Assembly: GCA_947258565.1 (NCBI GenBank) | Contig: CAMYJB010000008.1 | Coordinates: 1 to 64,000 of the forward strand | Source of the DNA: an uncultured Woeseiaceae bacterium | GTDB lineage: Bacteria > Pseudomonadota > Gammaproteobacteria > Steroidobacterales > Woeseiaceae | Length of the DNA stretch: 64,000 nucleotides | Reading direction: 5' to 3' | Shown here: piece after piece, positions 1 to 64,000 of the stretch | How the letters are laid out: the number at the start of each line of letters is the position of its first letter | Position numbering within the stretch: the first letter of the stretch is position 1 | Notes under the pieces: generated by a model | What the model was told of the DNA's origin: nothing | Databases searched by the model: none | The model's input: only the letters and a program-made list of their open reading frames with translations | Position numbers and translations under genes: made by a program

Positions 1-204
1 CGAGTTGTCGGTGTGTACATGGGTGTCGCCAAAGTACACGTTCGTCGGGAAGTTGCGTCCCGCGTAAGGCGAATAGCTCGGCTCGCGCACGACGTTATCC
101 GAATCTTCCGGCGTCGGGACCATGCCTGGCGGGTTACTGTCTTGCCCCCAGGCCAGCGAGAAAGCGAACAGGAAAGATACGAGCGTGACGGTTCTTATTC
201 TCAT
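1..204 (-). CDS. DUF3604 family protein, N-terminal part (cut by window edge)
   Basis: The first 68 codons of a reverse-strand gene that leaves the window on the left. Residues 1-20 form a Sec signal peptide ending near AWGQD, so the product is exported. The mature protein reaches the motif YFGDTHVHTDNS; this GDxHxHT..S signature is the usual start of DUF3604, a family related to PHP-type metal hydrolases whose substrates are mostly unknown. The start codon at 204 has an AAGG ribosome site about 7 bases upstream. The metal-site remainder lies outside the window, so activity cannot be judged. Confidence 0.7.
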   Translation of the reverse strand, partial: MRIRTVTLVSFLFAFSLAWGQDSNPPGMVPTPEDSDNVVREPSYSPYAGRNFPTNVYFGDTHVHTDNS

Positions 205-466
205 GACGCTACCTTATTCTGAGATTGTCATTAATCTGGAGCGGCCGCTTAAATTTATCGGGCACTGTTGTGCAGAGTCTGATTAATCGGTGAGAGACAC
301 ATTAAAACGAGCCGAGTATGCCTGCTCGGGGGAACACTTGCTAATTCGTAGTTTCACCTAATCGTGTTGGGCGATTAGAGTCGGAAATGTATAAAGAAAC
401 AGCCTTTGATCTCACGCGTGCCAGTGCGCCGACTTCCTGTCGGTATTGTGCCCACCGATGCGGCGT
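205..466. other. Intergenic region with two small hairpins
   Basis: This 262-bp gap carries the promoter side of the DUF3604 gene and the 3' end of the LssY_C pair. Two perfect small inverted repeats are visible: CCGAG/CTCGG at 312-316 and 325-329, and CTAATCG/CGATTAG at 358-364 and 372-378 with a 7-base loop. Neither is followed by a clear T-run, so they are weak terminator or regulatory candidates. I see no convincing ORF. Confidence 0.35.
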
Positions 467-1699
467 CTACCGTGTCGGCTGTGCGCCCCAGTCGAGGTCC
501 TGTATATCGCCAAAGTCCCTTGGCGTTGACGAGATCCACAGCACGACGCGCTTGCCGTCGGTGAAATAAGGGTCGCCGGTGAGATTGCCGCGCGGTTCGC
601 CAATGGTCGCCGGGCCAACACCCTCCACGTACCCGAGTCTCGCCAGCGCCTGCGAATACGCCAGGTTCTCGACCAGGTACTCACGCGTTTCATCGACGTC
701 CGGATCGACCTTGTGCGTCGTGATGGTCTTCGCCGTCAGGCGAACCCCGATGTCACGGCTTATTTGTCCGATCCATACTGGCACGCCCTCGTAACGTAGC
801 GGCGACATCCAGAGCCTTAAGTGATTGCGTTCGTTGATGTTCGCCCGAGCTTTCTGGAACGCCACGTCCTGGGGACGCCCGAATACGTACAGCCCGCTTA
901 CGGGGGAATACCGGTATTCGCTGCCGCTCACGAACGATTTGCCCATCTTGGCCAGCGACGAAACGCTTACGACCTCGGTCTCGTCCCAGCCGGCGCGGAT
1001 GAACGCGTAGTAGACGTCGTCCACGTCACCGATGACAACGAGATTCAGGGGGTCGCCGGTGCCCTCGGCTTTCTTGTCGGTCGTGCAGCACGGCATGGCC
1101 GCCAGGGCTTCGATCAGCGCGTCTTTGTCGAGCTCGCGGATCTCCGCGGCGGGATAGAGCGTTTCCCAGTCGACATCACTGTGATCCAGTCGCAGGCCCG
1201 GTACCGGCACGAAAAACGTGAAGTTTATGAGTTGCTCGTCGTCGGTATAGACGTCGACGTTGAACGACTTGGTGCCTTGCTGTAACGCCGTGAACATGAA
1301 CCCGGTACGCTTCTCCCCGGGATCGATGTACATATCGATCTTGCGGTCGAAGAAGAACTTGCGCATGCTCGCGTCCGTTTTCCCGGCGCCACCCGCGCCG
1401 AGAAACGCGCTTTCGATCGGCGTGAAGTATTGCGGGTCCAGGCCCAGAGGCAGAAACGTAATCGTCGCGTCACTATCGTTGCTGATTTCCAGCCAGACCG
1501 GCTGGATCTTTCGCTTGTAGAGCGGCACCCCGAAAAAGTCCTGCGATTCCTGGTCGCTGGGCACGGCGACTGTAACCGTGACGGCGCCTTCGGCCTGAGT
1601 GATAGCACGCTCGAGGAACCCGGGAACGGGTGCCTGGGCGAACGCCGACGCTGCGACGAACAGCGCCAGCATCACCGCGTATTGGCCTGGGCGCCTCAT
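467..1699 (-). CDS. Secreted LssY C-terminal domain protein (second of a tandem pair)
   Basis: A 410-residue exported protein with a signal peptide ending in ASAFAQ. The N-terminal half (about 25-170) contains QPVWLEISND and PGEKRTGFMFT segments also found in its neighbour. The C-terminal half (about 190-400) resembles the LssY_C domain: NLVVIGDVDDVYYAFIRAGW, the LRLWMSPLRYEGVPVWIGQI stretch and DPDVDETREYL. The ATG at 1699 overlaps the TGA of the upstream paralogue by four bases, so the two are translationally coupled; a longer frame beginning at 1729 is less likely because the signal peptide begins here. The biochemical role of LssY_C is not established. It could be a periplasmic partner of the lipoprotein upstream. 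Confidence 0.62.
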   Translation of the reverse strand: MRRPGQYAVMLALFVAASAFAQAPVPGFLERAITQAEGAVTVTVAVPSDQESQDFFGVPLYKRKIQPVWLEISNDSDATITFLPLGLDPQYFTPIESAFLGAGGAGKTDASMRKFFFDRKIDMYIDPGEKRTGFMFTALQQGTKSFNVDVYTDDEQLINFTFFVPVPGLRLDHSDVDWETLYPAAEIRELDKDALIEALAAMPCCTTDKKAEGTGDPLNLVVIGDVDDVYYAFIRAGWDETEVVSVSSLAKMGKSFVSGSEYRYSPVSGLYVFGRPQDVAFQKARANINERNHLRLWMSPLRYEGVPVWIGQISRDIGVRLTAKTITTHKVDPDVDETREYLVENLAYSQALARLGYVEGVGPATIGEPRGNLTGDPYFTDGKRVVLWISSTPRDFGDIQDLDWGAQPTR

Positions 1700-2907
1700 G
1701 GTTCGACCCTCCCGGGAGCTTCGTCCCAATCCAGTTCATCCAGCTCCAACATGGACAACGCCGGACCGGAAAGCCACATAACAGCCAGGTAGCCTTCGGT
1801 AAAATACCGGTCGCCGGTGAAACTCTGGTTCGGATTATCAAACGGCACCTGTCCCTGACCCCGCACCCAGCCATAGGCGGCCAGACCCCGTCCGTACCAG
1901 ATGTCCTGCACGAAATAGGCGGCCGCATCGTCGACATCGGGGTCGAGTTCACCCTGGCCTTTGCCTCCGCCGACGTGATGCGTCACCTCGACAAACCAGA
2001 CCGGTGTGCCGCCCTCGCGCATAGGGCTCAGCCAGAAGCGTAACTCGGTACTACCACCGCCAGCCGTCCGCTTCTTCCTGAATACGACATCCGCGATCCG
2101 ACCGAAAAGGTAAGTCTGGTCCGCAGCGATCTCTGAAGCCGTACGCGGTTTCTCCACCCAGTTAGCCCGGATGAGCGCCTGCAGGACATGCTCGGGCTCA
2201 CCAATGACGACGACGTTGATGGGCAGGCCCAGTGCCTGCCCCGAGGAATCCCGCGTCTGGTGGTCCAATGCGGCCAGCTCGGCCCTGAATGAATCACGGT
2301 CGAGGTCGCGAATCTCGCCGGGATCGTAGAGTTCCCCGAAATAGGCCTCGGAATGATCCGGCTGGAACCCGGGCACATCGATGAAAAACGTGAACGAGAG
2401 ATCCTGCTCGCGGCTTGCCCCGAACAGGTCGACGTTGAACGCCTTGGTGCCCGGTTGCGCGTGCGTGAAGACGAAGCCCGAACGGCTTTCACCGGGGGGG
2501 ATCCGCCGCGGCATCCCCATATCGAAAAAGTAGTGGTTCATCTGCTTTCTGGCTTCTTTGGAAAAGGCGCCCTTGTGAACGTAGGCTACCTCCTGTCCCG
2601 AGAAGTACTCGCGATCAGTGCTGACCGGGGCATAGCGAATCCAGTCGTCGCTGCCATTACGGACCTTTATCCAGACCGGCTGGATGCCGCTGTCGTAGAG
2701 CGGGAGGTCGAATAACGCACGGGTTTCTTCCGGGCCGGGAACGGCGGCGGAGACCTCAATCGGACCCCTGGCCTGGGTCTCGGCACGATCCTGAAACGGC
2801 ACGGAAGCGATATCAGCGGGCTGGTAGGGCGCACTGGCGCAAGCACTCATCGCGAGGAGGAGGCCGAGATATTGAGCGATCAGAATATTTGAGCGGCAGG
2901 AGTTCAT
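1696..2907 (-). CDS. LssY C-terminal domain lipoprotein (first of a tandem pair)
   Basis: A 403-residue predicted lipoprotein: a hydrophobic leader is followed by the lipobox MSAC with the lipidated Cys at residue 23. The body parallels the downstream protein: QPVWIKVRNGSDDW, PPGESRSGFVFTHAQPGTKAFNVDLF, then an LssY_C-like half with NVVVIGEPEHVLQALIRANW and LRFWLSPMREGGTPVWFVEV. The start at 2907 was chosen because it has a GAGGA ribosome site and begins the leader; an in-frame start at 2967 adds 20 residues that do not look like a signal. The two proteins arose by tandem duplication and then diverged, one staying membrane-anchored by lipid and the other becoming soluble or peripheral. Function unknown. 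Confidence 0.62.
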   Translation of the reverse strand: MNSCRSNILIAQYLGLLLAMSACASAPYQPADIASVPFQDRAETQARGPIEVSAAVPGPEETRALFDLPLYDSGIQPVWIKVRNGSDDWIRYAPVSTDREYFSGQEVAYVHKGAFSKEARKQMNHYFFDMGMPRRIPPGESRSGFVFTHAQPGTKAFNVDLFGASREQDLSFTFFIDVPGFQPDHSEAYFGELYDPGEIRDLDRDSFRAELAALDHQTRDSSGQALGLPINVVVIGEPEHVLQALIRANWVEKPRTASEIAADQTYLFGRIADVVFRKKRTAGGGSTELRFWLSPMREGGTPVWFVEVTHHVGGGKGQGELDPDVDDAAAYFVQDIWYGRGLAAYGWVRGQGQVPFDNPNQSFTGDRYFTEGYLAVMWLSGPALSMLELDELDWDEAPGRVEP

Positions 2908-3043
2908 ATTTTCCTCTTCTAGCTGTTTTGAAACTACTGGACCCCGCAGGCGATTGAAATCAGTCAAAGTACGTAGCTCGACGAAGACATGAGGCAGATT
3001 CGCAGCGAGTAGCCGCGCCTGTACGCAGCGCTGAAAAGCGAGA

Positions 3044-4264
3044 TCAGAACGACCAGTCCCACTGGAATCTGACGCGGTTCGACGTATCCGTCTCGGGCGC
3101 CTGCCGGCGGATCACGTGTGACAGGTCGAGCGTGAGCTTGTTGCGATGCCCGTTGAAAAACCAGTTCGATGCCAGCGTGTACTCTTTCTCGGTGTCACCC
3201 GAGACATTGTTATCCGGATCGACCCGCGCATACCGCAACGCAAACTCGAGTGGTTCAGGTAACGACTCGATGATTTCCGAGAAGAACATGCCGGCTTGTG
3301 CATAGCCGCCGAAAAGTCTCCGCTTCTCTCCGTTCAGTCGGTCGTCGACACTTTTCCAGTGCAGCTCCTGCTGCCACGAGAATCCGCGATGCTGGTAGGC
3401 GGTCTCGAGCACGACCTGCTCGAGGCGGTACTGATCGGGTTCGCCGTCGACGAACCCGGGTAATTGTCCACCGCCCTTGCTGGAAAACGCGGTGTACGCG
3501 CTCTTACCGGTTACGGCAGCGAGGGCGACGGACCCAGTCGGCTTGTCCGGACGCGAGATCGCACTCTGGCTGAAGCCCAGCACACGTCCCTGGAAATTCC
3601 ATTGCGCGCGGGCCATCCATAATCCGTCCGCGTCGGCAGTGTCGCCGCCGCGACCTGCGCCACTCAGCCAGCCGAACCAATAACTCGTGTCGCCGCGACT
3701 ACCCTTGCCGAGACGGCCGGATGCCATCACGGCCTGCTGTCGGTCGATCGTGAACCACGGCGTAACGACCGAGCGCTCGACGAATTGCTGCTTGCCGGAC
3801 GAGTCGATGCGCTCACGGTTGAACTCGGACTTCCATTGCCCGATCCGGATGCTGAGCCTGTCTGAAAATTTGTAGGTTGCCCGCAGGTCGAGCAGCCGGC
3901 TGTCGACGAAGTCGTACTCGGAATAGAACGTGAACGCAGGGCGCAGCAGGTGCCCCCCCAGCTTCAGGCGTCCGCGATTGAGCCTAAACTCCGAGGACTC
4001 GGAAACAGGTGCGCCGGGGATCTCGTCCTGTGTGACCCTGGTGTTCGCCCAGCGAGTCTGCACCCGTGCGCCGAACCACACGAAGTTGTTGCCCGTGCCG
4101 TCGTCGAACTGTAATCCTTGTTTGCCGTAGGAAAACTTTCCGCCGTTTGGCTTTTCGGTGGGCTCGTTTGCTACCGCGCCGCTGAAGCAGATGAGGAAAC
4201 AGGTAAACACGACACAGGTGTTGGCAAGCGAAATGCCAGATCGGACCCTAGTAATTCGTTTCAT
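3044..4264 (-). CDS. Phosphate-selective porin O/P family protein
   Basis: A 406-residue outer-membrane beta-barrel. After a signal peptide (cleavage near VANEP) come alternating amphipathic strands and the family-like segments FVWFGARVQTRW, FRLNRGRLKLGGHL, FYSEYDF and RIGQWKSEFNRER. It ends in WDWSF, the aromatic C-terminal signature recognised by the BAM machinery. Length and layout match OprO/OprP-type porins (PF07396), which form anion or polyphosphate pores; substrate preference here is unknown because the arginine ladder cannot be modelled by eye. I found no clear Pho box in the 144 bases upstream. The start at 4264 is preferred over an in-frame one at 4288 because it directly precedes the basic signal-peptide N-region. 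Confidence 0.75.
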   Translation of the reverse strand: MKRITRVRSGISLANTCVVFTCFLICFSGAVANEPTEKPNGGKFSYGKQGLQFDDGTGNNFVWFGARVQTRWANTRVTQDEIPGAPVSESSEFRLNRGRLKLGGHLLRPAFTFYSEYDFVDSRLLDLRATYKFSDRLSIRIGQWKSEFNRERIDSSGKQQFVERSVVTPWFTIDRQQAVMASGRLGKGSRGDTSYWFGWLSGAGRGGDTADADGLWMARAQWNFQGRVLGFSQSAISRPDKPTGSVALAAVTGKSAYTAFSSKGGGQLPGFVDGEPDQYRLEQVVLETAYQHRGFSWQQELHWKSVDDRLNGEKRRLFGGYAQAGMFFSEIIESLPEPLEFALRYARVDPDNNVSGDTEKEYTLASNWFFNGHRNKLTLDLSHVIRRQAPETDTSNRVRFQWDWSF

Positions 4265-4408
4265 CACGTCGCACTGCCGTCTGCACAATGCAGGGAAAAG
4301 GCGGAATTATCAGAGGCGCTGACCCTCAATGCAGAATTTGCTTGTCTGCGCATATCGGGTCGGCCGTATGGAATCGAATTTCGTTCCTTACTCGGCGGAG
4401 AATAAACA

Positions 4409-5026
4409 CTATGCTCCAGCGCGCCTCCGGCTGAACCACCATTTCAGGAACGGATACAGGAACCATGACAATTCCCAGGCCCATGGACCGATGAACGCTG
4501 CAGGAATAGTCAGCAGCGCGGTTATCGGTTCAGCGAAGTTAGCCTGGGCGACGTCCCTGGCTTCCTCGTCGGATACGTTCTCTGACAAGAGCGCGGCCTT
4601 CCCGCCGGCGTACCACCAGCCCAGGTAGGCGGTGGCGCCAATAAGCACGGCCGCCGAACTCTCCAGCACCCGGGTATCGGCGGCGGAGCCCACGCCGATG
4701 CCCAGCCCGAGGGCGTAAAGGTAGAACAGCACGAAGAACACCTGGAATATGGAGATACCGGTGTGAATCGGATTCGTCCCCTTTAATCGGCTCAGCAGCG
4801 AGTTGCTCTGCAGCCAGAAGACAATCACGATCAGGATAGACAGCAAGGGCACAACGAAGTCCGGCCAATTGCTGATGAGCATTTCCAGGACCGTGTCCCA
4901 CTCCGGGTTATCGAAGTTCGGCCGCGGCAGGATCATGAAGATCCGCCAGATGACCAGTGCATAAACCAGGTCGGTAAGTCGCTCGAGCCTCAGAAGCTGC
5001 TGTTTTGATACATCTTCTTGTGACAT
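4409..5026 (-). CDS. TMEM175/DUF1211-like small membrane protein
   Basis: A 205-residue integral membrane protein with about five to six hydrophobic segments. The first helix, RLERLTDLVYALVIWRIF, resembles the R-x-x-x-FSD-x-x-x-A helix of TMEM175-type potassium channels (DUF1211), but the FSD triplet is LTD here. The pattern VFWLQSNSLLSRLKG followed by a hydrophobic stretch also resembles the family. The ATG at 5026 has a strong GGAGG ribosome site. It lies 46 bp downstream of a second channel-type gene on the same strand, so the two are probably co-transcribed. With the gate residue altered, channel activity is uncertain; another DUF1211-like membrane protein is the main alternative. Confidence 0.5.
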   Translation of the reverse strand: MSQEDVSKQQLLRLERLTDLVYALVIWRIFMILPRPNFDNPEWDTVLEMLISNWPDFVVPLLSILIVIVFWLQSNSLLSRLKGTNPIHTGISIFQVFFVLFYLYALGLGIGVGSAADTRVLESSAAVLIGATAYLGWWYAGGKAALLSENVSDEEARDVAQANFAEPITALLTIPAAFIGPWAWELSWFLYPFLKWWFSRRRAGA

Positions 5027-5072
5027 ATTGCCTCCGATTGTTGTCGGCTCATTGTCCGGCGGGCCGACTGCC

Positions 5073-5390
5073 TCAGGCGTACAGCTTGTCGAATGCCGTG
5101 CCCGCAGCCTCAACGGCGAGTGCCACCATGATACCAGTGCAAATCAGCCCAACTATCGCCAGGATGATCGCGTAAAACCTGCCGCGGCCGGTGGTCGGAG
5201 TCATGTCCCCGTAACCCACCGTGGTGGCCGTTATAAAGCCGTAATACAGGCTGTCTCCCGTGCTCCACCCCTCACGCCGGCCGGCGGCGATAGCCAGCGC
5301 AGCGATAACAAGGCCAAGGCCCAATAATAGCGGTGCACCAGTCCAAACCAGACGCGCAAAACTTACAACAAATTCCAAAGTGAAGATCAT
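5073..5390 (-). CDS. Two-helix potassium channel pore protein (Ion_trans_2)
   Basis: A 105-residue protein with the architecture helix, pore loop, helix. The selectivity filter TTVGYGDMTP at about residues 56-65 is canonical for potassium channels (PF07885), and the outer helix (LLLGLGLVIAALAIA) and inner helix (FYAIILAIVGLICTGIMVALAV) flank it. It lacks any RCK or cyclic-nucleotide domain, so a homotetramer would have no obvious ligand gate. The start at 5390 has a strong GGAGGT ribosome site. It is the first gene of a likely two-gene operon with the TMEM175-like gene. Confidence 0.82.
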   Translation of the reverse strand: MIFTLEFVVSFARLVWTGAPLLLGLGLVIAALAIAAGRREGWSTGDSLYYGFITATTVGYGDMTPTTGRGRFYAIILAIVGLICTGIMVALAVEAAGTAFDKLYA

Positions 5391-5620
5391 TTGAACCTCC
5401 TATCCCAGCTCATCCACACCGTAGCCGGATTCGTGCAAATCGCCCAGGTACCAGCTATAAACTGCGCGGGCTTCGGTCCCTGCACGTATACATCGCGCTG
5501 CGTGACAGAGTCGCGAGCCGCTTTCTCAGCCGCTATAAAGATTCCCGTGAGAATGGGGCGCCTGGCGGGTGAGAACTGGTAGACTCCAAAAAAAACAGCC
5601 GCGTCAAGCAGAGTTTACAA
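5391..5620. promoter_or_regulatory. Divergent intergenic region between channel operon and MipA-like gene
   Basis: This 230-bp gap separates the leftward channel operon from the rightward MipA-like gene and must hold promoters for both. A TATAAA stretch near 5534-5539 is a plausible -10 element for the rightward gene. A run of eight or nine A residues around 5588-5596 lies about 30 bases before the GTG start. No ORF is convincing. Confidence 0.35.
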
Positions 5621-7045
5621 GTGAACGTTACACGTATCAGCAGCGTTTTTGTCAGGGCTGCCGCCATTCTGAGTTTTGCGGGCATGGTACCTGCTTATGC
5701 TCAGTACGAGGTTGCGGAGATCCCGTTCTTCAACACCCCCAAAGGCACGGCCGCCCTGGGTGGCGGCATTCGCCTCGGACAAGACCTTTACATCGCGACA
5801 GACAACGAGGACCAGCGCCAGTTCGACCTGGTCCCGCTGTATCTTTACAACGGCAGGTACATATTCTTCCGCGGTACTGCGGGCGGCGTCCACCTGTTCA
5901 GTAACGACAATATCGAATTCAACGTGATGGGCCGCTACCGTTTTACCAAGCTCGACCCGGACCGCAATGCCTTCTTCGAAGGAATGGAGACACGCAAGCA
6001 GACCGTGGACGGCGGCCTCGAACTGCGTCTGCGCGGCCGCTGGGGAGAGGCAAACGCGAACTACCTGACCGATACCCTCAATCGTCACACAGGCCAGAGC
6101 GCCGAAATCTCCTACCGCTACACCTTCGACCGAGGGCGTTTTTCGTTCTCGCCGTTCATCACCTGGGCCTGGAACGACAACAAACTGACCAACTACTACT
6201 ACGGCGTTACGGAAGCCGAGGCCCGCCCGGATCGGCCCGAATACACGCCCGGCGAGTCGCAGTGGATCGGTTTCGGCATGAATACGACCTGGTGGGTGTC
6301 CGATCGCATACAGTTCTTTGCCAACCTCGGGTTCACGGGCGTCGATACCGTCGTCAGGGATAGTCCGTTGGTTGAGGAAGACAGCACATCCGCCTTCTTT
6401 GCCGGCGGCACCTATATCTTCGGCAATGTTCGGAGACCCGAGACTTTCATTTCGTCGGAACGCGCCGGCGAATGGTCCTGGCGCCTCAATTACGGCTACC
6501 AGGCCGATGGCAATATCGTCAGCGAGATCGACCAGGGCGACTTCAGCAAGAGTGAGTTCGCCGATACCAATATCGGCGGCATAACGTTCGGTAAGCTGCT
6601 CACCGATGGTCCGCGCGTGGACTTCACCGGCAAGTTTGCGCTATTCCGACACTTCGAAGAAGATGAAGGCAACGGCAATTTCTGGAGCTATACGCTTTAC
6701 ATGATGGCTACGGGAAAAGGTTACTCGCCCTGGAGCAGGCAAGAGGTTTTCCGGTACGGCTTCGGCTTCGGCATGTCCTACGCGGACAAGGTGCCGATTG
6801 CCGAGCAACGCAAGCAGGCCTCGAGCGGCAATAACACGTCGCGTTTCCTGAATTATCTCGAGTTGCAGCTGGACTTCCCGTTAGGGCGCCTTTTCAAGGC
6901 GAAGAGCATGCGGAACTGCTACGCAGGCCTCACCGTCGTGCACCGCTCCGGAATATTCGGGACGTCGGATCTCCTGGGTGACGTCGCAGGGGGCGCGGAC
7001 TGGATTACCGCGCATTTCGAATGCGCCATGGGTCGCAAATCATGA
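5621..7045 (+). CDS. MipA/OmpV-like outer-membrane protein (paralogue 1)
   Basis: A 474-residue exported beta-rich protein with a signal peptide ending at PAYAQ. The segments GTAALGGGIRLGQDLY, LVPLYLYNGRYIFF and C-terminal GLTVVHRSGIFG resemble MipA/OmpV proteins (PF06629), which interact with murein hydrolases or act as outer-membrane barrels. It is much longer than typical MipA (about 250 residues). It starts with GTG at 5621; I see no better in-frame ATG before the signal peptide. The stop overlaps the start of the SYLF gene (ATGA). A clear paralogue lies at 13603-14997, sharing LTNYY, RPEYTPG and the VVHRSGIFG...LLGDV block. The C-terminus is not the usual terminal aromatic, although WITAHFEC sits close to the end. 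Confidence 0.6.
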   Translation: MNVTRISSVFVRAAAILSFAGMVPAYAQYEVAEIPFFNTPKGTAALGGGIRLGQDLYIATDNEDQRQFDLVPLYLYNGRYIFFRGTAGGVHLFSNDNIEFNVMGRYRFTKLDPDRNAFFEGMETRKQTVDGGLELRLRGRWGEANANYLTDTLNRHTGQSAEISYRYTFDRGRFSFSPFITWAWNDNKLTNYYYGVTEAEARPDRPEYTPGESQWIGFGMNTTWWVSDRIQFFANLGFTGVDTVVRDSPLVEEDSTSAFFAGGTYIFGNVRRPETFISSERAGEWSWRLNYGYQADGNIVSEIDQGDFSKSEFADTNIGGITFGKLLTDGPRVDFTGKFALFRHFEEDEGNGNFWSYTLYMMATGKGYSPWSRQEVFRYGFGFGMSYADKVPIAEQRKQASSGNNTSRFLNYLELQLDFPLGRLFKAKSMRNCYAGLTVVHRSGIFGTSDLLGDVAGGADWITAHFECAMGRKS

Positions 7046-7596
7046 CTACGAGGCAACGCATCGCGACCATGGTCGCCGCATTCCTGGTCCTGGTACTGAA
7101 CCATGGCGCCGCCGAAGAGTGGCAAGCCAATGAGGGCGACCGCCTGCAAGAGCGGGCGGAAAAAGCCATCGACAGGGTACGGGCCGAGGTCGATCGCAGC
7201 CACCCGTACTTCGAGGACGCCTACGCGATCGCGGTATGGCCCGGCATAACGCGGGTCGCTGCCGGTTTCGGTGGCGCGTACGGCAAGGGCGTCGTCATCG
7301 AACAGGGCAAAGCCGTTGGCACCGCAAGGTACTGGCAGTTGAGTTCGGGTATCCAGGCCGGCGCGAAGAATTTCGCACTGATCATCTTTTTCAAGGACAA
7401 GGAAGCGCTGGAGGGGCTGAAGCAGAACAAGACCCAGTTCACGGGACAGGCGGGCATCGACGTCGTAACCTTTGGCGTGGCCGGCACGCCCGCTTACAGC
7501 GAGGGCGTGGCGCTTATTCCGCTGACCAATCTGGGTTTAATGGGCGAGTTCTCGGCCGCTGGCGTGTGGTTCCGGTACAAGCCCTACAGCGAATAG
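7042..7596 (+). CDS. SYLF/YSC84 domain lipid-binding protein
   Basis: A 184-residue exported protein: signal peptide (residues 1-23, cleavage after HGAA), then a helical linker and the SYLF domain from about residue 60: AIAVWPGITRVAAGFGGAYGKGVV, SGIQAGAKNFALIIFF and GQAGIDVVTFGVAG. SYLF domains (PF04366; yeast Ysc84, mammalian SH3YL1) bind phosphoinositide-type lipids; bacterial members such as BPSL1445 are periplasmic or outer-membrane lipid binders. The ATG at 7042 overlaps the stop of the MipA-like gene, so the two are coupled. The pairing suggests a role at the envelope rather than in the cytoplasm. Confidence 0.82.
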   Translation: MTTRQRIATMVAAFLVLVLNHGAAEEWQANEGDRLQERAEKAIDRVRAEVDRSHPYFEDAYAIAVWPGITRVAAGFGGAYGKGVVIEQGKAVGTARYWQLSSGIQAGAKNFALIIFFKDKEALEGLKQNKTQFTGQAGIDVVTFGVAGTPAYSEGVALIPLTNLGLMGEFSAAGVWFRYKPYSE

Positions 7597-7616
7597 TGCG
7601 CCAGAACAGGAATCGA

Positions 7617-7667
7617 ATGAATCGACGTACCCGCGGGACCGCGGTTCGCCCGGAAGCCGAACATTGA
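7617..7667 (+). CDS. Possible 16-codon leader minicistron
   Basis: A very short ORF starting ATG at 7617 with AGGAA five bases upstream and ending TGA at 7665-7667. It overlaps the TTG start of the following membrane-protein gene in a TTGA arrangement, which would allow reinitiation. The peptide (basic, 16 residues) has no recognisable family. It may equally be chance, because the next gene itself has no good ribosome site. Confidence 0.25.
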   Translation: MNRRTRGTAVRPEAEH

Positions 7668-8335
7668 TCGACCTTGTCTCGGTACTGTTCCCAATTCTCC
7701 TGGTTGACGTGCTCAACCCGGTGCTTTTCGCCATGCTGGTGTTCGCCGCCGGCTCGAACCGGCCCGTTTCCAACAGCGCAGCGATGCTCGCCGGCCACAC
7801 GCTCGCCTATTTTGCGGCGGGCATCGTCATAGCACTCGGTATGGAGCAGCTGTCCCATCGGCTGGCAAATCCCCAACGCATCGATTTCATTATCAGCGGC
7901 CTGGTTGGCATAGGCCTGCTTCTGATGGTGTTGCCGACGAAAAAGCAAGGCGCCCCTGAAGCGGCGGAGCCGGAATGGGACCTGACGCCGCTGAAATGTT
8001 TCGCTTTCGGCGCCGTCGTAAATTTCATCGGGATCCCGTTCGCGCTCCCCTACTTCGCCGTCGTCGACCAGGTCCTCAAGGCTGATCTCTCCGTGACCGG
8101 CTCTGTCACTGTCCTGACGATCTACAATTTTTGCTACGCCGCGCCATTCATGATCGTGCCGGCGTTGGTTGCCATATCGGGAGAGCGCGCGAAACCGTTT
8201 CTCGAGAAGATCAACGGCTTTATCGGCAAGGCATCGGACATGTTGATGCCGTGGCTGTTTGCCGCGCTCGGAGCAGCGTTGATTGCAGACGCCGTCGCGT
8301 ACTTCTATCGTGGGGCCGGGTTGATTCAGTTCTAG
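7664..8335 (+). CDS. GAP/Sap-like (LysE superfamily) six-helix membrane transporter
   Basis: A 223-residue membrane protein with about six transmembrane segments, including VLFPILLVDVLNPVLFAMLV, AGHTLAYFAAGIVIAL and MLMPWLFAALGAALIADAV. The layout, with a polar loop at about residues 92-110 between helix three and four, resembles the GAP/Sap family (PF11139), whose mycobacterial members help export lipids such as sulfolipid and glycopeptidolipid; a general LysE-type exporter is the alternative. The best start is TTG at 7664; the next in-frame ATG (7732) would cut into the first helix. It follows the SYLF gene by 67 bp and is convergent with the next barrel gene. Confidence 0.6.
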   Translation: MIDLVSVLFPILLVDVLNPVLFAMLVFAAGSNRPVSNSAAMLAGHTLAYFAAGIVIALGMEQLSHRLANPQRIDFIISGLVGIGLLLMVLPTKKQGAPEAAEPEWDLTPLKCFAFGAVVNFIGIPFALPYFAVVDQVLKADLSVTGSVTVLTIYNFCYAAPFMIVPALVAISGERAKPFLEKINGFIGKASDMLMPWLFAALGAALIADAVAYFYRGAGLIQF

Positions 8336-8356
8336 CCCGAACGGCGAACGCTGACG

Positions 8357-9520
8357 TTACCAGGCGCTGCCGACCGTCAGGTAGATCGACGTTTCTTCCG
8401 GCCCGCGCGCGACATCCACGCCCACCTGCATACCCAGCTTGCGCGCGATGCGGTAACGGAACCCTACGCCGCCGGCGGCGACATCTTCCCGGCTCGTCGC
8501 GAATACATCGACGGATGTCGTTCTTGCTGCGCCGGCGAAAAACGCGATCGTCCAGCGCGGAGTAAATCCCCACAGGAATTCGGCTTCGGCCGTGACGACT
8601 TCCTCTCCCTGGTAGCGCATAGCCGGGATGCCGCGAAGATTGACGAACGGATAAGCGAAAAACGGCACATCGCCGTTCACCATCTCGCCGTCCAGGCGCA
8701 GGCCGAGACTCGAATACTCGCCAATCGGCGTGTGGTGATGAAGCGATGCAGCAAGATGATCGAAATCGAAGTCACTGCCCCATGACTTGTCGTAGTTCCG
8801 GTATTCGAGCCTGCCATTGATACCCTTGGTCGGCGTAAACACCGTGTCTCGCCCATCGTATTCAACGAAGAACCCGAGACCGCCCTGCTCGAATTCGGAA
8901 AGTGGCCCGGGCAGCCCTGCGCCGCTGTCGCCGCCCAGGTCAAAGCTGTTCTTGGCATTTAAATAGAGATAGTTGCCGCCCAGCCACCAGTTCGACTCCC
9001 TGAGCCGAAACTGCAGTTGCTGGTAGAGGAACTCGCCGTCGACGTTGAAGCGTACACCTTCGTCCGCGGCGTTCTCCGGCCCGACATTGGGATAAAACTT
9101 CAGTTTTACGTCGGCACTCGCCAGCGCCCCTACGTAGCGAATATGATCGTCCCGCCACACACCCAGATGCGCACCGCCAAACAGAGTCGTGTCGTTTTCA
9201 GTCGCGGCCGCAAATCCGACGCTGATACTTGGCGGTCCTCTGTGCGGATGCCGTTCTCTGTCAATGTCCTTCGGCGGGTGGAAGTACGCGACGGCAGCGC
9301 CGATGCCGTAGCCCACGGCCGGCTCCGTGATGATGATCGGTACGGGAAAGAAACCCCTGGCACTCGCGAGGTACTCGCTGACGTCGATCTTGCCGTCCTC
9401 GGCATCGATCATGTTTTGTTCGAACCACTCGGAGAACGAATCCCCCCTCTCGCCGTAGCCGACGCTCGGGTGCAGGAGGAGCAGGAAGAGCAAGAGGGCC
9501 GATGAGTGCGAGCATTTCAT
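8357..9520 (-). CDS. Surface antigen (BamA/TamA-type barrel) outer-membrane protein without POTRA domains
   Basis: A 387-residue outer-membrane protein: signal peptide MKCSHSSALLLFLLLL..., then a short N-terminal region and a beta-barrel of the bacterial surface antigen (D15, PF01103) type. Visible signs are PVPIIITEPAVGYGIGAAVAYF, FFVEYDGRDTVFTPTKG, the GLRLDG strand and VNLRGIPAMRYQGEEVVTAEAEFLWG, which resembles the RGY-type L6 motif (here RGIPAMRYQ) of BamA-like barrels. The C-terminus VGSAW supplies the terminal aromatic. There is no POTRA repeat, so it is not a BAM or TAM core subunit. The start at 9520 was chosen for the signal peptide; 9538 and 9661 are in-frame alternatives. Confidence 0.72.
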   Translation of the reverse strand: MKCSHSSALLLFLLLLHPSVGYGERGDSFSEWFEQNMIDAEDGKIDVSEYLASARGFFPVPIIITEPAVGYGIGAAVAYFHPPKDIDRERHPHRGPPSISVGFAAATENDTTLFGGAHLGVWRDDHIRYVGALASADVKLKFYPNVGPENAADEGVRFNVDGEFLYQQLQFRLRESNWWLGGNYLYLNAKNSFDLGGDSGAGLPGPLSEFEQGGLGFFVEYDGRDTVFTPTKGINGRLEYRNYDKSWGSDFDFDHLAASLHHHTPIGEYSSLGLRLDGEMVNGDVPFFAYPFVNLRGIPAMRYQGEEVVTAEAEFLWGFTPRWTIAFFAGAARTTSVDVFATSREDVAAGGVGFRYRIARKLGMQVGVDVARGPEETSIYLTVGSAW

Positions 9521-9583
9521 GAATCTTGTCGACACCATATTGGTCACGGCGCAGATCGAAAATACAACATAGCCCCCATAGTG

Positions 9584-9603
9584 CGGGTATAGGTGGATAC
9601 CCG
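9584..9603. promoter_or_regulatory. Inverted repeat in divergent promoter region
   Basis: A perfect 7-bp inverted repeat, CGGGTAT and ATACCCG, separated by AGGTGG. It sits between the leftward surface-antigen gene (start 9520) and the rightward AsmA-like gene (start 9724), where an operator for a dimeric regulator would be expected. No regulator is adjacent, so the binding protein is unknown. It could be chance or an RNA hairpin. Confidence 0.4.
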
Positions 9604-9723
9604 TACCGGTCTGCACTAACGCATCAGCCGGGCGTAACCTAGAATAGAAGAAAACACGCAAAGCATGTGCGGCCCAGCTGCGTGGCCGACACGGCTACCG
9701 ATAGCAATCAGGCGAGCACGCTG

Positions 9724-11619
9724 ATGAAGCCGGTTATCCGGAACTCAATTGTCACCCTGCTGATCTTAGTGGCGCTTATCCTAGTCATTCTGCTGCTTGG
9801 TCTCGTTCCCATCAACGCGGGCTTCATGAAGGGACCCCTCGCCGCTGCCGTACGTGACAGGACCGGGCTGGACCTTACGATTGGCGATCCGCTGATACTG
9901 CGACTCGGCGCCAATCCCGGCATTTCGACCGGCAATATCGGCTATGGTGACCCCGCTGGCGAGCGGCTGCTCGAGGTCGAATCGCTGTATGGGCGTGTAG
10001 CTTTATCTGCACTCCTGGCCGGCCGCATCCACGTTCGTGAGTTTCGCGCGCAAGGCATCCGCGTGGACTATTGCAGCACGCTGCCGAAACTGGCCGGCGA
10101 TAAGGATGACAACGAGCCGCCGCCCCGGGTAGCCGTCGATCAGCTCGAGCTTCGCGACATCATCATCAGCTGCGGCAAGCCGGCACAGCCGGATTCGATC
10201 GACGTATCTTTTGCGGAAATCACCGGCACAGCACCGGATAACGCGGAAGCGCAGCTGAGTGCCGAAGGAGCGATCGCCGACATGCCGATCTCGCTCGCGG
10301 CTACCGCGGGCCCGCTCGGCGACCTGACATCGGGTGCAGCCCGATACCCTGTGAACATCGAACTCGACTCGGAGTATGCGAGCGCTGCCGTGGCAGCGCG
10401 CCTGGAGAACGCCGCGGCGATCGATGCGGAGCTGCGGGCAGAGGTGACCGACCCGCAGTCGGTACTCGAGCGCATCGGCTTGGCTTCGCCGGACCTGGGC
10501 GCACTCCGATTCGAGGCGAGGGTTCGGGGCGACCCGGCGACCGCCGAGCTCGAAATGCATGATGGCGAACTGGGCGAAAGTCGCTTCGCGCTCGATGCAA
10601 CGCTGGACCGATCCGGTGACCGTGCGCGTATCAGACTGGCCGCGGTATTCGAGTTGCTCGATGTCGCGCCGTTTCTCGCCGCCGAGGCGGAACCCGAGCA
10701 GCCCGGGAAGGAAGCCGGTATCCCAAATACCGACCTGCAACCGGCCATAGCTAAGCTCGATATCGTCGATGCCGAGTTCGAGCTCACCGCCCGCCGCATC
10801 GCGGGCCTTCCCATCGACCTCGAGGCGATAGAAATCTCCGGAAACCTGTCGGACAGCAACCTGGCGCTGCAATCGGTCGTTGCCGACGTACTCGGCGGCA
10901 AGCTGAGAGGTTCGGGCCGATTCGATGGCGGTGCCGACTGTCCGGCATTGGACGTCTCGGTGCAGGCCGCGGACATAGACCTTGCGACACTCGATTCACT
11001 GGTGCCGGCCGAGGCGCACATCGGCGGTCACACGGCGTCGGTGACCCTCGAAGCGGCAAGTTGCGGCAATTCTTTCCATGAGCACCGGGATTCATTGCAG
11101 GCCCGGCTCGAGCTTCTGGACGCCAGCGCCTCCTATGACGGCAGGCCGATTCCGCTTGCGGCAAAACAGTCACGACTGCTGGTCGCGCCGGGCGAACGAA
11201 TTCGCGCAGAGCTGACAGGTGAACTGGACGGTGTAGCGGTACACGCGGCTCTCCTGGCCGGAACACCGGAGGAACTGTGGAACAAGGAAGCCTGGCCGGT
11301 CGAGCTCGCGATCGACGGCGAAGGGGGCCAACTTCGTCTGCGCGGAAAGGCAGCGACCACGCCGGATAGGCCATACTTTGGCGGATCCCTCGAGCTCGAC
11401 GCGCCGAAGTTCGGGACCTTGCACGACTGGATCGGTGCCGCACCGGACGCAAGTATTCCTTTGCAGGGCTCCACCCGGCTGCGGCTCGACCGGTCGACCT
11501 TCGTTGCCGACGAGATCGCGGTGTCGCTCGGCGGATCGAACCTGGAGGGCCGGCTAACGTGGCACTACGTGCTGATGCAGTGCACGCGGACCGGATCGAC
11601 CTGCAGGAAATCAGGATAG
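9724..11619 (+). CDS. AsmA-family protein, N-terminal half (reading frame breaks near 11560)
   Basis: Encodes 631 residues. An N-terminal membrane anchor (SIVTLLILVALILVILLLGLVPI) is followed by the AsmA N-terminal signature: DRTGLDLTIGDPLILRLG, GISTGNIGYGDP and LLAGRIHVREFRAQGI. AsmA-like proteins are inner-membrane-anchored, form periplasmic bridge-like beta-grooves and are implicated in phospholipid transport to the outer membrane. Homology runs to about GGSNLEGRLTW at 11551-11562, after which this frame gives 19 residues of no similarity and stops, while the continuation appears in another frame. Start 9724 is chosen at the basic MKPVIRN segment rather than an upstream in-frame codon at 9667. 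Either a frameshifted gene, two coupled ORFs, or a sequencing indel. Confidence 0.7.
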   Translation: MKPVIRNSIVTLLILVALILVILLLGLVPINAGFMKGPLAAAVRDRTGLDLTIGDPLILRLGANPGISTGNIGYGDPAGERLLEVESLYGRVALSALLAGRIHVREFRAQGIRVDYCSTLPKLAGDKDDNEPPPRVAVDQLELRDIIISCGKPAQPDSIDVSFAEITGTAPDNAEAQLSAEGAIADMPISLAATAGPLGDLTSGAARYPVNIELDSEYASAAVAARLENAAAIDAELRAEVTDPQSVLERIGLASPDLGALRFEARVRGDPATAELEMHDGELGESRFALDATLDRSGDRARIRLAAVFELLDVAPFLAAEAEPEQPGKEAGIPNTDLQPAIAKLDIVDAEFELTARRIAGLPIDLEAIEISGNLSDSNLALQSVVADVLGGKLRGSGRFDGGADCPALDVSVQAADIDLATLDSLVPAEAHIGGHTASVTLEAASCGNSFHEHRDSLQARLELLDASASYDGRPIPLAAKQSRLLVAPGERIRAELTGELDGVAVHAALLAGTPEELWNKEAWPVELAIDGEGGQLRLRGKAATTPDRPYFGGSLELDAPKFGTLHDWIGAAPDASIPLQGSTRLRLDRSTFVADEIAVSLGGSNLEGRLTWHYVLMQCTRTGSTCRKSG

Positions 11620-13493
11620 GTGGCCGACTGCGCAAAGGCCTGATCGAGGACGCAAGCATCAGCATCCTCGTCGAGAACGACCTCCGCTTGCAGGGTGGAC
11701 TCGACGTGGATGTGCGCCGCCTCCCTGCCACCGCATCGCTGCAGGCCACGGCGGACAATCTCGATATTGGCAAATTGCTGCGCAGGATGGGGATGGAGAC
11801 GAATCTCAGCATGCAGGCGGACGGGATAGCGCTGGACGTCAACACGCGAGGACGTGAACCGCGGGAGCTGGTGACAAATCTGCAGATGGAAGCCGGGCTC
11901 AGCGGCTTCAACTGGAAGATTCCGCGCACATTCGGCGATGTGGGCGTTGCAGCAAACGCCTTCGATCTCCGCCTGGACGAACTGCGCATAATGATGACGC
12001 CGGAACAACCTGCGACCTGGTCGTCGAGCGGACATTTCGACGGCGTGCTGATGGAGCTCTGGATGCAGACACCATCATTGGTTGAAGCATTCGCCGACAA
12101 CAGCGAGCTCCCGATTACACTCGCGATCGCGGCCGGCGACAATGTCGCGATGCTCGATACACGGCTGGACCTGACGGCGGAGAACGAGTTCAGAGGACAG
12201 GTACGGGTCTCCGGCGCAGTGATCGATAGCGAGGGTCGTGACCTGGCCAAACTGGTGGCGCCGCTCGAAGACTATGAGGTCAGCAGCACTATCGCGATAG
12301 ACGGGGAGCACCTCACAATGCCGGACCTTCGCATGCGGCTCGGCAGCAGTTCGGCCGACGGCAGCATTACGGTCCTGGGCGGGGAGCGAAACCAGGCGAG
12401 CGTGATGCTGGGCGCCCGGCACCTGCAAACCGATGACCTGCTCTACTGGTCCCGCGAATTTCGAGAGGCGATGTCGTCAGCCGATTCAACGCAAAACGAC
12501 CCGGGTTTGGACAGCGCCGACCCCGATCCGAGCGACGACGCGAAGGAGAGGCGCGGCGTGCTCTTGATGGCCAGGGAGCTGGTGACGTCGTTCCAGGAAA
12601 CGAATGACCTCACGATGAAAATAACCGTCGACGATCTGCATGCCGGGGGCAGCCCTCTGGGCAGTGCCGAGCTACAGCTCCACGTCGATGAGAACAGTTT
12701 CCGCCTGCAGCCGCTCCGGTTCGTGCTGCCTGGCGGTGGCGTGAATGCCGAGTACACGACGAGCGTGATTGACGGTCGGGTCGACGGCGCGCTGAGAATC
12801 AGCGCCAACGCGCTGAGCTATGGCGGCCTGCTGCGCCTGCTGGATTACGAGTCGGAAGCGCAGGGCCTGCTGTTCCTTGACACGGAGATCCGCGCGAATA
12901 CCGCGATGGTGCCCGGCAGAGCGCCGCTCGAGTTGCTACTCGAGAATGCCGACGGTCACACCGACGTCGCGGCCTGGCCGCGGAACATCGAAGCCGGGGT
13001 CCTGGACCTCTGGACGGCGAACCTCGTCCTGGCGCTGTTGCCCGCGCCCAAGGGCGGCGAGTCCGCACGCCTGAATTGTCTCGCTACGCGATTCAAAATC
13101 AGCGAAGGACTCATGACGTCAAAGACCAGTTTGCTCGACTCGACCGACACGATCGTCCGCGGTCGTGGCACCATCGACCTCGGCGACGAAACACTCGACC
13201 TGCTCGTCTGGCCGCAGGCGAAGCGAGAGAAGTTCCTGAGCGCGTCGACACCGGTAACGGTGACCGGGACGTTCGACGACTTCAGGATCGGCGTCGAGCC
13301 GGCCGGCTTCATCGGTACCCTTCTAAAGTGGTACACGTCCCTGATCTACGTGCCGTTCAAATGGCTGACAGGAGAACGCTTTCCGGAGGACGGGACGTCG
13401 ACCTGCTTCGATGCCATGGACTGGGAGCTGACGCCGGAATTACAGGTGTATTTCCTCCAGCGGGACTTCAGCATGCCCCCCAATGTTGAGTAG
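11559..13493 (+). CDS. AsmA-family protein, C-terminal half (continuation in another frame)
   Basis: Encodes 644 residues continuing the AsmA pattern: ALRADAVHADRIDLQEIRIGG directly resumes where the upstream frame breaks off. Later segments SLQATADNLDIGKLLRRMG and, near the end, IVRGRGTIDLGDETLDLLVWPQAKRE and TVTGTFDDFRIGVEPAGF are typical of AsmA C-terminal domains. It has no signal or membrane anchor of its own, so it could work in the periplasm only as part of the upstream product. The formal start is GTG at 11559 inside the upstream ORF. Joined, the protein would be roughly 1,270 residues, more like YhdP than E. coli AsmA. Coding quality stays good over the full length, so decay, if any, is recent. 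Confidence 0.68.
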   Translation: MALRADAVHADRIDLQEIRIGGRLRKGLIEDASISILVENDLRLQGGLDVDVRRLPATASLQATADNLDIGKLLRRMGMETNLSMQADGIALDVNTRGREPRELVTNLQMEAGLSGFNWKIPRTFGDVGVAANAFDLRLDELRIMMTPEQPATWSSSGHFDGVLMELWMQTPSLVEAFADNSELPITLAIAAGDNVAMLDTRLDLTAENEFRGQVRVSGAVIDSEGRDLAKLVAPLEDYEVSSTIAIDGEHLTMPDLRMRLGSSSADGSITVLGGERNQASVMLGARHLQTDDLLYWSREFREAMSSADSTQNDPGLDSADPDPSDDAKERRGVLLMARELVTSFQETNDLTMKITVDDLHAGGSPLGSAELQLHVDENSFRLQPLRFVLPGGGVNAEYTTSVIDGRVDGALRISANALSYGGLLRLLDYESEAQGLLFLDTEIRANTAMVPGRAPLELLLENADGHTDVAAWPRNIEAGVLDLWTANLVLALLPAPKGGESARLNCLATRFKISEGLMTSKTSLLDSTDTIVRGRGTIDLGDETLDLLVWPQAKREKFLSASTPVTVTGTFDDFRIGVEPAGFIGTLLKWYTSLIYVPFKWLTGERFPEDGTSTCFDAMDWELTPELQVYFLQRDFSMPPNVE

Positions 13494-13602
13494 GCGTCCG
13501 TACCAATGGTCCCACTTTCTCGATCCAATGGTTAGAATTACGGTTACTCTTTCGTCCCGCTGCAAAACGGGCCGAGCATCCCTGGTCGACGATCTGGTCC
13601 GA

Positions 13603-14997
13603 ATGTTGCCTACACGAGCACTGCTTTCCTCCTGCCTCCTGGCTGCCGCTTCGGCGTTCGCCGGGCAGGAAGTCACAGAGATCCCTATCTCGGACTGGCC
13701 GACGGGCGCCGCCGCGCTTGGTGCCGCCTCGATCGGTGTGCAGAACCTTTACTACACGACGGATGACAACGACGCCTGGAAGACCGACCTGATTCCGCTT
13801 GTCCTGTACAACGGCAAGTACATTTTTTTCCGCGGCACCGCTGCAGGGATTCATGTCGTCAACCGGGACGCTATCGAACTCAATCTCCTGGCGCGCGCGC
13901 GCCTCCACAGGCTCGACCCGGGAGAGAGTGAATTCTTCGAAGGCCTGGAGGCCCGCGAGCAGTCGCTGGACGGCGGCGCAGAAATCAGGCTGCGGGGCAA
14001 ATGGGGCGAACTGCAATCCGCCTGGCTCACCGACACGCTGGGCCGGCACCGGGGCGAGAGCGCCGAGCTATCGTACCGATACAGGTTCGATTACGGACGC
14101 CTTTCTTTGACGCCTTTCATCAGCTGGGAATGGTACGACGACGACCTGACCAATTATTATTTTGGTGTCAGCAGCGATGAGGCGCAGCCCGGCCGGCCGG
14201 AGTATACGCCCGGCAGTTCCAACTGGATCTCCGCCGGACTGAATACGTCCTATGCACTGAACGATCGCACCACGTTCTTCGCCAATATGGGCTTCGGCGA
14301 TGTCGATTCGGCGGTGAAAGACAGCCCCATTGTCGATGCGCGGAACCGGGCGGCCTTCTACGTCGGTGGCGCCTATGTTTTCGGCAATGCTCTCGAGCCG
14401 CTAGTCGATTACGCACCGGAGCGCGCATCGGAATGGTCGTGGCGAGTCAATTTCGGTTACTCGGCCGAGGACAACGTGATCGGCGGAATCGAGCAGGGCG
14501 TGTTGGACGGCAGCACACATGCGGACACCCGGATCGGCGGCATTACGATCGGCAAGCTGATTGCAGCCGGGCCGCGCGCCGACATCACCGGACGATTCGC
14601 GATACTTCGGCATTTCGAAGCCAAGGACGGAAATGGCCGGCACAACAGCTATGCGATGTACATCATGGCCATGAGCAGGGGCCTGGAAGCCTGGAGCCGC
14701 GAGCCATGGTTCCGCTGGGGTTTCGGTTTCGGCCTGTCGTACGCAGGAAAAATACCGATCTCCGAGCTACGCGAGCAGGAGAAAGAGGGCAAGAATACGT
14801 CTCACCTGCTCACCTACATGGAAATGCAGCTCGATGTGCCTGTGCGGCGGTTCATCAAGGCGCGAGCAGTGCGCAACTGCTTCGCGGGCGTTACGGTGGT
14901 GCATCGCTCCGGGATATTCGGCAGGTCCAACCTTCTCGGCGACGTATCGGGCGGCTCCGACTGGATCACGCTGCACCTCGAGTGCGCGAGGCTCTGA
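13603..14997 (+). CDS. MipA/OmpV-like outer-membrane protein (paralogue 2)
   Basis: A 464-residue paralogue of the protein at 5621-7045. Shared landmarks are EV.EIP at the mature N-terminus, LIPLVLYNGKYIFFRGTAAG, DDLTNYYFGV, RPEYTPGSSNWI, the FGFGLSYAGKIPI strand and the C-terminal VVHRSGIFG.SNLLGDV.GGSDWIT block. The signal peptide runs MLPTRALLSS to ASAFAG; start 13603 was chosen for this reason, because the frame is open back to 13483 inside the AsmA-like gene's end. The 109-bp gap before it contains TAGAAT near 13533 as a possible -10. Likely an outer-membrane barrel; whether it also engages murein enzymes, as MipA does, is inference. Confidence 0.6.
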   Translation: MLPTRALLSSCLLAAASAFAGQEVTEIPISDWPTGAAALGAASIGVQNLYYTTDDNDAWKTDLIPLVLYNGKYIFFRGTAAGIHVVNRDAIELNLLARARLHRLDPGESEFFEGLEAREQSLDGGAEIRLRGKWGELQSAWLTDTLGRHRGESAELSYRYRFDYGRLSLTPFISWEWYDDDLTNYYFGVSSDEAQPGRPEYTPGSSNWISAGLNTSYALNDRTTFFANMGFGDVDSAVKDSPIVDARNRAAFYVGGAYVFGNALEPLVDYAPERASEWSWRVNFGYSAEDNVIGGIEQGVLDGSTHADTRIGGITIGKLIAAGPRADITGRFAILRHFEAKDGNGRHNSYAMYIMAMSRGLEAWSREPWFRWGFGFGLSYAGKIPISELREQEKEGKNTSHLLTYMEMQLDVPVRRFIKARAVRNCFAGVTVVHRSGIFGRSNLLGDVSGGSDWITLHLECARL

Positions 14998-14998
14998 A

Positions 14999-16024
14999 TT
15001 GCCCGGCGCGGCATTGACGCTCAGGCTGCTTCTCGGAGCCACTATGCTTGCGCAGCTGTGCGCCTGCGCTTCGGTACAGACCTTGCCGGACGATTACGCG
15101 ACGCCGGCGCCGCTGCCACCCTCCTACCTGGCGCAGTTCTGCTACCGGTCCGCTCCGGTCGACGACGAGCTGGTTCTCATCAAGGAAAAAAATTCCTACC
15201 GCGTATTCGAGGGCAGCGTCAATCCGAATCCCGGCAATGGTGACGACGATTCACGCATTACCTTCGAGTTTTACGAACCATCCGGCGATGCGCAGTCGCC
15301 TGTCGTCTTGCTGCTGCCGATCCTCAATGGGCAAAAACACCTGATGCGCCCGTTTGCGACGAAGTTCGCGAACAATGGTTACGCGGCCGTCATCGTGGAC
15401 ACGGTACAGCGCAGAACCCTGCTGGATGATCTGGCCGACCCCGAGCCGGCAATCCGGCTCACGATCCAGCGTCACCGGCGGGTCATCGACTGGATCGAAA
15501 CGCGGCCGGACCTCGATGCTTCGAGGCTCGGCGTCTTCGGTGCGAGTCTCGGTGGTTTCAATGCGCTTTTCCTGGCGGCGATGGACCCGCGAGTGAGCGT
15601 TGTGTCGCCCGCGCTCGTCGGTGGCAGCCTGCCGTATGTCCTGGTGAATTCGAACGAACGCCGGATCGTCGAAGCAACGGATGCCGTGAGGACCCGGCTA
15701 TCGATGGACGATGAGCAACTGATGGATTTTCTGAGCGAGAAAATCGAGACAGACACGCTCACCGTTGCACCCCATATCAACGCCGACCGGGTAATGATGG
15801 TGCTGACGAAATACGACAAGACGGTGCCCTACGACAGCCAGCTGAGATTGCGCGATGCCATGGGCAATCCGGAGGCCATCACCCTGCCGACCGGCCACAA
15901 TATGGCAGCCGCTTACCTTTTTTACCTGCGGACACGGGTACTGAAGTTCTTTGACCGCAAACTGTCGGAACCCGGTGGGCGTGGAACCGCCATCATTCCG
16001 GACGATGCCTGCGACAAGACCTGA
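14999..16024 (+). CDS. Lipoprotein alpha/beta hydrolase
   Basis: A 341-residue predicted lipoprotein with lipobox LCAC after a hydrophobic leader. The body is an alpha/beta hydrolase: PVVLLLPILNGQ (oxyanion region), RLGVFGASLGGFNALF with the nucleophile elbow GASLGG, VMMVLTKYDKTVPY with an acid candidate, and LPTGHNMAA with the catalytic His. It resembles dienelactone-hydrolase or prolyl-oligopeptidase-like esterases; the substrate is unknown. Starting at TTG 14999, one base after the stop of the MipA-like gene, gives a proper signal peptide; ATG at 15044 would leave only a few residues before the Cys. Probably co-expressed with the MipA-like gene. Confidence 0.72.
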   Translation: MPGAALTLRLLLGATMLAQLCACASVQTLPDDYATPAPLPPSYLAQFCYRSAPVDDELVLIKEKNSYRVFEGSVNPNPGNGDDDSRITFEFYEPSGDAQSPVVLLLPILNGQKHLMRPFATKFANNGYAAVIVDTVQRRTLLDDLADPEPAIRLTIQRHRRVIDWIETRPDLDASRLGVFGASLGGFNALFLAAMDPRVSVVSPALVGGSLPYVLVNSNERRIVEATDAVRTRLSMDDEQLMDFLSEKIETDTLTVAPHINADRVMMVLTKYDKTVPYDSQLRLRDAMGNPEAITLPTGHNMAAAYLFYLRTRVLKFFDRKLSEPGGRGTAIIPDDACDKT

Positions 16025-16035
16025 GACAGGCCCTC

Positions 16036-17196
16036 TCAGCCCAGCGCGTGATCGAGGTCGGCGACCAGGTCGCCGAGCGCCTCGATGCCGACAGACAGTC
16101 GAATCAGCTGGTCGCTGATGCCGAGCTTGGCGCGTTCTTCCTCCGGAACCGACGCGTGCGTCATGATCGCCGGGTGATCGACCAGGCTCTCGACGCCGCC
16201 GAGGCTCTCGGCCAGCGAGAACACCTCGCAGCGCTCGAGGAAACGGCGTGCGTCGGCCAGGTCTCCCTTTATAAAGAAGGTCACGATGCCGCCGAACCCG
16301 GGCATCTGCTCTTTCGCCAGCTCGTGCTGCGGGTGTGACTCGAGGCCCGGATAGAGCACGCGCTCGACGCGCGGGTCCTTTTCCAGCCATTCCGCGATCG
16401 CCATGGCGCTGCTGCAGTGCCGCTCCATGCGCACGTCGAGCGTCTTCAGCCCGCGCAGAGCGAGGAAGCTGTCGAACGGTCCGGCGACCGCCCCAATCGA
16501 GTTCTGCAGGTAGGCCAGCCGCTCCGCAATGCCGGCATCGGCCGTCGCGAGAATGCCACCCACCATGTCGGAATGGCCGTTCAGGAACTTCGTCGCCGAG
16601 TGCATGACGATGTCGCAGCACATGTCGAGCGGCCGCTGCAGGCACGGCGTCGCGAAGGTATTGTCGCAGACGACCAGGATCTCCCTGTCGCTCGCGATGC
16701 CCGTGACGGCATTGAGATCGACGATCTTGAGCAGCGGATTACTCGGTGTCTCGATCCAGATCATGCGCGTGTTGTCACGCAGCGCGTCCGCCACCAGGCT
16801 CGCATCGCTCATGTCGACATAGCTGAACTCGAGCCCGGCACTGCGTTCGCGCACGCCCGAGAACAGCCGGCGGGTGCCGCCGTAAAGATCATCCATGGCG
16901 ACCACGTGGCTGCCACTGTCGATAAGCTCCAGGGCCGTACCGATCGCCGCCATGCCCGAGGCGAATGCAAATCCGTGCGTGCCTGATTCGAGGTCGGCGA
17001 TGCAGCGCTCGTACGCCAAGCGCGTCGGGTTCTGCGTGCGCGAATACTCGTAGCCCTTGTGCACGCCGGGGCTTTCCTGCACGTAGGTGGATGTGGCGTA
17101 GATCGGCGGCATGATCGCGCCGGTCGTGGGATCGGGCTCTTGCCCGGAATGGATTGCGCGCGTCGCGAAAGCGCGTTTCTTATCGTCGTTGCTCAT
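16036..17196 (-). CDS. Cystathionine gamma-lyase / gamma-synthase family PLP enzyme
   Basis: A 386-residue Cys/Met metabolism PLP enzyme. Recognisable features are the N-terminal [27 protein letters not shown], the PLP-phosphate region [18 protein letters not shown] and the Schiff-base Lys in [13 protein letters not shown]-terminal [17 protein letters not shown] is typical. It lies 11 bp downstream of a cystathionine beta-synthase on the same strand. That pairing favours gamma-lyase activity, finishing reverse transsulfuration from homocysteine to cysteine, although sequence alone does not cleanly separate lyase (mccB/metC-like) from gamma-synthase (metB). Confidence 0.88.
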
Positions 17197-17207
17197 GAAG
17201 AATGGTC

Positions 17208-18569
17208 TCAGATCTGCCGGCGCAGGTAGTTGAGGACGTCGGAACGGGTAATCAGGCCGAGGAACTCGTCGCTGTCCATGATGGCCGCGTAGGGCTGGAC
17301 GTGCAGCATCGCAACGAGGTTGTTGACGCTCGTCATTCGGTCGAGCTTGATGAAGGCGGACTCCATCGCCCCGGCAACGGGCGCATTCATGAGCTCCGGC
17401 TTGCCGAAGACGTGCTGGATGATCGCGTCTTCGGTGATGACGCCGACCAGCTTGCCTTCGTCCATGACGGGCAGCTGCGAAAACCCCGCGTTGCGAAGCC
17501 GGTTATGCGCCGTTGTGACGACGTCGGTCGGCCCGACCGTGATCGTCGCGTGCTCGCTGTGCGGCCGGCCAACCAGGTCGCGCAGGTCACCGTGCTGCTC
17601 ACGCTCGATAAACCCCTGGTCTTCCATCCAGAAATCGTTGAACAGCTTGGAGAGATACTTGTTGCCGGTATCGCAGGCAAAGGACACCACGGTTTTCGCC
17701 TCGGTCTGCTCGCGGCAGTACTTGAGCGCCGCGGCGAGCAAAGTCCCGGACGAAGAACCGGCAAGTACACCCTCTCGTCTCAGGAGCTCGCGCGCCGTCG
17801 CAAACGATTCCGCGTCACTGATCGCGTAAGCCTTCGCAACCTGGGAAAAATCCGCGATAACGGGGATGAAGTCCTCGCCGATACCTTCGACGAGCCAGCT
17901 GCCGCCCTCGCCCATCTCACCTTTATTGATGTAGTCGGCCAGTATCGAACCGACCGGGTCGGCGAGTATCAGTTCGACGTTCGGCGCATGCTCGGCGAAG
18001 TACTGGCTCAGACCCGATACGGTACCGCTCGATCCGACACCTAGAACGATCGCATCGACTTCGCCATTCGTCTGCTCGAAGATTTCCGGTCCCGTCGTCA
18101 GTTCGTGCGCGAGCGAGTTGTCCGGATTGCCGAACTGGTTGATAAAATAAGCGCCCTGTTCCTCGGCGATGCGCTTGCCGACGTCCTGGTAGTACTCCGG
18201 ATGACCTTTGCCGACGTCGGAGCGCGTCAGGATCACCTCCGCGCCCATCGCGCGCAGGTTGAAGATCTTCTCCTGGCTCATCTTGTCCGGCAGGACGAGA
18301 ATGAGCTGGTAGCCCTTCTGCGCCGCTACCAGCGCCAGGCCGATGCCGGTATTGCCCGCCGTCGCCTCGACCAGCGTGTCGCCGGGAGAGATGTCGCCGC
18401 GCTTCTCGGCCTCTTCGATCATCGAAATGCCGATGCGGTCCTTGATCGACCCACCGGGATTCGCAAGCTCGAGCTTGAGCAACAGGCGGCAGGGACCCGT
18501 GTCGAAATGCGTGACTTCGAGCATCGGCGTATGGCCGACCATGTCGAGGATGTTTGAATAGATGGTCAT
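17208..18569 (-). CDS. Cystathionine beta-synthase with C-terminal CBS domain pair
   Basis: A 453-residue PLP enzyme that condenses serine with homocysteine. The catalytic domain (about 1-320) shows NPGGSIKDRIG with the PLP Lys, ATAGNTGIGLALVAA, GVGSSGTVSG for the phosphate and EGVLAGSSSGT. Residues about 335-453 hold two CBS motifs, ending LITRSDVLNYLRRQI, as in mammalian CBS and pneumococcal-type enzymes, where this module regulates activity. There is no N-terminal heme segment. The start at 18569 gives the normal MTIYSNILDMVGHTP opening; the frame is open well upstream but that part is antisense to prmC. It is the first gene of a pair with the gamma-lyase. Confidence 0.9.
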   Translation of the reverse strand: MTIYSNILDMVGHTPMLEVTHFDTGPCRLLLKLELANPGGSIKDRIGISMIEEAEKRGDISPGDTLVEATAGNTGIGLALVAAQKGYQLILVLPDKMSQEKIFNLRAMGAEVILTRSDVGKGHPEYYQDVGKRIAEEQGAYFINQFGNPDNSLAHELTTGPEIFEQTNGEVDAIVLGVGSSGTVSGLSQYFAEHAPNVELILADPVGSILADYINKGEMGEGGSWLVEGIGEDFIPVIADFSQVAKAYAISDAESFATARELLRREGVLAGSSSGTLLAAALKYCREQTEAKTVVSFACDTGNKYLSKLFNDFWMEDQGFIEREQHGDLRDLVGRPHSEHATITVGPTDVVTTAHNRLRNAGFSQLPVMDEGKLVGVITEDAIIQHVFGKPELMNAPVAGAMESAFIKLDRMTSVNNLVAMLHVQPYAAIMDSDEFLGLITRSDVLNYLRRQI

Positions 18570-18647
18570 AATCGTATAGTGACGATGGAAACTCGCAGCG
18601 AGTGTACGCGAAGCGCGGCCGTAACCACAGCCTCGCACCCGAAAGCC

Positions 18648-19490
18648 ATGAACGATCCCGCGACAATACGCGCCGTCCTCGAGGACGCTACGCGGCGCCT
18701 CGAGGCGCTGAGCGACTCGGCGCGGCTCGATGCCGAGCTGTTGCTGGCGCGCGTGATCGACATGCCGCGCAGCTACCTGTTCGCACATCCCGAAGAGCCA
18801 CTCGATGCACAAACCGTCGATCGTTTCCGGGCGGTCCTCGACCGGCGTCTCGCGGGCGAGCCGATGGCGTACATCACCGGAATCCGGGAATTCTGGTCGC
18901 TGGAACTCATGGTCACGCCCGCCACGCTGGTGCCACGACCGGAGACCGAGCTGCTCGTCGACCTCGCGCTCCGGGAGATTCCGCGGCGCGCCGACTGGAA
19001 CATCCTCGACCTCGGCACGGGCAGTGGCGCCATCGCCCTGGCGATCGCAAAGGAACGGCCGCTGTGCCGCGTCACCGCGACCGACGTCAGCGCGGAGGCA
19101 CTCGAGGTCGCGCGGCAGAACGCGAGGCAGCTCGAAATCCCCGACATCGAGTTCCTTGCCGGCGACTGGACAGAGCCTGTGCGTGGACGGACCTTCAACG
19201 TCATCGTATCCAACCCGCCGTACGTCCGCTCCGACGACGACGCGCTCGATGCGCTGCATTGCGAGCCCCGCTCGGCTTTGAGTGCCGGCGAGGACGGCCT
19301 CGACGCGATCCGCGTTCTCGCCCGCGACTGCGGCGCACTGTTGGAGCCCGGCGGTGTGCTGCTGATCGAGCACGGCGCGGAACAGCGCGACGGCGTCGCG
19401 GCGACGCTGCGGGAGCACGGCTGGTCCGGCATCACTTGCGAAACCGACTACGCAGGGTTGCCGCGCGTTACGGTCGCGAGAAAAGGCTGA
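18648..19490 (+). CDS. prmC: Peptide chain release factor N5-glutamine methyltransferase PrmC
   Basis: A 280-residue SAM-dependent methyltransferase that methylates the Gln of the GGQ motif in release factors RF1 and RF2. Shown by an N-terminal helical domain ([22 protein letters not shown]), the linker GIREFWSL with [12 protein letters not shown]-binding [15 protein letters not shown] and the catalytic VSNPPYV. It diverges from the cystathionine beta-synthase gene. ATG 18648 gives a typical start; 18579 and 18585 are in-frame alternatives adding about 20 residues. Unlike the usual prfA-prmC arrangement, no release factor is adjacent. Confidence 0.93.
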
Positions 19491-19552
19491 GGCCATGCAG
19501 CCGCGGCGGCTTTGTGATAAAAAGCGCCGCACATCCAGACTTGCGAGACATC

Positions 19553-20035
19553 ATGATCACGATCAAGACCAATCACGGCGACATCAAGGTCAAGCTCTTC
19601 GACGACAAGGCGCCGATTACCTGCGAGAACTTCCGCCAGTACGTCGCGGACGGCTTTTTCAACGACACGATCTTCCATCGCGTCATACCGAATTTCATGA
19701 TCCAGGGCGGTGGCATGGCGGCCGACATGTCCCAGAAGGCCACGCGCGACCCGATCAAGAACGAGGCCGACAACGGCGAGAGCAACCGCCGCGGTACCCT
19801 CGCGATGGCGCGCACGGCGGACATCAACAGCGCGACCGCGCAGTTCTTCATCAACCTGCGTGACAACGATTTCCTCGACCACGGCACGCGCGACTTCGGC
19901 TACGCGGTATTCGCCGAGGTGGTGAACGGCATGGACGTCGTCGACGCAATCGCCGCAGTGCCCACGGGAAACCAGGCCGGGCACCAGGACGTGCCGGTCG
20001 AAACGGTAACCATCGTCGAAGTCACAGACGAGTAG
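19553..20035 (+). CDS. ppiB: Peptidyl-prolyl cis-trans isomerase, cyclophilin type (PpiB-like)
   Basis: A 160-residue cytoplasmic cyclophilin catalysing prolyl isomerisation. Diagnostic segments are [35 protein letters not shown] with the catalytic Arg, [19 protein letters not shown] and the [18 protein letters not shown] block. No signal peptide is present, so it is the PpiB rather than PpiA type. It lies between prmC and a moeB-like gene on the same strand, with 4 bp to the latter. Confidence 0.93.
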
Positions 20036-20039
20036 GATC

Positions 20040-20777
20040 GTGTCCGGGCCGAACGTGCATCGCGACGCGCGCCACATGGCGCTGGCGCAGGTCGGTGCAC
20101 AGGGTCAGGAAAGAATCGCGGCGGCAAGCGCGCTCGTTGTCGGTGTTGGCGGCCTCGGCTGTGCCGCGGCCACCTATCTCGCGTCCGCCGGCGCCGGTGA
20201 GTTATGCCTCGTCGACTTCGACGCCGTAGACGCGACCAATCTCGGCCGCCAGGTGTTGTTCGGCCCGGGCGATATCGGCGATGCAAAAGCGGCAATCGCG
20301 GCCGACAAGCTCGCGCAACAGAACCCTGCCATCCGCATCCGGGCGATCACCGACCGGCTGGATGAGAGCGCGCTGCGCGAAGCCGTAGCGAAAGCCCACG
20401 TGGTGCTCGACTGCACGGACAATTTCGCGACGCGTTTCCAGGTCAACGATGCCTGCGTCGATGCCGGGCGATGCCTCGTTTCCGGTTCCGCCATCCGCTT
20501 CGAGGGGCAGCTCGCGGTGTTCGGCCCCGACTATTCCGGGTCGCCCTGCTATCGCTGCCTGTACACCGAGGCCGACGAGTCGCTCCTGGATTGCGCGGGC
20601 AACGGCGTGTTCGCGCCCGTGCCCGGCGTCATCGGCACGATGATGGCGGTCGAGGCGCTGAAGTTCCTCGCCGGTCTCGACTCACCGCGCGGCACGCTGC
20701 GCCTTTACGAAGCCGGCAGCGGCAACTTCCATTCCGTGAACATACCCAAGCGGCCGGATTGTCCGGCCTGTGGCTAG
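20040..20777 (+). CDS. moeB: ThiF/MoeB family adenylyltransferase (HesA/MoeB)
   Basis: A 245-residue E1-like enzyme that adenylates the C-terminal Gly-Gly of a sulfur-carrier protein such as MoaD or ThiS. It has the nucleotide-binding GVGGLGCAAATYLASAG, DFDAVDATNLGRQVLF, VLDCTDNFATRFQVND and the structural zinc pairs CYRC and CPAC. It lacks a rhodanese domain. It starts with GTG at 20040, four bases after the ppiB stop. No moaD or thiS is near, so assignment to molybdopterin versus thiamine synthesis is not decided by context. Confidence 0.85.
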   Translation: MSGPNVHRDARHMALAQVGAQGQERIAAASALVVGVGGLGCAAATYLASAGAGELCLVDFDAVDATNLGRQVLFGPGDIGDAKAAIAADKLAQQNPAIRIRAITDRLDESALREAVAKAHVVLDCTDNFATRFQVNDACVDAGRCLVSGSAIRFEGQLAVFGPDYSGSPCYRCLYTEADESLLDCAGNGVFAPVPGVIGTMMAVEALKFLAGLDSPRGTLRLYEAGSGNFHSVNIPKRPDCPACG

Positions 20778-20799
20778 ATGCGGCCCCGATTTATTGAGA

Positions 20800-20817
20800 C
20801 CGCCTCTAATCAGGCGG
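20800..20817. terminator. Small hairpin between convergent moeB and metH
   Basis: A 6-bp stem CCGCCT/AGGCGG with a 6-base loop overlaps the metH stop codon (20810-20812), in the 32-bp gap between convergent genes. No T-run follows in either direction, so it is at best a weak or Rho-assisted terminator. Confidence 0.35.
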
Positions 20818-23800
20818 CGTCCGCCGTCGCGGGATCGTAGCCGAGGACCGGCGACAGCCACTTCTCCGCCTCGGCGACGGTCATGCCTTTGCGGGCTGCG
20901 TAGGATTCGAGCTGCTCGCGATCGATCTTGCCAACGGAAAAATACCGCGCATCGGGATGCGAGAAGTAGAAACCGCTGACCGCGGCCGTCGGGTACATCG
21001 CATACGAATCGGTCAGCCGGAGCTCGATGTTCTTCTCCACATCCAGCAATGACCAGAGCTTCGCTTTCTCGGTGTGGTCCGGGCATGCCGGGTATCCCGG
21101 TGCCGGGCGTATGCCGCGGTAGCGCTCCGCGATGAGATCGTCATTGTCGAGGCGCTCGTCGGGCGCATACGCCCAGTGTTCGACGCGCACGCGTTCGTGG
21201 AGGTACTCGGCAAGTGCCTCCGCGAGACGATCGGCGAGTGCTTTCAGCAGGATCGCGCTGTAGTCGTCGTGCGCTTTTTCGAAGTGAGCGACTCGCTCGT
21301 CGATGCCTATGCCTGCCGTCACCGCGAATGCACCGATGTAATCGTCGAGACCCGACGCCCCCGGCGCAACGAAGTCGGCCAGGCAATTCTGCGCCTGACC
21401 TTCCGGCTTCGCACGCTGCTGGCGCAGGTGGCACAGGCGCTCGATTGCCTTCGTGCGTTCGTCGTCGGGGTAAACCAGCAAGTCGTCATGATCCGCGCTG
21501 TTTGCGGCGAACAGGCCGAGCACGGCGCGGGCCTGCAACCATTCCTCGCGCACGATCTTGTCGAGCATGGCGCGCGCGTCGTTGTGCAGCGCCGTCGCAG
21601 CCTCTCCGACGATCGCGTCGCTGAGTATCGCGGGATACTTGCCGTGGAATTCCCAGGCGTTGAAAAACGGCATCCAGTCGATGTAGTCGGTCAGCAGCGC
21701 GAGGTCGATGCGGTCGTAAACCCGCACGCCCGTAAATGCCGGTCGCGGCGGCGTGTACGCAGTCCAGTCGATCCGGTGCCGGCGCCTGCGCGCTTCATCC
21801 AGCGACAGCTGCGGCGCGAGGCGGGACTTGCCGGCATGCTGATCGCGGCGGCGGGCATTATCGCGCCGCGTCTTCTCAACAAGCGCGTCGCGCGTACCCG
21901 GCTCGACGAGCGCCTGGGCCACGCCGACGGAACGCGATGCATCCTTTACGTAGATGACGGGCCCCTCGTACTGCGGCTCGATCTTCACGGCCGTGTGCGC
22001 CGGTGACGTCGTCGCGCCGCCGATCAGCAGCGGCAGGTCGAATTGCTGGCGCTGCATTTCCGACGCGACGTGGACCATCTCGTCCAGCGACGGCGTGATG
22101 AGCCCGGACAGCCCGATCATCTGCGCCTGCTCCCGCCGCGCCGCGTCGAGGATCTTTTCACAGCTGACCATGACACCGAGGTCCACGACCTCGAAGTTAT
22201 TGCATTGCAGGACCACACCCACGATGTTCTTGCCGATGTCGTGAACGTCGCCTTTGACGGTCGCGAGCACGATCTTGCCGTTCGAACTGACCTTGCCGCC
22301 CTGCTCGGCCTCGATGAATGGTATGAGGTGGCCCACCGCCTTCTTCATCACGCGCGCCGACTTCACAACCTGCGGCAGGAACATCTTGCCCGCGCCGAAC
22401 AGGTCGCCGACCACGTTCATGCCGGCCATCAACGGCCCCTCGATGACGGCCAGCGGCCGGTCCGCCGCGAGCCGCGCTTCCTCGGTGTCCTCGACGACGA
22501 ATTCATCGATGCCGTTAACCAGCGCGTGCTCGAGCCGCTTCTCGACGGCAGCTTCGCGCCAGGAGAGGTCTTTCACTTTCGCGGCGCTGCCGGATGCCTG
22601 GTCCTTGTATCTTTCTGCGACCTCGAGCAGCCGCTCGGTGGCATCCTCGCGTCGGTTCAGCACGGCGTCCTCCACCGCGTCGCGCAAGTCTCCCGGCAGG
22701 TCTTCGTATATTGCGAGCTGGCCGGCATTGACTATCCCCAAGTCCATGCCCGCGCGTATCGCGTGGTACAGGAACACGGAGTGAATCGCTTCGCGCACCA
22801 CGTTGTTGCCGCGGAACGAAAACGACACGTTACTGACGCCACCGGACACCATCGCGTGCGGCAGCTCGTCCTTGATCTTGTGCGTCGCTTCGATGAACGC
22901 GACGCCGTAAGCCGAGTGCTCCTCGATGCCGGTCGCGATGGCGAAGATATTGGGATCGAAGATGATGTCCGCCGGGTCGAAGCCGAGCTTCTGCGTCAGG
23001 ATGTCGTAGGAGCGCTTGCAGATAGCAATCTTGCGCTCGACCGTGTCCGCCTGGCCCTGCTCGTCGAACGCCATGACGATCACGGCGGCGCCGTAATCGC
23101 GGACGAGCTTCGCCTGTTCGATAAAGCTGTCTTCGCCTTCCTTGAGGCTGATGGAATTGACCACCGCCTTGCCCTGCACGCAGCGCAGCCCTGCCTCGAT
23201 GACCGACCACTTCGACGAGTCGATCATGATCGGCAGCCGGGAAACGTCCGGCTCGGACGCGATCAGGTTGAGGAACGTCACCATGGCCTGCTCCGAATCG
23301 AGCATGCCCTCGTCCATGTTCACATCGATGATCTGCGCGCCGTTCTCGACCTGCTGCCGCGCGACCTGCACGGCCTCGGCGTAATCGTCGGCCTCGATCA
23401 GCCTGCGGAAGATCGCCGAACCCGTGACGTTGCAGCGTTCACCGACATTAACGAACAGGTCGTCGGGACCGATGTTGAGGGGCTCGAGCCCCGAGAGGCG
23501 GCAGCGTACTGGGATGTCGGGTATCGCGCGCGGCGGCTTGTCGTTCACGGCTTCACGCAGTGCGGCAATGTGCGCCGGCGTGGTGCCGCAGCAGCCGCCA
23601 ACCAGGTTGACGAGACCGCTGCCGGCAAACTCGCCGATTACTGCCGCCATGGCCTCGGGCGTTTCGTCGTACTCGCCGAACTCGTTCGGCAGGCCGGCAT
23701 TGGGATGCGCGCTGACGCGTGTATCGGCAACGCGCGAGAGTTCATCGACGTACGGGCGCAGGTCTTTCGCGCCCAGTGCGCAATTGAGCCCGATCATGAA

Positions 23801-24523
23801 GGGATCGACGTGGCGCACCGAATTCCAGAAGGCTTCCGGCGTCTGTCCGGACAGGGTGCGGCCCGATGCGTCCGTAATCGTGCCCGAAATCATCACGGGC
23901 AACGTAACGCCGGTTTCTTCGAACGCTCTCCTGATCGCGAAGATTGCGGCCTTCGCATTCAGCGTATCGAAGATCGTCTCGACCATCAGGAAGTCGACGC
24001 CGCCCTCGATCAGCGCTCGCGACGCCTCTTCATAGGTCGCGGCGAGATCGGCGAAGTTGATGTTGCGGTAACCGGGATCATTGACGTCCGGTGAAATCGA
24101 CGCCGTGCGGTTGGTCGGGCCCAGTACACCCGCAACGTAACGGGGACTGCCCGCCTTGTCTGCGTGAGCGTCCGCGCACTCACGGGCCAGGCGCGCCGCG
24201 GTGAGATTCAGTTCGGGAACCAGCGACTCCATGCCGTAATCCGCCATCGAAGGCGCGTTGGAGTTGAAGGTATTGGTCTCGATGATGTCCGCGCCGGCCT
24301 CGAGGAACGCCGTGTGAATCTCGCGGATCACCTGCGGCCGCGTGATGGACAGCAGGTCGTTATTGCCCTTGAGGTCGCTTTCCCAGTCGGCACAGCGCTC
24401 GCCGCGGTAGTCGTCTTCGCCGAAACCGTAGCTCTGTATCATCGTGCCCATAGCGCCGTCGAGCACTACGATGCGTTGCTCGAGCAGCGCAAACAGCGAT
24501 TTGATGCGTTCTTCGCGGTTCAT
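20810..24523 (-). CDS. metH: Cobalamin-dependent methionine synthase MetH
   Basis: A full-length 1,237-residue enzyme that moves a methyl group from methyl-tetrahydrofolate via cobalamin to homocysteine. Domains in order: homocysteine-binding (about 1-320; DGAMGT, and zinc ligands [11 protein letters not shown]), pterin-binding (about 350-620; [23 protein letters not shown]), cobalamin cap and Rossmann domains (about 650-880; axial His in [11 protein letters not shown]), and the SAM-dependent activation domain to the end ([12 protein letters not shown]). It begins 7 bp after the metF stop, in an operon with metF and an ArsR-methyltransferase regulator. The organism must therefore make or import B12. 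Confidence 0.97.
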
Positions 24524-24530
24524 GACGTTG

Positions 24531-25415
<885 letters not shown>

Positions 25416-26300
25416 TCAGGCAGCGGCAGTCGCCGCATCGTATTTGGTGGCAACGGCGAGCAGCCATTCCGGCTGCATCGCAGGGATGGGACGCGCCGGC
25501 GCAAGCCGCAGTCCGCTGTCCGCACACCAGCTCGCGAGCTGTGCGGCGTGATCGTGGAATTCCCGCGGCCGGGTAGTGGCGAGCAGAAAAAGCCTGCCTC
25601 CGGGTCGCAGTATGCGAACGGCTTCGGCGATCGCGTGCCTCGGCCGTTCCGCCTCGAACAGCACGTCGTCGAGAATCGCGGTGTCGAACTCGTTGTCGCC
25701 CAGCGGCAGCCTGTACATATCTCCCTGGCGCAAGGTGCAGTTCGGCAGGCCGGCGAGCAACAGCTCGGCACGCGCGAAGCGTCGCGCATCGGGATCGATG
25801 TCCACGCCGACTGCGCGGCGCGCGCGCGAGGCCAGCAGCTTCAGGATCCTGCCGTGCCCGCTGCCGATGTCGACGAGATCGCCAACCGGCGCCGCCACGG
25901 TGAGTTCGACCAGCGCGCGATGCAGTGAGCGGCTACCCGTGACGTGGTCGTCGGTGCCGGCATCGCCCGTATCCCGAAGGCTCCTCAGCCTCTCGATGTC
26001 CTCCGCGAAGCCCGCGTCATCCGCAGGAATCAGCGCCAGCAGTCTGCGCCGCAGTGCCGCCTGCCGGCCCCCTGCCTTGAGCCGGTAATACACGAAATGG
26101 CCGTCGCGAAAGCCCTCGAGCAGGTCTACCGCGCACAGCTGCTTGAGATGCTGGGAGACGCGCGGCTGGCTCAGCCCGAGGACCCGCGTCAGCTCGGAGA
26201 CGCTGCACTCGCCCTGGGCGCAGAGCATGACGATACGCAACCGGGCCGGGTCGGCCAGGGCTTTCAACTGCACCACGAGCTGCTCAACGCTGTGACTCAT
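25416..26300 (-). CDS. ArsR-family regulator fused to a SAM-dependent methyltransferase domain (SahR-like)
   Basis: A 294-residue two-domain protein. Residues about 1-85 are an ArsR winged helix: LVVQLKALADPARLRIVML and recognition region VLGLSQPRVSQHLKQL. Residues about 130-290 are a class I methyltransferase fold: LVDIGSGHGRILKLLA, VDIDPDARRFARAE, FDTAILDDVLFEA and RILRPGGRLFLLA. It heads the metF-metH operon. Established background: ArsR-family SahR proteins control the SAM cycle in Proteobacteria and respond to S-adenosylhomocysteine. I infer that the methyltransferase fold here is a SAM or SAH sensor acting on metF-metH and on itself through the AT-rich site just upstream. Confidence 0.82.
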   Translation of the reverse strand: MSHSVEQLVVQLKALADPARLRIVMLCAQGECSVSELTRVLGLSQPRVSQHLKQLCAVDLLEGFRDGHFVYYRLKAGGRQAALRRRLLALIPADDAGFAEDIERLRSLRDTGDAGTDDHVTGSRSLHRALVELTVAAPVGDLVDIGSGHGRILKLLASRARRAVGVDIDPDARRFARAELLLAGLPNCTLRQGDMYRLPLGDNEFDTAILDDVLFEAERPRHAIAEAVRILRPGGRLFLLATTRPREFHDHAAQLASWCADSGLRLAPARPIPAMQPEWLLAVATKYDAATAAA

Positions 26301-26306
26301 AAAAGA

Positions 26307-26322
26307 ATAAATATTTCTTTAT
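26307..26322. promoter_or_regulatory. AT-rich inverted repeat, candidate operator of the metF-metH operon
   Basis: A 5-bp inverted repeat ATAAA-N6-TTTAT lies in a strongly AT-rich island 7-22 bases before the start codon of the ArsR-methyltransferase gene, in an otherwise GC-rich region. ArsR proteins usually bind such AT-rich dyads. It lies where the ribosome site or core promoter would be, so bound regulator would block transcription; no Shine-Dalgarno is visible, and a leaderless transcript is possible. Confidence 0.55.
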
Positions 26323-26459
26323 ATTTAAGAGAAGGCCAGTCTAGCAGCCTTTTCGGGCCAGTAACAGGGCATGGGTCCGCCAGCCGGCGGACGGTCCTCG
26401 TGGATTCGCTAATAGGCTATGCTCCGCACTGGCATTGATTCCCGGCGCTCCAGGCACCC

Positions 26460-27098
26460 ATGACAGACGAACCCGATTCCCGGCAGGACCCCGATGAGAC
26501 AGAACCGCCATCCGAAACCGAGTTTTCAGGCAGCGAGCGGGCATTCGTTCGCCTGACGTTCTGGCAAACCGTCCTGTCGCTGGTCGGCGTCTTTATCGCA
26601 ATCGTTGCGCTGTACGCGGCACTCACCGAGTCCGAGGCCACCCGCAAACAGACGGCCGCCGCCGTCTGGCCGTTCGTGCAGCTGACGATCAGCGACCACC
26701 TTTCCGCGGACGGCGCCGAGTTCCGGATTTCCCTGACCAACGCCGGCGTCGGCCCGGCCCGGATGCGCGCGATGCGGGTACTCTTCGAGGGAATTCCCTT
26801 GCACGACTGGCACCATGCGCTGGAACTCGTCGGCGAGGAAGGCACCCATCGGCTCGGGCAGACCTATGTGAGCCGCCGGGTGCTCATACCGGGCGAGACG
26901 ATCGACATGGTATCGACGATGGACCGGGTGCTTGTCGGGAAATTCCTGGAGTCGCTGGCGCGCCCGGGCAATTCGATCAGCTACTGCTATTGTTCGATCT
27001 TCGACGAATGCTGGGTCATCGATAGCGATAAGGACCTGCAGACACCCGATCCCGTCGAGGAGTGCCCGGATTTCGGCGACGAGGCGTTCGGCAGCTGA
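26460..27098 (+). CDS. Hypothetical single-pass membrane protein
   Basis: A 212-residue protein I do not recognise. An acidic N-terminus (residues 1-25) precedes one transmembrane helix at about 37-58 (WQTVLSLVGVFIAIVALYAAL), followed by TESEATRKQ and a beta-rich extracytoplasmic or cytoplasmic domain: VWPFVQLTISDH, FRISLTNAGVGPARM, VLIPGETIDM. The pattern resembles small helix-plus-sandwich proteins seen as orphans in many proteobacteria. The C-terminus is acidic and contains CYCSIFDECW with three cysteines. It diverges from the metF operon and converges on hslO. Confidence 0.6.
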   Translation: MTDEPDSRQDPDETEPPSETEFSGSERAFVRLTFWQTVLSLVGVFIAIVALYAALTESEATRKQTAAAVWPFVQLTISDHLSADGAEFRISLTNAGVGPARMRAMRVLFEGIPLHDWHHALELVGEEGTHRLGQTYVSRRVLIPGETIDMVSTMDRVLVGKFLESLARPGNSISYCYCSIFDECWVIDSDKDLQTPDPVEECPDFGDEAFGS

Positions 27099-27099
27099 G

Positions 27100-27963
27100 C
27101 TACTGCACGGAGTCGGGCCCGGCGATCGCGTTATCGGTGAACAGCCGCGAGATGTCGATCGGGTCGAATTCGCGGCGGCGGCCGCAGTATTCGCAGGTAA
27201 CGTCGACCTGTCCCCGCTCGGCCAGCACTTCGCGGGTCTCTGCCTCGCCCAGCATGCGCAGGACCTCTTCGGCGCGCCGACGCGAACAGCGGCAGCGAAA
27301 TGCGACGGGCTCGGACTCGAACACGCGGACGTCATCCTCCGCGAACAACTTGCCGATCAGCGCCATACCGTCGGTAAAGCCGAAATCGCCGGTTCGCAGC
27401 GTCGCAGCGAGATAGCCGAGCCGGTTCCAGTCATCTTCATCGAGCCCGTGCTGCCCCGGCATCTGCTGTAGCAGAATGCCGCCGCTCAGGGACGCATCGC
27501 TCACGAGCGCGACGTGGCTCGGCACCTGCACGGATCGGGCGAAGTAGTTCTCGAGGCTGTCGGCCAGGGACGTTCGATCGATCTCGACGATCCCCTGGTA
27601 GGGGCGCTCACCCGTGTCCACCGTGATGGCGCAATGGGCGTCCTGCACGAGGTCGCCGAAGCTCTCCGCGGCCGCCTTTTCGTCGGCACTCGCCATGCCG
27701 CGCAGCTCGAGATCGCTCGTGCACTGCATGACCAGCATACGCAGGCCGCCAGTGCCCTGTATCTGCAGGGTGATCGCACCGTCGAATTTCAGGCTGTGAG
27801 CGATCAGACCCGTTGCGGCAGCCGCGTGGCCCAGCGTCTCGCGAACGAGCTGATCGTAGTCGTGATCGCGCAGCATGCGGCGCCATGAGCGGGACATCTG
27901 GATCAACGCACCACGGACGGGCAGTGCATCAAAAACGAACGGTGTTATTCGATCGGCAATCAT
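27100..27963 (-). CDS. hslO: Redox-regulated chaperonin Hsp33
   Basis: A 287-residue Hsp33 holdase, activated by oxidative unfolding. The N-terminal domain shows ADRITPFVFDALPVRGALIQ and the C-terminal zinc switch has the CRC and CEYC pairs (FRCRCSRRRAEEVL... VTCEYCGRRREFD). ATG 27963 is the natural start. The frame runs 15 codons further upstream, through the adjacent inverted repeat, from a TTG at 28008, but that part reads only the repeat. No Shine-Dalgarno precedes 27963, because the upstream bases belong to the repeat. Confidence 0.92.
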   Translation of the reverse strand: MIADRITPFVFDALPVRGALIQMSRSWRRMLRDHDYDQLVRETLGHAAAATGLIAHSLKFDGAITLQIQGTGGLRMLVMQCTSDLELRGMASADEKAAAESFGDLVQDAHCAITVDTGERPYQGIVEIDRTSLADSLENYFARSVQVPSHVALVSDASLSGGILLQQMPGQHGLDEDDWNRLGYLAATLRTGDFGFTDGMALIGKLFAEDDVRVFESEPVAFRCRCSRRRAEEVLRMLGEAETREVLAERGQVDVTCEYCGRRREFDPIDISRLFTDNAIAGPDSVQ

Positions 27964-27966
27964 AGG

Positions 27967-28043
27967 AATAAGGGGACAGTGACTATAATTCGTCAGCAGG
28001 TCAATCAACCTGGTCGCAGAATTATAGTCACTGTCCCCTTATT
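27967..28043. repeat. 77-bp perfect palindromic (REP-like) element
   Basis: Two exactly complementary 25-bp arms (27967-27991 beginning AATAAGGGGACAGTGA, and 28019-28043) flank a 27-base centre that itself holds a smaller hairpin CAGGT/ACCTG (27997-28001 and 28008-28012). It fills the whole gatB-hslO gap: the right arm contains the gatB TAA stop codon, and the left arm ends three bases before the hslO ATG. Repeats with GGGGACAG arms are commonly seen as dispersed REP-type elements in Gammaproteobacteria, often mobilised in trans by Y1/REP-associated transposases; none is encoded in this window. It would form a very stable RNA hairpin on transcription. Confidence 0.9.
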
Positions 28044-29478
28044 TCAGCTTGGATCTCAAAATCGCGTTTACCTGGCCCGGATTCGCCTTGCCGCCGGTCT
28101 CCTTCATGACCTGGCCGACGAAAAAGCCGATGAGCTTCTCCTTGCCGGCACGGTATTCCTCGGCCTGGCCCGGGTTGTCCGCAATCACCTTGTCCACGAT
28201 GGCCTCGATCGCCGAACTGTCGGTGATCTGCTTGAGGCCGCGCGCCTCGATCACCGCGTCGGCAGTGCCTTCGCCGGCCCACATGGCCTCGAAGACCTCC
28301 TTGGCGATCTTGCCGGAGATCGTGTTGTCCTGGATGCGTTTGATCAGTCCCGCGAGATCCTCCGCCGGTATGCGGCATGCCTCGATCTCCAGTCCCTCCT
28401 TATTAAGGGCGCCTGACAGGTCGCCGATCACCCAGTTCGCCACGACCTGCGGCTTGGCCTCGCTTGCCGCAACAGCGGCCTCGAAGTAGTCGGCAAGCGC
28501 CCGGCTGGCGGTCAGGATGGCTGCATCATCTTGCTTGACGCCGTAGTCGTCGATAAACCGGTGCCGCTTGTCGTCGGGCAGCTCGGGCAGGGTGTCGCGC
28601 ACGCCGTCAATAAATTCCTCGCTGATTTCGACGGGCAACAGGTCCGGGTCCGGGAAATAGCGATAGTCGTTGGCCTCTTCCTTGGAGCGCATCGAGCGGG
28701 TCTCGTCTCGGCCCGAGTCGTACAGGCGGGTCTCCTGGACAACCTCGCCGCCATCCTCGAGCACGTCGATCTGCCGTTCGATCTCGAAATTAATGGCCCG
28801 CTCCACGAACCGGAACGAGTTGAGGTTCTTGATCTCGGTGCGCGTGCCAAAAGTGTCCTGCCCACGCGGCCGTACCGACACGTTCGCATCGCAGCGGAAC
28901 GAGCCTTCCTGCATGTTGCCGTCGGAAATCCCGAGGTAGCGGACGATCGTGTGAATCTTGCGCATGTAGGCGACCGCTTCCTTCGCCGAGCGCAGGTCGG
29001 GCTCCGAAACGATCTCCAGCAGCGGCGTGCCCGCCCGGTTCAGGTCGATGCCGGAATGGCGGTCGAGTCCCTCGTGGACCGACTTGCCGGCATCTTCCTC
29101 CAGGTGCGCCCGCGTGATGCCGATGCGCTTCTCCTTGCCCGCCTCATCCGTGATGAAGAGCTCGCCATGCTCGACGATGGGCAGCTCGTACTGGCTGATC
29201 TGGTAGCCCTTCGGCAGGTCCGGGTAGAAGTAGTTCTTGCGCGCGAACACCGATCGCGGCGCAACCGTCGCGTTGACCGCCAGGCCGAATTTGCAGGCCA
29301 TGCGCACGACCTCCTCGTTGAGAACCGGCAGTACGCCCGGGTAGCCGAGATCGACCAGGCAGGCCTGGGTGTTCGGCGCGGCGCCGTAGGCCGTGGATGC
29401 GCCGGAGAATATCTTGCTCTGCGTCGCAAGCTGCGTATGGATTTCCAGACCGATGACGACTTCCCAAGCCGCACTCAT
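28039..29478 (-). CDS. gatB: Asp-tRNA(Asn)/Glu-tRNA(Gln) amidotransferase subunit B
   Basis: A 479-residue subunit that binds mischarged tRNA and activates its carboxylate for transamidation. Seen: [13 protein letters not shown] at the N-terminus, [28 protein letters not shown] and [20 protein letters not shown], and a C-terminal YqeY-like tail. It overlaps gatA by four bases. Its stop codon lies inside the 77-bp palindrome. Presence of GatCAB implies at least one of Asn-tRNA or Gln-tRNA is made by transamidation. Confidence 0.97.
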
Positions 29479-30944
29479 GCGTAGCCCTCCGGGCAGCGCG
29501 TGTGCCAGTCCGTCTGCAGCTGGTACTGGTGCGCCGTGCGCAGCAGCTGTTCCTCGCCGAAATGCGGACCCACGAGATGCAGGCCGACGGGCAGCTCGCT
29601 CGCGAACCCGCAGGGGATGGATATGCCGGGGAGCCCCGCGAGATTGGCGCCGATCGTATAAATGTCGTTGAGGTACATCGTGATCGGGTCGTCGGTCTTG
29701 TCGCCCAGCCTGAATGCCGGCGCGGGCGCGGTGGGGCCCGCAATCACATCGACGTCAGCGAACGCCTCGCGGAAATCGTCCGCGATCAGCTGCCGGACCT
29801 GCTGTGCCTTGAGGTAGTACGCGTCGTAGTAACCGGCCGACAGCACGTAGGTGCCGGTGAGGATGCGGCGCTTCACTTCCGCGCCGAATCCCTCGCCGCG
29901 GCTGCGGCAATACATATCCAGCAGGTCCTCGGGATTCCCGGCACGATGGCCGAAACGAATGCCGTCGAAACGCGACAGGTTGGACGAGCACTCCGCCGGG
30001 GCCACCACGTAATAGGTCGGCACGGACAGGTCGAGATTCGGCAGATCGACTTCCGTCAGGCTGGCGCCCTGTGCCTCGAGCACGGCAAGGGCGTCGCGAA
30101 CGGCGTTGCCCGTTGCTGCGTCGAGCCCCGCGTCGAAATGCTGCCGTACGATGCCGACCCGCAGGCCCTGCAGCGACTCGCCCAGGCCCGCGAGGTAATC
30201 CGGCACCGGGTGGTCGATCGAGGTCGAGTCGCGCACGTCGAAACCGGCCATCACGCCGAGCAACAGCGCGGCATCCTCCGCCGAGCGTGTGATCACGCCG
30301 GCCTGGTCCAGGCTGGAGGCAAAGGCGATCATCCCGTAGCGCGACACGCGTCCATAGGTCGGCTTCAGGCCGGTCGTGCCGGTCAGCGCCGCAGGCTGCC
30401 GGATCGAGCCACCGGTATCGGTACCCGTCGCCGCAGGCGCAATCCGAGCCGCCACCGACGCGGCCGATCCTCCCGAGGAGCCGCCCGGCGAACAAGTCAG
30501 GTCCCAGGGGTTTTTCACCGGGCCGAAGTAACTGGTCTCATTCGACGAGCCCATCGCAAACTCGTCCATATTGGTCTTGCCGAGCATCACCGCGCCGGCG
30601 CCTGCCAGCCGCTCGACCACGGTCGCGTCGTAGGGCGACACGAAATTCTCGAGCATCCGCGAGCCACAGGTGGTCAATACGCCGCGGGTGCAGAAGATGT
30701 CCTTGTGCACGAGCGGCAGTCCATTAAGGACCCCTGTTTCGCCTTTGTTTCTCTCGGCGTCTGCCCGTTCGGCCGCCTGGAGTGCGGTATCCGCGGTGAC
30801 GGTGATGAACGCGTTGAGTTCTGTGTCGTGCGCCTCGACCCTGTCCAGGAGCGCCGTAACGAGCTCGACGGCCGTGAAACCACCGTTCTCCAGGCCCCTG
30901 GCGAGCTGCGTCAGGCCCTGGGTGTGAAGGTCGTTGCTGCTCAT
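29475..30944 (-). CDS. gatA: Asp-tRNA(Asn)/Glu-tRNA(Gln) amidotransferase subunit A
   Basis: A 489-residue amidase-signature enzyme releasing ammonia from glutamine for GatB. The Ser-cisSer-Lys triad is present: Lys in LVHKDIF, and the serine pair in [18 protein letters not shown] with [14 protein letters not shown]. It is the middle gene of gatC-gatA-gatB, with four-base overlaps at both ends. Confidence 0.97.
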
Positions 30945-31228
30945 TCGATGACTTTGGGCACGAGATAGAAACCGTCGGAGACGGCCGGGGCATTTTCTTG
31001 GAATTCATCGCGCTCGTCGGTCTCTGTGACGACATCCGGTCGCAGGCGCTGGGCGGCGTCCAGCGGGTGCGCCATCGGCACCACGTCGGTGGTATCTGCC
31101 TGCGACAGCTGGTCCACGAAATCGACAATACGCGACAGCTTGTCAACCGTATCGGCGATCTCGTCGTCCCCGACCCTGAGGCGCGCCAGCATGGCAATAT
31201 GCTGTACCTGATCCTTCTCCAGTGACAT
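30941..31228 (-). CDS. gatC: Asp-tRNA(Asn)/Glu-tRNA(Gln) amidotransferase subunit C
   Basis: A 95-residue subunit that wraps between GatA and GatB and stabilises the complex. It shows [17 protein letters not shown], a helical [16 protein letters not shown] and the C-terminal [20 protein letters not shown] and FYLVPKVIE. The start at 31228 gives the normal length; a longer frame from 31318 would run into the mreB promoter. It is first in the gatCAB operon, divergent from mreB. Confidence 0.93.
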
Positions 31229-31298
31229 CGGTTTACCTGCGATTCGAGACCCTGCAAATCGCCGCCCGGCGAACGCGCACGCAATGATACACGCCGCC

Positions 31299-31327
31299 TT
31301 GCGCAATGTCGTGGGCATTGCTAGATT
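31299..31327 (+). promoter_or_regulatory. Possible sigma-70 promoter of mreB
   Basis: TTGCGC (31299-31304) and TAGATT (31322-31327) are separated by 17 bases and lie 35 bases before the mreB ATG, in the gatC-mreB divergent gap. The match to TTGACA/TATAAT is moderate, so this is a candidate only. Confidence 0.4.
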
Positions 31328-31337
31328 GCACCGTTAA

Positions 31338-32405
<1,068 letters not shown>

Positions 32406-32436
32406 GTTTCCTGTGCGAACACGCGGCTAACTGTTG

Positions 32437-33297
32437 ATGGTCGGTTCGCAAAGCAACAAGAACCCTGCAAGGATTCCGGCGCTCGGCTTCCGGGCGCTGG
32501 CGCTGGTTGTCCTCAGCATCCTGCTCATGTGGCTCGACAATCGTGAGCATCACCTCGATGCGGTACGCCGCGTCGTCGGCGTCGCCGTCTATCCCGTCCA
32601 GATCATTGTCGATTCCCCGGCCCGTGCCTGGTCGTGGATGCGCGATGTTTCGGCGAGCAAGAACCAGCTGCAGCTCGAGAACAGCCGTCTCAGGACGGAG
32701 GCGTTGATCACTCGTGCTCGTATGCAGGAGCTCGCCGCGCTGAAAGCTGAGAATGAACGATTGCGCGCAATGCTCGATGCCCGTGAACAGGTGCGCGGCG
32801 AAGTTCGCGTCGCCGGAATCATGGCGGTCGACGCCAATCCTTACCGGCACAATATCGTGCTCGACGTAGGCAGCCGGGAAGGCGTCTATGACGGCCAGGC
32901 AATCGTCGACGCATCGGGTGTCGTCGGCCAGGTAATTAGCACCGGCCTGACGACGTCGCAGGCAATCCTGATCAGCGATCCGGACCATACGCTGCCGGTC
33001 GTAGTGAACCGCAACGGGCTACGCACCGTCGCATTCGGTACAGGGGAATACAATCGGCTCAGCCTGCCGTTCCTCGCAAACAATGCCGACATCCAGGCCG
33101 GCGACCTTCTGGTCACCTCCGGGCTCGGCGGCGCATTCCCGTCCGGTTACCCAGTCGCGATAGTGGAAAAGGTAACCCGCCTGCCCCAGGAGCCGTTTGC
33201 CGAAGTCTCGGCGACGCCGGCAGCCGCGCTCGACCAGGTTCGTGAAGTGATGCTTATTTGGGTGCGCAAACGGGATGGCGGGGCCGACGATGAGTAA
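32437..33297 (+). CDS. mreC: Rod-shape determining protein MreC
   Basis: A 286-residue protein with one N-terminal transmembrane helix (LALVVLSILLMWLDN), a coiled coil rich in Leu and Glu at about 70-115 (QLENSRLRTEALITRARMQELAALKAENERLR in separate heptads) and two beta domains with VGSREGVYDGQAIVD and NADIQAGDLLVTSGLGG. It scaffolds PBP2-RodA in the periplasm. ATG 32437 is preferred to the TTG one codon earlier. Confidence 0.95.
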   Translation: MVGSQSNKNPARIPALGFRALALVVLSILLMWLDNREHHLDAVRRVVGVAVYPVQIIVDSPARAWSWMRDVSASKNQLQLENSRLRTEALITRARMQELAALKAENERLRAMLDAREQVRGEVRVAGIMAVDANPYRHNIVLDVGSREGVYDGQAIVDASGVVGQVISTGLTTSQAILISDPDHTLPVVVNRNGLRTVAFGTGEYNRLSLPFLANNADIQAGDLLVTSGLGGAFPSGYPVAIVEKVTRLPQEPFAEVSATPAAALDQVREVMLIWVRKRDGGADDE

Positions 33298-33781
33298 CGC
33301 GCGCGCATTGCGACAGCTTCCGGTGCTGCTCACCCTGCTCATCGCATTCATGCTGATGATCATGCCGCTGCCCACCGCGGCCGAACCCTTCCGCCCGGAC
33401 TGGCTCGCGCTCGTGCTCGTCTTCTGGGCGATGACCGTGCCCCTCAGTTACAGCGTGGGCATCGCCTGGCTGATCGGCATCGTCCTCGACGTCGCCCAGG
33501 GCACGCTGCTCGGCCAGCACGCCCTCGCGCTGTGCGTGATCGTCTACATCACGGTCAAGTTTCACCTGCTGATGCGCGTTTTCCCGCTGTCGCAGCTCGC
33601 ACTGACGATATTCGCGCTGCTCTCCCTCTACCAGTTCCTGCTTTTCTGGATCAACGGCGTCGCCGGCGTCACGGCGCCGGCGATCGACTACTGGGGGCCT
33701 GTGGTCGCGGGAACCATTGTCTGGCCCTTCCTGTCGATAATGCTGTCGGGCCTGCGTTACCGGGTACAAACGGGAGGCTGA
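33290..33781 (+). CDS. mreD: Rod-shape determining protein MreD
   Basis: A 163-residue membrane protein with about five to six helices, including LPVLLTLLIAFMLMIMPLP, LVLVFWAMTVPLSYSVGIAWLIGIVLD and FALLSLYQFLLFWINGV. It partners MreC in the elongasome. Its ATG lies inside the mreC stop region, an 8-base overlap implying coupling; a start at 33275 would deepen the overlap without adding conserved sequence. Confidence 0.93.
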   Translation: MSNARALRQLPVLLTLLIAFMLMIMPLPTAAEPFRPDWLALVLVFWAMTVPLSYSVGIAWLIGIVLDVAQGTLLGQHALALCVIVYITVKFHLLMRVFPLSQLALTIFALLSLYQFLLFWINGVAGVTAPAIDYWGPVVAGTIVWPFLSIMLSGLRYRVQTGG

Positions 33782-33782
33782 G

Positions 33783-35678
33783 TTGGACCTGCTGTCCCCG
33801 ATCAAAGACCACCATTCGGAGCGACGCATCTTTATCGCGCGCGTCATACTCACGAGCGTGGTCGGGATCCTCCTGCTCGGGCTCGTGATCGCTCGCCTCG
33901 TGCAGCTGCAGGTCTTCGACTACGAACATTTCGCGGAACGCTCGCTCGGCAACCGGGTTCGCATCGAAGCGGTGCCGCCGATCCGCGGACTGGTCTTCGA
34001 CCGGCAGGGCCGTGTGCTCGCCGAGAACCTGCCAGCCTACCAGCTGGAGCTGATACCGGAGCAGGTGCCCGATATCGACACCACGCTGCAACGCCTCGCC
34101 AGGCTCGAACTGATCGACGCGAGCGACATCCCGCGGCTCAGGGAGCTGAGCGCGAGCGGCCCGCGCTTCAAGCCGGTGGCACTCAATCCGCGTCTCGACG
34201 ACGAGCAGATCGCGAGGTTTGCCATACAGCGGCCACGATTCCCCGGCGTCGATTTCAGGCCGCGGCTCGTACGCCACTATCCGAACGGCGAGTACATCGC
34301 ACACGCCGTCGGCTACGTCGCTGCGCTGTCGACAGCGGATCTCGAGAGACTGGATCCGTCGCGCTACGCGGGCACGACGCAGACCGGCAAGACCGGCATC
34401 GAAAACAGTTACGAATCGCGGCTGCACGGCGACTCCGGATTTCGCCACATCGTGACCAACGCGCGTGGGCGCCGCGTACCTGCAGAATCGCGTGACCTGC
34501 AGGAGACCCTGCCCGGCGACGAACACCCGACGCCGGGCTACAACCTGTTTCTGAGCATCGATCTCGACCTGCAGGCGCTCGCCACCGAGAAGCTCGCCGG
34601 ACGGCGCGGCGCCGTTGTCGCAATGGATCCCTGGAGCGGTGAAGTGCTCGCACTCGTCAGCGCACCGTCGTTCGATCCGAACCTGTTTGCCGTGGGCATG
34701 AGTCAATCGCAATTCTCCGCGCTGCAGCAAGACATGGACCGTCCGCTTTTCAACCGCGCCGTCAGGGGCACCTACCCGCCCGGCTCCACGATCAAGCCGA
34801 TGCTGGCGCTCGCCGCGCTCGAGACGGGCGCGACCGACCTGGAGCGAAGGACCGTTTGCTACGGCTTCTTCATCCTGCCGAACACGACGCACCGTTACCG
34901 CGACTGGAAGCCGGAGGGACACGGCGAAGTCGATATACACGAAGCCATCGCCCAGTCCTGCGACGTTTATTTCTACGAAATCAGCAACGACATCGGCATC
35001 GACCGCATGCACGACTATCTCACGCGCTTCGGCCTCGGCAATCAAACCGGTGTCGACGTGGCCGGCGAGCGGCCGGGCCTGGTGCCGTCCACAGAATGGA
35101 AACGCAACGCATTCCGCAATCCCTCGGACCAGCGCTGGTTCCTGGGGGAAACGGTCATAGCATCCATCGGCCAGGGCTTCATGCTGGCAACGCCCCTGCA
35201 GCTTGCAACGGCGACAGCGGCACTCGCGACACGGGGCGTCCGCTACGAGCCGCGTCTCGTTGCCGCGTGGGAAGACCCCCTGAGCGGCGAGCGGACCCTG
35301 GCATCGCCCGTAAGGCTGGACGACGTCGAACTCGACGACGACACCAACTGGGACGCGGTGATCGGCGCCATGAACAGCGTGATGCAGGGTCCTCGCGGTA
35401 CGGCACGCGCCGTGGGCAGCGGTGCCCCGTATCGCGTGGCCGGCAAGAGCGGTACGGCACAGGTGTTCTCGGTTGCGCAGGACGAAGAATACGACGAGGA
35501 AGAGATTGAGGACCGGCTCAAGGACCACGCCCTGTTCATCGCCTTCGCGCCGGTGGAAAACCCGCAGATTGCGGTCGCCGTCATCGTCGAGAACGGCAGC
35601 AGCGGCAGCGGCGTCGCAGCACCGATCGCGAAAGCGCTAATCGACAAGTACCTGGGGTACGACGATGCGGCTGACTGA
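33783..35678 (+). CDS. mrdA: Penicillin-binding protein 2 (elongasome transpeptidase)
   Basis: A 631-residue class B PBP that crosslinks peptidoglycan during elongation. After a membrane anchor (ILTSVVGILLLGLVIARLVQLQ) come the dimerisation domain and the transpeptidase with GSTIKP (SxxK), SCD in AQSCDVYFYE and the KSG triad in AGKSGTAQV. It starts with TTG at 33783, one base after the mreD stop. It overlaps rodA by 14 bases, matching their need for equal production. Confidence 0.96.
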   Translation: MDLLSPIKDHHSERRIFIARVILTSVVGILLLGLVIARLVQLQVFDYEHFAERSLGNRVRIEAVPPIRGLVFDRQGRVLAENLPAYQLELIPEQVPDIDTTLQRLARLELIDASDIPRLRELSASGPRFKPVALNPRLDDEQIARFAIQRPRFPGVDFRPRLVRHYPNGEYIAHAVGYVAALSTADLERLDPSRYAGTTQTGKTGIENSYESRLHGDSGFRHIVTNARGRRVPAESRDLQETLPGDEHPTPGYNLFLSIDLDLQALATEKLAGRRGAVVAMDPWSGEVLALVSAPSFDPNLFAVGMSQSQFSALQQDMDRPLFNRAVRGTYPPGSTIKPMLALAALETGATDLERRTVCYGFFILPNTTHRYRDWKPEGHGEVDIHEAIAQSCDVYFYEISNDIGIDRMHDYLTRFGLGNQTGVDVAGERPGLVPSTEWKRNAFRNPSDQRWFLGETVIASIGQGFMLATPLQLATATAALATRGVRYEPRLVAAWEDPLSGERTLASPVRLDDVELDDDTNWDAVIGAMNSVMQGPRGTARAVGSGAPYRVAGKSGTAQVFSVAQDEEYDEEEIEDRLKDHALFIAFAPVENPQIAVAVIVENGSSGSGVAAPIAKALIDKYLGYDDAAD

Positions 35679-36804
35679 GACGCAGCGCCTCGTAACCGGC
35701 AAAGCGGCCCCGCTCGGCGATTTCACGCGACTGCTGCGCCGCCTGCACATCGACGGGCCGCTGCTCGGCGGCCTGCTTCTCATCTGTGCTTTCGGCCTCG
35801 TCGTGCTCTACAGCGCCGTCGGGGAGGACATGCGGCTGTGGGTCAACCAGGTAGTGCGCCTCAGCGTCGCACTCGTCGCTATGCTGGTTGCGGCACAGTT
35901 TTCCCCTGATTTCCTGCGCCGCTGGACGCCGTGGGCCTATCTAGGTGGCCTGGTGCTGCTGGCGCTCGTGCTCGTCACCGGCGAGGTCGGCCAGGGCGCG
36001 CGGCGCTGGCTGGACCTCGGCATTCGCTTCCAGCCGTCGGAAATCATGAAGCTTGCCGTACCGATGATGGCTGCCTGGTACCTCCATGACCGGCACATTC
36101 CGCCGCGTCTCGGCCAGATCGCGATCATTGCGCTGATCATCGTCGCACCGACGGTGCTCATCGCGCGCCAGCCAGACCTGGGCACCGCACTGCTGATCGC
36201 CGCTTCGGGCGTGATCGTCATCATCCTTGCGGGCCTGTCGATTCGCCTCATGCTCGCGCTCGCCCTACTGTCGGTTCCCGGCGCGTACGCGCTGTGGAAT
36301 TTCATGCAGGACTATCAGAAGCAACGCGTGCTAACGTTGCTGAACCCGGACAGCGATCCGCTCGGGGCGGGCTACAACATTATCCAGTCGAAGATCGCCA
36401 TCGGCTCAGGGGGACTCTTCGGCAAGGGCTGGACCAACGGCTCACAGGCACAGCTCGAATTCCTGCCGGAGCGTGATACCGACTTTATCTTCGCGGTCAT
36501 GGGCGAGGAACTCGGACTGCTCGGGGTGCTGACATTGTTGACGCTGTACATGTTCGTCGTCGCGCGCGGCCTGTTCATCGCTATCCAGGCACACAGCACC
36601 TACGCGCGCCTGCTCGCCGGCTCGATCAGCCTCACTTTCTTCGTCTATGTTTTCGTCAATACCGCGATGGTTACCGGACTGGTCCCCGTCGTCGGCATTC
36701 CGCTACCGCTGGTTTCATTCGGCGGCACCTCGATGGTGACGCTGATGGCCGGTTTCGGTATTCTCATGTCGATCCACTCTCACCGGAAATTACTACCGCA
36801 ATAA
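35665..36804 (+). CDS. rodA: Peptidoglycan glycosyltransferase RodA
   Basis: A 379-residue SEDS glycosyltransferase that polymerises lipid II together with PBP2. It has about ten transmembrane helices; recognisable segments are RWLDLGIRFQPSEIMKLAVP, ARQPDLGTALLI, GAGYNIIQSKIAIGSGGLFGKGW, FLPERDTDFIFAVMGEELG and PLPLVSFGGTSMVT. The last three bases overlap the start of mltB. Confidence 0.97.
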   Translation: MRLTETQRLVTGKAAPLGDFTRLLRRLHIDGPLLGGLLLICAFGLVVLYSAVGEDMRLWVNQVVRLSVALVAMLVAAQFSPDFLRRWTPWAYLGGLVLLALVLVTGEVGQGARRWLDLGIRFQPSEIMKLAVPMMAAWYLHDRHIPPRLGQIAIIALIIVAPTVLIARQPDLGTALLIAASGVIVIILAGLSIRLMLALALLSVPGAYALWNFMQDYQKQRVLTLLNPDSDPLGAGYNIIQSKIAIGSGGLFGKGWTNGSQAQLEFLPERDTDFIFAVMGEELGLLGVLTLLTLYMFVVARGLFIAIQAHSTYARLLAGSISLTFFVYVFVNTAMVTGLVPVVGIPLPLVSFGGTSMVTLMAGFGILMSIHSHRKLLPQ

Positions 36805-37799
36805 TGACTTCACGATTGCTCGCGGGCGTCGCCCTCTGCGTCCTTTCCGTAGCCAATGCGCTGGCCATCGATCTCGACCAGCCCGAGGTAATCGCATTCA
36901 TCGACTCGATGGTCGAACAGCACGATTTCGATCGCGAGGAACTTCGCGACACCCTGGGCGCCGCGGAGGTCAAGCAATCGATCCTCGATGCCATCGCGAG
37001 ACCCGCCGAGAAGACCAAGAGCTGGGCCGAGTATCGCGAGATATTCATTACGCCGGAACGGATCCGGGCCGGCGCGCAGTTCTGGACCGAGCACGAGGAC
37101 GCGTTGCGGCAAGTCAGCGAGTCCACCGGCGTGCCCATGGAGATGCTCGTGGGCATCATCGGCGTCGAAACCTACTTCGGCCGGATCACAGGCAGTTTTC
37201 GGGTGCTCGATGCGTTGTCGACACTGGCTTTCTCCTATCCGCCGCGCGCAAAGTTCTTCCGCCGTGAGCTCGAGGAATACCTTTTGCTCGTGCGCGAAGA
37301 AAGCATGCAGGCCACCGATGCGACGGGTTCTTACGCGGGCGCCATGGGACGTCCACAGTTCATGCCGTCGAGCTACCGCGCTTATGCCGTCGATGCGACC
37401 GGTGACGGCAAACGGGATATCTGGAACGACTGGACGGATGTCGCGGGCAGCATCGCGAATTATTTCCTGGAACACGGCTGGAAATCGGGTGAGGAAGTCG
37501 CAGCTCAGGCGTCGCTGGGCGGCAGCTGGCAGGGGCCGGTGCCGAAGCCCGAGAACACGCTCAAACCCAGCGGGACGGTAGCGTCGCTGAGCCGCAAGGG
37601 CGTCATGTTCGTGACCAACCTGCCCGGCGACAGCAAGGGCGAACTGCTCACGTACGAAGCCGCCGAGGGGCTCGAACACTGGGTCGGCTTCCACAATTTT
37701 TTCGTTATCACGCGTTACAACCGCAACGTTATGTATGCGCTGGCCGTGCACCAGCTCGGCCAGGAGATAGCGCTCGAGGTGAGCCGCAATGCCTCGTAG
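36804..37799 (+). CDS. mltB: Lytic murein transglycosylase B
   Basis: A 331-residue periplasmic lytic transglycosylase (GH103 type) cleaving glycan strands. A signal peptide (ends NALAIDLD) precedes the catalytic region with the Glu in LVGIIGVETYFGRITG, the GAMGRPQFMPSSYRAYAVD motif and DGKRDIWNDWTDVAGSIANYF. There is no lipobox, so it is soluble rather than lipidated as in E. coli. It sits between rodA and rlpA with overlaps on both sides, a frequent arrangement outside the enterics, so a wall-opening enzyme is made with the elongation synthases. Confidence 0.95.
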   Translation: MTSRLLAGVALCVLSVANALAIDLDQPEVIAFIDSMVEQHDFDREELRDTLGAAEVKQSILDAIARPAEKTKSWAEYREIFITPERIRAGAQFWTEHEDALRQVSESTGVPMEMLVGIIGVETYFGRITGSFRVLDALSTLAFSYPPRAKFFRRELEEYLLLVREESMQATDATGSYAGAMGRPQFMPSSYRAYAVDATGDGKRDIWNDWTDVAGSIANYFLEHGWKSGEEVAAQASLGGSWQGPVPKPENTLKPSGTVASLSRKGVMFVTNLPGDSKGELLTYEAAEGLEHWVGFHNFFVITRYNRNVMYALAVHQLGQEIALEVSRNAS

Positions 37800-38688
37800 T
37801 CGCGCAGCGATCGGCGTCATTGCTCTCACCGCGCTATCACTGGCGGCCTGCGGCGGCAACGTGCGCGACAGCGCACCGTCAGGCAGCGTCTCGATTCCCG
37901 ACCTGCCGGGCGATGCCGTGCCGCGCCCCGAGCCGCGCAGCCGTTACGGTAACGGCCCGGTTTACGAAGTCCTCGGTCAGAACTACCGCGTCATGGACAG
38001 CGGCTCGGGCTACAAGGAACGTGGTGTCGCCTCCTGGTACGGCAGGAAGTTTCACGGCCGCCTGACGTCGAACCGCGAACCGTACGACATGTACGCGATG
38101 ACCGCGGCACACAAGACGCTGCCGCTGCCGACGTACGTCAAGGTGCGGAACCTGCGTAATGACAGGAGCATCATCGTGCGCGTCAACGATCGCGGGCCGT
38201 TCGTCCACAACCGCATCATCGATCTGTCTTACGCCGCCGCGTTGAAACTCGACATGGTTCGCGACGGCACCAGCCTGGTCGAGGTGACCGCGATCACATT
38301 CGACGATCCGCCGGGCGACCGGCCGGTGCGCGTCGTGGAACCCGCCAAGGCGCCGGCAAGCACGTCGGCGAGAGCGACTCCGACCATGCCGCGAACGGAG
38401 CAGCAATCCCCGCCGGCACCCGAACGCCGGACCGCTCCGCCCGTCGACAAGGAGCACGAGATCTTCGTGCAGGTCGGCGCATTCGGTGATCGTACAAACG
38501 CCGAACGTCGCCGTTCGGCTTTATTGTCGGGCGGTATCGGCGGCGCGTTCATCTTCGCGGACGAAGCCGCCACGCCCCCCATGTACCGCGTCCGCATCGG
38601 CCCGATCGCGGGTGTCGACGACTACGATGCGCTGGTGCTGAAGCTCGAAGCGCTCGGCATTACGGATCCCTACCTGGTCGCGCTATAG
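37789..38688 (+). CDS. rlpA: RlpA lipoprotein (lytic transglycosylase with SPOR domain)
   Basis: A 299-residue outer-membrane lipoprotein, lipobox LAAC at about residues 17-20. The double-psi beta-barrel lies at about residues 75-165 with GVASWYGRKFHGRLTSNREPYDMYAMTAAH spread over the active-site region (Glu and Asp retained) and RVNDRGPFVHNRIIDLS. A Pro/Ala linker leads to a SPOR domain (FVQVGAFGDRTNAER... RVRIGPIAG), which targets denuded septal glycan. The start overlaps mltB by 11 bases. Confidence 0.93.
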   Translation: MPRSRAAIGVIALTALSLAACGGNVRDSAPSGSVSIPDLPGDAVPRPEPRSRYGNGPVYEVLGQNYRVMDSGSGYKERGVASWYGRKFHGRLTSNREPYDMYAMTAAHKTLPLPTYVKVRNLRNDRSIIVRVNDRGPFVHNRIIDLSYAAALKLDMVRDGTSLVEVTAITFDDPPGDRPVRVVEPAKAPASTSARATPTMPRTEQQSPPAPERRTAPPVDKEHEIFVQVGAFGDRTNAERRRSALLSGGIGGAFIFADEAATPPMYRVRIGPIAGVDDYDALVLKLEALGITDPYLVAL

Positions 38689-38790
38689 CGCATTTTTCGG
38701 CTCCTCCCCTACCGGGCTACTCCTGACGCAGTTCACATTATTGCGGCCCCCGCCATGCGAAAATCGACGCGATTCGTGCGGGAGAATGCT

Positions 38791-39798
38791 ATGAAACAGG
38801 TACTCAGGAATTTCTTCGTTGCTGCAGCAGGCATCGCGTTACTCGCTGCATGCGGCGGCAGCAGCGACGATGGCGGTGGATTGACGGGCGGCACGAGCAG
38901 CGCCCCACCTGCCGTTATTACCTCTCAGAACGCCCCGGATATTGCAGGGGTGGTTGCTGACGTAGCGCTTGGACAGGGTATCTTTACGTCGATCATTACC
39001 CCGGGCTTGCCGATTAACGTAGGCGGCCCGGATGTCGCCTTTGCCCCGGTCATGAAGCCGATTCTGTCGGCCACGATGAAGACGGCAGCTCCGTCGCAGC
39101 TCTACGCGACGAGCGCGGGCCGCGAAAACTGTGCGGTATCCGGCACCGTGGACGTGCAGGTGAATATCTCCGATCCTGCGCAGCCGTCCATCAACGACCG
39201 TTTCGCATTCGAATTCGCAAACTGCGATGACGGGACGGGCGCCGTGGTAAACGGCAGCATGACGATTACGATCTCGGCTATCGGCGGCGACCCGGCGTCC
39301 GGCAACTTCGTCCTCGGCATGCGGATCGAATTCTCCGCCTTCGCGGTGACGGAGGGCGGCGAGACGGCCAGCGCGACCGGCACGATCAACATCGAAATCG
39401 ACACGACCGACCCGCTGGTCACGACGATCACGGTGTCGACCAGCACGCTCGTTACGACGTCCGCTGGCACCGAGGAAATTCTCACGAATTACACTGTCGT
39501 GATCACTGAAGACGCATCCACATTCCCGGTTGCGGTAACGGTGGAGACCTCGTTCACGATTTCGAGTCCGCGAATCGGCGGTAGCGTGACGGTTTCGACT
39601 TCGCTGTCGCTGCAGTCCATGGGCGAGGACTACCCGTTCGTCGGCGAGCTGCGTATCGAGGGCGCCGATGGTGCCGTCATCGTCATGATTGCTCTGGATG
39701 CGAATACCGTCCGGCTGGAAATCGACATCAACGGCGATGGAGCAGTCGACGATACGGTTGACATGCCGTGGGATGAACTGACTGGGGCCACCGGCTGA
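38791..39798 (+). CDS. Hypothetical lipoprotein rich in beta-strand Thr/Val repeats
   Basis: A 335-residue predicted lipoprotein, lipobox LLAAC at about residues 18-22, followed by a flexible GGSSDDGGG linker. The rest is dominated by alternating Thr, Val, Ile and Ser (TITVSTSTLVTTSAG and similar), suggesting an elongated beta-sheet domain; a CAVSG and an ANCDDG pair could form a disulfide. The end, DINGDGAVDDTVD, resembles a dockerin or EF-hand-like calcium loop. I do not recognise a family. Start 38791 has a GGGAG ribosome site. It is inserted between rlpA and dacA and is closed by a strong terminator. Confidence 0.65.
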   Translation: MKQVLRNFFVAAAGIALLAACGGSSDDGGGLTGGTSSAPPAVITSQNAPDIAGVVADVALGQGIFTSIITPGLPINVGGPDVAFAPVMKPILSATMKTAAPSQLYATSAGRENCAVSGTVDVQVNISDPAQPSINDRFAFEFANCDDGTGAVVNGSMTITISAIGGDPASGNFVLGMRIEFSAFAVTEGGETASATGTINIEIDTTDPLVTTITVSTSTLVTTSAGTEEILTNYTVVITEDASTFPVAVTVETSFTISSPRIGGSVTVSTSLSLQSMGEDYPFVGELRIEGADGAVIVMIALDANTVRLEIDINGDGAVDDTVDMPWDELTGATG

Positions 39799-39823
39799 CG
39801 GTGCCGCCGCCCGGAAGCGAAAA

Positions 39824-39851
39824 GGCCCTCGAACGAGGGCCTTTTCTTTTT
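39824..39851 (+). terminator. Rho-independent terminator after the hypothetical lipoprotein gene
   Basis: A perfect stem GGCCCTCG/CGAGGGCC with a two-base AA loop (or a GAAC tetraloop) is followed by TTTTCTTTTT. It ends the mreB-rlpA-lipoprotein transcription block about 25 bases past the stop, so dacA needs its own promoter. Confidence 0.93.
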
Positions 39852-39873
39852 CCAGGTCTCTCTCGCGCTTCGA

Positions 39874-39907
39874 GAAGCACTCCCGCGTGAACGGGAAGCG
39901 CTCCCGC
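39874..39907. promoter_or_regulatory. Direct repeat in the dacA promoter region
   Basis: GAAGCACTCCCGC (39874-39886) and GAAGCGCTCCCGC (39895-39907) match at 12 of 13 positions with a 21-base period, two DNA turns, so both copies face the same side of the helix. About 35 bases later comes TAAAAT (39940-39945), a possible -10 for dacA with no good -35. This looks like tandem sites for a regulator, but no binding protein is known. Confidence 0.4.
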
Positions 39908-39977
39908 AGACAGCCAACACATGCGCTCCCCAATAGGGTTAAAATAACGCCCCGTCTGAACTCCCCACTGTGATCGA

Positions 39978-41111
39978 ATGAAGCGTCTCGTACCTGCTCT
40001 ATGCCTGTTGCTGGCCACTACCACGGTTTTCGCCCAGTCGCGACCGGTTCCTGCCCCGCCGATCATCGGCGCAACGAGCTACCTGATGATCGAAGCGAAG
40101 TCAGGCCAGGAACTCGCCGCGTTGAAGCCCGACACGCCGGTACCGCCCGCGAGCCTGACCAAGCTGATGACGACCTACGTGGTCTTCCGCGCGATCGCTG
40201 AAGGCCAGATCACGCTCGAAGATGAAGTCACGATCAGCGAGAAGGCCTGGCGCATGCAGGGCTCGCGCATGTTCATCGAGGTTGGCAGCCGGGTTCGCGT
40301 CAAGGACCTGCTGCTCGGCGTCATCGTGCAGTCGGGCAACGACGCGAGCGTCGCTCTCGCCGAGTACGTGGCGGGTTCGGAGGAAGTCTTTGCCGCGATG
40401 ATGAATCAGTATGCGCAGACGCTCGGAATGACATCGACGAATTTCGTGAATTCCACGGGATGGCCCGACGACGATCATTATACGACGGCGCGCGACCTGG
40501 CGATCCTCGCGCGTGCCCTCATCGAGGAGTTTCCCGAGCACTACAAGTGGCACGCAATCAAGGAATTTCAGTGGGGCGATATCAATCAGCCGAACAGGAA
40601 CAGGTTGCTGTGGCGGGACGATTCCGTCGACGGATTGAAGACCGGCCACACGGAAGCGGCAGGCTATTGCCTGGTCGCGTCAGCCGAGCGCGACGGCATG
40701 CGAATCATCTCGGTTGTGCTGGGCACCGCGAGCGACAAGGCACGCATTGATGGCAGCCAGGCGATGCTCAACTACGGTTTTCGCTTCTTCGAAACGCGCC
40801 TGTTGTACAAAGCCGGCGAAGAAATTACGCGCGCCCGGGTATGGAAGTCGGCCAGCGAATATTCTTCGCTCGGTCTCATGGAAGATCTCTATATCACCGT
40901 GCCGCGCGGCACCTATGACTCGCTCGAGTCCGTGCACAACATGCCCGCCGTCATCGAGGCGCCCATCGCCGCCGGCCAGCCATTGGGTGAGATCAAGGTC
41001 AGCCTGAACGACGAGATCGTGGTGCAGGAGCAGCTTCGCGCGCTGGCCGACAATCCGAGCGGATCCTTCTGGCAGCGCACCGTCGACACCGTCATGCTCT
41101 GGCTGGAGTAG
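39978..41111 (+). CDS. dacA: D-alanyl-D-alanine carboxypeptidase (PBP5/6 type)
   Basis: A 377-residue low-mass penicillin-binding protein that trims the terminal D-Ala of stem peptides. A signal peptide (ends TVFAQS) is followed by SLTKLM (SxxK), the SGN motif in VQSGNDASVALAEY and KTGHTEAAGYC (KTG). Residues about 275-360 form the C-terminal beta domain and the last 18 an amphipathic membrane anchor (WQRTVDTVMLWLE). It heads a dacA-ybeD-lipB set. Confidence 0.96.
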   Translation: MKRLVPALCLLLATTTVFAQSRPVPAPPIIGATSYLMIEAKSGQELAALKPDTPVPPASLTKLMTTYVVFRAIAEGQITLEDEVTISEKAWRMQGSRMFIEVGSRVRVKDLLLGVIVQSGNDASVALAEYVAGSEEVFAAMMNQYAQTLGMTSTNFVNSTGWPDDDHYTTARDLAILARALIEEFPEHYKWHAIKEFQWGDINQPNRNRLLWRDDSVDGLKTGHTEAAGYCLVASAERDGMRIISVVLGTASDKARIDGSQAMLNYGFRFFETRLLYKAGEEITRARVWKSASEYSSLGLMEDLYITVPRGTYDSLESVHNMPAVIEAPIAAGQPLGEIKVSLNDEIVVQEQLRALADNPSGSFWQRTVDTVMLWLE

Positions 41112-41116
41112 CACGA

Positions 41117-41380
41117 GTGAGCGACGAGTCGGTCATGACATTCCCGTGCTCGTTCCCCATTAAGCTGATGGGACGCGAGAGCAGCGTATTTCGTCACACG
41201 GTCAGGGAACTCGTCGAGAAACACACCGGTCCGCTCGATGACGACGCCATCGAATCGTCGTTGAGCCGCAATGGCCGTTTCGTATCGGTAACCATAACGG
41301 TCATCGCCGAGAGCCGGGAGCAGCTGGACAACATCTACCGCGACGCGACGGCGCATGACGATGTCATAATGGCCCTGTGA
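41117..41380 (+). CDS. ybeD: DUF493/YbeD family protein
   Basis: An 87-residue ACT-like regulatory protein with [24 protein letters not shown] and [28 protein letters not shown]. In E. coli YbeD lies between dacA and lipB exactly as here, and its biochemical role remains unclear. Translation from GTG at 41117 is likely; an ATG seven codons in is the alternative. Its stop overlaps the lipB GTG by four bases. Confidence 0.92.
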
Positions 41381-42048
41381 GCACGCCCGCAAGCAACCTG
41401 GCGCCATCGATAACCGTCCGCAACCTCGGGCTGCAGGACTACGAGCCCCTGTGGCGGGCGATGCAGCGCTTCACCGATACGCGCACCGCCGGCACGGCGG
41501 ACGAGATCTGGTTCACCGAGCATCCGCCGGTATTCACGCTGGGTCTCAACGCCAGCCGGGACCACCTGCTGCAGACCGGCGATATCCCGGTCGTGCAGAT
41601 CGACCGTGGCGGGCAGGTCACCTACCACGGCCCCGGTATGCTGATGGTCTACCCTCTCATCGACCTCAAGCGGCTCGGTCTCGGTGTCCGCGACCTCGTA
41701 ACCGCCCTGGAGCAGAGTGTGGTCGACCTGGCGGCCGAATATGGCATTGACGCCCGCGCCAACCCTGAAGCCCCGGGCGTGTACGTTGCCGACACCAAGT
41801 TTGCCAGCGTGGGATTACGCATCCGCCGTGGCGCCAGCTATCACGGCATGGCGCTCAACGTCAAAGTCGACCTCGAACCTTTCCTGCGGATCAACCCGTG
41901 CGGTTACGCAGGTCTCGAAATGACCGATCTTGCCACGCTGGGCGGCGACAGCGACCTCGACGCCGTAAGTCGCAAATTGCTGCCGCACTTCCTCGAACAC
42001 CTGCACCTGAAGGATGCGAACGTGACCAGCGACCCTCCGGAGTCGTAG
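41377..42048 (+). CDS. lipB: Octanoyl-[acyl-carrier-protein]:protein octanoyltransferase LipB
   Basis: A 223-residue enzyme moving octanoyl groups from ACP to lipoyl domains, the first step of lipoate synthesis. Seen: [21 protein letters not shown], the Lys region [14 protein letters not shown] and the catalytic Cys in [14 protein letters not shown]. The start is GTG 41377. No lipA follows, unlike in E. coli; instead a 290-bp palindromic element separates it from the convergent murU. Confidence 0.95.
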
Positions 42049-42334
42049 GAGCGCTTCTCGAACCACGACCCCGCCTTTGCCTCAAGGCGGGCCGCTCCGA
42101 TACCTTTTCTCGTCATGGCTCGCCGCGCTGCGCGCGGCTGCGCTTTACTTCCTCGAAAAGGCAATCCTCGCGGCCCGCCCAGAGGGTACACCGGCGATCA
42201 TCGCTCTTACTACGCGGGCTGGTCCGGGGCGTTTGTCGACCGAAGTAAAGCGCAGCGCAGCGAGCCATGAGGGAGACAAATGCCCCGGCCGCCCGCTGGC
42301 TCATCAGCAGTCGTGGTTCGAGAACCTCTGCTAC
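42045..42334. repeat. 290-bp nested palindromic element between convergent genes
   Basis: The gap between lipB and murU is one long imperfect palindrome. Its outer arms (42045-42069 and 42310-42334) match at 22 of 25 positions, 15 of them in an unbroken run (TTCTCGAACCACGAC), and contain the TAG stops of both lipB and murU. Inner arms at 42114-42151 and 42242-42269 match over CATGGCTCGC and TGCGCTTTACTTC, with ten extra bases in the left copy. A further hairpin lies at 42070-42091. It has the form of a MITE-like or snap-back dispersed repeat, or a large bidirectional terminator; no protein is encoded. Confidence 0.75.
42070..42091 (+). terminator. Hairpin downstream of lipB
   Basis: A perfect 8-bp stem CCCGCCTT/AAGGCGGG with loop TGCCTC, 22 bases after the lipB stop. 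A TTTT run follows about 12 bases later (42103-42107), further away than in a canonical Rho-independent terminator. It lies inside the 290-bp palindrome. Confidence 0.5.
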
Positions 42335-42975
42335 GGGCGGTTGAGATCGGCCAGGCGCTCCGGCGTGCCCACGTCTTCCCACAACCCTTCATAGAGGCTG
42401 CCGGCAAGTCGCCCTTCGCGGGCCGCCGTCTTGAGCATGGGCGCGAGCGGGAAGCGCCCCGGCTTGCAGCCCGCGAAAAACACCGGCCGGTAAACGGCAA
42501 CCCCCGAAAACGTATACGCCGCATTGCGATCTTCGCAAACACGCCCGTCCCGCAGGTCGAAATCGCCCTGCTCTTTGTGCGCGGGCCTCGGTACCAGGAC
42601 GAGATGGCCCACGTCCGATTCGGCGAGCCCGGCAGGAGGCAGGGGCATGTCCGTGTAGATATCTGCATTGACCACCAGGAAGGGGTCGCGGCCCAGCATC
42701 GGCAAGGCACGGTATATACCGCCACCCGTTTCGAGAATGTTGTCGCCTTCCTGGCTGTAGACCACGTTCACTCCGTATGCGTGGCCCGACCCTATCCTGT
42801 CGGCGATCCGTTCGCCCAGCCATCCGAGATTGATCACGACGGTCTCGATGCCTGCAGCTTTGAGTCGCTCCATGTGTCGTTCGAGCAGACTTTTACCCCG
42901 TACTTCGACAAGCGCCTTGGGCGTGGTTTCCGTAAGCGGCCGCAGGCGCTCGCCATGTCCCGCGGCAAGGATCAT
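42331..42975 (-). CDS. murU: N-acetylmuramate-1-phosphate uridylyltransferase MurU
   Basis: A 214-residue nucleotidyltransferase making UDP-MurNAc from MurNAc-1-phosphate. The N-terminus is MILAAGHGERLRPLTETTPKAL, the family's nucleotide-binding signature, with NADIYTDMPLP as the metal site and LWEDVGTPERLADLN at the end. It follows amgK by five bases, the pairing typical of the Pseudomonas-type cell-wall recycling route that bypasses de novo UDP-MurNAc synthesis and confers fosfomycin tolerance. Confidence 0.93.
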   Translation of the reverse strand: MILAAGHGERLRPLTETTPKALVEVRGKSLLERHMERLKAAGIETVVINLGWLGERIADRIGSGHAYGVNVVYSQEGDNILETGGGIYRALPMLGRDPFLVVNADIYTDMPLPPAGLAESDVGHLVLVPRPAHKEQGDFDLRDGRVCEDRNAAYTFSGVAVYRPVFFAGCKPGRFPLAPMLKTAAREGRLAGSLYEGLWEDVGTPERLADLNRP

Positions 42976-42980
42976 CGCTA

Positions 42981-44060
42981 TCACGCCCGCGAGTCCAGCT
43001 GTGGCAGGCACCGCTCATTGATGAGCCGCACGAGGAAGCCGAGCTCATCGTGGCGCGGCAGCAAATCCACGATATAGGAGAGTGTGCGCGGAATATCGAG
43101 CATGTAACCCGGCTTGCCGTCGCGGTGATTGAGCCGGGCAAAAATTCCGGCCGCTTTCAGGTGGCGCTGCACACCCATGAGTTCAAATGCACGAATGAAG
43201 TCCTGCTCGGTAATCGCCTCATGCATGGACTTGTCGAGCAGACCGTAGTAGTTGCTGACCCACTGCGCTGTGCGACCGGCCGGCCACCTTATGTAGCAGT
43301 CCTTGAGCAACGACACGAGATCGTAAGTGAGCGGGCCTTCAACAGCGTCCTGAAAATCCAGGATACCCGGGCTGTTTTCATTCGTGACCATCAGGTTTCT
43401 CGAATGATAATCCCGATGCACGAATACCTGCGGCTGATCCAGCGCGTTGCGAACGAGCAGGTCGCAGAGCGATTTCCAGGCCGATTCCTGTGCTGCATCG
43501 AATTCGATACCGAGGTGCTTACCGCACAGCCAGTCGTGGAACAGGGACAGCTCGAATCGCAACAGCGCCTCGTCGTAGGGCGGCAGCAGGGCCTGGTAGG
43601 CGGCGCCGCGGTTCTGCATGACGGCGAGCGCGCGCAGAGCATCGGCATACAGAACCTCGGCGCTCGAGACATCCGCCTCGAGACGGTCCAGGTACAACGT
43701 GGAGCCGAGGTCTGTCAATAACAGGTAACCCTGTTCCAGGTCTGCCTCGATCACGCGCGGTGCATTGAGCCCCATCGCTTCCAGATAGCCGGCAACCCGG
43801 ATGAACGGCAGGCAGTCTTCCTGTGGCGGCGGTGCGTCCATGACGATGAAGCTGTCATCGCCCTTTTGCAATCGAAAGTAACGCCTGAAGCTGGCGTCGC
43901 CCGAAGCGGGTGTAAGATCGCCACCAGCGACTGCGCCAACACCTTCGACCCAGTGTTTCAGCGCTGCAAGACGGGCATCCGCCCCGGCATTCGAATGCTT
44001 GATCGCTTGACTCCGTAACGCGTTGAAGCGCCTGACAATCTGTGCGAAGGTAACTAACAA
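42981..44060 (-). CDS. amgK: N-acetylmuramate/N-acetylglucosamine kinase AmgK
   Basis: An aminoglycoside-phosphotransferase-fold kinase of about 359 residues that makes MurNAc-1-phosphate for MurU. It has GDASFRRYFRLQKGDDSFIVMD in the N-lobe (two separated motifs), the catalytic VFVHRDYHSRNLMV loop and LDFQDAVEGPLTYDLVSLL for the metal. No in-frame ATG begins near the domain; TTG at 44060 is the best start I can offer and leaves a 31-bp gap to the divergent lptD. The frame is open further upstream, but that overlaps lptD. Confidence 0.88.
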   Translation of the reverse strand: MLVTFAQIVRRFNALRSQAIKHSNAGADARLAALKHWVEGVGAVAGGDLTPASGDASFRRYFRLQKGDDSFIVMDAPPPQEDCLPFIRVAGYLEAMGLNAPRVIEADLEQGYLLLTDLGSTLYLDRLEADVSSAEVLYADALRALAVMQNRGAAYQALLPPYDEALLRFELSLFHDWLCGKHLGIEFDAAQESAWKSLCDLLVRNALDQPQVFVHRDYHSRNLMVTNENSPGILDFQDAVEGPLTYDLVSLLKDCYIRWPAGRTAQWVSNYYGLLDKSMHEAITEQDFIRAFELMGVQRHLKAAGIFARLNHRDGKPGYMLDIPRTLSYIVDLLPRHDELGFLVRLINERCLPQLDSRA

Positions 44061-44091
44061 GGTATCAAATAAGAATGCCTGATAACATCCC

Positions 44092-46341
44092 GTGGTCAGC
44101 GCTTCCACACGAGCATTGGATTCGGCCGCCGATTTGTTTTCCAGATACCTGATCACGTCGATCTGCCTTCTCGGCCTGCCGGCGGCCCACGCCGCCGATC
44201 CGCTTGCCTGCGAAAACACCCTCGGGACGCGGCTGACCGAGGACGCACCGAGAGCCATTCCCCTTGACGACCCCAACGCCATACAGCTGGAGGCCGGCCG
44301 CGTCGAGGCCGAGCTGGGGGAGCGTCCTACGGCATCGCTTAGCGGCGGCATTCTGCTGCGGCGCGCCGACAAGCTGGCGGGTGCCGACAGTGCCCGATAC
44401 GACCCCCAGACGCTCTCGCTGTATCTCAGCGGCGACGTACGCTACGAAGATCCAGGCACGCAGATACGCAGTGACAGCGCCGAGTTCGAGTACGAGTCCG
44501 GGCGGATAGGTTTCTCGGGCGCCGAGTTCTGGATGGGCAGCAATAATTCACGGGGCGCCGCCGATCGGCTGCAGATAAGCCAGGACGGTCTGCTGCAACT
44601 CGACAATGTCAGTTATACGACCTGTCCACCGGGATCGAACGACTGGTTGCTGCAGGCAAACGACATCGATCTCGACAGCCGCAGCGGCACCGGCAAGGCC
44701 CGCGGCGTGAAGCTGCGTTTCCAGGGTGTACCGATACTTTACGCACCCTACCTGTCGTTCCCGATCAGCGATGCCCGCAAGACCGGCGTATTGACGCCCG
44801 AGATCGGCAGCACGAGCCGCAGCGGCAACGAGATCATCGTGCCGTTCTACTGGAACATCGCGCCCAATTATGACGCGACATTCACGCCGCGCGTCCTTAC
44901 CGACCGCGGCGTGCAAATGCAGGGGCAATTCCGCTACCTCATGAAAGCACATAACGGCGTGATCGATGCGGAGTACCTCAACGATGACAGCCTGACCGGA
45001 GAGTCACGCAGCTATGTCGGGATCGACCATACGAGCCTGTTGCTAAGTCGCTGGCGCGGCGAAGTCGAATTCCGCGAGGTCTCGGACAACCAGTATTTCG
45101 AAGATCTCGGCAGTAACCTGAGCACTTCGACGATCACGCACCTCAACCGTGCGGTGCGTTTCGACTACCAGTCGGACGCGCTCTTCCTGTTCGGCCAGGT
45201 CCAGGACTTCCAGACGATCGACGATGCCATTGTGCCTGACGACGAGCCCTACCGCCGCCTGCCCCAGTTGCTTGCCCGCGGCCGCTGGCCGGGGCTTTGG
45301 CTGGGTTCGACGATCAACCTCGATGGCGAAATCGTTAACTTCGACCGCGACGTCGGCGTGACGGGCTGGCGTTTCAACCTGGCGCCCGAGCTTGCGCTCC
45401 CGCTAGCGCGGCCCGGATTGTTCTTCACGCCCGCGATCGCCGTGGACTATACGAGCTATGATCTCAGTAACACCGATCCGGGGCAGCGCAGCAATCCCGA
45501 GCGCGTGCTGCCAATAGCCAGCGTTGATACCGGCATCGTGCTGGAGCGCCTGATCAACAACTCGAGCAGAGCACGCGTGCAGACGATCGAACCGCGCCTT
45601 CTGTACGTGCACGTACCCTTCGAGGATCAGTCGGACCTGCCGGTCTTCGACACGATCACGCCCGACCTCAACCTCGTGCAGCTGTTTCGCAAGAACAGGT
45701 TTCTCGGTGTGGACCGCATCGCGGATACGGACCAGCTCAGTGTCGGCATCACCTCGCGCGTGCTCGACGTTGCCACCGGCAGGGAGTTGATGTCGGCCAC
45801 GATCGGGCAAATCCGTTACTTCAACACCAGCAACGTAACGCTGCCCACGGCGCCGACCTTCACCGACGAGTCATCGGACTACATCGCGGAACTGCGCTTC
45901 CTGTTGCTGAGGAACGTGAATTTCGATCTCGGCCATCAGTGGGGAACCCGCGATCGCGGAACGACCCAATCGCAGGCACGACTGCAATACCGCCCGGCGA
46001 CGAATCGCATCATCAACCTGGCCTACCGCTTCCGGCGCGACTCGCTCGAACAGGGCGACGTGTCCTGGTCGTGGCCGCTGAGCAGGAAGTGGAATTTCGT
46101 TGGCCGCTACAATTACTCCTTCCGCGACGAGAAACCGCTGGAGGAATTCTACGGCCTAGAGTACGAGAGCTGCTGCTGGGGGCTGCGCATCGTTTCGAGG
46201 CGCTACATTTCGACTCGCGACGGAACTCGGGATACGACCTACGGTCTGCAACTGGTACTGAAGGGCATGGCCAGTGTCGGCACCGCCGCTGACAAATTGC
46301 TCGAACGTGGTATTCTTGGCTACTCGGCAGACCCCCGGTAA
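44092..46341 (+). CDS. lptD: LPS-assembly protein LptD
   Basis: A 749-residue outer-membrane barrel that inserts lipopolysaccharide, working with LptE. After the signal peptide (ends AAHAADP) comes a beta-jellyroll of the OstA type (AIQLEAGRVEAELG...), then the barrel. The four cysteines of the disulfide-rearrangement mechanism are visible: PLACEN, SYTTCPPGSNDW, and the vicinal pair in YESCCWGLR. It starts with GTG at 44092. It diverges from amgK-murU and precedes surA, the periplasmic chaperone it depends on. Confidence 0.96.
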   Translation: MVSASTRALDSAADLFSRYLITSICLLGLPAAHAADPLACENTLGTRLTEDAPRAIPLDDPNAIQLEAGRVEAELGERPTASLSGGILLRRADKLAGADSARYDPQTLSLYLSGDVRYEDPGTQIRSDSAEFEYESGRIGFSGAEFWMGSNNSRGAADRLQISQDGLLQLDNVSYTTCPPGSNDWLLQANDIDLDSRSGTGKARGVKLRFQGVPILYAPYLSFPISDARKTGVLTPEIGSTSRSGNEIIVPFYWNIAPNYDATFTPRVLTDRGVQMQGQFRYLMKAHNGVIDAEYLNDDSLTGESRSYVGIDHTSLLLSRWRGEVEFREVSDNQYFEDLGSNLSTSTITHLNRAVRFDYQSDALFLFGQVQDFQTIDDAIVPDDEPYRRLPQLLARGRWPGLWLGSTINLDGEIVNFDRDVGVTGWRFNLAPELALPLARPGLFFTPAIAVDYTSYDLSNTDPGQRSNPERVLPIASVDTGIVLERLINNSSRARVQTIEPRLLYVHVPFEDQSDLPVFDTITPDLNLVQLFRKNRFLGVDRIADTDQLSVGITSRVLDVATGRELMSATIGQIRYFNTSNVTLPTAPTFTDESSDYIAELRFLLLRNVNFDLGHQWGTRDRGTTQSQARLQYRPATNRIINLAYRFRRDSLEQGDVSWSWPLSRKWNFVGRYNYSFRDEKPLEEFYGLEYESCCWGLRIVSRRYISTRDGTRDTTYGLQLVLKGMASVGTAADKLLERGILGYSADPR

Positions 46342-46347
46342 CAATTA

Positions 46348-47643
46348 GTGTTAAAAATCAAATACTTATATGCGGTTGTCGCAATCGCGGCAGCGGCGTC
46401 GACGACGGCTGATGAACTCTCCGAAACCGGTGAGTTCCTCGACGGCGTGGCGGCAATCGTCAATGAAGGCGTCGTGCTGAAGAGCCAGCTGCGCGACGAG
46501 ATATCGATGATCACGAAGCGCGCCCAGCAGCAGGGATTCCAGCTGCCGCCGGCGAACGTCCTGCAGGAACAGATCCTCGAACGTCTCATCCTCACCGAAA
46601 TTCAGCTTCAGCGAGCCAACCAGATCGGCCTCACGATATCGGACCAGATGCTGAACGACTCGATTGCGCGCATGGCACAGCAGGCGGGCATTCCCTTCGA
46701 CCAGATGCCCGCCGCCCTGGCGGCGGACGGCGTCGACTACGCAGACTTCCGGCGCGGCATGCGCGAGGAGATCACGCTCGAGCAGCTGCGGCGTATCATG
46801 GTCGGCCAGGAAATCGACGTGTCCGACCGCGAAATCGAGCAGTGCATTACAGACCTCGAGGACAACGTCGTCGTCAATTCGAGCTGGAACCTCTCACACA
46901 TCCTGGTAAATCTGCCGGAAAGCGCGACGGCGGCGCAGATCGAGGAAACCCGCGACCTGGCCCGGCAAATCCATCAGCAGATCATTGACGGTGCCGACTT
47001 CGGGGAAATGGCAGTCCGTTTCTCACAGAGCGATACCTCGCTGCGCGGCGGCTCCCTCGGCTGGATCGAAGGGCAGCAGATTCCCTCGTTTTTCGTGGAT
47101 ATCCTCTCGGACATGGGGGCCGGCGATGTTTCCGAGCCATTTCGGACCTCGAGCAGCTTCCACATCGTCAAGGTGAACGAACTCAGGAGCGCCGTTCAGC
47201 GCAGTGAGATCAACCAGACCAAGGCGCGTCATATCCTTATCACACCCAATGAGATCATCGATGACGCGACGGCCAGGCAGCAGCTCGACGACGCGCTCGA
47301 GCGAATCGAGGAAGGCGAGGACTTCGGCGAGCTTGCGAAACTGTTGTCCGATGGCCCGACAGCCCCGGTTGGCGGCGACCTTGGATGGTCGGACCCCGGT
47401 TCCTTCGTCCCTGAATTCGAACAGGTCATGGACAACCTCGAGATCGGCGAGGTCAGCGAGCCGTTCCGCAGCCCGTTCGGCTGGCACATCGTCGAGGTAC
47501 TCGAGCGGCGCGTTTACGACAACACCGAAGACCTGAAGCGACGCAATTGCGATGCACGCATTCGCAACAGCAAGATGGAAGACGAGACGCAGCTGTGGAT
47601 GCGCCGTCTCCGCGACGAGGCCTTCGTCGTCAAACGAATGTGA
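46348..47643 (+). CDS. surA: Periplasmic chaperone and peptidyl-prolyl isomerase SurA
   Basis: A 431-residue periplasmic chaperone for outer-membrane proteins. A short leader (ends SAATTADE-like region, about residue 20) is followed by the N-domain (FLDGVAAIVNEGVVLKSQLRDE) and two parvulin domains: one at about 185-285 (SHILVNLPESAT... GGSLGWIEGQQI) and one at about 290-390 (ARHILITPNEI... GGDLGWSDPGSFVPEFE). The start is GTG at 46348, six bases after lptD. Confidence 0.96.
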   Translation: MLKIKYLYAVVAIAAAASTTADELSETGEFLDGVAAIVNEGVVLKSQLRDEISMITKRAQQQGFQLPPANVLQEQILERLILTEIQLQRANQIGLTISDQMLNDSIARMAQQAGIPFDQMPAALAADGVDYADFRRGMREEITLEQLRRIMVGQEIDVSDREIEQCITDLEDNVVVNSSWNLSHILVNLPESATAAQIEETRDLARQIHQQIIDGADFGEMAVRFSQSDTSLRGGSLGWIEGQQIPSFFVDILSDMGAGDVSEPFRTSSSFHIVKVNELRSAVQRSEINQTKARHILITPNEIIDDATARQQLDDALERIEEGEDFGELAKLLSDGPTAPVGGDLGWSDPGSFVPEFEQVMDNLEIGEVSEPFRSPFGWHIVEVLERRVYDNTEDLKRRNCDARIRNSKMEDETQLWMRRLRDEAFVVKRM

Positions 47644-47676
47644 ACGCGGGAGCCTTCCACGGCCGCCGCAACCGCC

Positions 47677-48663
47677 TTGTCTGACTCAGCCCCTCTGGTG
47701 ATCACGGCCGGCGAGCCCGCCGGTATCGGCCCGGAACTGTGCCTGGCGCTCGCGATGAAACCGGGATTGCCCGGCTTCGTGGTCGTTTCGGACCCGGCAC
47801 TGCTGCGATCGCGCGCGGCACTGATCGGGCTCGACGTCACGATCACCGAGGTCGCGCCTGATGGTCGAGTACCTGAGAGCGCCGCCGCCGGCGAGCTGCT
47901 GGTTGTTCCCTTGCCATTCCCTGCAGCAGCGGCCTGTGGACAACCCGATACCGCGAACGCAGAGACGCTGCTCGATGGTCTGCGGCATGCCGTTGACGGC
48001 TGCCTGCAGGGGCGTTACCGGGCGCTCGTTACCGCACCTTTACACAAAGGCGTCATCAACGACGCCGGTATACCGTTTCGGGGGCATACCGAATTCCTGG
48101 CCGAGTGCTGCGACGCGCCGTTGCCGGTGATGCTGCTGGCCGCGGGCGAGCTGCGCGTTGCCCTCGCGACGACGCACCTGCCGCTTCGCGATGTGCCGGA
48201 CGCGGTCACGGCCGACAGGCTGCGCGACGTGCTTCGCGTTCTGCTCCAGGACCTCCGGCAACGCTTCGGTATTACCGCCCCCGAGATCGTCGTCTGTGGA
48301 CTGAATCCGCATGCCGGTGAAGACGGACATCTCGGCACAGAGGATGCAGACATCATCGCACCGGTCGTCAAGGAATTCGCACGTACGGGCGAGCGGGTAC
48401 GCGGACCGCTGCCTGCGGACACGGCGTTCACGGAGGCTTCCGGCCACAAGGACGCGATCCTCGCGATGTACCACGACCAGGGACTGCCGGTGCTCAAGTA
48501 CGCGGGTTTCGGCGCGGGCGTCAACATTACATTGGGGCTGCCGATCGTACGCACCTCCGTCGATCACGGCACCGCATTCGACCTGGCGGGCAGCGGCAAG
48601 GCAGACCCGGGCAGCCTGGTTGCAGCGATCGAGATGGCTGCACGGCTGACCGATCCGCGATGA
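47677..48663 (+). CDS. pdxA: 4-hydroxythreonine-4-phosphate dehydrogenase PdxA
   Basis: A 328-residue NAD-dependent metalloenzyme of pyridoxal-phosphate synthesis (DXP-dependent route). Seen: VITAGEPAGIGPELCLALA, the metal His in FRGHTEFLAE and AMYHDQGLPVLKY, and GVNITLGLPIVRTSVDHGTAFDLAG. It begins with TTG at 47677, 34 bases after surA, and overlaps rsmA by four bases. Confidence 0.95.
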   Translation: MSDSAPLVITAGEPAGIGPELCLALAMKPGLPGFVVVSDPALLRSRAALIGLDVTITEVAPDGRVPESAAAGELLVVPLPFPAAAACGQPDTANAETLLDGLRHAVDGCLQGRYRALVTAPLHKGVINDAGIPFRGHTEFLAECCDAPLPVMLLAAGELRVALATTHLPLRDVPDAVTADRLRDVLRVLLQDLRQRFGITAPEIVVCGLNPHAGEDGHLGTEDADIIAPVVKEFARTGERVRGPLPADTAFTEASGHKDAILAMYHDQGLPVLKYAGFGAGVNITLGLPIVRTSVDHGTAFDLAGSGKADPGSLVAAIEMAARLTDPR

Positions 48664-49451
48664 ATGCGCATCGACCACGCAAGCGCTTCGGACAGCATTT
48701 CCTGACTGACCCGGGCGTCATCGGCGAGATCGTGCGGGCGATCGACCCACAGCCGGGTGATACGGTCGTCGAAATCGGCCCGGGCCATGGAGCCATCACG
48801 GAACTGCTTGCAAAGACAGCCGGAAAACTGCACTGCATCGAGCTCGACCGCGACCTGGCGGCAGCATTACGGCACCGTTTCAGCGGCAGCGACAAGGTCA
48901 CCATTCACGAAGCAGACGCGCTGAACTTCGAATTCTGCACACTCGGCAACTCCCTGCGAATCGTCGGCAACCTGCCCTATAACATCTCGACGCCGCTGCT
49001 GTTTCACCTGATCGACAGCCGCGACTGCATTGCCGACATGCACTTCATGCTGCAGAAGGAGGTGGTGAAACGGATGACGGCGGACCCTGGCAGCAAGGCT
49101 TACGGACGACTCGGCATCATGCTCGGCTGCCATCTCGAGGTCGAGGCGCTGTTCGATGTTGGCCCGGAGTGCTTCGATCCGCCGCCTGCGGTTACATCGG
49201 CAGTGGTGAGGCTGACACCGCTCGGCGGCGACCGGCCGGCGATCGACGACGAGAAGTTGCTCGGCCGGGTCGTCGCGGCCGCGTTCAGCCAGCGGCGCAA
49301 GACGCTGCGCAATGCCCTGAAAACACTGCTCGATGAAAACGAACTCCGCTCACTCGGCGTCGATCCCGGGAAACGCCCGGAGGCACTTCCAATCGCAGAT
49401 TATGTGGCCCTGGCCAATTACGTTTCGCGACGCGACGGCGATTCGGGATAG
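48660..49451 (+). CDS. rsmA: 16S rRNA dimethyladenosine transferase RsmA (KsgA)
   Basis: A 263-residue methyltransferase dimethylating the two adjacent adenines (A1518 and A1519) near the 3' end of 16S rRNA. It has the family N-terminus RKRFGQHFLTDPGVI, SAM motif VVEIGPGHGAITELLA, IVGNLPYNISTPLLFHL with the catalytic NLPY, and FSQRRKTLRNALK. Coupled to pdxA by an ATGA overlap. Confidence 0.97.
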   Translation: MNAHRPRKRFGQHFLTDPGVIGEIVRAIDPQPGDTVVEIGPGHGAITELLAKTAGKLHCIELDRDLAAALRHRFSGSDKVTIHEADALNFEFCTLGNSLRIVGNLPYNISTPLLFHLIDSRDCIADMHFMLQKEVVKRMTADPGSKAYGRLGIMLGCHLEVEALFDVGPECFDPPPAVTSAVVRLTPLGGDRPAIDDEKLLGRVVAAAFSQRRKTLRNALKTLLDENELRSLGVDPGKRPEALPIADYVALANYVSRRDGDSG

Positions 49452-49484
49452 AATAGCCGTGGTTTTCGAGCCAACCGGATCACC

Positions 49485-49865
49485 ATGGACGAGACGAACT
49501 GCGAAATTCGAATTCAGGTCACGACGAATTACGTCGACGAACAGTCGGAACCTGAAGACGGTCGGTACGTGTTCGCGTACACGATCACGATCTCCAACGA
49601 AGGCGACATACCGGCGCAGCTGATCAGCCGCCACTGGGTGATCACTGACGCGAACGGCAAGGTGCAGGAAGTCAGCGGCGACGGCGTGGTGGGCGAGCAG
49701 CCGCACCTCGAGCCTGGCGAGGTGTTCCGCTATTCGAGCGGCGCCGTGCTCGAGACCCCGGTGGGCGCAATGCAGGGCCTGTATCGCATGAAGACCGACA
49801 ACGGCATCAGCTTCGACGCACCGATTGCGCCGTTCACGCTTGCGGTTCCGGGCGTCCTGAACTAA
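49485..49865 (+). CDS. apaG: ApaG protein
   Basis: A 126-residue beta-sandwich protein of unresolved function, with VTTNYVDEQSEPEDGRYVFAYTITISNEG, LISRHWVITDANGKVQEV and GVVGEQPHLEPGEVFRYSSGA. Length and order between rsmA and apaH match E. coli and Pseudomonas. Confidence 0.95.
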   Translation: MDETNCEIRIQVTTNYVDEQSEPEDGRYVFAYTITISNEGDIPAQLISRHWVITDANGKVQEVSGDGVVGEQPHLEPGEVFRYSSGAVLETPVGAMQGLYRMKTDNGISFDAPIAPFTLAVPGVLN

Positions 49866-49880
49866 GCCAACCTTCCGGTC

Positions 49881-50699
49881 ATGGCGATCTACGCAATCGG
49901 AGATCTGCAGGGTTGCTACGATCCGTTGCAGCGGCTGCTCGAAGCCATCGACTTCGATCCTGACAAAGACACGCTGTGGCTGACCGGAGACCTCGTGAAT
50001 CGTGGTCCGAAGTCGCTGAAAACCCTGCGCTTCGTGAAGTCGCTCGGCGACTCGGCTGTGACGGTACTCGGCAACCACGACCTTCATCTTCTTGCACTGT
50101 CGCAGGAAGCCGTGCCCTTGTCCGGCCGTTTCAGTTCGCTGGCGAAAACGCTCAATGCACCCGAGATCGATGAGCTCGTCGAATGGCTTCGCCACCGGCC
50201 CCTCGCGCATTACTCCGAGAAACTGGACACGCTGCTCGTGCACGCGGGCACGCACCCGACCTGGAGCGTGAGCAAGACCCTCAAGCGGGCGGCAGAGGTG
50301 GAAGCCGTATTGCAAGGACCGAAATTCGCCATGCTCCTCGAGAAGATGTACGGCAACCGGCCGAGTTACTGGGCGGGCACCCACAAGGGATACGGTCGAC
50401 TGCGGTTCATTATCAATTGCCTGACGCGCATGCGCATGTTGACGCCCGACATGCATCTCAATATGCGCGCCACGGGCGCGCCCTGGCGAGGCGGCAGGAA
50501 ACGTATCGCGTGGTTCGACTTCCCGGCGCACGCATGGGGAGACACGCGCATTGTATTCGGCCACTGGTCCCAGCTCGGCCTCATCGTACTGCCGGGGCTC
50601 GTGAGTCTCGATACGGGATGCGTCTGGGGCCGGCAACTGACGGCCGTGCGGCTCGACACGACGGTACCGCGGGTTTACCAGGTTCCCGGCCAGCACTGA
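49881..50699 (+). CDS. apaH: Bis(5'-nucleosyl)-tetraphosphatase, symmetrical (ApaH)
   Basis: A 272-residue metallophosphatase cleaving Ap4A into two ADP and also removing Np4N RNA caps. It carries the calcineurin-type motifs IGDLQGCYDPLQRLL, LTGDLVNRGPKSLKTL, VLGNHDLHLLA and IVFGHWSQLG. It follows apaG by 15 bases and shares one base with the next gene (TGATG). Confidence 0.96.
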   Translation: MAIYAIGDLQGCYDPLQRLLEAIDFDPDKDTLWLTGDLVNRGPKSLKTLRFVKSLGDSAVTVLGNHDLHLLALSQEAVPLSGRFSSLAKTLNAPEIDELVEWLRHRPLAHYSEKLDTLLVHAGTHPTWSVSKTLKRAAEVEAVLQGPKFAMLLEKMYGNRPSYWAGTHKGYGRLRFIINCLTRMRMLTPDMHLNMRATGAPWRGGRKRIAWFDFPAHAWGDTRIVFGHWSQLGLIVLPGLVSLDTGCVWGRQLTAVRLDTTVPRVYQVPGQH

Positions 50700-51970
50700 T
50701 GCACTACGAGGACTCCGCCGAGTTTGCGGCCCGGCTCGACAGGGACGATCCGCTGGCGGGCTTTCGCGACCTATTCGAATTCCCGGAGGAACGGGGCAGC
50801 CGCAAGTCCGTCTATTTCTGTGGACACTCGCTGGGTCTGCAGCCGAAGCTCGCGGCGCAGTATGTCAGCGAGGAACTGTCCGAATGGGCGAGGCGAGGTG
50901 TAGAGGGCCACTTCGAGGCCGCGCGCCCGTGGGTCTCTTACCATCGCAATGCGGCGGGCGCGCTGGCCACCCTGACCGGTGCAGACCCGATCGAAGTCGT
51001 CGCGATGAATACGCTGACCGTCAACCTGCACGTGTTGATGAGCAGCTTCTACAGGCCCGAAGGCCCGCGTCGCAAGATCGTCATCGAGTCGACGGCGTTT
51101 CCGTCGGACCGCTACGCAGCCGCATCACAGATTCGCATGCACGGCCATGACCCCGGCCGGGATCTGCTTCAATGGCAGCCGCGCGACGACCAGCTGCTGT
51201 ACATGGACGACCTTGCAACGTTGCTGGAGCGTGAGGGCGGACAGACAGCATTGCTGCTGTTGCCTGGCGTGCAGTATTACTCCGGCCAGGTACTCGACAT
51301 GCCGGGAATATGCGCTCTCGCGCGCCGGCACGGGTGCAGGGTGGGATTCGACCTCGCCCATGCCATCGGCAACGTCGCACTCGAACTGCACGAGTGGGGG
51401 CCGGACTTTGCGGCCTGGTGCAGCTACAAGTATCTGAATTCGGGACCCGGTGCGATCGCGGGTGCTTTTGTGCACCAGCGTCATCTCGCACCCGGCGACC
51501 TCGACCAGCTGCACGGCTGGTGGGGCAACAATGCAGCAACCCGCTTTGAAATGCGCGACGAATTCGACCCCGCGCCGGGTGCGGACGTTTTTCAGCTCAG
51601 TTGCCCGCCGGTGTTGTCGTTTGCGCCAGTGCTCGCGTCGCTCGAAATCTTCACCGACGCGGGCCTGTCGCGGCTCATCGAGAAATCGCGGCGCCTGACC
51701 GGTTACCTGGCATGGCTGATCGCGCACCGCTTCGAAGGCCGCATCGACATTATCACGTCGGCAGCGGAGCGCGGTTGCCAGCTGTCGCTGGTCATAAGGG
51801 ACAAAGGCGTGGACGCTCGACAGGTGTTCCGCAATCTCACGAAATTGAACGTTATCGGCGACTGGCGCGAACCGGACGTCATCCGCATCGCGCCGGTGCC
51901 GCTGTACAACAGCTACGGCGACGTGTTCGCCTGCGCCGAGCGGCTGCAGCTGGCGCTCGACGCGGCCTGA
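50699..51970 (+). CDS. kynU: Kynureninase
   Basis: A 423-residue PLP enzyme cleaving kynurenine to anthranilate and alanine or 3-hydroxykynurenine to 3-hydroxyanthranilate. The family signatures are present: SVYFCGHSLGLQP, VVAMNTLTVNLHVLM, DLAHAIGNV and the PLP Lys in CSYKYLNSGPG, followed by GWWGNNAATRFEM. It starts in the last base of apaH. No tryptophan dioxygenase or other kynurenine-pathway gene is in the window, so whether it serves tryptophan breakdown, NAD synthesis or quinolone-type signalling is open. Confidence 0.92.
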   Translation: MHYEDSAEFAARLDRDDPLAGFRDLFEFPEERGSRKSVYFCGHSLGLQPKLAAQYVSEELSEWARRGVEGHFEAARPWVSYHRNAAGALATLTGADPIEVVAMNTLTVNLHVLMSSFYRPEGPRRKIVIESTAFPSDRYAAASQIRMHGHDPGRDLLQWQPRDDQLLYMDDLATLLEREGGQTALLLLPGVQYYSGQVLDMPGICALARRHGCRVGFDLAHAIGNVALELHEWGPDFAAWCSYKYLNSGPGAIAGAFVHQRHLAPGDLDQLHGWWGNNAATRFEMRDEFDPAPGADVFQLSCPPVLSFAPVLASLEIFTDAGLSRLIEKSRRLTGYLAWLIAHRFEGRIDIITSAAERGCQLSLVIRDKGVDARQVFRNLTKLNVIGDWREPDVIRIAPVPLYNSYGDVFACAERLQLALDAA

Positions 51971-51971
51971 C

Positions 51972-52463
51972 TCACGGCCGGCGCCGCTCGAACACCATTA
52001 CATCGAACGCGTGGCGATGCTCGTCATCGGCCGCATGATGCTCAGAGGACACCAGCTGCCAGGTGGCCCCGTCGACCTCCGGGAAGTGCGTATCCCCCTC
52101 CACGTCTGCCTGCACCCGGGTCAGGTAAATCCGGTCAGCGAGCGGCATGAAATCATGGTACACCAGCCCGCCTCCGATGATCATCACTTCACCCTCGCCT
52201 TCCACGAGATCGATCGCGTCACCGACCGACGACACGATTTCGCAGTCGTCCGCAGCAAAGTCGGGATCGCGCGTCAGCACGATGTTGCGCCTGTCGGGCA
52301 GCGGCTTGCCGATCGACTCGAAGGTCCTGCGGCCCATGATGACGGGCTTTCCGGTCGTAAGGCGTTTGAATTGCCTGAGATCGTCGGGGAGATGCCAGGG
52401 GAGTCCGCCGTCGCGGCCGATGACGTTGTTGCTCGAGGCTGCGACGACCAGGCTGATCGTCAT
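51972..52463 (-). CDS. folA: Dihydrofolate reductase
   Basis: A 163-residue enzyme regenerating tetrahydrofolate with NADPH. It shows [27 protein letters not shown] (N-terminal strand, the WHLP substrate loop and catalytic Asp), [12 protein letters not shown] for the cofactor, and [14 protein letters not shown]. Overlaps thyA by four bases, as expected for genes of the thymidylate cycle. Confidence 0.96.
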
Positions 52464-53254
52464 ACTGCAACGGCAGCGCGGATGTGCGGGTGCGCTTCGT
52501 AATTCAGGATCTCGAAGTCCTCGAAGCTGTAGTCGAAGATGCTGTCGGGCCGGCGCTTGATCGCGAGACGCGGCAGCGGCAGGGGCGTGCGGCCGAGCTG
52601 CTCGTCCGCCTGCTCGAGGTGATTGGTGTAGAGGTGACAATCGCCACCGGTCCAGATGAAATCGCCGACGCCGAGGTCACATTGCTGCGCGAGCATATGC
52701 GTCAGCAGCGCATAGGAAGCGATGTTGAACGGCACGCCGAGGAAGATATCGCAGCTACGCTGGTAAAGCAGGCAGGACAGCCTGCCATCCGCAACGTAGA
52801 ACTGGAACAGGCAGTGGCATGGCGGCAGCGCCATCCTGTCGATTTCACCGACGTTCCAGGCGCTCACGATGATGCGCCGCGAATCCGGGTCTTCCTTCAG
52901 TTGCCGCACGACCTCGCTGATCTGATCGATCGACGAGCCGTCCGGCGCGGGCCAGCTGCGCCACTGCACGCCGTAGACCGGCCCGAGATTGCCGTCGTCG
53001 TCCGCCCATTCGTTCCAGATGGATACGCCGTTCTCGGTCAGGTAGCGCGTGTTCTGGTCGCCGCTGAGAAACCACAGCAATTCGTGGATAATCGACCTGA
53101 GGTGCAGTCGCTTGGTCGTGACCAGCGGGAACCCATCGGCGAGATCGAAACGCATCTGGTAGCCAAATACCGACAACGTGCCGGTGCCGGTACGGTCTTC
53201 CTTGCAGACGCCATTGTCGCGGACGTGCCGCATCAGGGACAAGTACTGTTGCAT
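52460..53254 (-). CDS. thyA: Thymidylate synthase ThyA
   Basis: A 264-residue enzyme, the same length as E. coli ThyA, methylating dUMP with methylene-THF. The catalytic Cys lies in [11 protein letters not shown], and [39 protein letters not shown] and [13 protein letters not shown] are canonical. Start 53254 (MQQYLSLM) was chosen; in-frame ATGs at 53272 and 53314 would overlap lgt. Forms an lgt-thyA-folA unit. Confidence 0.97.
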
Positions 53255-53255
53255 A

Positions 53256-54119
53256 TCAGGTAGTTGCCTCATTTCTTGTCGTCGGCCGGTAGGCGAGATA
53301 AAGAAGCACCGCACCGGCGATGATCATCGGTGTGCTGAGCAACTGGCCCATGGTAACCCAATCGGCGAACAGGTAGCCGATGTGCGCGTCGGGCATGCGA
53401 TAAATCTCGACATAGAACCGGAGCAGTCCGTACAAAAGCAGGAACAGCCCCGACACCGACATATACGGGCGCTGCCGCGACGAAAAAACCCACAGTACGA
53501 TGAACAGCACGAGACCTTCGAGCAGGGCTTCATACAGCATGGATGGGTGAAGCGGAGGCGTGATGGCCACTTCCGGGGCCAAGCCGAGTTTTGTCTCGCA
53601 CAGGGTCCTGCGGGCCGGTGTGTCGTCGCAGACTACCTGCATTGCCCAAGGTACGTTTTCGGCCGGGGCTCCCCAGAGCTCGCCGTTGATGAAATTCCCG
53701 ATACGCCCGAAGCCGAGCCCGAGCGGCACCAGTGGCGCCACGAAATCGGTCATCTGCCACATGGTATTGCCGAGCTTGCGGCCATAGAGCCACATCGCGA
53801 TCAGCACCCCCGCGAGACCACCGTGGAACGACATGCCGCCCTGCCAGATCTTGACGATGTAGAACGGGTCTTCCGCCATGTTGACCCAGCCGTAGAACAG
53901 GATGTAGCCGAGCCGCCCGCCCGCGATAACGCCGAGCATCACGTAGAACACGAGGTCGTCGACCTGCTGCGGGCTGATGGTCGACCAGGGCTGGCGGCTG
54001 CGGCGCCGCGCCAGCCACCAGCCCGCGAGGAAACCGAAGACGTAGGTCATGCCGTACCAGCGAATCTTGAGACCGAAGATCGAGAAAATGACCGGATCGA
54101 TCTCTGGGTATGTCAGCAT
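53256..54119 (-). CDS. lgt: Prolipoprotein diacylglyceryl transferase Lgt
   Basis: A 287-residue inner-membrane enzyme adding diacylglycerol to lipobox cysteines, the first step of lipoprotein maturation. It has about seven helices, with the Lgt signature [13 protein letters not shown], the active-site HGGLAGV in [13 protein letters not shown], and [18 protein letters not shown] at the start. The several lipoproteins in this window are its likely clients. Confidence 0.96.
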
Positions 54120-54207
54120 GCGGCAAGGCTCGGGGGTGGTGAGAGGGCGCTAGTCTAACAATTCTCGACGATGCGCTATAGTGGCTTGCCGTCCACGATG
54201 CGCCGAC

Positions 54208-56268
54208 ATGCCGAACCGACTCGCAAACGAAACCAGCCCCTATTTGCTGCAGCACGCCGACAACCCGGTCGACTGGTATCCGTGGGGTGACGAGGCATTC
54301 GACCGTGCACGGGAGCTGGACAAACCGGTGCTGCTGTCGGTCGGCTACTCCGCGTGTCACTGGTGCCACGTCATGGCGCACGAGTCGTTCGAAGATGAAG
54401 CCACGGCCGACGTCATGAACGAGCTGTTCGTGAACATCAAGGTCGACCGCGAGGAGCGCCCGGACGTGGACAAGATTTACCAGACCGCGCAGCAGCTGCT
54501 CACGCAGCGGACGGGCGGCTGGCCGCTGACCATGTTCATCGATCCCGACGACCGGCGGCCGTTCTTCGGCGGCACCTATTTCCCCAACGAGGCACGCTAC
54601 GGCATGCCGGCATTTAGCGATCTCCTGAATAGCGTTGCCACGTATTTCAGGGAGCAGCGTGAAGAAGTGCGGCGCCAGGGGGCCAAGCTCACGGAGGTGC
54701 TCGGGCGTCTCGAACCGCCCGCCGCCGGAAACGACCTCGAGATAACGGCCGAACCGCTCGGCAAGCTCAGGGATGCACTCGGCCGCACGTTCGACCAGGA
54801 CTACGGCGGCTTCGGCAGCGCGCCCAAGTTCCCGCACCCGAGCACCATCGACCGGCTGCTCCGGCAGTGGCGCGATTCGGCCAGTGGCGACGATCCGGAT
54901 GTCGACGCGCTGTACATGGCGACCCTGACGCTCACACGCATGGCCGACGGTGGGCTGTTCGATCACGTCGGCGGCGGGTTCTGCCGTTACTCCGTGGACC
55001 AATACTGGCAGATACCGCATTTCGAGAAAATGCTCTACGACAACGGGCCGTTGCTGGCGCTGTATGCCCAGGCTTTCCTTGCGACCGGCGACGACTATTT
55101 CGCGGCCATCGCCAATGCGACCGCGGACTGGATGCTCTCGGACATGCAGTCACCGCAGGGCGGCTTTTACGCCACCCGCGATGCCGATTCCGAGGGCGAG
55201 GAAGGCCTCTATTACCTGTGGACGCCCGACGAGGTCCGGGCGTTGCTGGATGAGTCTGACTATGCCGTATTCGCCAGTCGATTCGGTCTCGATGCGCCCG
55301 CCAACTTCGAGGGGCGCTGGCACCTCACGGTGCGCCGCCCGATCGAAGAGGTCGCGGCGGATGCAGGTCTCTCCGCAAGCGACGCGCAATCGGCGATCGG
55401 GCGCGGCAAACAGGCATTGCTCAAAGCACGGGTCGGTCGCGTTCCCCCGGAGCGCGATGAAAAACTACTGACCGCCTGGAACGCCCTCGCGATCCGTGGA
55501 CTCGCGATCGCCGGCCGCGCGCTGGAGCGCGACGATCTCATCGAGGCAGCCGTCCGGGCCGTCGAATTCATTCGCTCTGCGCTGTTCGTCGATGGCCGCC
55601 TGCTCGCGAGCTACAAGGACGGCGAAGCGCGCTTTCCTGCCTACCTGGACGACCACGCCTTCCTGCTCGACGCGTTGCTGGAATTGTTGCAGGCACGCTG
55701 GTCGAGCGAACGCCTGCACTTTGCTGTGACCCTGGCCGACACGTTGCTGGAACACTTCGAAGACCCGGACAGCGGCGGCTTCTTTTTCACCGCAAACGAT
55801 CACGAAGAACTCATCCACCGGCCAAAGCCGCTCGCCGATGAATCCGTGCCATCAGGTAACGGCATCGCCGCATTCGCACTGCAGCGCCTCGGGTTCCTGC
55901 TGGGTGAGACGCGCTATCTCGACGCCGCCGGACGTACCTTGCGCGCCGCCTGGCGCGCGATGGACGAGTATCCGCACGGCCATGTCACATTGCTGACGGC
56001 GCTCGAGGAGTACCTCGGGCACCCCGAGATCGTCATTATTCGTGGCGACGAGGACGAGACCGGGCGCTGGCGCGACGCGGCAGCGAAACTGTATGCGCCG
56101 CGGCGTCTCGTGTTCGCCATCGGTCGCGACGAGGCGTCGTTGCCGGGTGCGCTCGCCGACCGCGCCGCCGTGGACGACGATACGGTCGCCTACCGCTGCC
56201 TCGGCACGCACTGCGAGCTCCCGGTGACGAGCTGGGAAGCGCTCGCCGCGAGCCTCTCGGAGCTTTGA
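54208..56268 (+). CDS. DUF255 thioredoxin-fold protein (YyaL/SSP411 family)
   Basis: A 686-residue cytoplasmic protein of the spermatogenesis-associated protein 20 / YyaL family. Residues about 1-165 are a thioredoxin-like DUF255 domain: [20 protein letters not shown] and [20 protein letters not shown], with the CHWC dithiol in the redox position. The remainder is a six-hairpin (alpha/alpha) toroid related to N-acylglucosamine epimerases ([41 protein letters not shown]). The reaction is not established. Start 54208 gives the conserved N-terminus [13 protein letters not shown]; a GTG at 54181 is also in frame. Confidence 0.92.
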
Positions 56269-56283
56269 CGGGTCGCGCCCCTG

Positions 56284-57411
56284 CTAATCCGCGTAGCCGG
56301 TAAGCTCGACGTATCCGCGGCCCTCGATGGGCGCACCGTGCCGCTCGCCTCGCACATCGACTGCGCCTTCCCAGTAGCGCACCGTCGTGAACAGCTCCTG
56401 GTCGGCCATGACCGGGCGAACCTCGAGCGAGAGTCCCCGGTCCGGCAGTTCCAGCGTCCAGGCCGACGGATACTGCCCGCCCTCCGGGCTGTCCCAGGTA
56501 TCGGTGACTTCGATCTCGATGTCCTCCCGGTCGATGTGCGTCGATGAGCCATCGGCGCTGATCCAGGTGCCGGCACTGTGCTCGTCCTGGCTGCCGTCGA
56601 GTTTGCGCAGGTTGTAGAACATCAGCTCGCTGCCGTCTGATAACTGCAACGCGAACCAGTCCCAGCCGAGCTGATCGGCGGCGAGCGCGCTGCTGCTCCA
56701 TTCGCGATCGAGCCAGGACAGGCCCGATACGCGGAACGCGTCGTCGCCAATACGCAGCGATCCCTCGGTCTCCCAACGGGTGATGGAATAGTAGTAGGAC
56801 GCATTGCCCGGCTCGGCCGATTTCTGCGAGAGCCCGTCGATGCCATTCAGCGCGGGCGTTTTTGCGGCGATGAGCGCAATATCGAGTGCAAACCCGGGAT
56901 CGGCCGCGCGCAGACCCCACCGCTCCGGCTGCCCCTCCGCGACTGCAGCGATTTCCCAGTCGTCGATCCAGACGCGAAACGGTTCCGCGCTCGCGCCCGC
57001 AAGCCCGAGAGCGCCACGTGAATAACGCTCCGCCGCGTAGAAGCGCTCGCGGCCGGCATCGGTCACGGCAAAGTGCGCGATGTAGACCTGGTTGCTGCGC
57101 CAGTTCGATTCCGCAGCCGGAAGGCTCGGCGTCAGCGCAAAACGAAAGATCGTCAGCTCGAAGCCGAAGCGCCTGCCATCCTCGCCGTCGAGATTGCCCG
57201 TGATGTACCACCATTCGTTGCGAAACTGAGGATGTGGCCCATGGTCCTCGGGAAAAACAAATGCGCGCGGTTCGATGGCCTTCGCAAAACCGGCGTCGCT
57301 GTCGCTGCTCAATAATTCGGACAATCGCGACTGCGGCGCCTGTATCTCGTCCGCGAAGACCGTAAACGGCAACAGCAGGGCAATAACCAGAGCACAACGG
57401 CGTCCACGCAT
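56284..57411 (-). CDS. AttH/CrtC-like lipocalin-fold secreted protein
   Basis: A 375-residue exported protein: a signal peptide (ends TVFADE) is followed by FPEDHGPHPQFRNEWWYITGNLDG, a hallmark of the AttH/CrtC family (carotenoid 1,2-hydratase, PF07143), then two lipocalin-like beta domains with SGLSWLDREWSSS and GWDWFALQLSDGSELM. No carotenoid gene is near, so the CrtC reaction is unlikely. It is the last gene of an operon with an FtsX-type ABC permease and ATPase, the arrangement of attEFGH. I infer a periplasmic protein that handles a lipophilic ligand moved by the transporter. Confidence 0.8.
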   Translation of the reverse strand: MRGRRCALVIALLLPFTVFADEIQAPQSRLSELLSSDSDAGFAKAIEPRAFVFPEDHGPHPQFRNEWWYITGNLDGEDGRRFGFELTIFRFALTPSLPAAESNWRSNQVYIAHFAVTDAGRERFYAAERYSRGALGLAGASAEPFRVWIDDWEIAAVAEGQPERWGLRAADPGFALDIALIAAKTPALNGIDGLSQKSAEPGNASYYYSITRWETEGSLRIGDDAFRVSGLSWLDREWSSSALAADQLGWDWFALQLSDGSELMFYNLRKLDGSQDEHSAGTWISADGSSTHIDREDIEIEVTDTWDSPEGGQYPSAWTLELPDRGLSLEVRPVMADQELFTTVRYWEGAVDVRGERHGAPIEGRGYVELTGYAD

Positions 57412-57420
57412 ATCGACTTC

Positions 57421-59949
57421 CTACTCCTCACGCATGGCCGCAGCCGGCTGGCTCCGGGCGGCACGGAAGGCGGGATAGATACCAGCCAGTAACGCTGCGC
57501 CGATGGCGAAGGCAATCGCCGATAACAGGATGGCCGGGGCGACCGACATGTCGATCTGCCAGCCGAATGCACGGCGGTTGATGACCTCGATCAGCACCCA
57601 CGCCATTACGATTCCCAGCGGCACCGCCGCGATGCCGCTGAGCAGGCCGATCACCGCGGTCTGGGTCGTGATAAGGCCGCCGAGCTGCGATGGCGTCATG
57701 CCGAGCGCGCGCAGTACCGCGAGTTCGCGGCCGCGTTCGAGCTGCAATGCCAGCATTGCGCCGAGGATGCCGATGAACGCGACACCGACCGCGAGCCAGT
57801 AAAGCACATCGGTGATGATGAAGGTGCGATCGAAGATCTCCAGTGACAGCTCCCGGATGCGAGCATTGGAATTGAAGCGGATCTCCTGCCTGCCCTCGCT
57901 GATCTCGCCGATGCGCGCCATGATTGCCTCGGGATCGGCGTCGCCGGCCAGGTACAGGCCGACGGAGTCCACGCCGTCGTCGTCGAAGTGCCGCTCGTAG
58001 ACGTTGCGGCTCATGAGCATCGCGCTCGCGTTGATGTCGTAGCTCTGGTAGGTAGCAGCGATCTCGAAAGCGCGTAACCCTTGGTCGGTCGGCAGCTGCA
58101 CGATACCGCCGCGCGAAACCTCGTTTTGATAGGCGTAGGGCTCGGACACCAGCACGAGGTCCTCACGCTCCCAGGCCGGCCATACGTCGCCGGGATCTGC
58201 GTCGATAATCTCGGTGCCGGCATAGCTGCCAGGCGCCATTTTGATCGCAATCAGCTGCGTGCGGCCGCCGGCGTCCTCGAGCTGCACGCGCCGGCTGGTG
58301 CTGAATGCCTCGATACCGCGGAGTGCAGTAATGGCGTCGAGCAGCCCCGGATCCAGTGACCCCCGCTGCACGCCCGCATAGACGTCGGCCTGCAGTGTCT
58401 GCTGCAGCCAGTCATCGACGGAACCGCGAAAGCTGTCCACCATGACGCTCACGCCGATCGTCGCGGAGACCGCTACCGCCAGCGCGACGATCGCAACACC
58501 CGTGCGGCTCAGGCTTTCGCCTATCCCCGATACCGCCATGCGCGCCAGCATGCCGCCGATACGCGATGCCAGGGGCGCGAGCACGGCCGAGGCGGCCCTG
58601 ACCGCGAGCGGCACGCAAAGCGCGAAACCGAGAATCAGCAGGAAGACCGCGATGAGGCCCGCGACGAGATTGCGTCCGGACAGGATCAGCAACGTCACCG
58701 CGGCAAGCATCGCAAGCATGCCCGCGACGGCAACGCGCGGCAGCAAACGGCCGGTGCGTCTCTCGAGGGACGAGCGCGTCATAGCGAGTTTCGGCGGGAA
58801 CGACATCGCCTCGATCGCAGGCACCGCCGCGGCTGCGAGCGACGCACCGATACCGGCCGCGAGACCCTTCGCGACCGAAAACGGACTGACCATCACGTCG
58901 GTGACGTTGAGCCGGAAATACAGGTCGTTGATGGACTGGGAAACCAGCACCAGCAAGCGGTCGCCGAGCAGGATACCGGTGGCGACACCCAGTATCGATG
59001 CCACCGAGCCGACCACCGCAGCCTCGACGAGAATCAGCGACAGCATCCGGCCACGCGTCACGCCGAGGGCGCGCAGGTTGCCGATCAGGGAACGGCGTTG
59101 CAACACCGAGAAACTGACGCTGTTGTAGATGAGGAATACGCCGACCAGTAGCGCGAGCAGGCTCATTGCAGCCAGGTTGGTCATGAATGCCGCACTCATC
59201 TCGGCCGTCGTCCGTGTACGCCCTGCTGCGCTCAGCACGCGAAGTCCATCCGGCAATGCAGCCTCGAGTCGCGCGAATGCCGCGTCGTCGCCGTGGGGAA
59301 TCCGGGCGTCGATACGTGTAAGCCGCCCGATGCTGTCGAGCCATACCTGTGCTGTCGCAATGTCCGCTACGAGCAGGTTTTGCAGCCCCGAATCGTCCTC
59401 GTCACCGAAGGTGCCGATCAGCGTGGCGCTGTATGAACGCCCGCTCGCACTGATTTCGAAGTCCTCACCGACCTGCAGCCCGAACTCGTCGGCCGTCGAC
59501 CAGGCCATCGTCACGGCACCGGGCCGTGTCAGGAAATCGCGAAACAGGGACTCGCCGGCAGCATCGTCGCCGCCTGTGGTGCGCGCCTCGCCGGTGAAGG
59601 TCCGCATCTCCTGTTCGGCAAACAGATCGACGCCAATCAACGTGAACGACGTTTCGTTGACGCTTACCGTGTCTTCGACAATCGGGGCGATCGTGCGGAT
59701 GCCCTCAACCGTCCGCAGTCGAACGTAATCAACTTCTTCGATCCCACGGGCGCCACCGATAACCTGGTGCGTCGCCTCGCCGGTCACGGCGTCCATTGAC
59801 AACAGAAACGCTTTGCGGGCGCTGGAATTGGCCAGATCGACGGCAACGATAACCGCAACACCGATGCCGATACCGAGGAGCGCGAGCGCAAGCTGCAGGG
59901 GATGCCTGAGCAGGTAGCTGAAGTTAGCGCGAAGCGTGGCAGGGATCAT
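57421..59949 (-). CDS. FtsX-family ABC transporter permease
   Basis: An 842-residue permease with about ten transmembrane helices and two large periplasmic domains. It has an N-terminal helix (LALALLGIGIGVAVIVAVDLANSSA), a MacB-like periplasmic core, two FtsX domains at about 250-400 (LALLVGVFLIYNSVSFSVLQRRSLIGNLRALGVTR spread over TM and coupling helix) and 720-840 (AFIGILGAMLALQLERGRELAVLRALGMT), and a middle block of helices. Such permeases (AttFG, LolCE, MacB relatives) move lipophilic substrates in the envelope. ATG 59949 overlaps the ATPase stop by four bases; its neighbours are that ATPase and an AttH-like protein. Confidence 0.85.
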   Translation of the reverse strand: MIPATLRANFSYLLRHPLQLALALLGIGIGVAVIVAVDLANSSARKAFLLSMDAVTGEATHQVIGGARGIEEVDYVRLRTVEGIRTIAPIVEDTVSVNETSFTLIGVDLFAEQEMRTFTGEARTTGGDDAAGESLFRDFLTRPGAVTMAWSTADEFGLQVGEDFEISASGRSYSATLIGTFGDEDDSGLQNLLVADIATAQVWLDSIGRLTRIDARIPHGDDAAFARLEAALPDGLRVLSAAGRTRTTAEMSAAFMTNLAAMSLLALLVGVFLIYNSVSFSVLQRRSLIGNLRALGVTRGRMLSLILVEAAVVGSVASILGVATGILLGDRLLVLVSQSINDLYFRLNVTDVMVSPFSVAKGLAAGIGASLAAAAVPAIEAMSFPPKLAMTRSSLERRTGRLLPRVAVAGMLAMLAAVTLLILSGRNLVAGLIAVFLLILGFALCVPLAVRAASAVLAPLASRIGGMLARMAVSGIGESLSRTGVAIVALAVAVSATIGVSVMVDSFRGSVDDWLQQTLQADVYAGVQRGSLDPGLLDAITALRGIEAFSTSRRVQLEDAGGRTQLIAIKMAPGSYAGTEIIDADPGDVWPAWEREDLVLVSEPYAYQNEVSRGGIVQLPTDQGLRAFEIAATYQSYDINASAMLMSRNVYERHFDDDGVDSVGLYLAGDADPEAIMARIGEISEGRQEIRFNSNARIRELSLEIFDRTFIITDVLYWLAVGVAFIGILGAMLALQLERGRELAVLRALGMTPSQLGGLITTQTAVIGLLSGIAAVPLGIVMAWVLIEVINRRAFGWQIDMSVAPAILLSAIAFAIGAALLAGIYPAFRAARSQPAAAMREE

Positions 59950-60650
59950 TGGCTCTCGGGTGCCGCCAAAGCGGCCTCCAGCTTGCCGCCGTGAATTTCC
60001 ACTTCCCTGTCGCACACCGATGCAACCCGCGCACTGTGCGTCGCGATCAGCATGGTGCCGCCGCGCTCGCGCACCAGACGATCCAGCAGCTCGAGCACGA
60101 CCTCGGCCGTGTTGTCATCGAGGTTGCCGGTCGGCTCATCGGCGAGTACCACGGCAGGCTCGTGGCAAAGCGCGCGCGCGATTGCGACGCGCTGCTGCTC
60201 GCCACCCGACAGCACGTCGGGATAACTGTCTGCACGATCGGCAAGACCAACGGCAGCGAGCAGTTCTTCGATGCGCTCCTGCGCCTCTCGCGCAGGCAAG
60301 CGATTGAGTTCGAGAACGAGACGAATATTGTCCGCAACATTGAGCGTCGGCACGAGGTTGAACGCCTGGTACACGAAGCCGATGTGCTCGCGCCGGAACA
60401 GTGTCCGGTCGCGCTCGGCCAGGCCGGTCAGGTCGATACCCGCAGCAATGACGCGGCCGGCATCCGGGGTATCGATACCGGCTATGAGATTCAGCAATGT
60501 CGACTTGCCCGAGCCGCTGCGGCCGCGAACCGCTATCGTCTCACCGCGCTGGAATTCGGCGCTCACGTCGTCGAGCACGAGATGCTGGCGCCGTCCCTCG
60601 GTGAACGACTTGCTGAGGTGCCTTAATTCGATTTCACTTTTCGCCGTCAT
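59946..60650 (-). CDS. LolD/MacB-type ABC transporter ATPase
   Basis: A 234-residue ATPase with Walker [13 protein letters not shown]-loop [14 protein letters not shown], signature [15 protein letters not shown], Walker [13 protein letters not shown] and the H-loop [10 protein letters not shown]. It partners the FtsX permease downstream. The ORF is open well upstream of 60650, but the natural start is this ATG before [10 protein letters not shown]; the upstream part reads intergenic DNA. Confidence 0.93.
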
Positions 60651-60815
60651 TTCGCTGCGCCGCCGCCGGCTGCGTATTTTCTTTTCGAGCTGCAGCGAAC
60701 TAATAGCATATATTTCCTGTCTGAAATTGAAGAAAATTCCTTGAATTACGGCGCGAAACGCTTTATCTGTAACTCTCGTAGAATCGGAATTCGGTAATTT
60801 CAGAGCCAGATCAAC
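60651..60815. promoter_or_regulatory. AT-rich divergent promoter region of ABC and copper loci
   Basis: A 165-bp AT-rich gap between the leftward ABC operon and the rightward copper-associated genes. AATTC-CTT-GAATT around 60735-60748 is a small palindrome. TTGAAT with TATCTG 17 bases later is a weak rightward promoter candidate. I found no clear CueR- or CopR-type box. Confidence 0.35.
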
Positions 60816-61250
60816 GTGAAAATGGCAACCGGACACAACGCGCGATCACTCGGGGCAACCAGCCGGTTGCTCGCCGTGCTCGGCGCATTCTGGCTGAATC
60901 TCGTGGTCGCGCCGTGTGCATACGCGATCGGGACCGAGCACGATTGCCCGCACTGCCCCCCTGAAGAAGCCACGGAAATGGCCGCGCACCACGGGCACCA
61001 TGGGGACATGGCCGACACCGGCTGCGACGCCCTGATGTCCGATTGTGACGACGCCGGGTCGATGGCGCTTGAAGGCCGCTCTTTACAGCCCAAGCTCAAG
61101 GACAAGGCGGAGCCCGCAGCGATGGCGCCGCCCGCATTCCCGGAAGCCACGCTCGATAGTGTCTGTATCGTAACGACGGCCGCCGATCCACCCGAACCGG
61201 ACGGCTTCTCTCCCGCCCTTCACCTGCTGAACTGCGTATTCCTGGATTAG
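60816..61250 (+). CDS. Small Cys/His-rich exported protein beside copper genes
   Basis: A 144-residue protein I do not recognise by family. Residues 1-40 are a signal peptide (LLAVLGAFWLNLVVAPCAYA). The mature protein is rich in metal ligands: DCPHCPPEE, AAHHGHHGDMADTGCDALMSDC, with paired Cys, clustered His and Met. A second conserved-looking stretch, LDSVCIVTTAADPPEPDGF, follows, and the C-terminus is LLNCVFLD. It precedes a TolC-family gene and a copper P-type ATPase, so a periplasmic copper or silver binding role is a reasonable inference. Starts considered: GTG 60816 and ATG 60822. Confidence 0.6.
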   Translation: MKMATGHNARSLGATSRLLAVLGAFWLNLVVAPCAYAIGTEHDCPHCPPEEATEMAAHHGHHGDMADTGCDALMSDCDDAGSMALEGRSLQPKLKDKAEPAAMAPPAFPEATLDSVCIVTTAADPPEPDGFSPALHLLNCVFLD

Positions 61251-61306
61251 ACCGCTCCTCGCTGTAGACCGTATTCGTTTCGGTTTTCACCGCAGGAGTT
61301 TGTCTG

Positions 61307-62362
61307 ATGCTTTTTCAATTCGGGCTTCGTCCCGACACCTTTGACGATTTCCGGACGCCGCGTCGTCCGGGGATACTTGGCCTGATCGCCGTTATCGGGC
61401 TGCTGGCCTGGCCATTTAATGGCGCGAACGCGCAGCGCGACGTCCCGCTGACGATTGCGGAAGCCGAGGATCTCGCGCTTGCTTCCGAGCCGGGCCAGCA
61501 GGCCTTGCGTGCGCGTGCCGCGGCACTCAAAGAGCAGGCCGTCGTCGCCGGCGCGCTGCCCGATCCCATGCTGCGCCTTGGACTGAACAACTACCCGATC
61601 GAGTCGGGTGGTTTCACGACCGAAGGCATGACCAGCGCCGGCGCCGTGTACCGGCAGGCATTCCCCCGCGGCGACACGCGTTCCCTCAGCAGCCTTAAAT
61701 TCACCCGGCTCGCCGAGGCGCAGATACGCGAGGCCAATGCGCGCGGCGACGACGTGTTGGCCGCGACACGCATCGCGTGGCTGGACCTGTATTACTGGAG
61801 CAAGGCGCGCGATCTCGTCCGTGAATCCAGGCCGTTCTTCGAAGATCTCGCAACCATCACGCGTTCCCTGTATGCCGTGGGGCGCCGCAACCAGCAGGAT
61901 GTGCTCCGAGCCGAGCTGGAGCTGAGCCGGCTGGACGATCGCCTGATCGACATCGAGCGGCAACGGCTACGGGCCCGCGCGCAGCTCGGCCAGTGGATCG
62001 GTGATGATGCGGGAAGGCGCGTCGCGGACAAGTTGCCGCAGTGGGACGACTCGCCGCCGCTCGAAGACCTGCTCGCCGCGTTGCATACGCATCCGACGCT
62101 GCAGGCCGCGGACGCGCGCATTGCCGCGCAGGATACTGGCGTGGACCTCGCAGAACAACGCAACAAGCCGGGCTGGGCGCTCGACGTCGGCTACTCACAC
62201 CGCAATGGTTCGTTGCCAAACGGCGACCCGCAGGGTGCCGGGAGGAATGGAACGTATGGAGCACGACAGCAAACACGAACACTCGCATGGCCATGGCGAT
62301 TGTCATTCGGCAGAGAGCGAGCCACCCGCGCCTGGCAAGGACGAGCACGCGCATGGGCATAG
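61307..62362 (+). pseudogene. TolC-family outer-membrane efflux protein, truncated
   Basis: The first ~309 residues look like a CusC/CzcC-type TolC factor: a signal segment, then PLTIAEAEDLALASEPGQQAL, GALPDPMLRLGLNNYPIESGG and the helical hairpin ([20 protein letters not shown]). It breaks off after [13 protein letters not shown] (about 62233), where family members continue with barrel strands and a second helical repeat. The remaining frame to 62362 reads into the start of the copper ATPase in the wrong frame. A normal member is about 420-460 residues, so roughly a third is missing. A deletion taking the 3' end, and possibly adjacent cusB/cusA genes, is my inference. Confidence 0.75.
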
Positions 62363-64000
62363 CTGTTGCCATTCAACAGCCAGCGATGAGCCGATACCCG
62401 CGGGCAAGTACGATCTGGTCCCGCCGGGCTACGAGGGTATGGTGTATACCTGCCCCATGCATCCCGAGGTGCGCGACGTTCGCAACTCCGGGTGCCCCAT
62501 CTGCGGCATGGCGCTGGAACCCGAGGGCATCGTCGTCGGTGAAGAGGACACCTCCGAACTCGACGACATGCGGCGCCGGTTCTGGATCAGTGCCATTTTC
62601 ACGCTACCGTTGTTCGTCTACGCCATGGGCGAGATGATCCCGGGCACACCGCTCGCCGGAGTCGTGCCGTCAGGCTGGGCGCAGGTGCTGCAATTGGTGC
62701 TCGCGACGCCAGTCGTTCTCTGGGGCGGCTGGCCGTTCTTCGTGCGCGGCGTGCAGTCGGTGCGCACCTGGAATCTCAACATGTTCACGCTGATCGGTCT
62801 CGGCGTTGCCGTGGCATTCGGTTATTCGCTGGTTGCCACTCTCGCTCCCGGCATCTTTCCGGAGGCATTTCGCAATCCGGACGGCCACGTCGCCGTGTAC
62901 TTCGAGGCGGCTGCCGTGATCACGACGCTCGTCCTGCTCGGGCAGGTGCTCGAACTCAAAGCCCGCAGCCAGACGTCAGGCGCCATTCGAGCTTTGCTCG
63001 AGCTCGCACCGCCGACGGCACGACGCGTCACGGATGATGGTAGCGAAGAGGAAGTGTCGCTCGACGACGTCGCAAGCGGCGATCGCCTGCGCGTGCGGCC
63101 GGGCGACAAGGTTCCCGTCGATGGCGAACTGCAGGAGGGCCGCAGCAGCGTCGACGAGTCGATGATCAGCGGTGAACCCATACCGGTCGAAAAGGAACCG
63201 GGCGACGCGCTCATCGGCGGCACGGTCAACGGTACCGGCAGCTTCATCATGGTGGCGACCAAGGTCGGCGAAGACACGGTGCTCTCGCAGATCGTTCAGA
63301 TGGTCGCGGAAGCGCAGCGCAGCCGCGCCCCGATTCAGCGGCTCGCCGATGTGGTCGCAGGCTGGTTCGTGCCGGCCGTGGTCATCACTGCGGTAATTAC
63401 GTTCATTGTCTGGGGCCTGCTGGGTCCGCAACCCGCCATGGCTTACGCGATCGTCAACGCCGTGGCTGTGCTGATCATCGCCTGCCCTTGCGCTCTCGGC
63501 CTCGCGACTCCGATGTCGATCATGGTGGGTACAGGCAAGGGCGCACAGAACGGCATCCTCATCAAGAATGCAGAAGCGCTCGAAGGATTCGAGAAAGTCG
63601 ACACGATCGTCGTCGACAAGACCGGCACGCTCACGGAAGGCCATCCCGAACTGGTCATGACGACGCCCTTCGGTGATTTCAGCAAAGACACGCTGCTCGC
63701 CCTCGCCGCCTCCGTAGAGACCGCAAGCGAACATCCCCTTGCCGCCGCCATCGTCCGGGGTGCAAGGGAGCGCTCGCTGTCACTGGAGAATCAGCGGGGA
63801 TTCCAGTCGGTGACCGGGCAAGGCGCGAAAGCCGAAGTAGCCGGCAGGCGGGTTGCAGTCGGCAACGAAAAGCTCATGCGCGATCTTGGTGCTCTCGACG
63901 ACAATCTCGCTGCGCAGGCAGACGAGTTTCGCAAACAGGGTCAGACGGTCATGTTCGTCGCTGTGGACGGCAAGCCGGCGGGGCTACTCGGCGTCGCGGA
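62256..64000 (+). CDS. Copper/silver P-type ATPase (P1B, CopA/SilP-like), cut by window edge
   Basis: A P1B-type ATPase running off the right edge (over 580 residues seen). The N-terminus is very rich in His and Cys ([17 protein letters not shown]), then the heavy-metal-binding module [13 protein letters not shown]...[11 protein letters not shown]. Transmembrane helices follow; the transport motif [12 protein letters not shown] (CPC, copper or silver class) and phosphorylation motif [11 protein letters not shown] are intact, and [11 protein letters not shown]-type HP appears as [11 protein letters not shown]. The ribosome site GGGAGG at 62240-62245 lies eleven bases before ATG 62256, next to the break in the TolC gene. 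It exports cytoplasmic Cu+ or Ag+. Confidence 0.95.

Follow-up and report, generated by a model that had tools for sequence, protein, structure and literature searches.

A composite of REP-like arms and two inverted hairpin modules at the lipB–murU junction of a Woeseiaceae genome, read as a REPIN-like mobile DNA element

The described elements that lie closest to the one reported here are the REP sequences, palindromes of 20–40 bp whose CGTC branch has no dedicated transposase according to the part of the source available to us (PMC3733652). The enzymes of the TnpA-REP and IS200/IS605 systems recognise, in the accessible sections of another source, either a conserved motif together with a bulged imperfect palindrome or a perfect palindrome (PMC8266576). 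On the chemical side, GNA loops that have two or more G-C pairs form extraordinarily stable mini-hairpins in DNA, and the available portion of the work concerned treats these GNA and GNNA mini-hairpins as a chemical motif and not as a repeat family (PMC4686876). Within the collection of papers covered, our literature searches returned no description of the family of hairpin modules that is the subject of this work; its core strings retrieved apparently unrelated papers, and no account of repetitive palindromic elements of Woeseia was found. The enterobacterial RU elements and the members of a catalogue of bacterial stem-loop families are reportedly small intergenic repeats or stem-loop families, like the module; the module is set beside them by description and not by sequence comparison, and overlap is possible.

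The locus lies in a window of 64,000 nucleotides (positions 1 to 64,000 of contig CAMYJB010000008.1) from an uncultured Woeseiaceae bacterium, whose genome is referred to below as the source genome. At the convergent junction of lipB and murU, the stretch 42044–42335 is a composite in which REP-like arms carrying GTAG enclose two hairpin modules of about 90 nt in opposite orientation. Its features are listed here in window coordinates; gene names are those of the first-pass annotation, and the scores are from R1, a covariance model built from 33 module copies of the source genome (both modules of this element among them) that were not filtered on their stems.

41377–42048, plus strand: lipB (matched in 73 of 73 same-genus genomes)
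42044–42335, no strand: the whole composite element, an insertion at the lipB–murU junction (arm search, source-genome matches and same-genus junctions)
42044–42069, plus strand: left REP-like outer arm with GTAG, containing the lipB stop codon TAG (42046–42048)
42083–42181, minus strand: hairpin module 1, GA strand on minus (R1 match of 69.6 bits, E = 2.2e-13); core strands at 42113–42121 and 42142–42151, apex GCCGCGC-GCA-GCGCGGC
42182–42210, no strand: spacer separating module 1 from module 2
42211–42300, plus strand: hairpin module 2, GA strand on plus (R1 match of 95.8 bits, E = 5.8e-20); GAAGTAAAGC at 42242–42251, GAGCCATGA at 42262–42270, apex GC-GCA-GC
42310–42335, minus strand: right REP-like outer arm, containing the murU stop codon (42331–42333)
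42331–43011, minus strand: murU

The outer arms (26 nt, 88% complementary) resemble REP sequences (GTAGGAGCG...), and similar arms also surround the copies L002 and L003 (by eye). Between them lie inner arm pairs that are 72% (42080–42108 with 42157–42185), 95% (42113–42133 with 42250–42270) and 100% (42137–42151 with 42242–42256) complementary. On each of its strands, the 292-nt element has a fold far better than those of its shuffles (z = -7.98 and -7.24; none of 200 shuffles was as good). The first-pass annotation had described a nested palindrome spanning both stop codons, and the re-measured arms and the fold confirm it; lipB ends at 42048 within the left arm and murU at 42331 within the right arm, as had been claimed. 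The nested-arm layout proposed there consists of real arms, whose nesting is due to the presence of two inverted hairpin modules inside the REP-like arms. A further occurrence of GTAGGAGCG, the REP start, or of its complement is located at position 23006 of the window, with no module core found nearby.

The comparison of this junction among members of the same genus was based on 30 loci fetched from the 73 genomes in which LipB was found, of which 26 were readable. The lipB and murU stop codons are separated by 282 bp in the source genome, they lie between -61 and +20 nt apart in 24 of the 26 readable junctions, and no module is present at the junction in the 25 other readable genomes. The sole other large insertion among the 26 junctions is in G240, where 894 bp separate the stops and a separate gene is located between murU and lipB (L222:580–1470). 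In G169, whose LipB is 89% identical, the two stops overlap by 14 nt, the position of the murU stop codon is unchanged relative to the source genome (by eye), and the motif CTCCTAC (GTAGGAG on the other strand) is present at the murU stop. Hence, GTAG may mark the insertion target, as suggested by this one case, and an insertion at a pre-existing GTAG/CTAC of the murU stop would explain why both genes have kept a stop codon. The lipB–murU case is an insertion into overlapping gene ends after which each gene still has its stop. At the junction of G137 there is a palindrome of 26 bp similar to the outer arms. No target-site duplication was demonstrated; what is seen is empty junctions in relatives and outer arms of 88% complementarity. 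It is nearly certain that the element is a dispersed repeat and that it inserted at the lipB–murU junction, and this insertion is recent; judged on the pair formed with G169 alone, a clean loss in G169 may be the alternative. The replacement of the 3' ends of the two genes, which had also been suggested, did not hold up, in that no large replacement is seen and only the last few residues of LipB differ from those of G169 (by eye).

The source genome (3.48 Mb in 53 contigs) contains many related sequences. A BLAST search with the element, which was the check proposed with the first-pass annotation, produced 81 matches at E ≤ 0.01 including the self-match, some copies being counted twice, once per strand, because the element matches itself in reverse. 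Among these are three further near-full composites (84–89% identity over 222–280 bp), giving four with that of the lipB–murU junction, and one match of 204 bp at 73% identity; the remainder are shorter. With R1, 58 module matches were obtained at E ≤ 0.01, of which 33 are matches by construction. The suggestion of a mobile element with terminal inverted repeats thus survives as a dispersed mobile repeat, but as a composite of repeats and not as a single transposon.

On its GA strand, the module consists in order of a variable stem, GAAGTAAAGC, a small variable apex hairpin, GAGCCATGA, and a variable stem. The two loop strands, GAAGTAAAGC and GAGCCATGA, are nearly invariant, the stems differ among copies yet still pair, and many copies carry, between the outer stem and GAAGTAAAGC, a tandem G.A mismatch together with a short step that covaries. 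For the 33 copies from the source genome, 22 of the 28 pairs have undergone change on both sides, and the cells changed on both sides number 121 compared to 40 in shuffles. A pattern scan of genome contigs identified at least 102 stretches holding at least 108 exact core matches; among the 108 matches listed, the stem-pairing score is 8 or higher (up to 28) in 91 and 6 or lower in 17. Of these 17, L082 is cut by the end of its locus and L080 lies in a module-bearing genome, and the other 15, from scattered taxa, are taken as chance. The set A2 comprises 89 of the 91 well-paired matches, the other two having too little flank. In A2, cells changed on both sides number 701 compared to 248 in shuffles, and the covariation is 0.618 for 88 distinct well-paired rows drawn from a wide range of genomes, compared to 0.192 for shuffled rows and at most 0.187 for slid partners; since A2 was selected for stem pairing, its pairing figures are raised and the figure from the source genome is the cleaner of the two.

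The more distant genomes G364, G709 and G721 have pairing letters (GAAATAAAGC with GAGCCATTC) where the core otherwise has G.A, A.G and G.U, and these core positions are hence supported as pairs. The apex is a GNA triloop in 116 of 171 distinct cores, 114 of which are closed by C-G, with C, A, T or G as N, and this C-GNA-G apex with at least two G-C pairs is like the stable DNA mini-hairpins described in the available part of PMC4686876. A comparison of orthologous modules for in-place compensation covered seven alignments, a small set that is mixed with exchange of the apex. The entire apex hairpin differs between the syntenic modules L107 and L224, and likewise between L235 and L224, as would happen if recombination took place at the conserved core. 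Template switching can make arms complementary without any selection on pairing. Because the conserved part of the module is a folded loop and its stems are free to vary, repeat finders that compare sequence see fragments of the family alone; a covariance model detects the family across distant lineages.

The modules frequently occur in pairs of fixed polarity. In the source genome all 16 neighbouring pairs are arranged minus-then-plus, with gaps of 16–118 bp, and these pairs account for 32 of the 58 matches, the other 26 having no neighbour within 400 bp. In other genomes, 9 of 10 neighbouring pairs show the same arrangement and one is plus-plus; this count covers the loci with two or more matches and three single ones (32 of 120 rows entered), and some of the pairs in close relatives are syntenic with those of the source genome (L154, L161) and thus represent partly the same loci. 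One candidate case, L064, in which two modules lie 2.5 kb apart around genes, was dropped, as the repeats within one gene there are not modules. With its polarity fixed in this way, the pair is likely to be the unit that moves, as is the case for REPINs. Of 108 modules classed as intergenic, 44 are found in convergent, 45 in tandem and 19 in divergent gaps, and convergent gaps, which make up 25.0 of the 107.4 kb of intergenic sequence in those loci, are hence favoured; the classes rest on longest-ORF gene calls, leave out 17 modules at locus edges and two without flanking genes, count some sequence twice where loci overlap, and include a few chance matches. For another 33 modules there was overlap with a called ORF; no fewer than four of these (L079, L089, L093, and L096) are chance core matches, and others may be as well. 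The syntenic gaps of relatives hold modules that differ in number and orientation, which points to high turnover and is compatible with stems derived either from an inverted duplication of the target or from entry into a palindrome that was there before. In G169, two loci carry partial composites that are possibly faults of MAG assembly.

Our preferred reading, to which we assign a probability of about 0.56, is that the element is a recent non-autonomous mobile DNA unit, REPIN-like in consisting of a divergent-polarity pair of hairpin modules, here enclosed by GTAG arms, and recognised in the form of folded single-stranded DNA. The module would act on one strand only, an enzyme would read its conserved internal loop (viz. 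the tandem G.A steps, the UAAAGC/GAGCCA core, and the GNA apex) and would tolerate any stem that is able to pair; the copies lie in intergenic gaps, among which convergent ones are over-represented. An enzyme of this kind, reading a single folded DNA strand, would by analogy be like those of the TnpA-REP and IS200/IS605 systems, from which, as they are presented in the available sections of PMC8266576, the module differs by an internal loop located far inside a long variable stem. Counting against this reading, the diversity of the stems within one genome is unlike that expected from recent copying of one master. Among 437 called proteins encoded beside modules, no mobile-looking family recurs, and the families that recur beside modules in at least three genomes look like housekeeping proteins (functions by eye). 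If the module is mobile DNA, it becomes testable which non-RAYT enzymes spread small palindromes in bacterial chromosomes.

An unlikely alternative is that the module belongs, in a wide sense, to the REP/REPIN (BIME) family and has the internal loop as a large loop variant; its mobiliser would then be a Y1 transposase of the genome, or there would be no dedicated one, as with the CGTC REPs. The module resembles REPINs and the GTAG and CGTC REPs in that these are dispersed intergenic palindromes with inverted pairs and a preference for convergent and tandem gaps, and at the present locus the outer arms carry GTAG; the layout of the 16 inverted pairs and four near-full composites is that of a REPIN, with inner units that are at most putative REPs. 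The module differs from REPs in having an invariant internal loop set between long stems that vary, a feature described for none of the REP families in the accessible part of PMC3733652, and in its size, module matches spanning 77–99 nt and the models of 77 and 89 positions matching end to end in most of the hits listed. It also appears to have no tag, as no GTAG or CGTC end or other end motif is shared in the alignments A1 and A2 within 24–30 nt of the core (by eye). The RAYT (Y1_Tnp) gene associated with the GTAG branch was detected in 13 of the 21 genomes that bear modules (one of them below the cut-off) and not in the other 8, and 5 of the 7 genomes that lack a module match also had it; the module-bearing genomes in which it was not found include some of fairly high completeness (97% in G096, 95% in G137, and 92% in G103 and G165; three others have no figure). 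Y1_Tnp was therefore rejected as the mobiliser, its presence not following that of the modules, and the mobilising enzyme is probably not a Y1 REP transposase; since the CGTC REPs also lack a dedicated transposase, the missing Y1_Tnp alone does not separate the module from all REPs. Failing the size test of REPs and not following Y1 transposases, the module is not filed here as a known REP or REPIN. The source genome has one Y1 gene (L031, C11:10176–10499), which in itself speaks for the REP/REPIN family; against it, the inverted ends that flank this gene differ from the REP arms and contain GTGCCAGGCGA and the complement of that sequence (by eye).

We consider it quite improbable that the module is a structured RNA (a small RNA or a 3' UTR element) that has spread in the manner of a repeat and owes its retention to an RNA function. 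Tandem G.A steps and conserved internal loops are common in protein-binding RNA, and the strong covariation and a one-strand preference for G.U across genomes are in accordance with this alternative. In a count of 106 core matches flanked by 24 nt on each side, taken without a stem filter among the matches listed, the GA strand has 228 G.T cells compared to 68 A.C cells. With a strand-neutral filter admitting Watson-Crick pairs only, the numbers are 186 and 36 in 88 copies; in these copies the better fold is that of the GA strand in 83 cases with DNA parameters and in 85 with RNA parameters. These unbiased figures replace a count based on A2 (G.T 190 and A.C 38; better folding in 81 and 85 of 88), for which the filter had accepted G.T among the pairs. 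The data across genomes thus point to one strand as the folding strand; in the source genome alone (33 copies), the numbers are 38 G.T compared to 17 A.C and depend on one column, without which they are 11 and 17.

This strand bias fits either RNA or single-stranded DNA, and stable folding and a G.U bias fit RNA equally. Single modules show no clear orientation relative to genes (18 with and 22 against tandem genes; 17 and 21 relative to the nearer of two convergent genes), and the orientation of modules along contigs was mixed with respect to a replication-strand bias (by eye). Moreover, as the pairs are inverted in a fixed way, one of the two copies would always be antisense to whatever transcript is made. 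The searched window region and eight loci gave no Rfam match above the gathering score, and three matches below it (to two microRNA families and CyaR) were treated as chance. The large bidirectional RNA structure offered in the first-pass annotation hence finds no support in the orientation of single modules or in Rfam. DNA is favoured by this lack of orientation bias and by the GNA apex that is stable in DNA, the latter being an argument for DNA and no proof, as GNA loops are possible in RNA too; folded single-stranded DNA is therefore more likely than RNA to be the recognised form. A bidirectional transcription terminator serving lipB and murU, which would account for very stable hairpins sited exactly at two stop codons, is highly improbable, in view of the 25 other readable junctions of the genus that have no module, the presence of modules in tandem and divergent gaps, and the lack of a T-run after the outer arms on either strand (by eye).

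The module motif was found in MAGs whose record titles, from which the taxon names used here are taken, read Woeseiaceae, Coxiellaceae, and Deltaproteobacteria. The genomes searched with a second model, R2, include several whose copies had gone into building it. Within the order of the source genome, R2 has matches at E ≤ 1e-4 in 67 of 296 genomes (viz. 50 of 63 same-genus genomes, 5 other-genus members of the family, and 12 elsewhere in the order). Within the class, 4 of 369 genomes have matches: the source genome, G006, G364 with at least five matches, and G323 with one weak match. The 365 class genomes without a match are the nearest to a negative control. In the phylum of G309, whose record title is Deltaproteobacteria and which NCBI places outside Pseudomonadota, 5 of 290 genomes match, one of them weakly, including the already known G309 and G310. 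In these searches no more than 16 candidates per genome (12 for the class) were scored, so that the copy numbers are lower bounds and some weak matches may have escaped. Among the 36 genomes in the order of G308, which is titled Coxiellaceae in its record, four have 28–36 matches each, all four being known from the pattern scan, and the other 32 have none. The modules are therefore abundant where they are present and are not detected in most relatives. Phage and plasmid collections gave no blastn match to the 292 bp, and in IMG/VR the long core pattern gave no stretch and a shorter one gave a single stretch without a stem by eye. We tentatively suggest, rating it somewhat short of an even chance, that the modules constitute an undescribed class of non-autonomous mobile DNA hairpins common to Gammaproteobacteria and lineages filed as Deltaproteobacteria, whose identity would lie in the fold of the single-stranded internal loop and not in the sequence of the stem, which would move as divergent pairs, and which would depend on a non-Y1 enzyme.

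Several variants of the module were also observed. In the source genome, a module match of 142 nt (L024, C4:128707–128848) is interrupted by about 50 nt of other sequence near its apex. A second type of hairpin in the source genome, with a related stem and a different core, GAGGCCTAAAGCGAG-NGN-AGCGAGCAGCCC, is present in three copies in the loci examined (L054, L224, and L225), one of which has TAATGC in place of TAAAGC. In L225 (6423–6568), L090 (near 5400), and L236, the module apex carries a longer insert with several small inverted repeats, and sequence similar to this insert is present in the syntenic gaps of two relatives (by eye).
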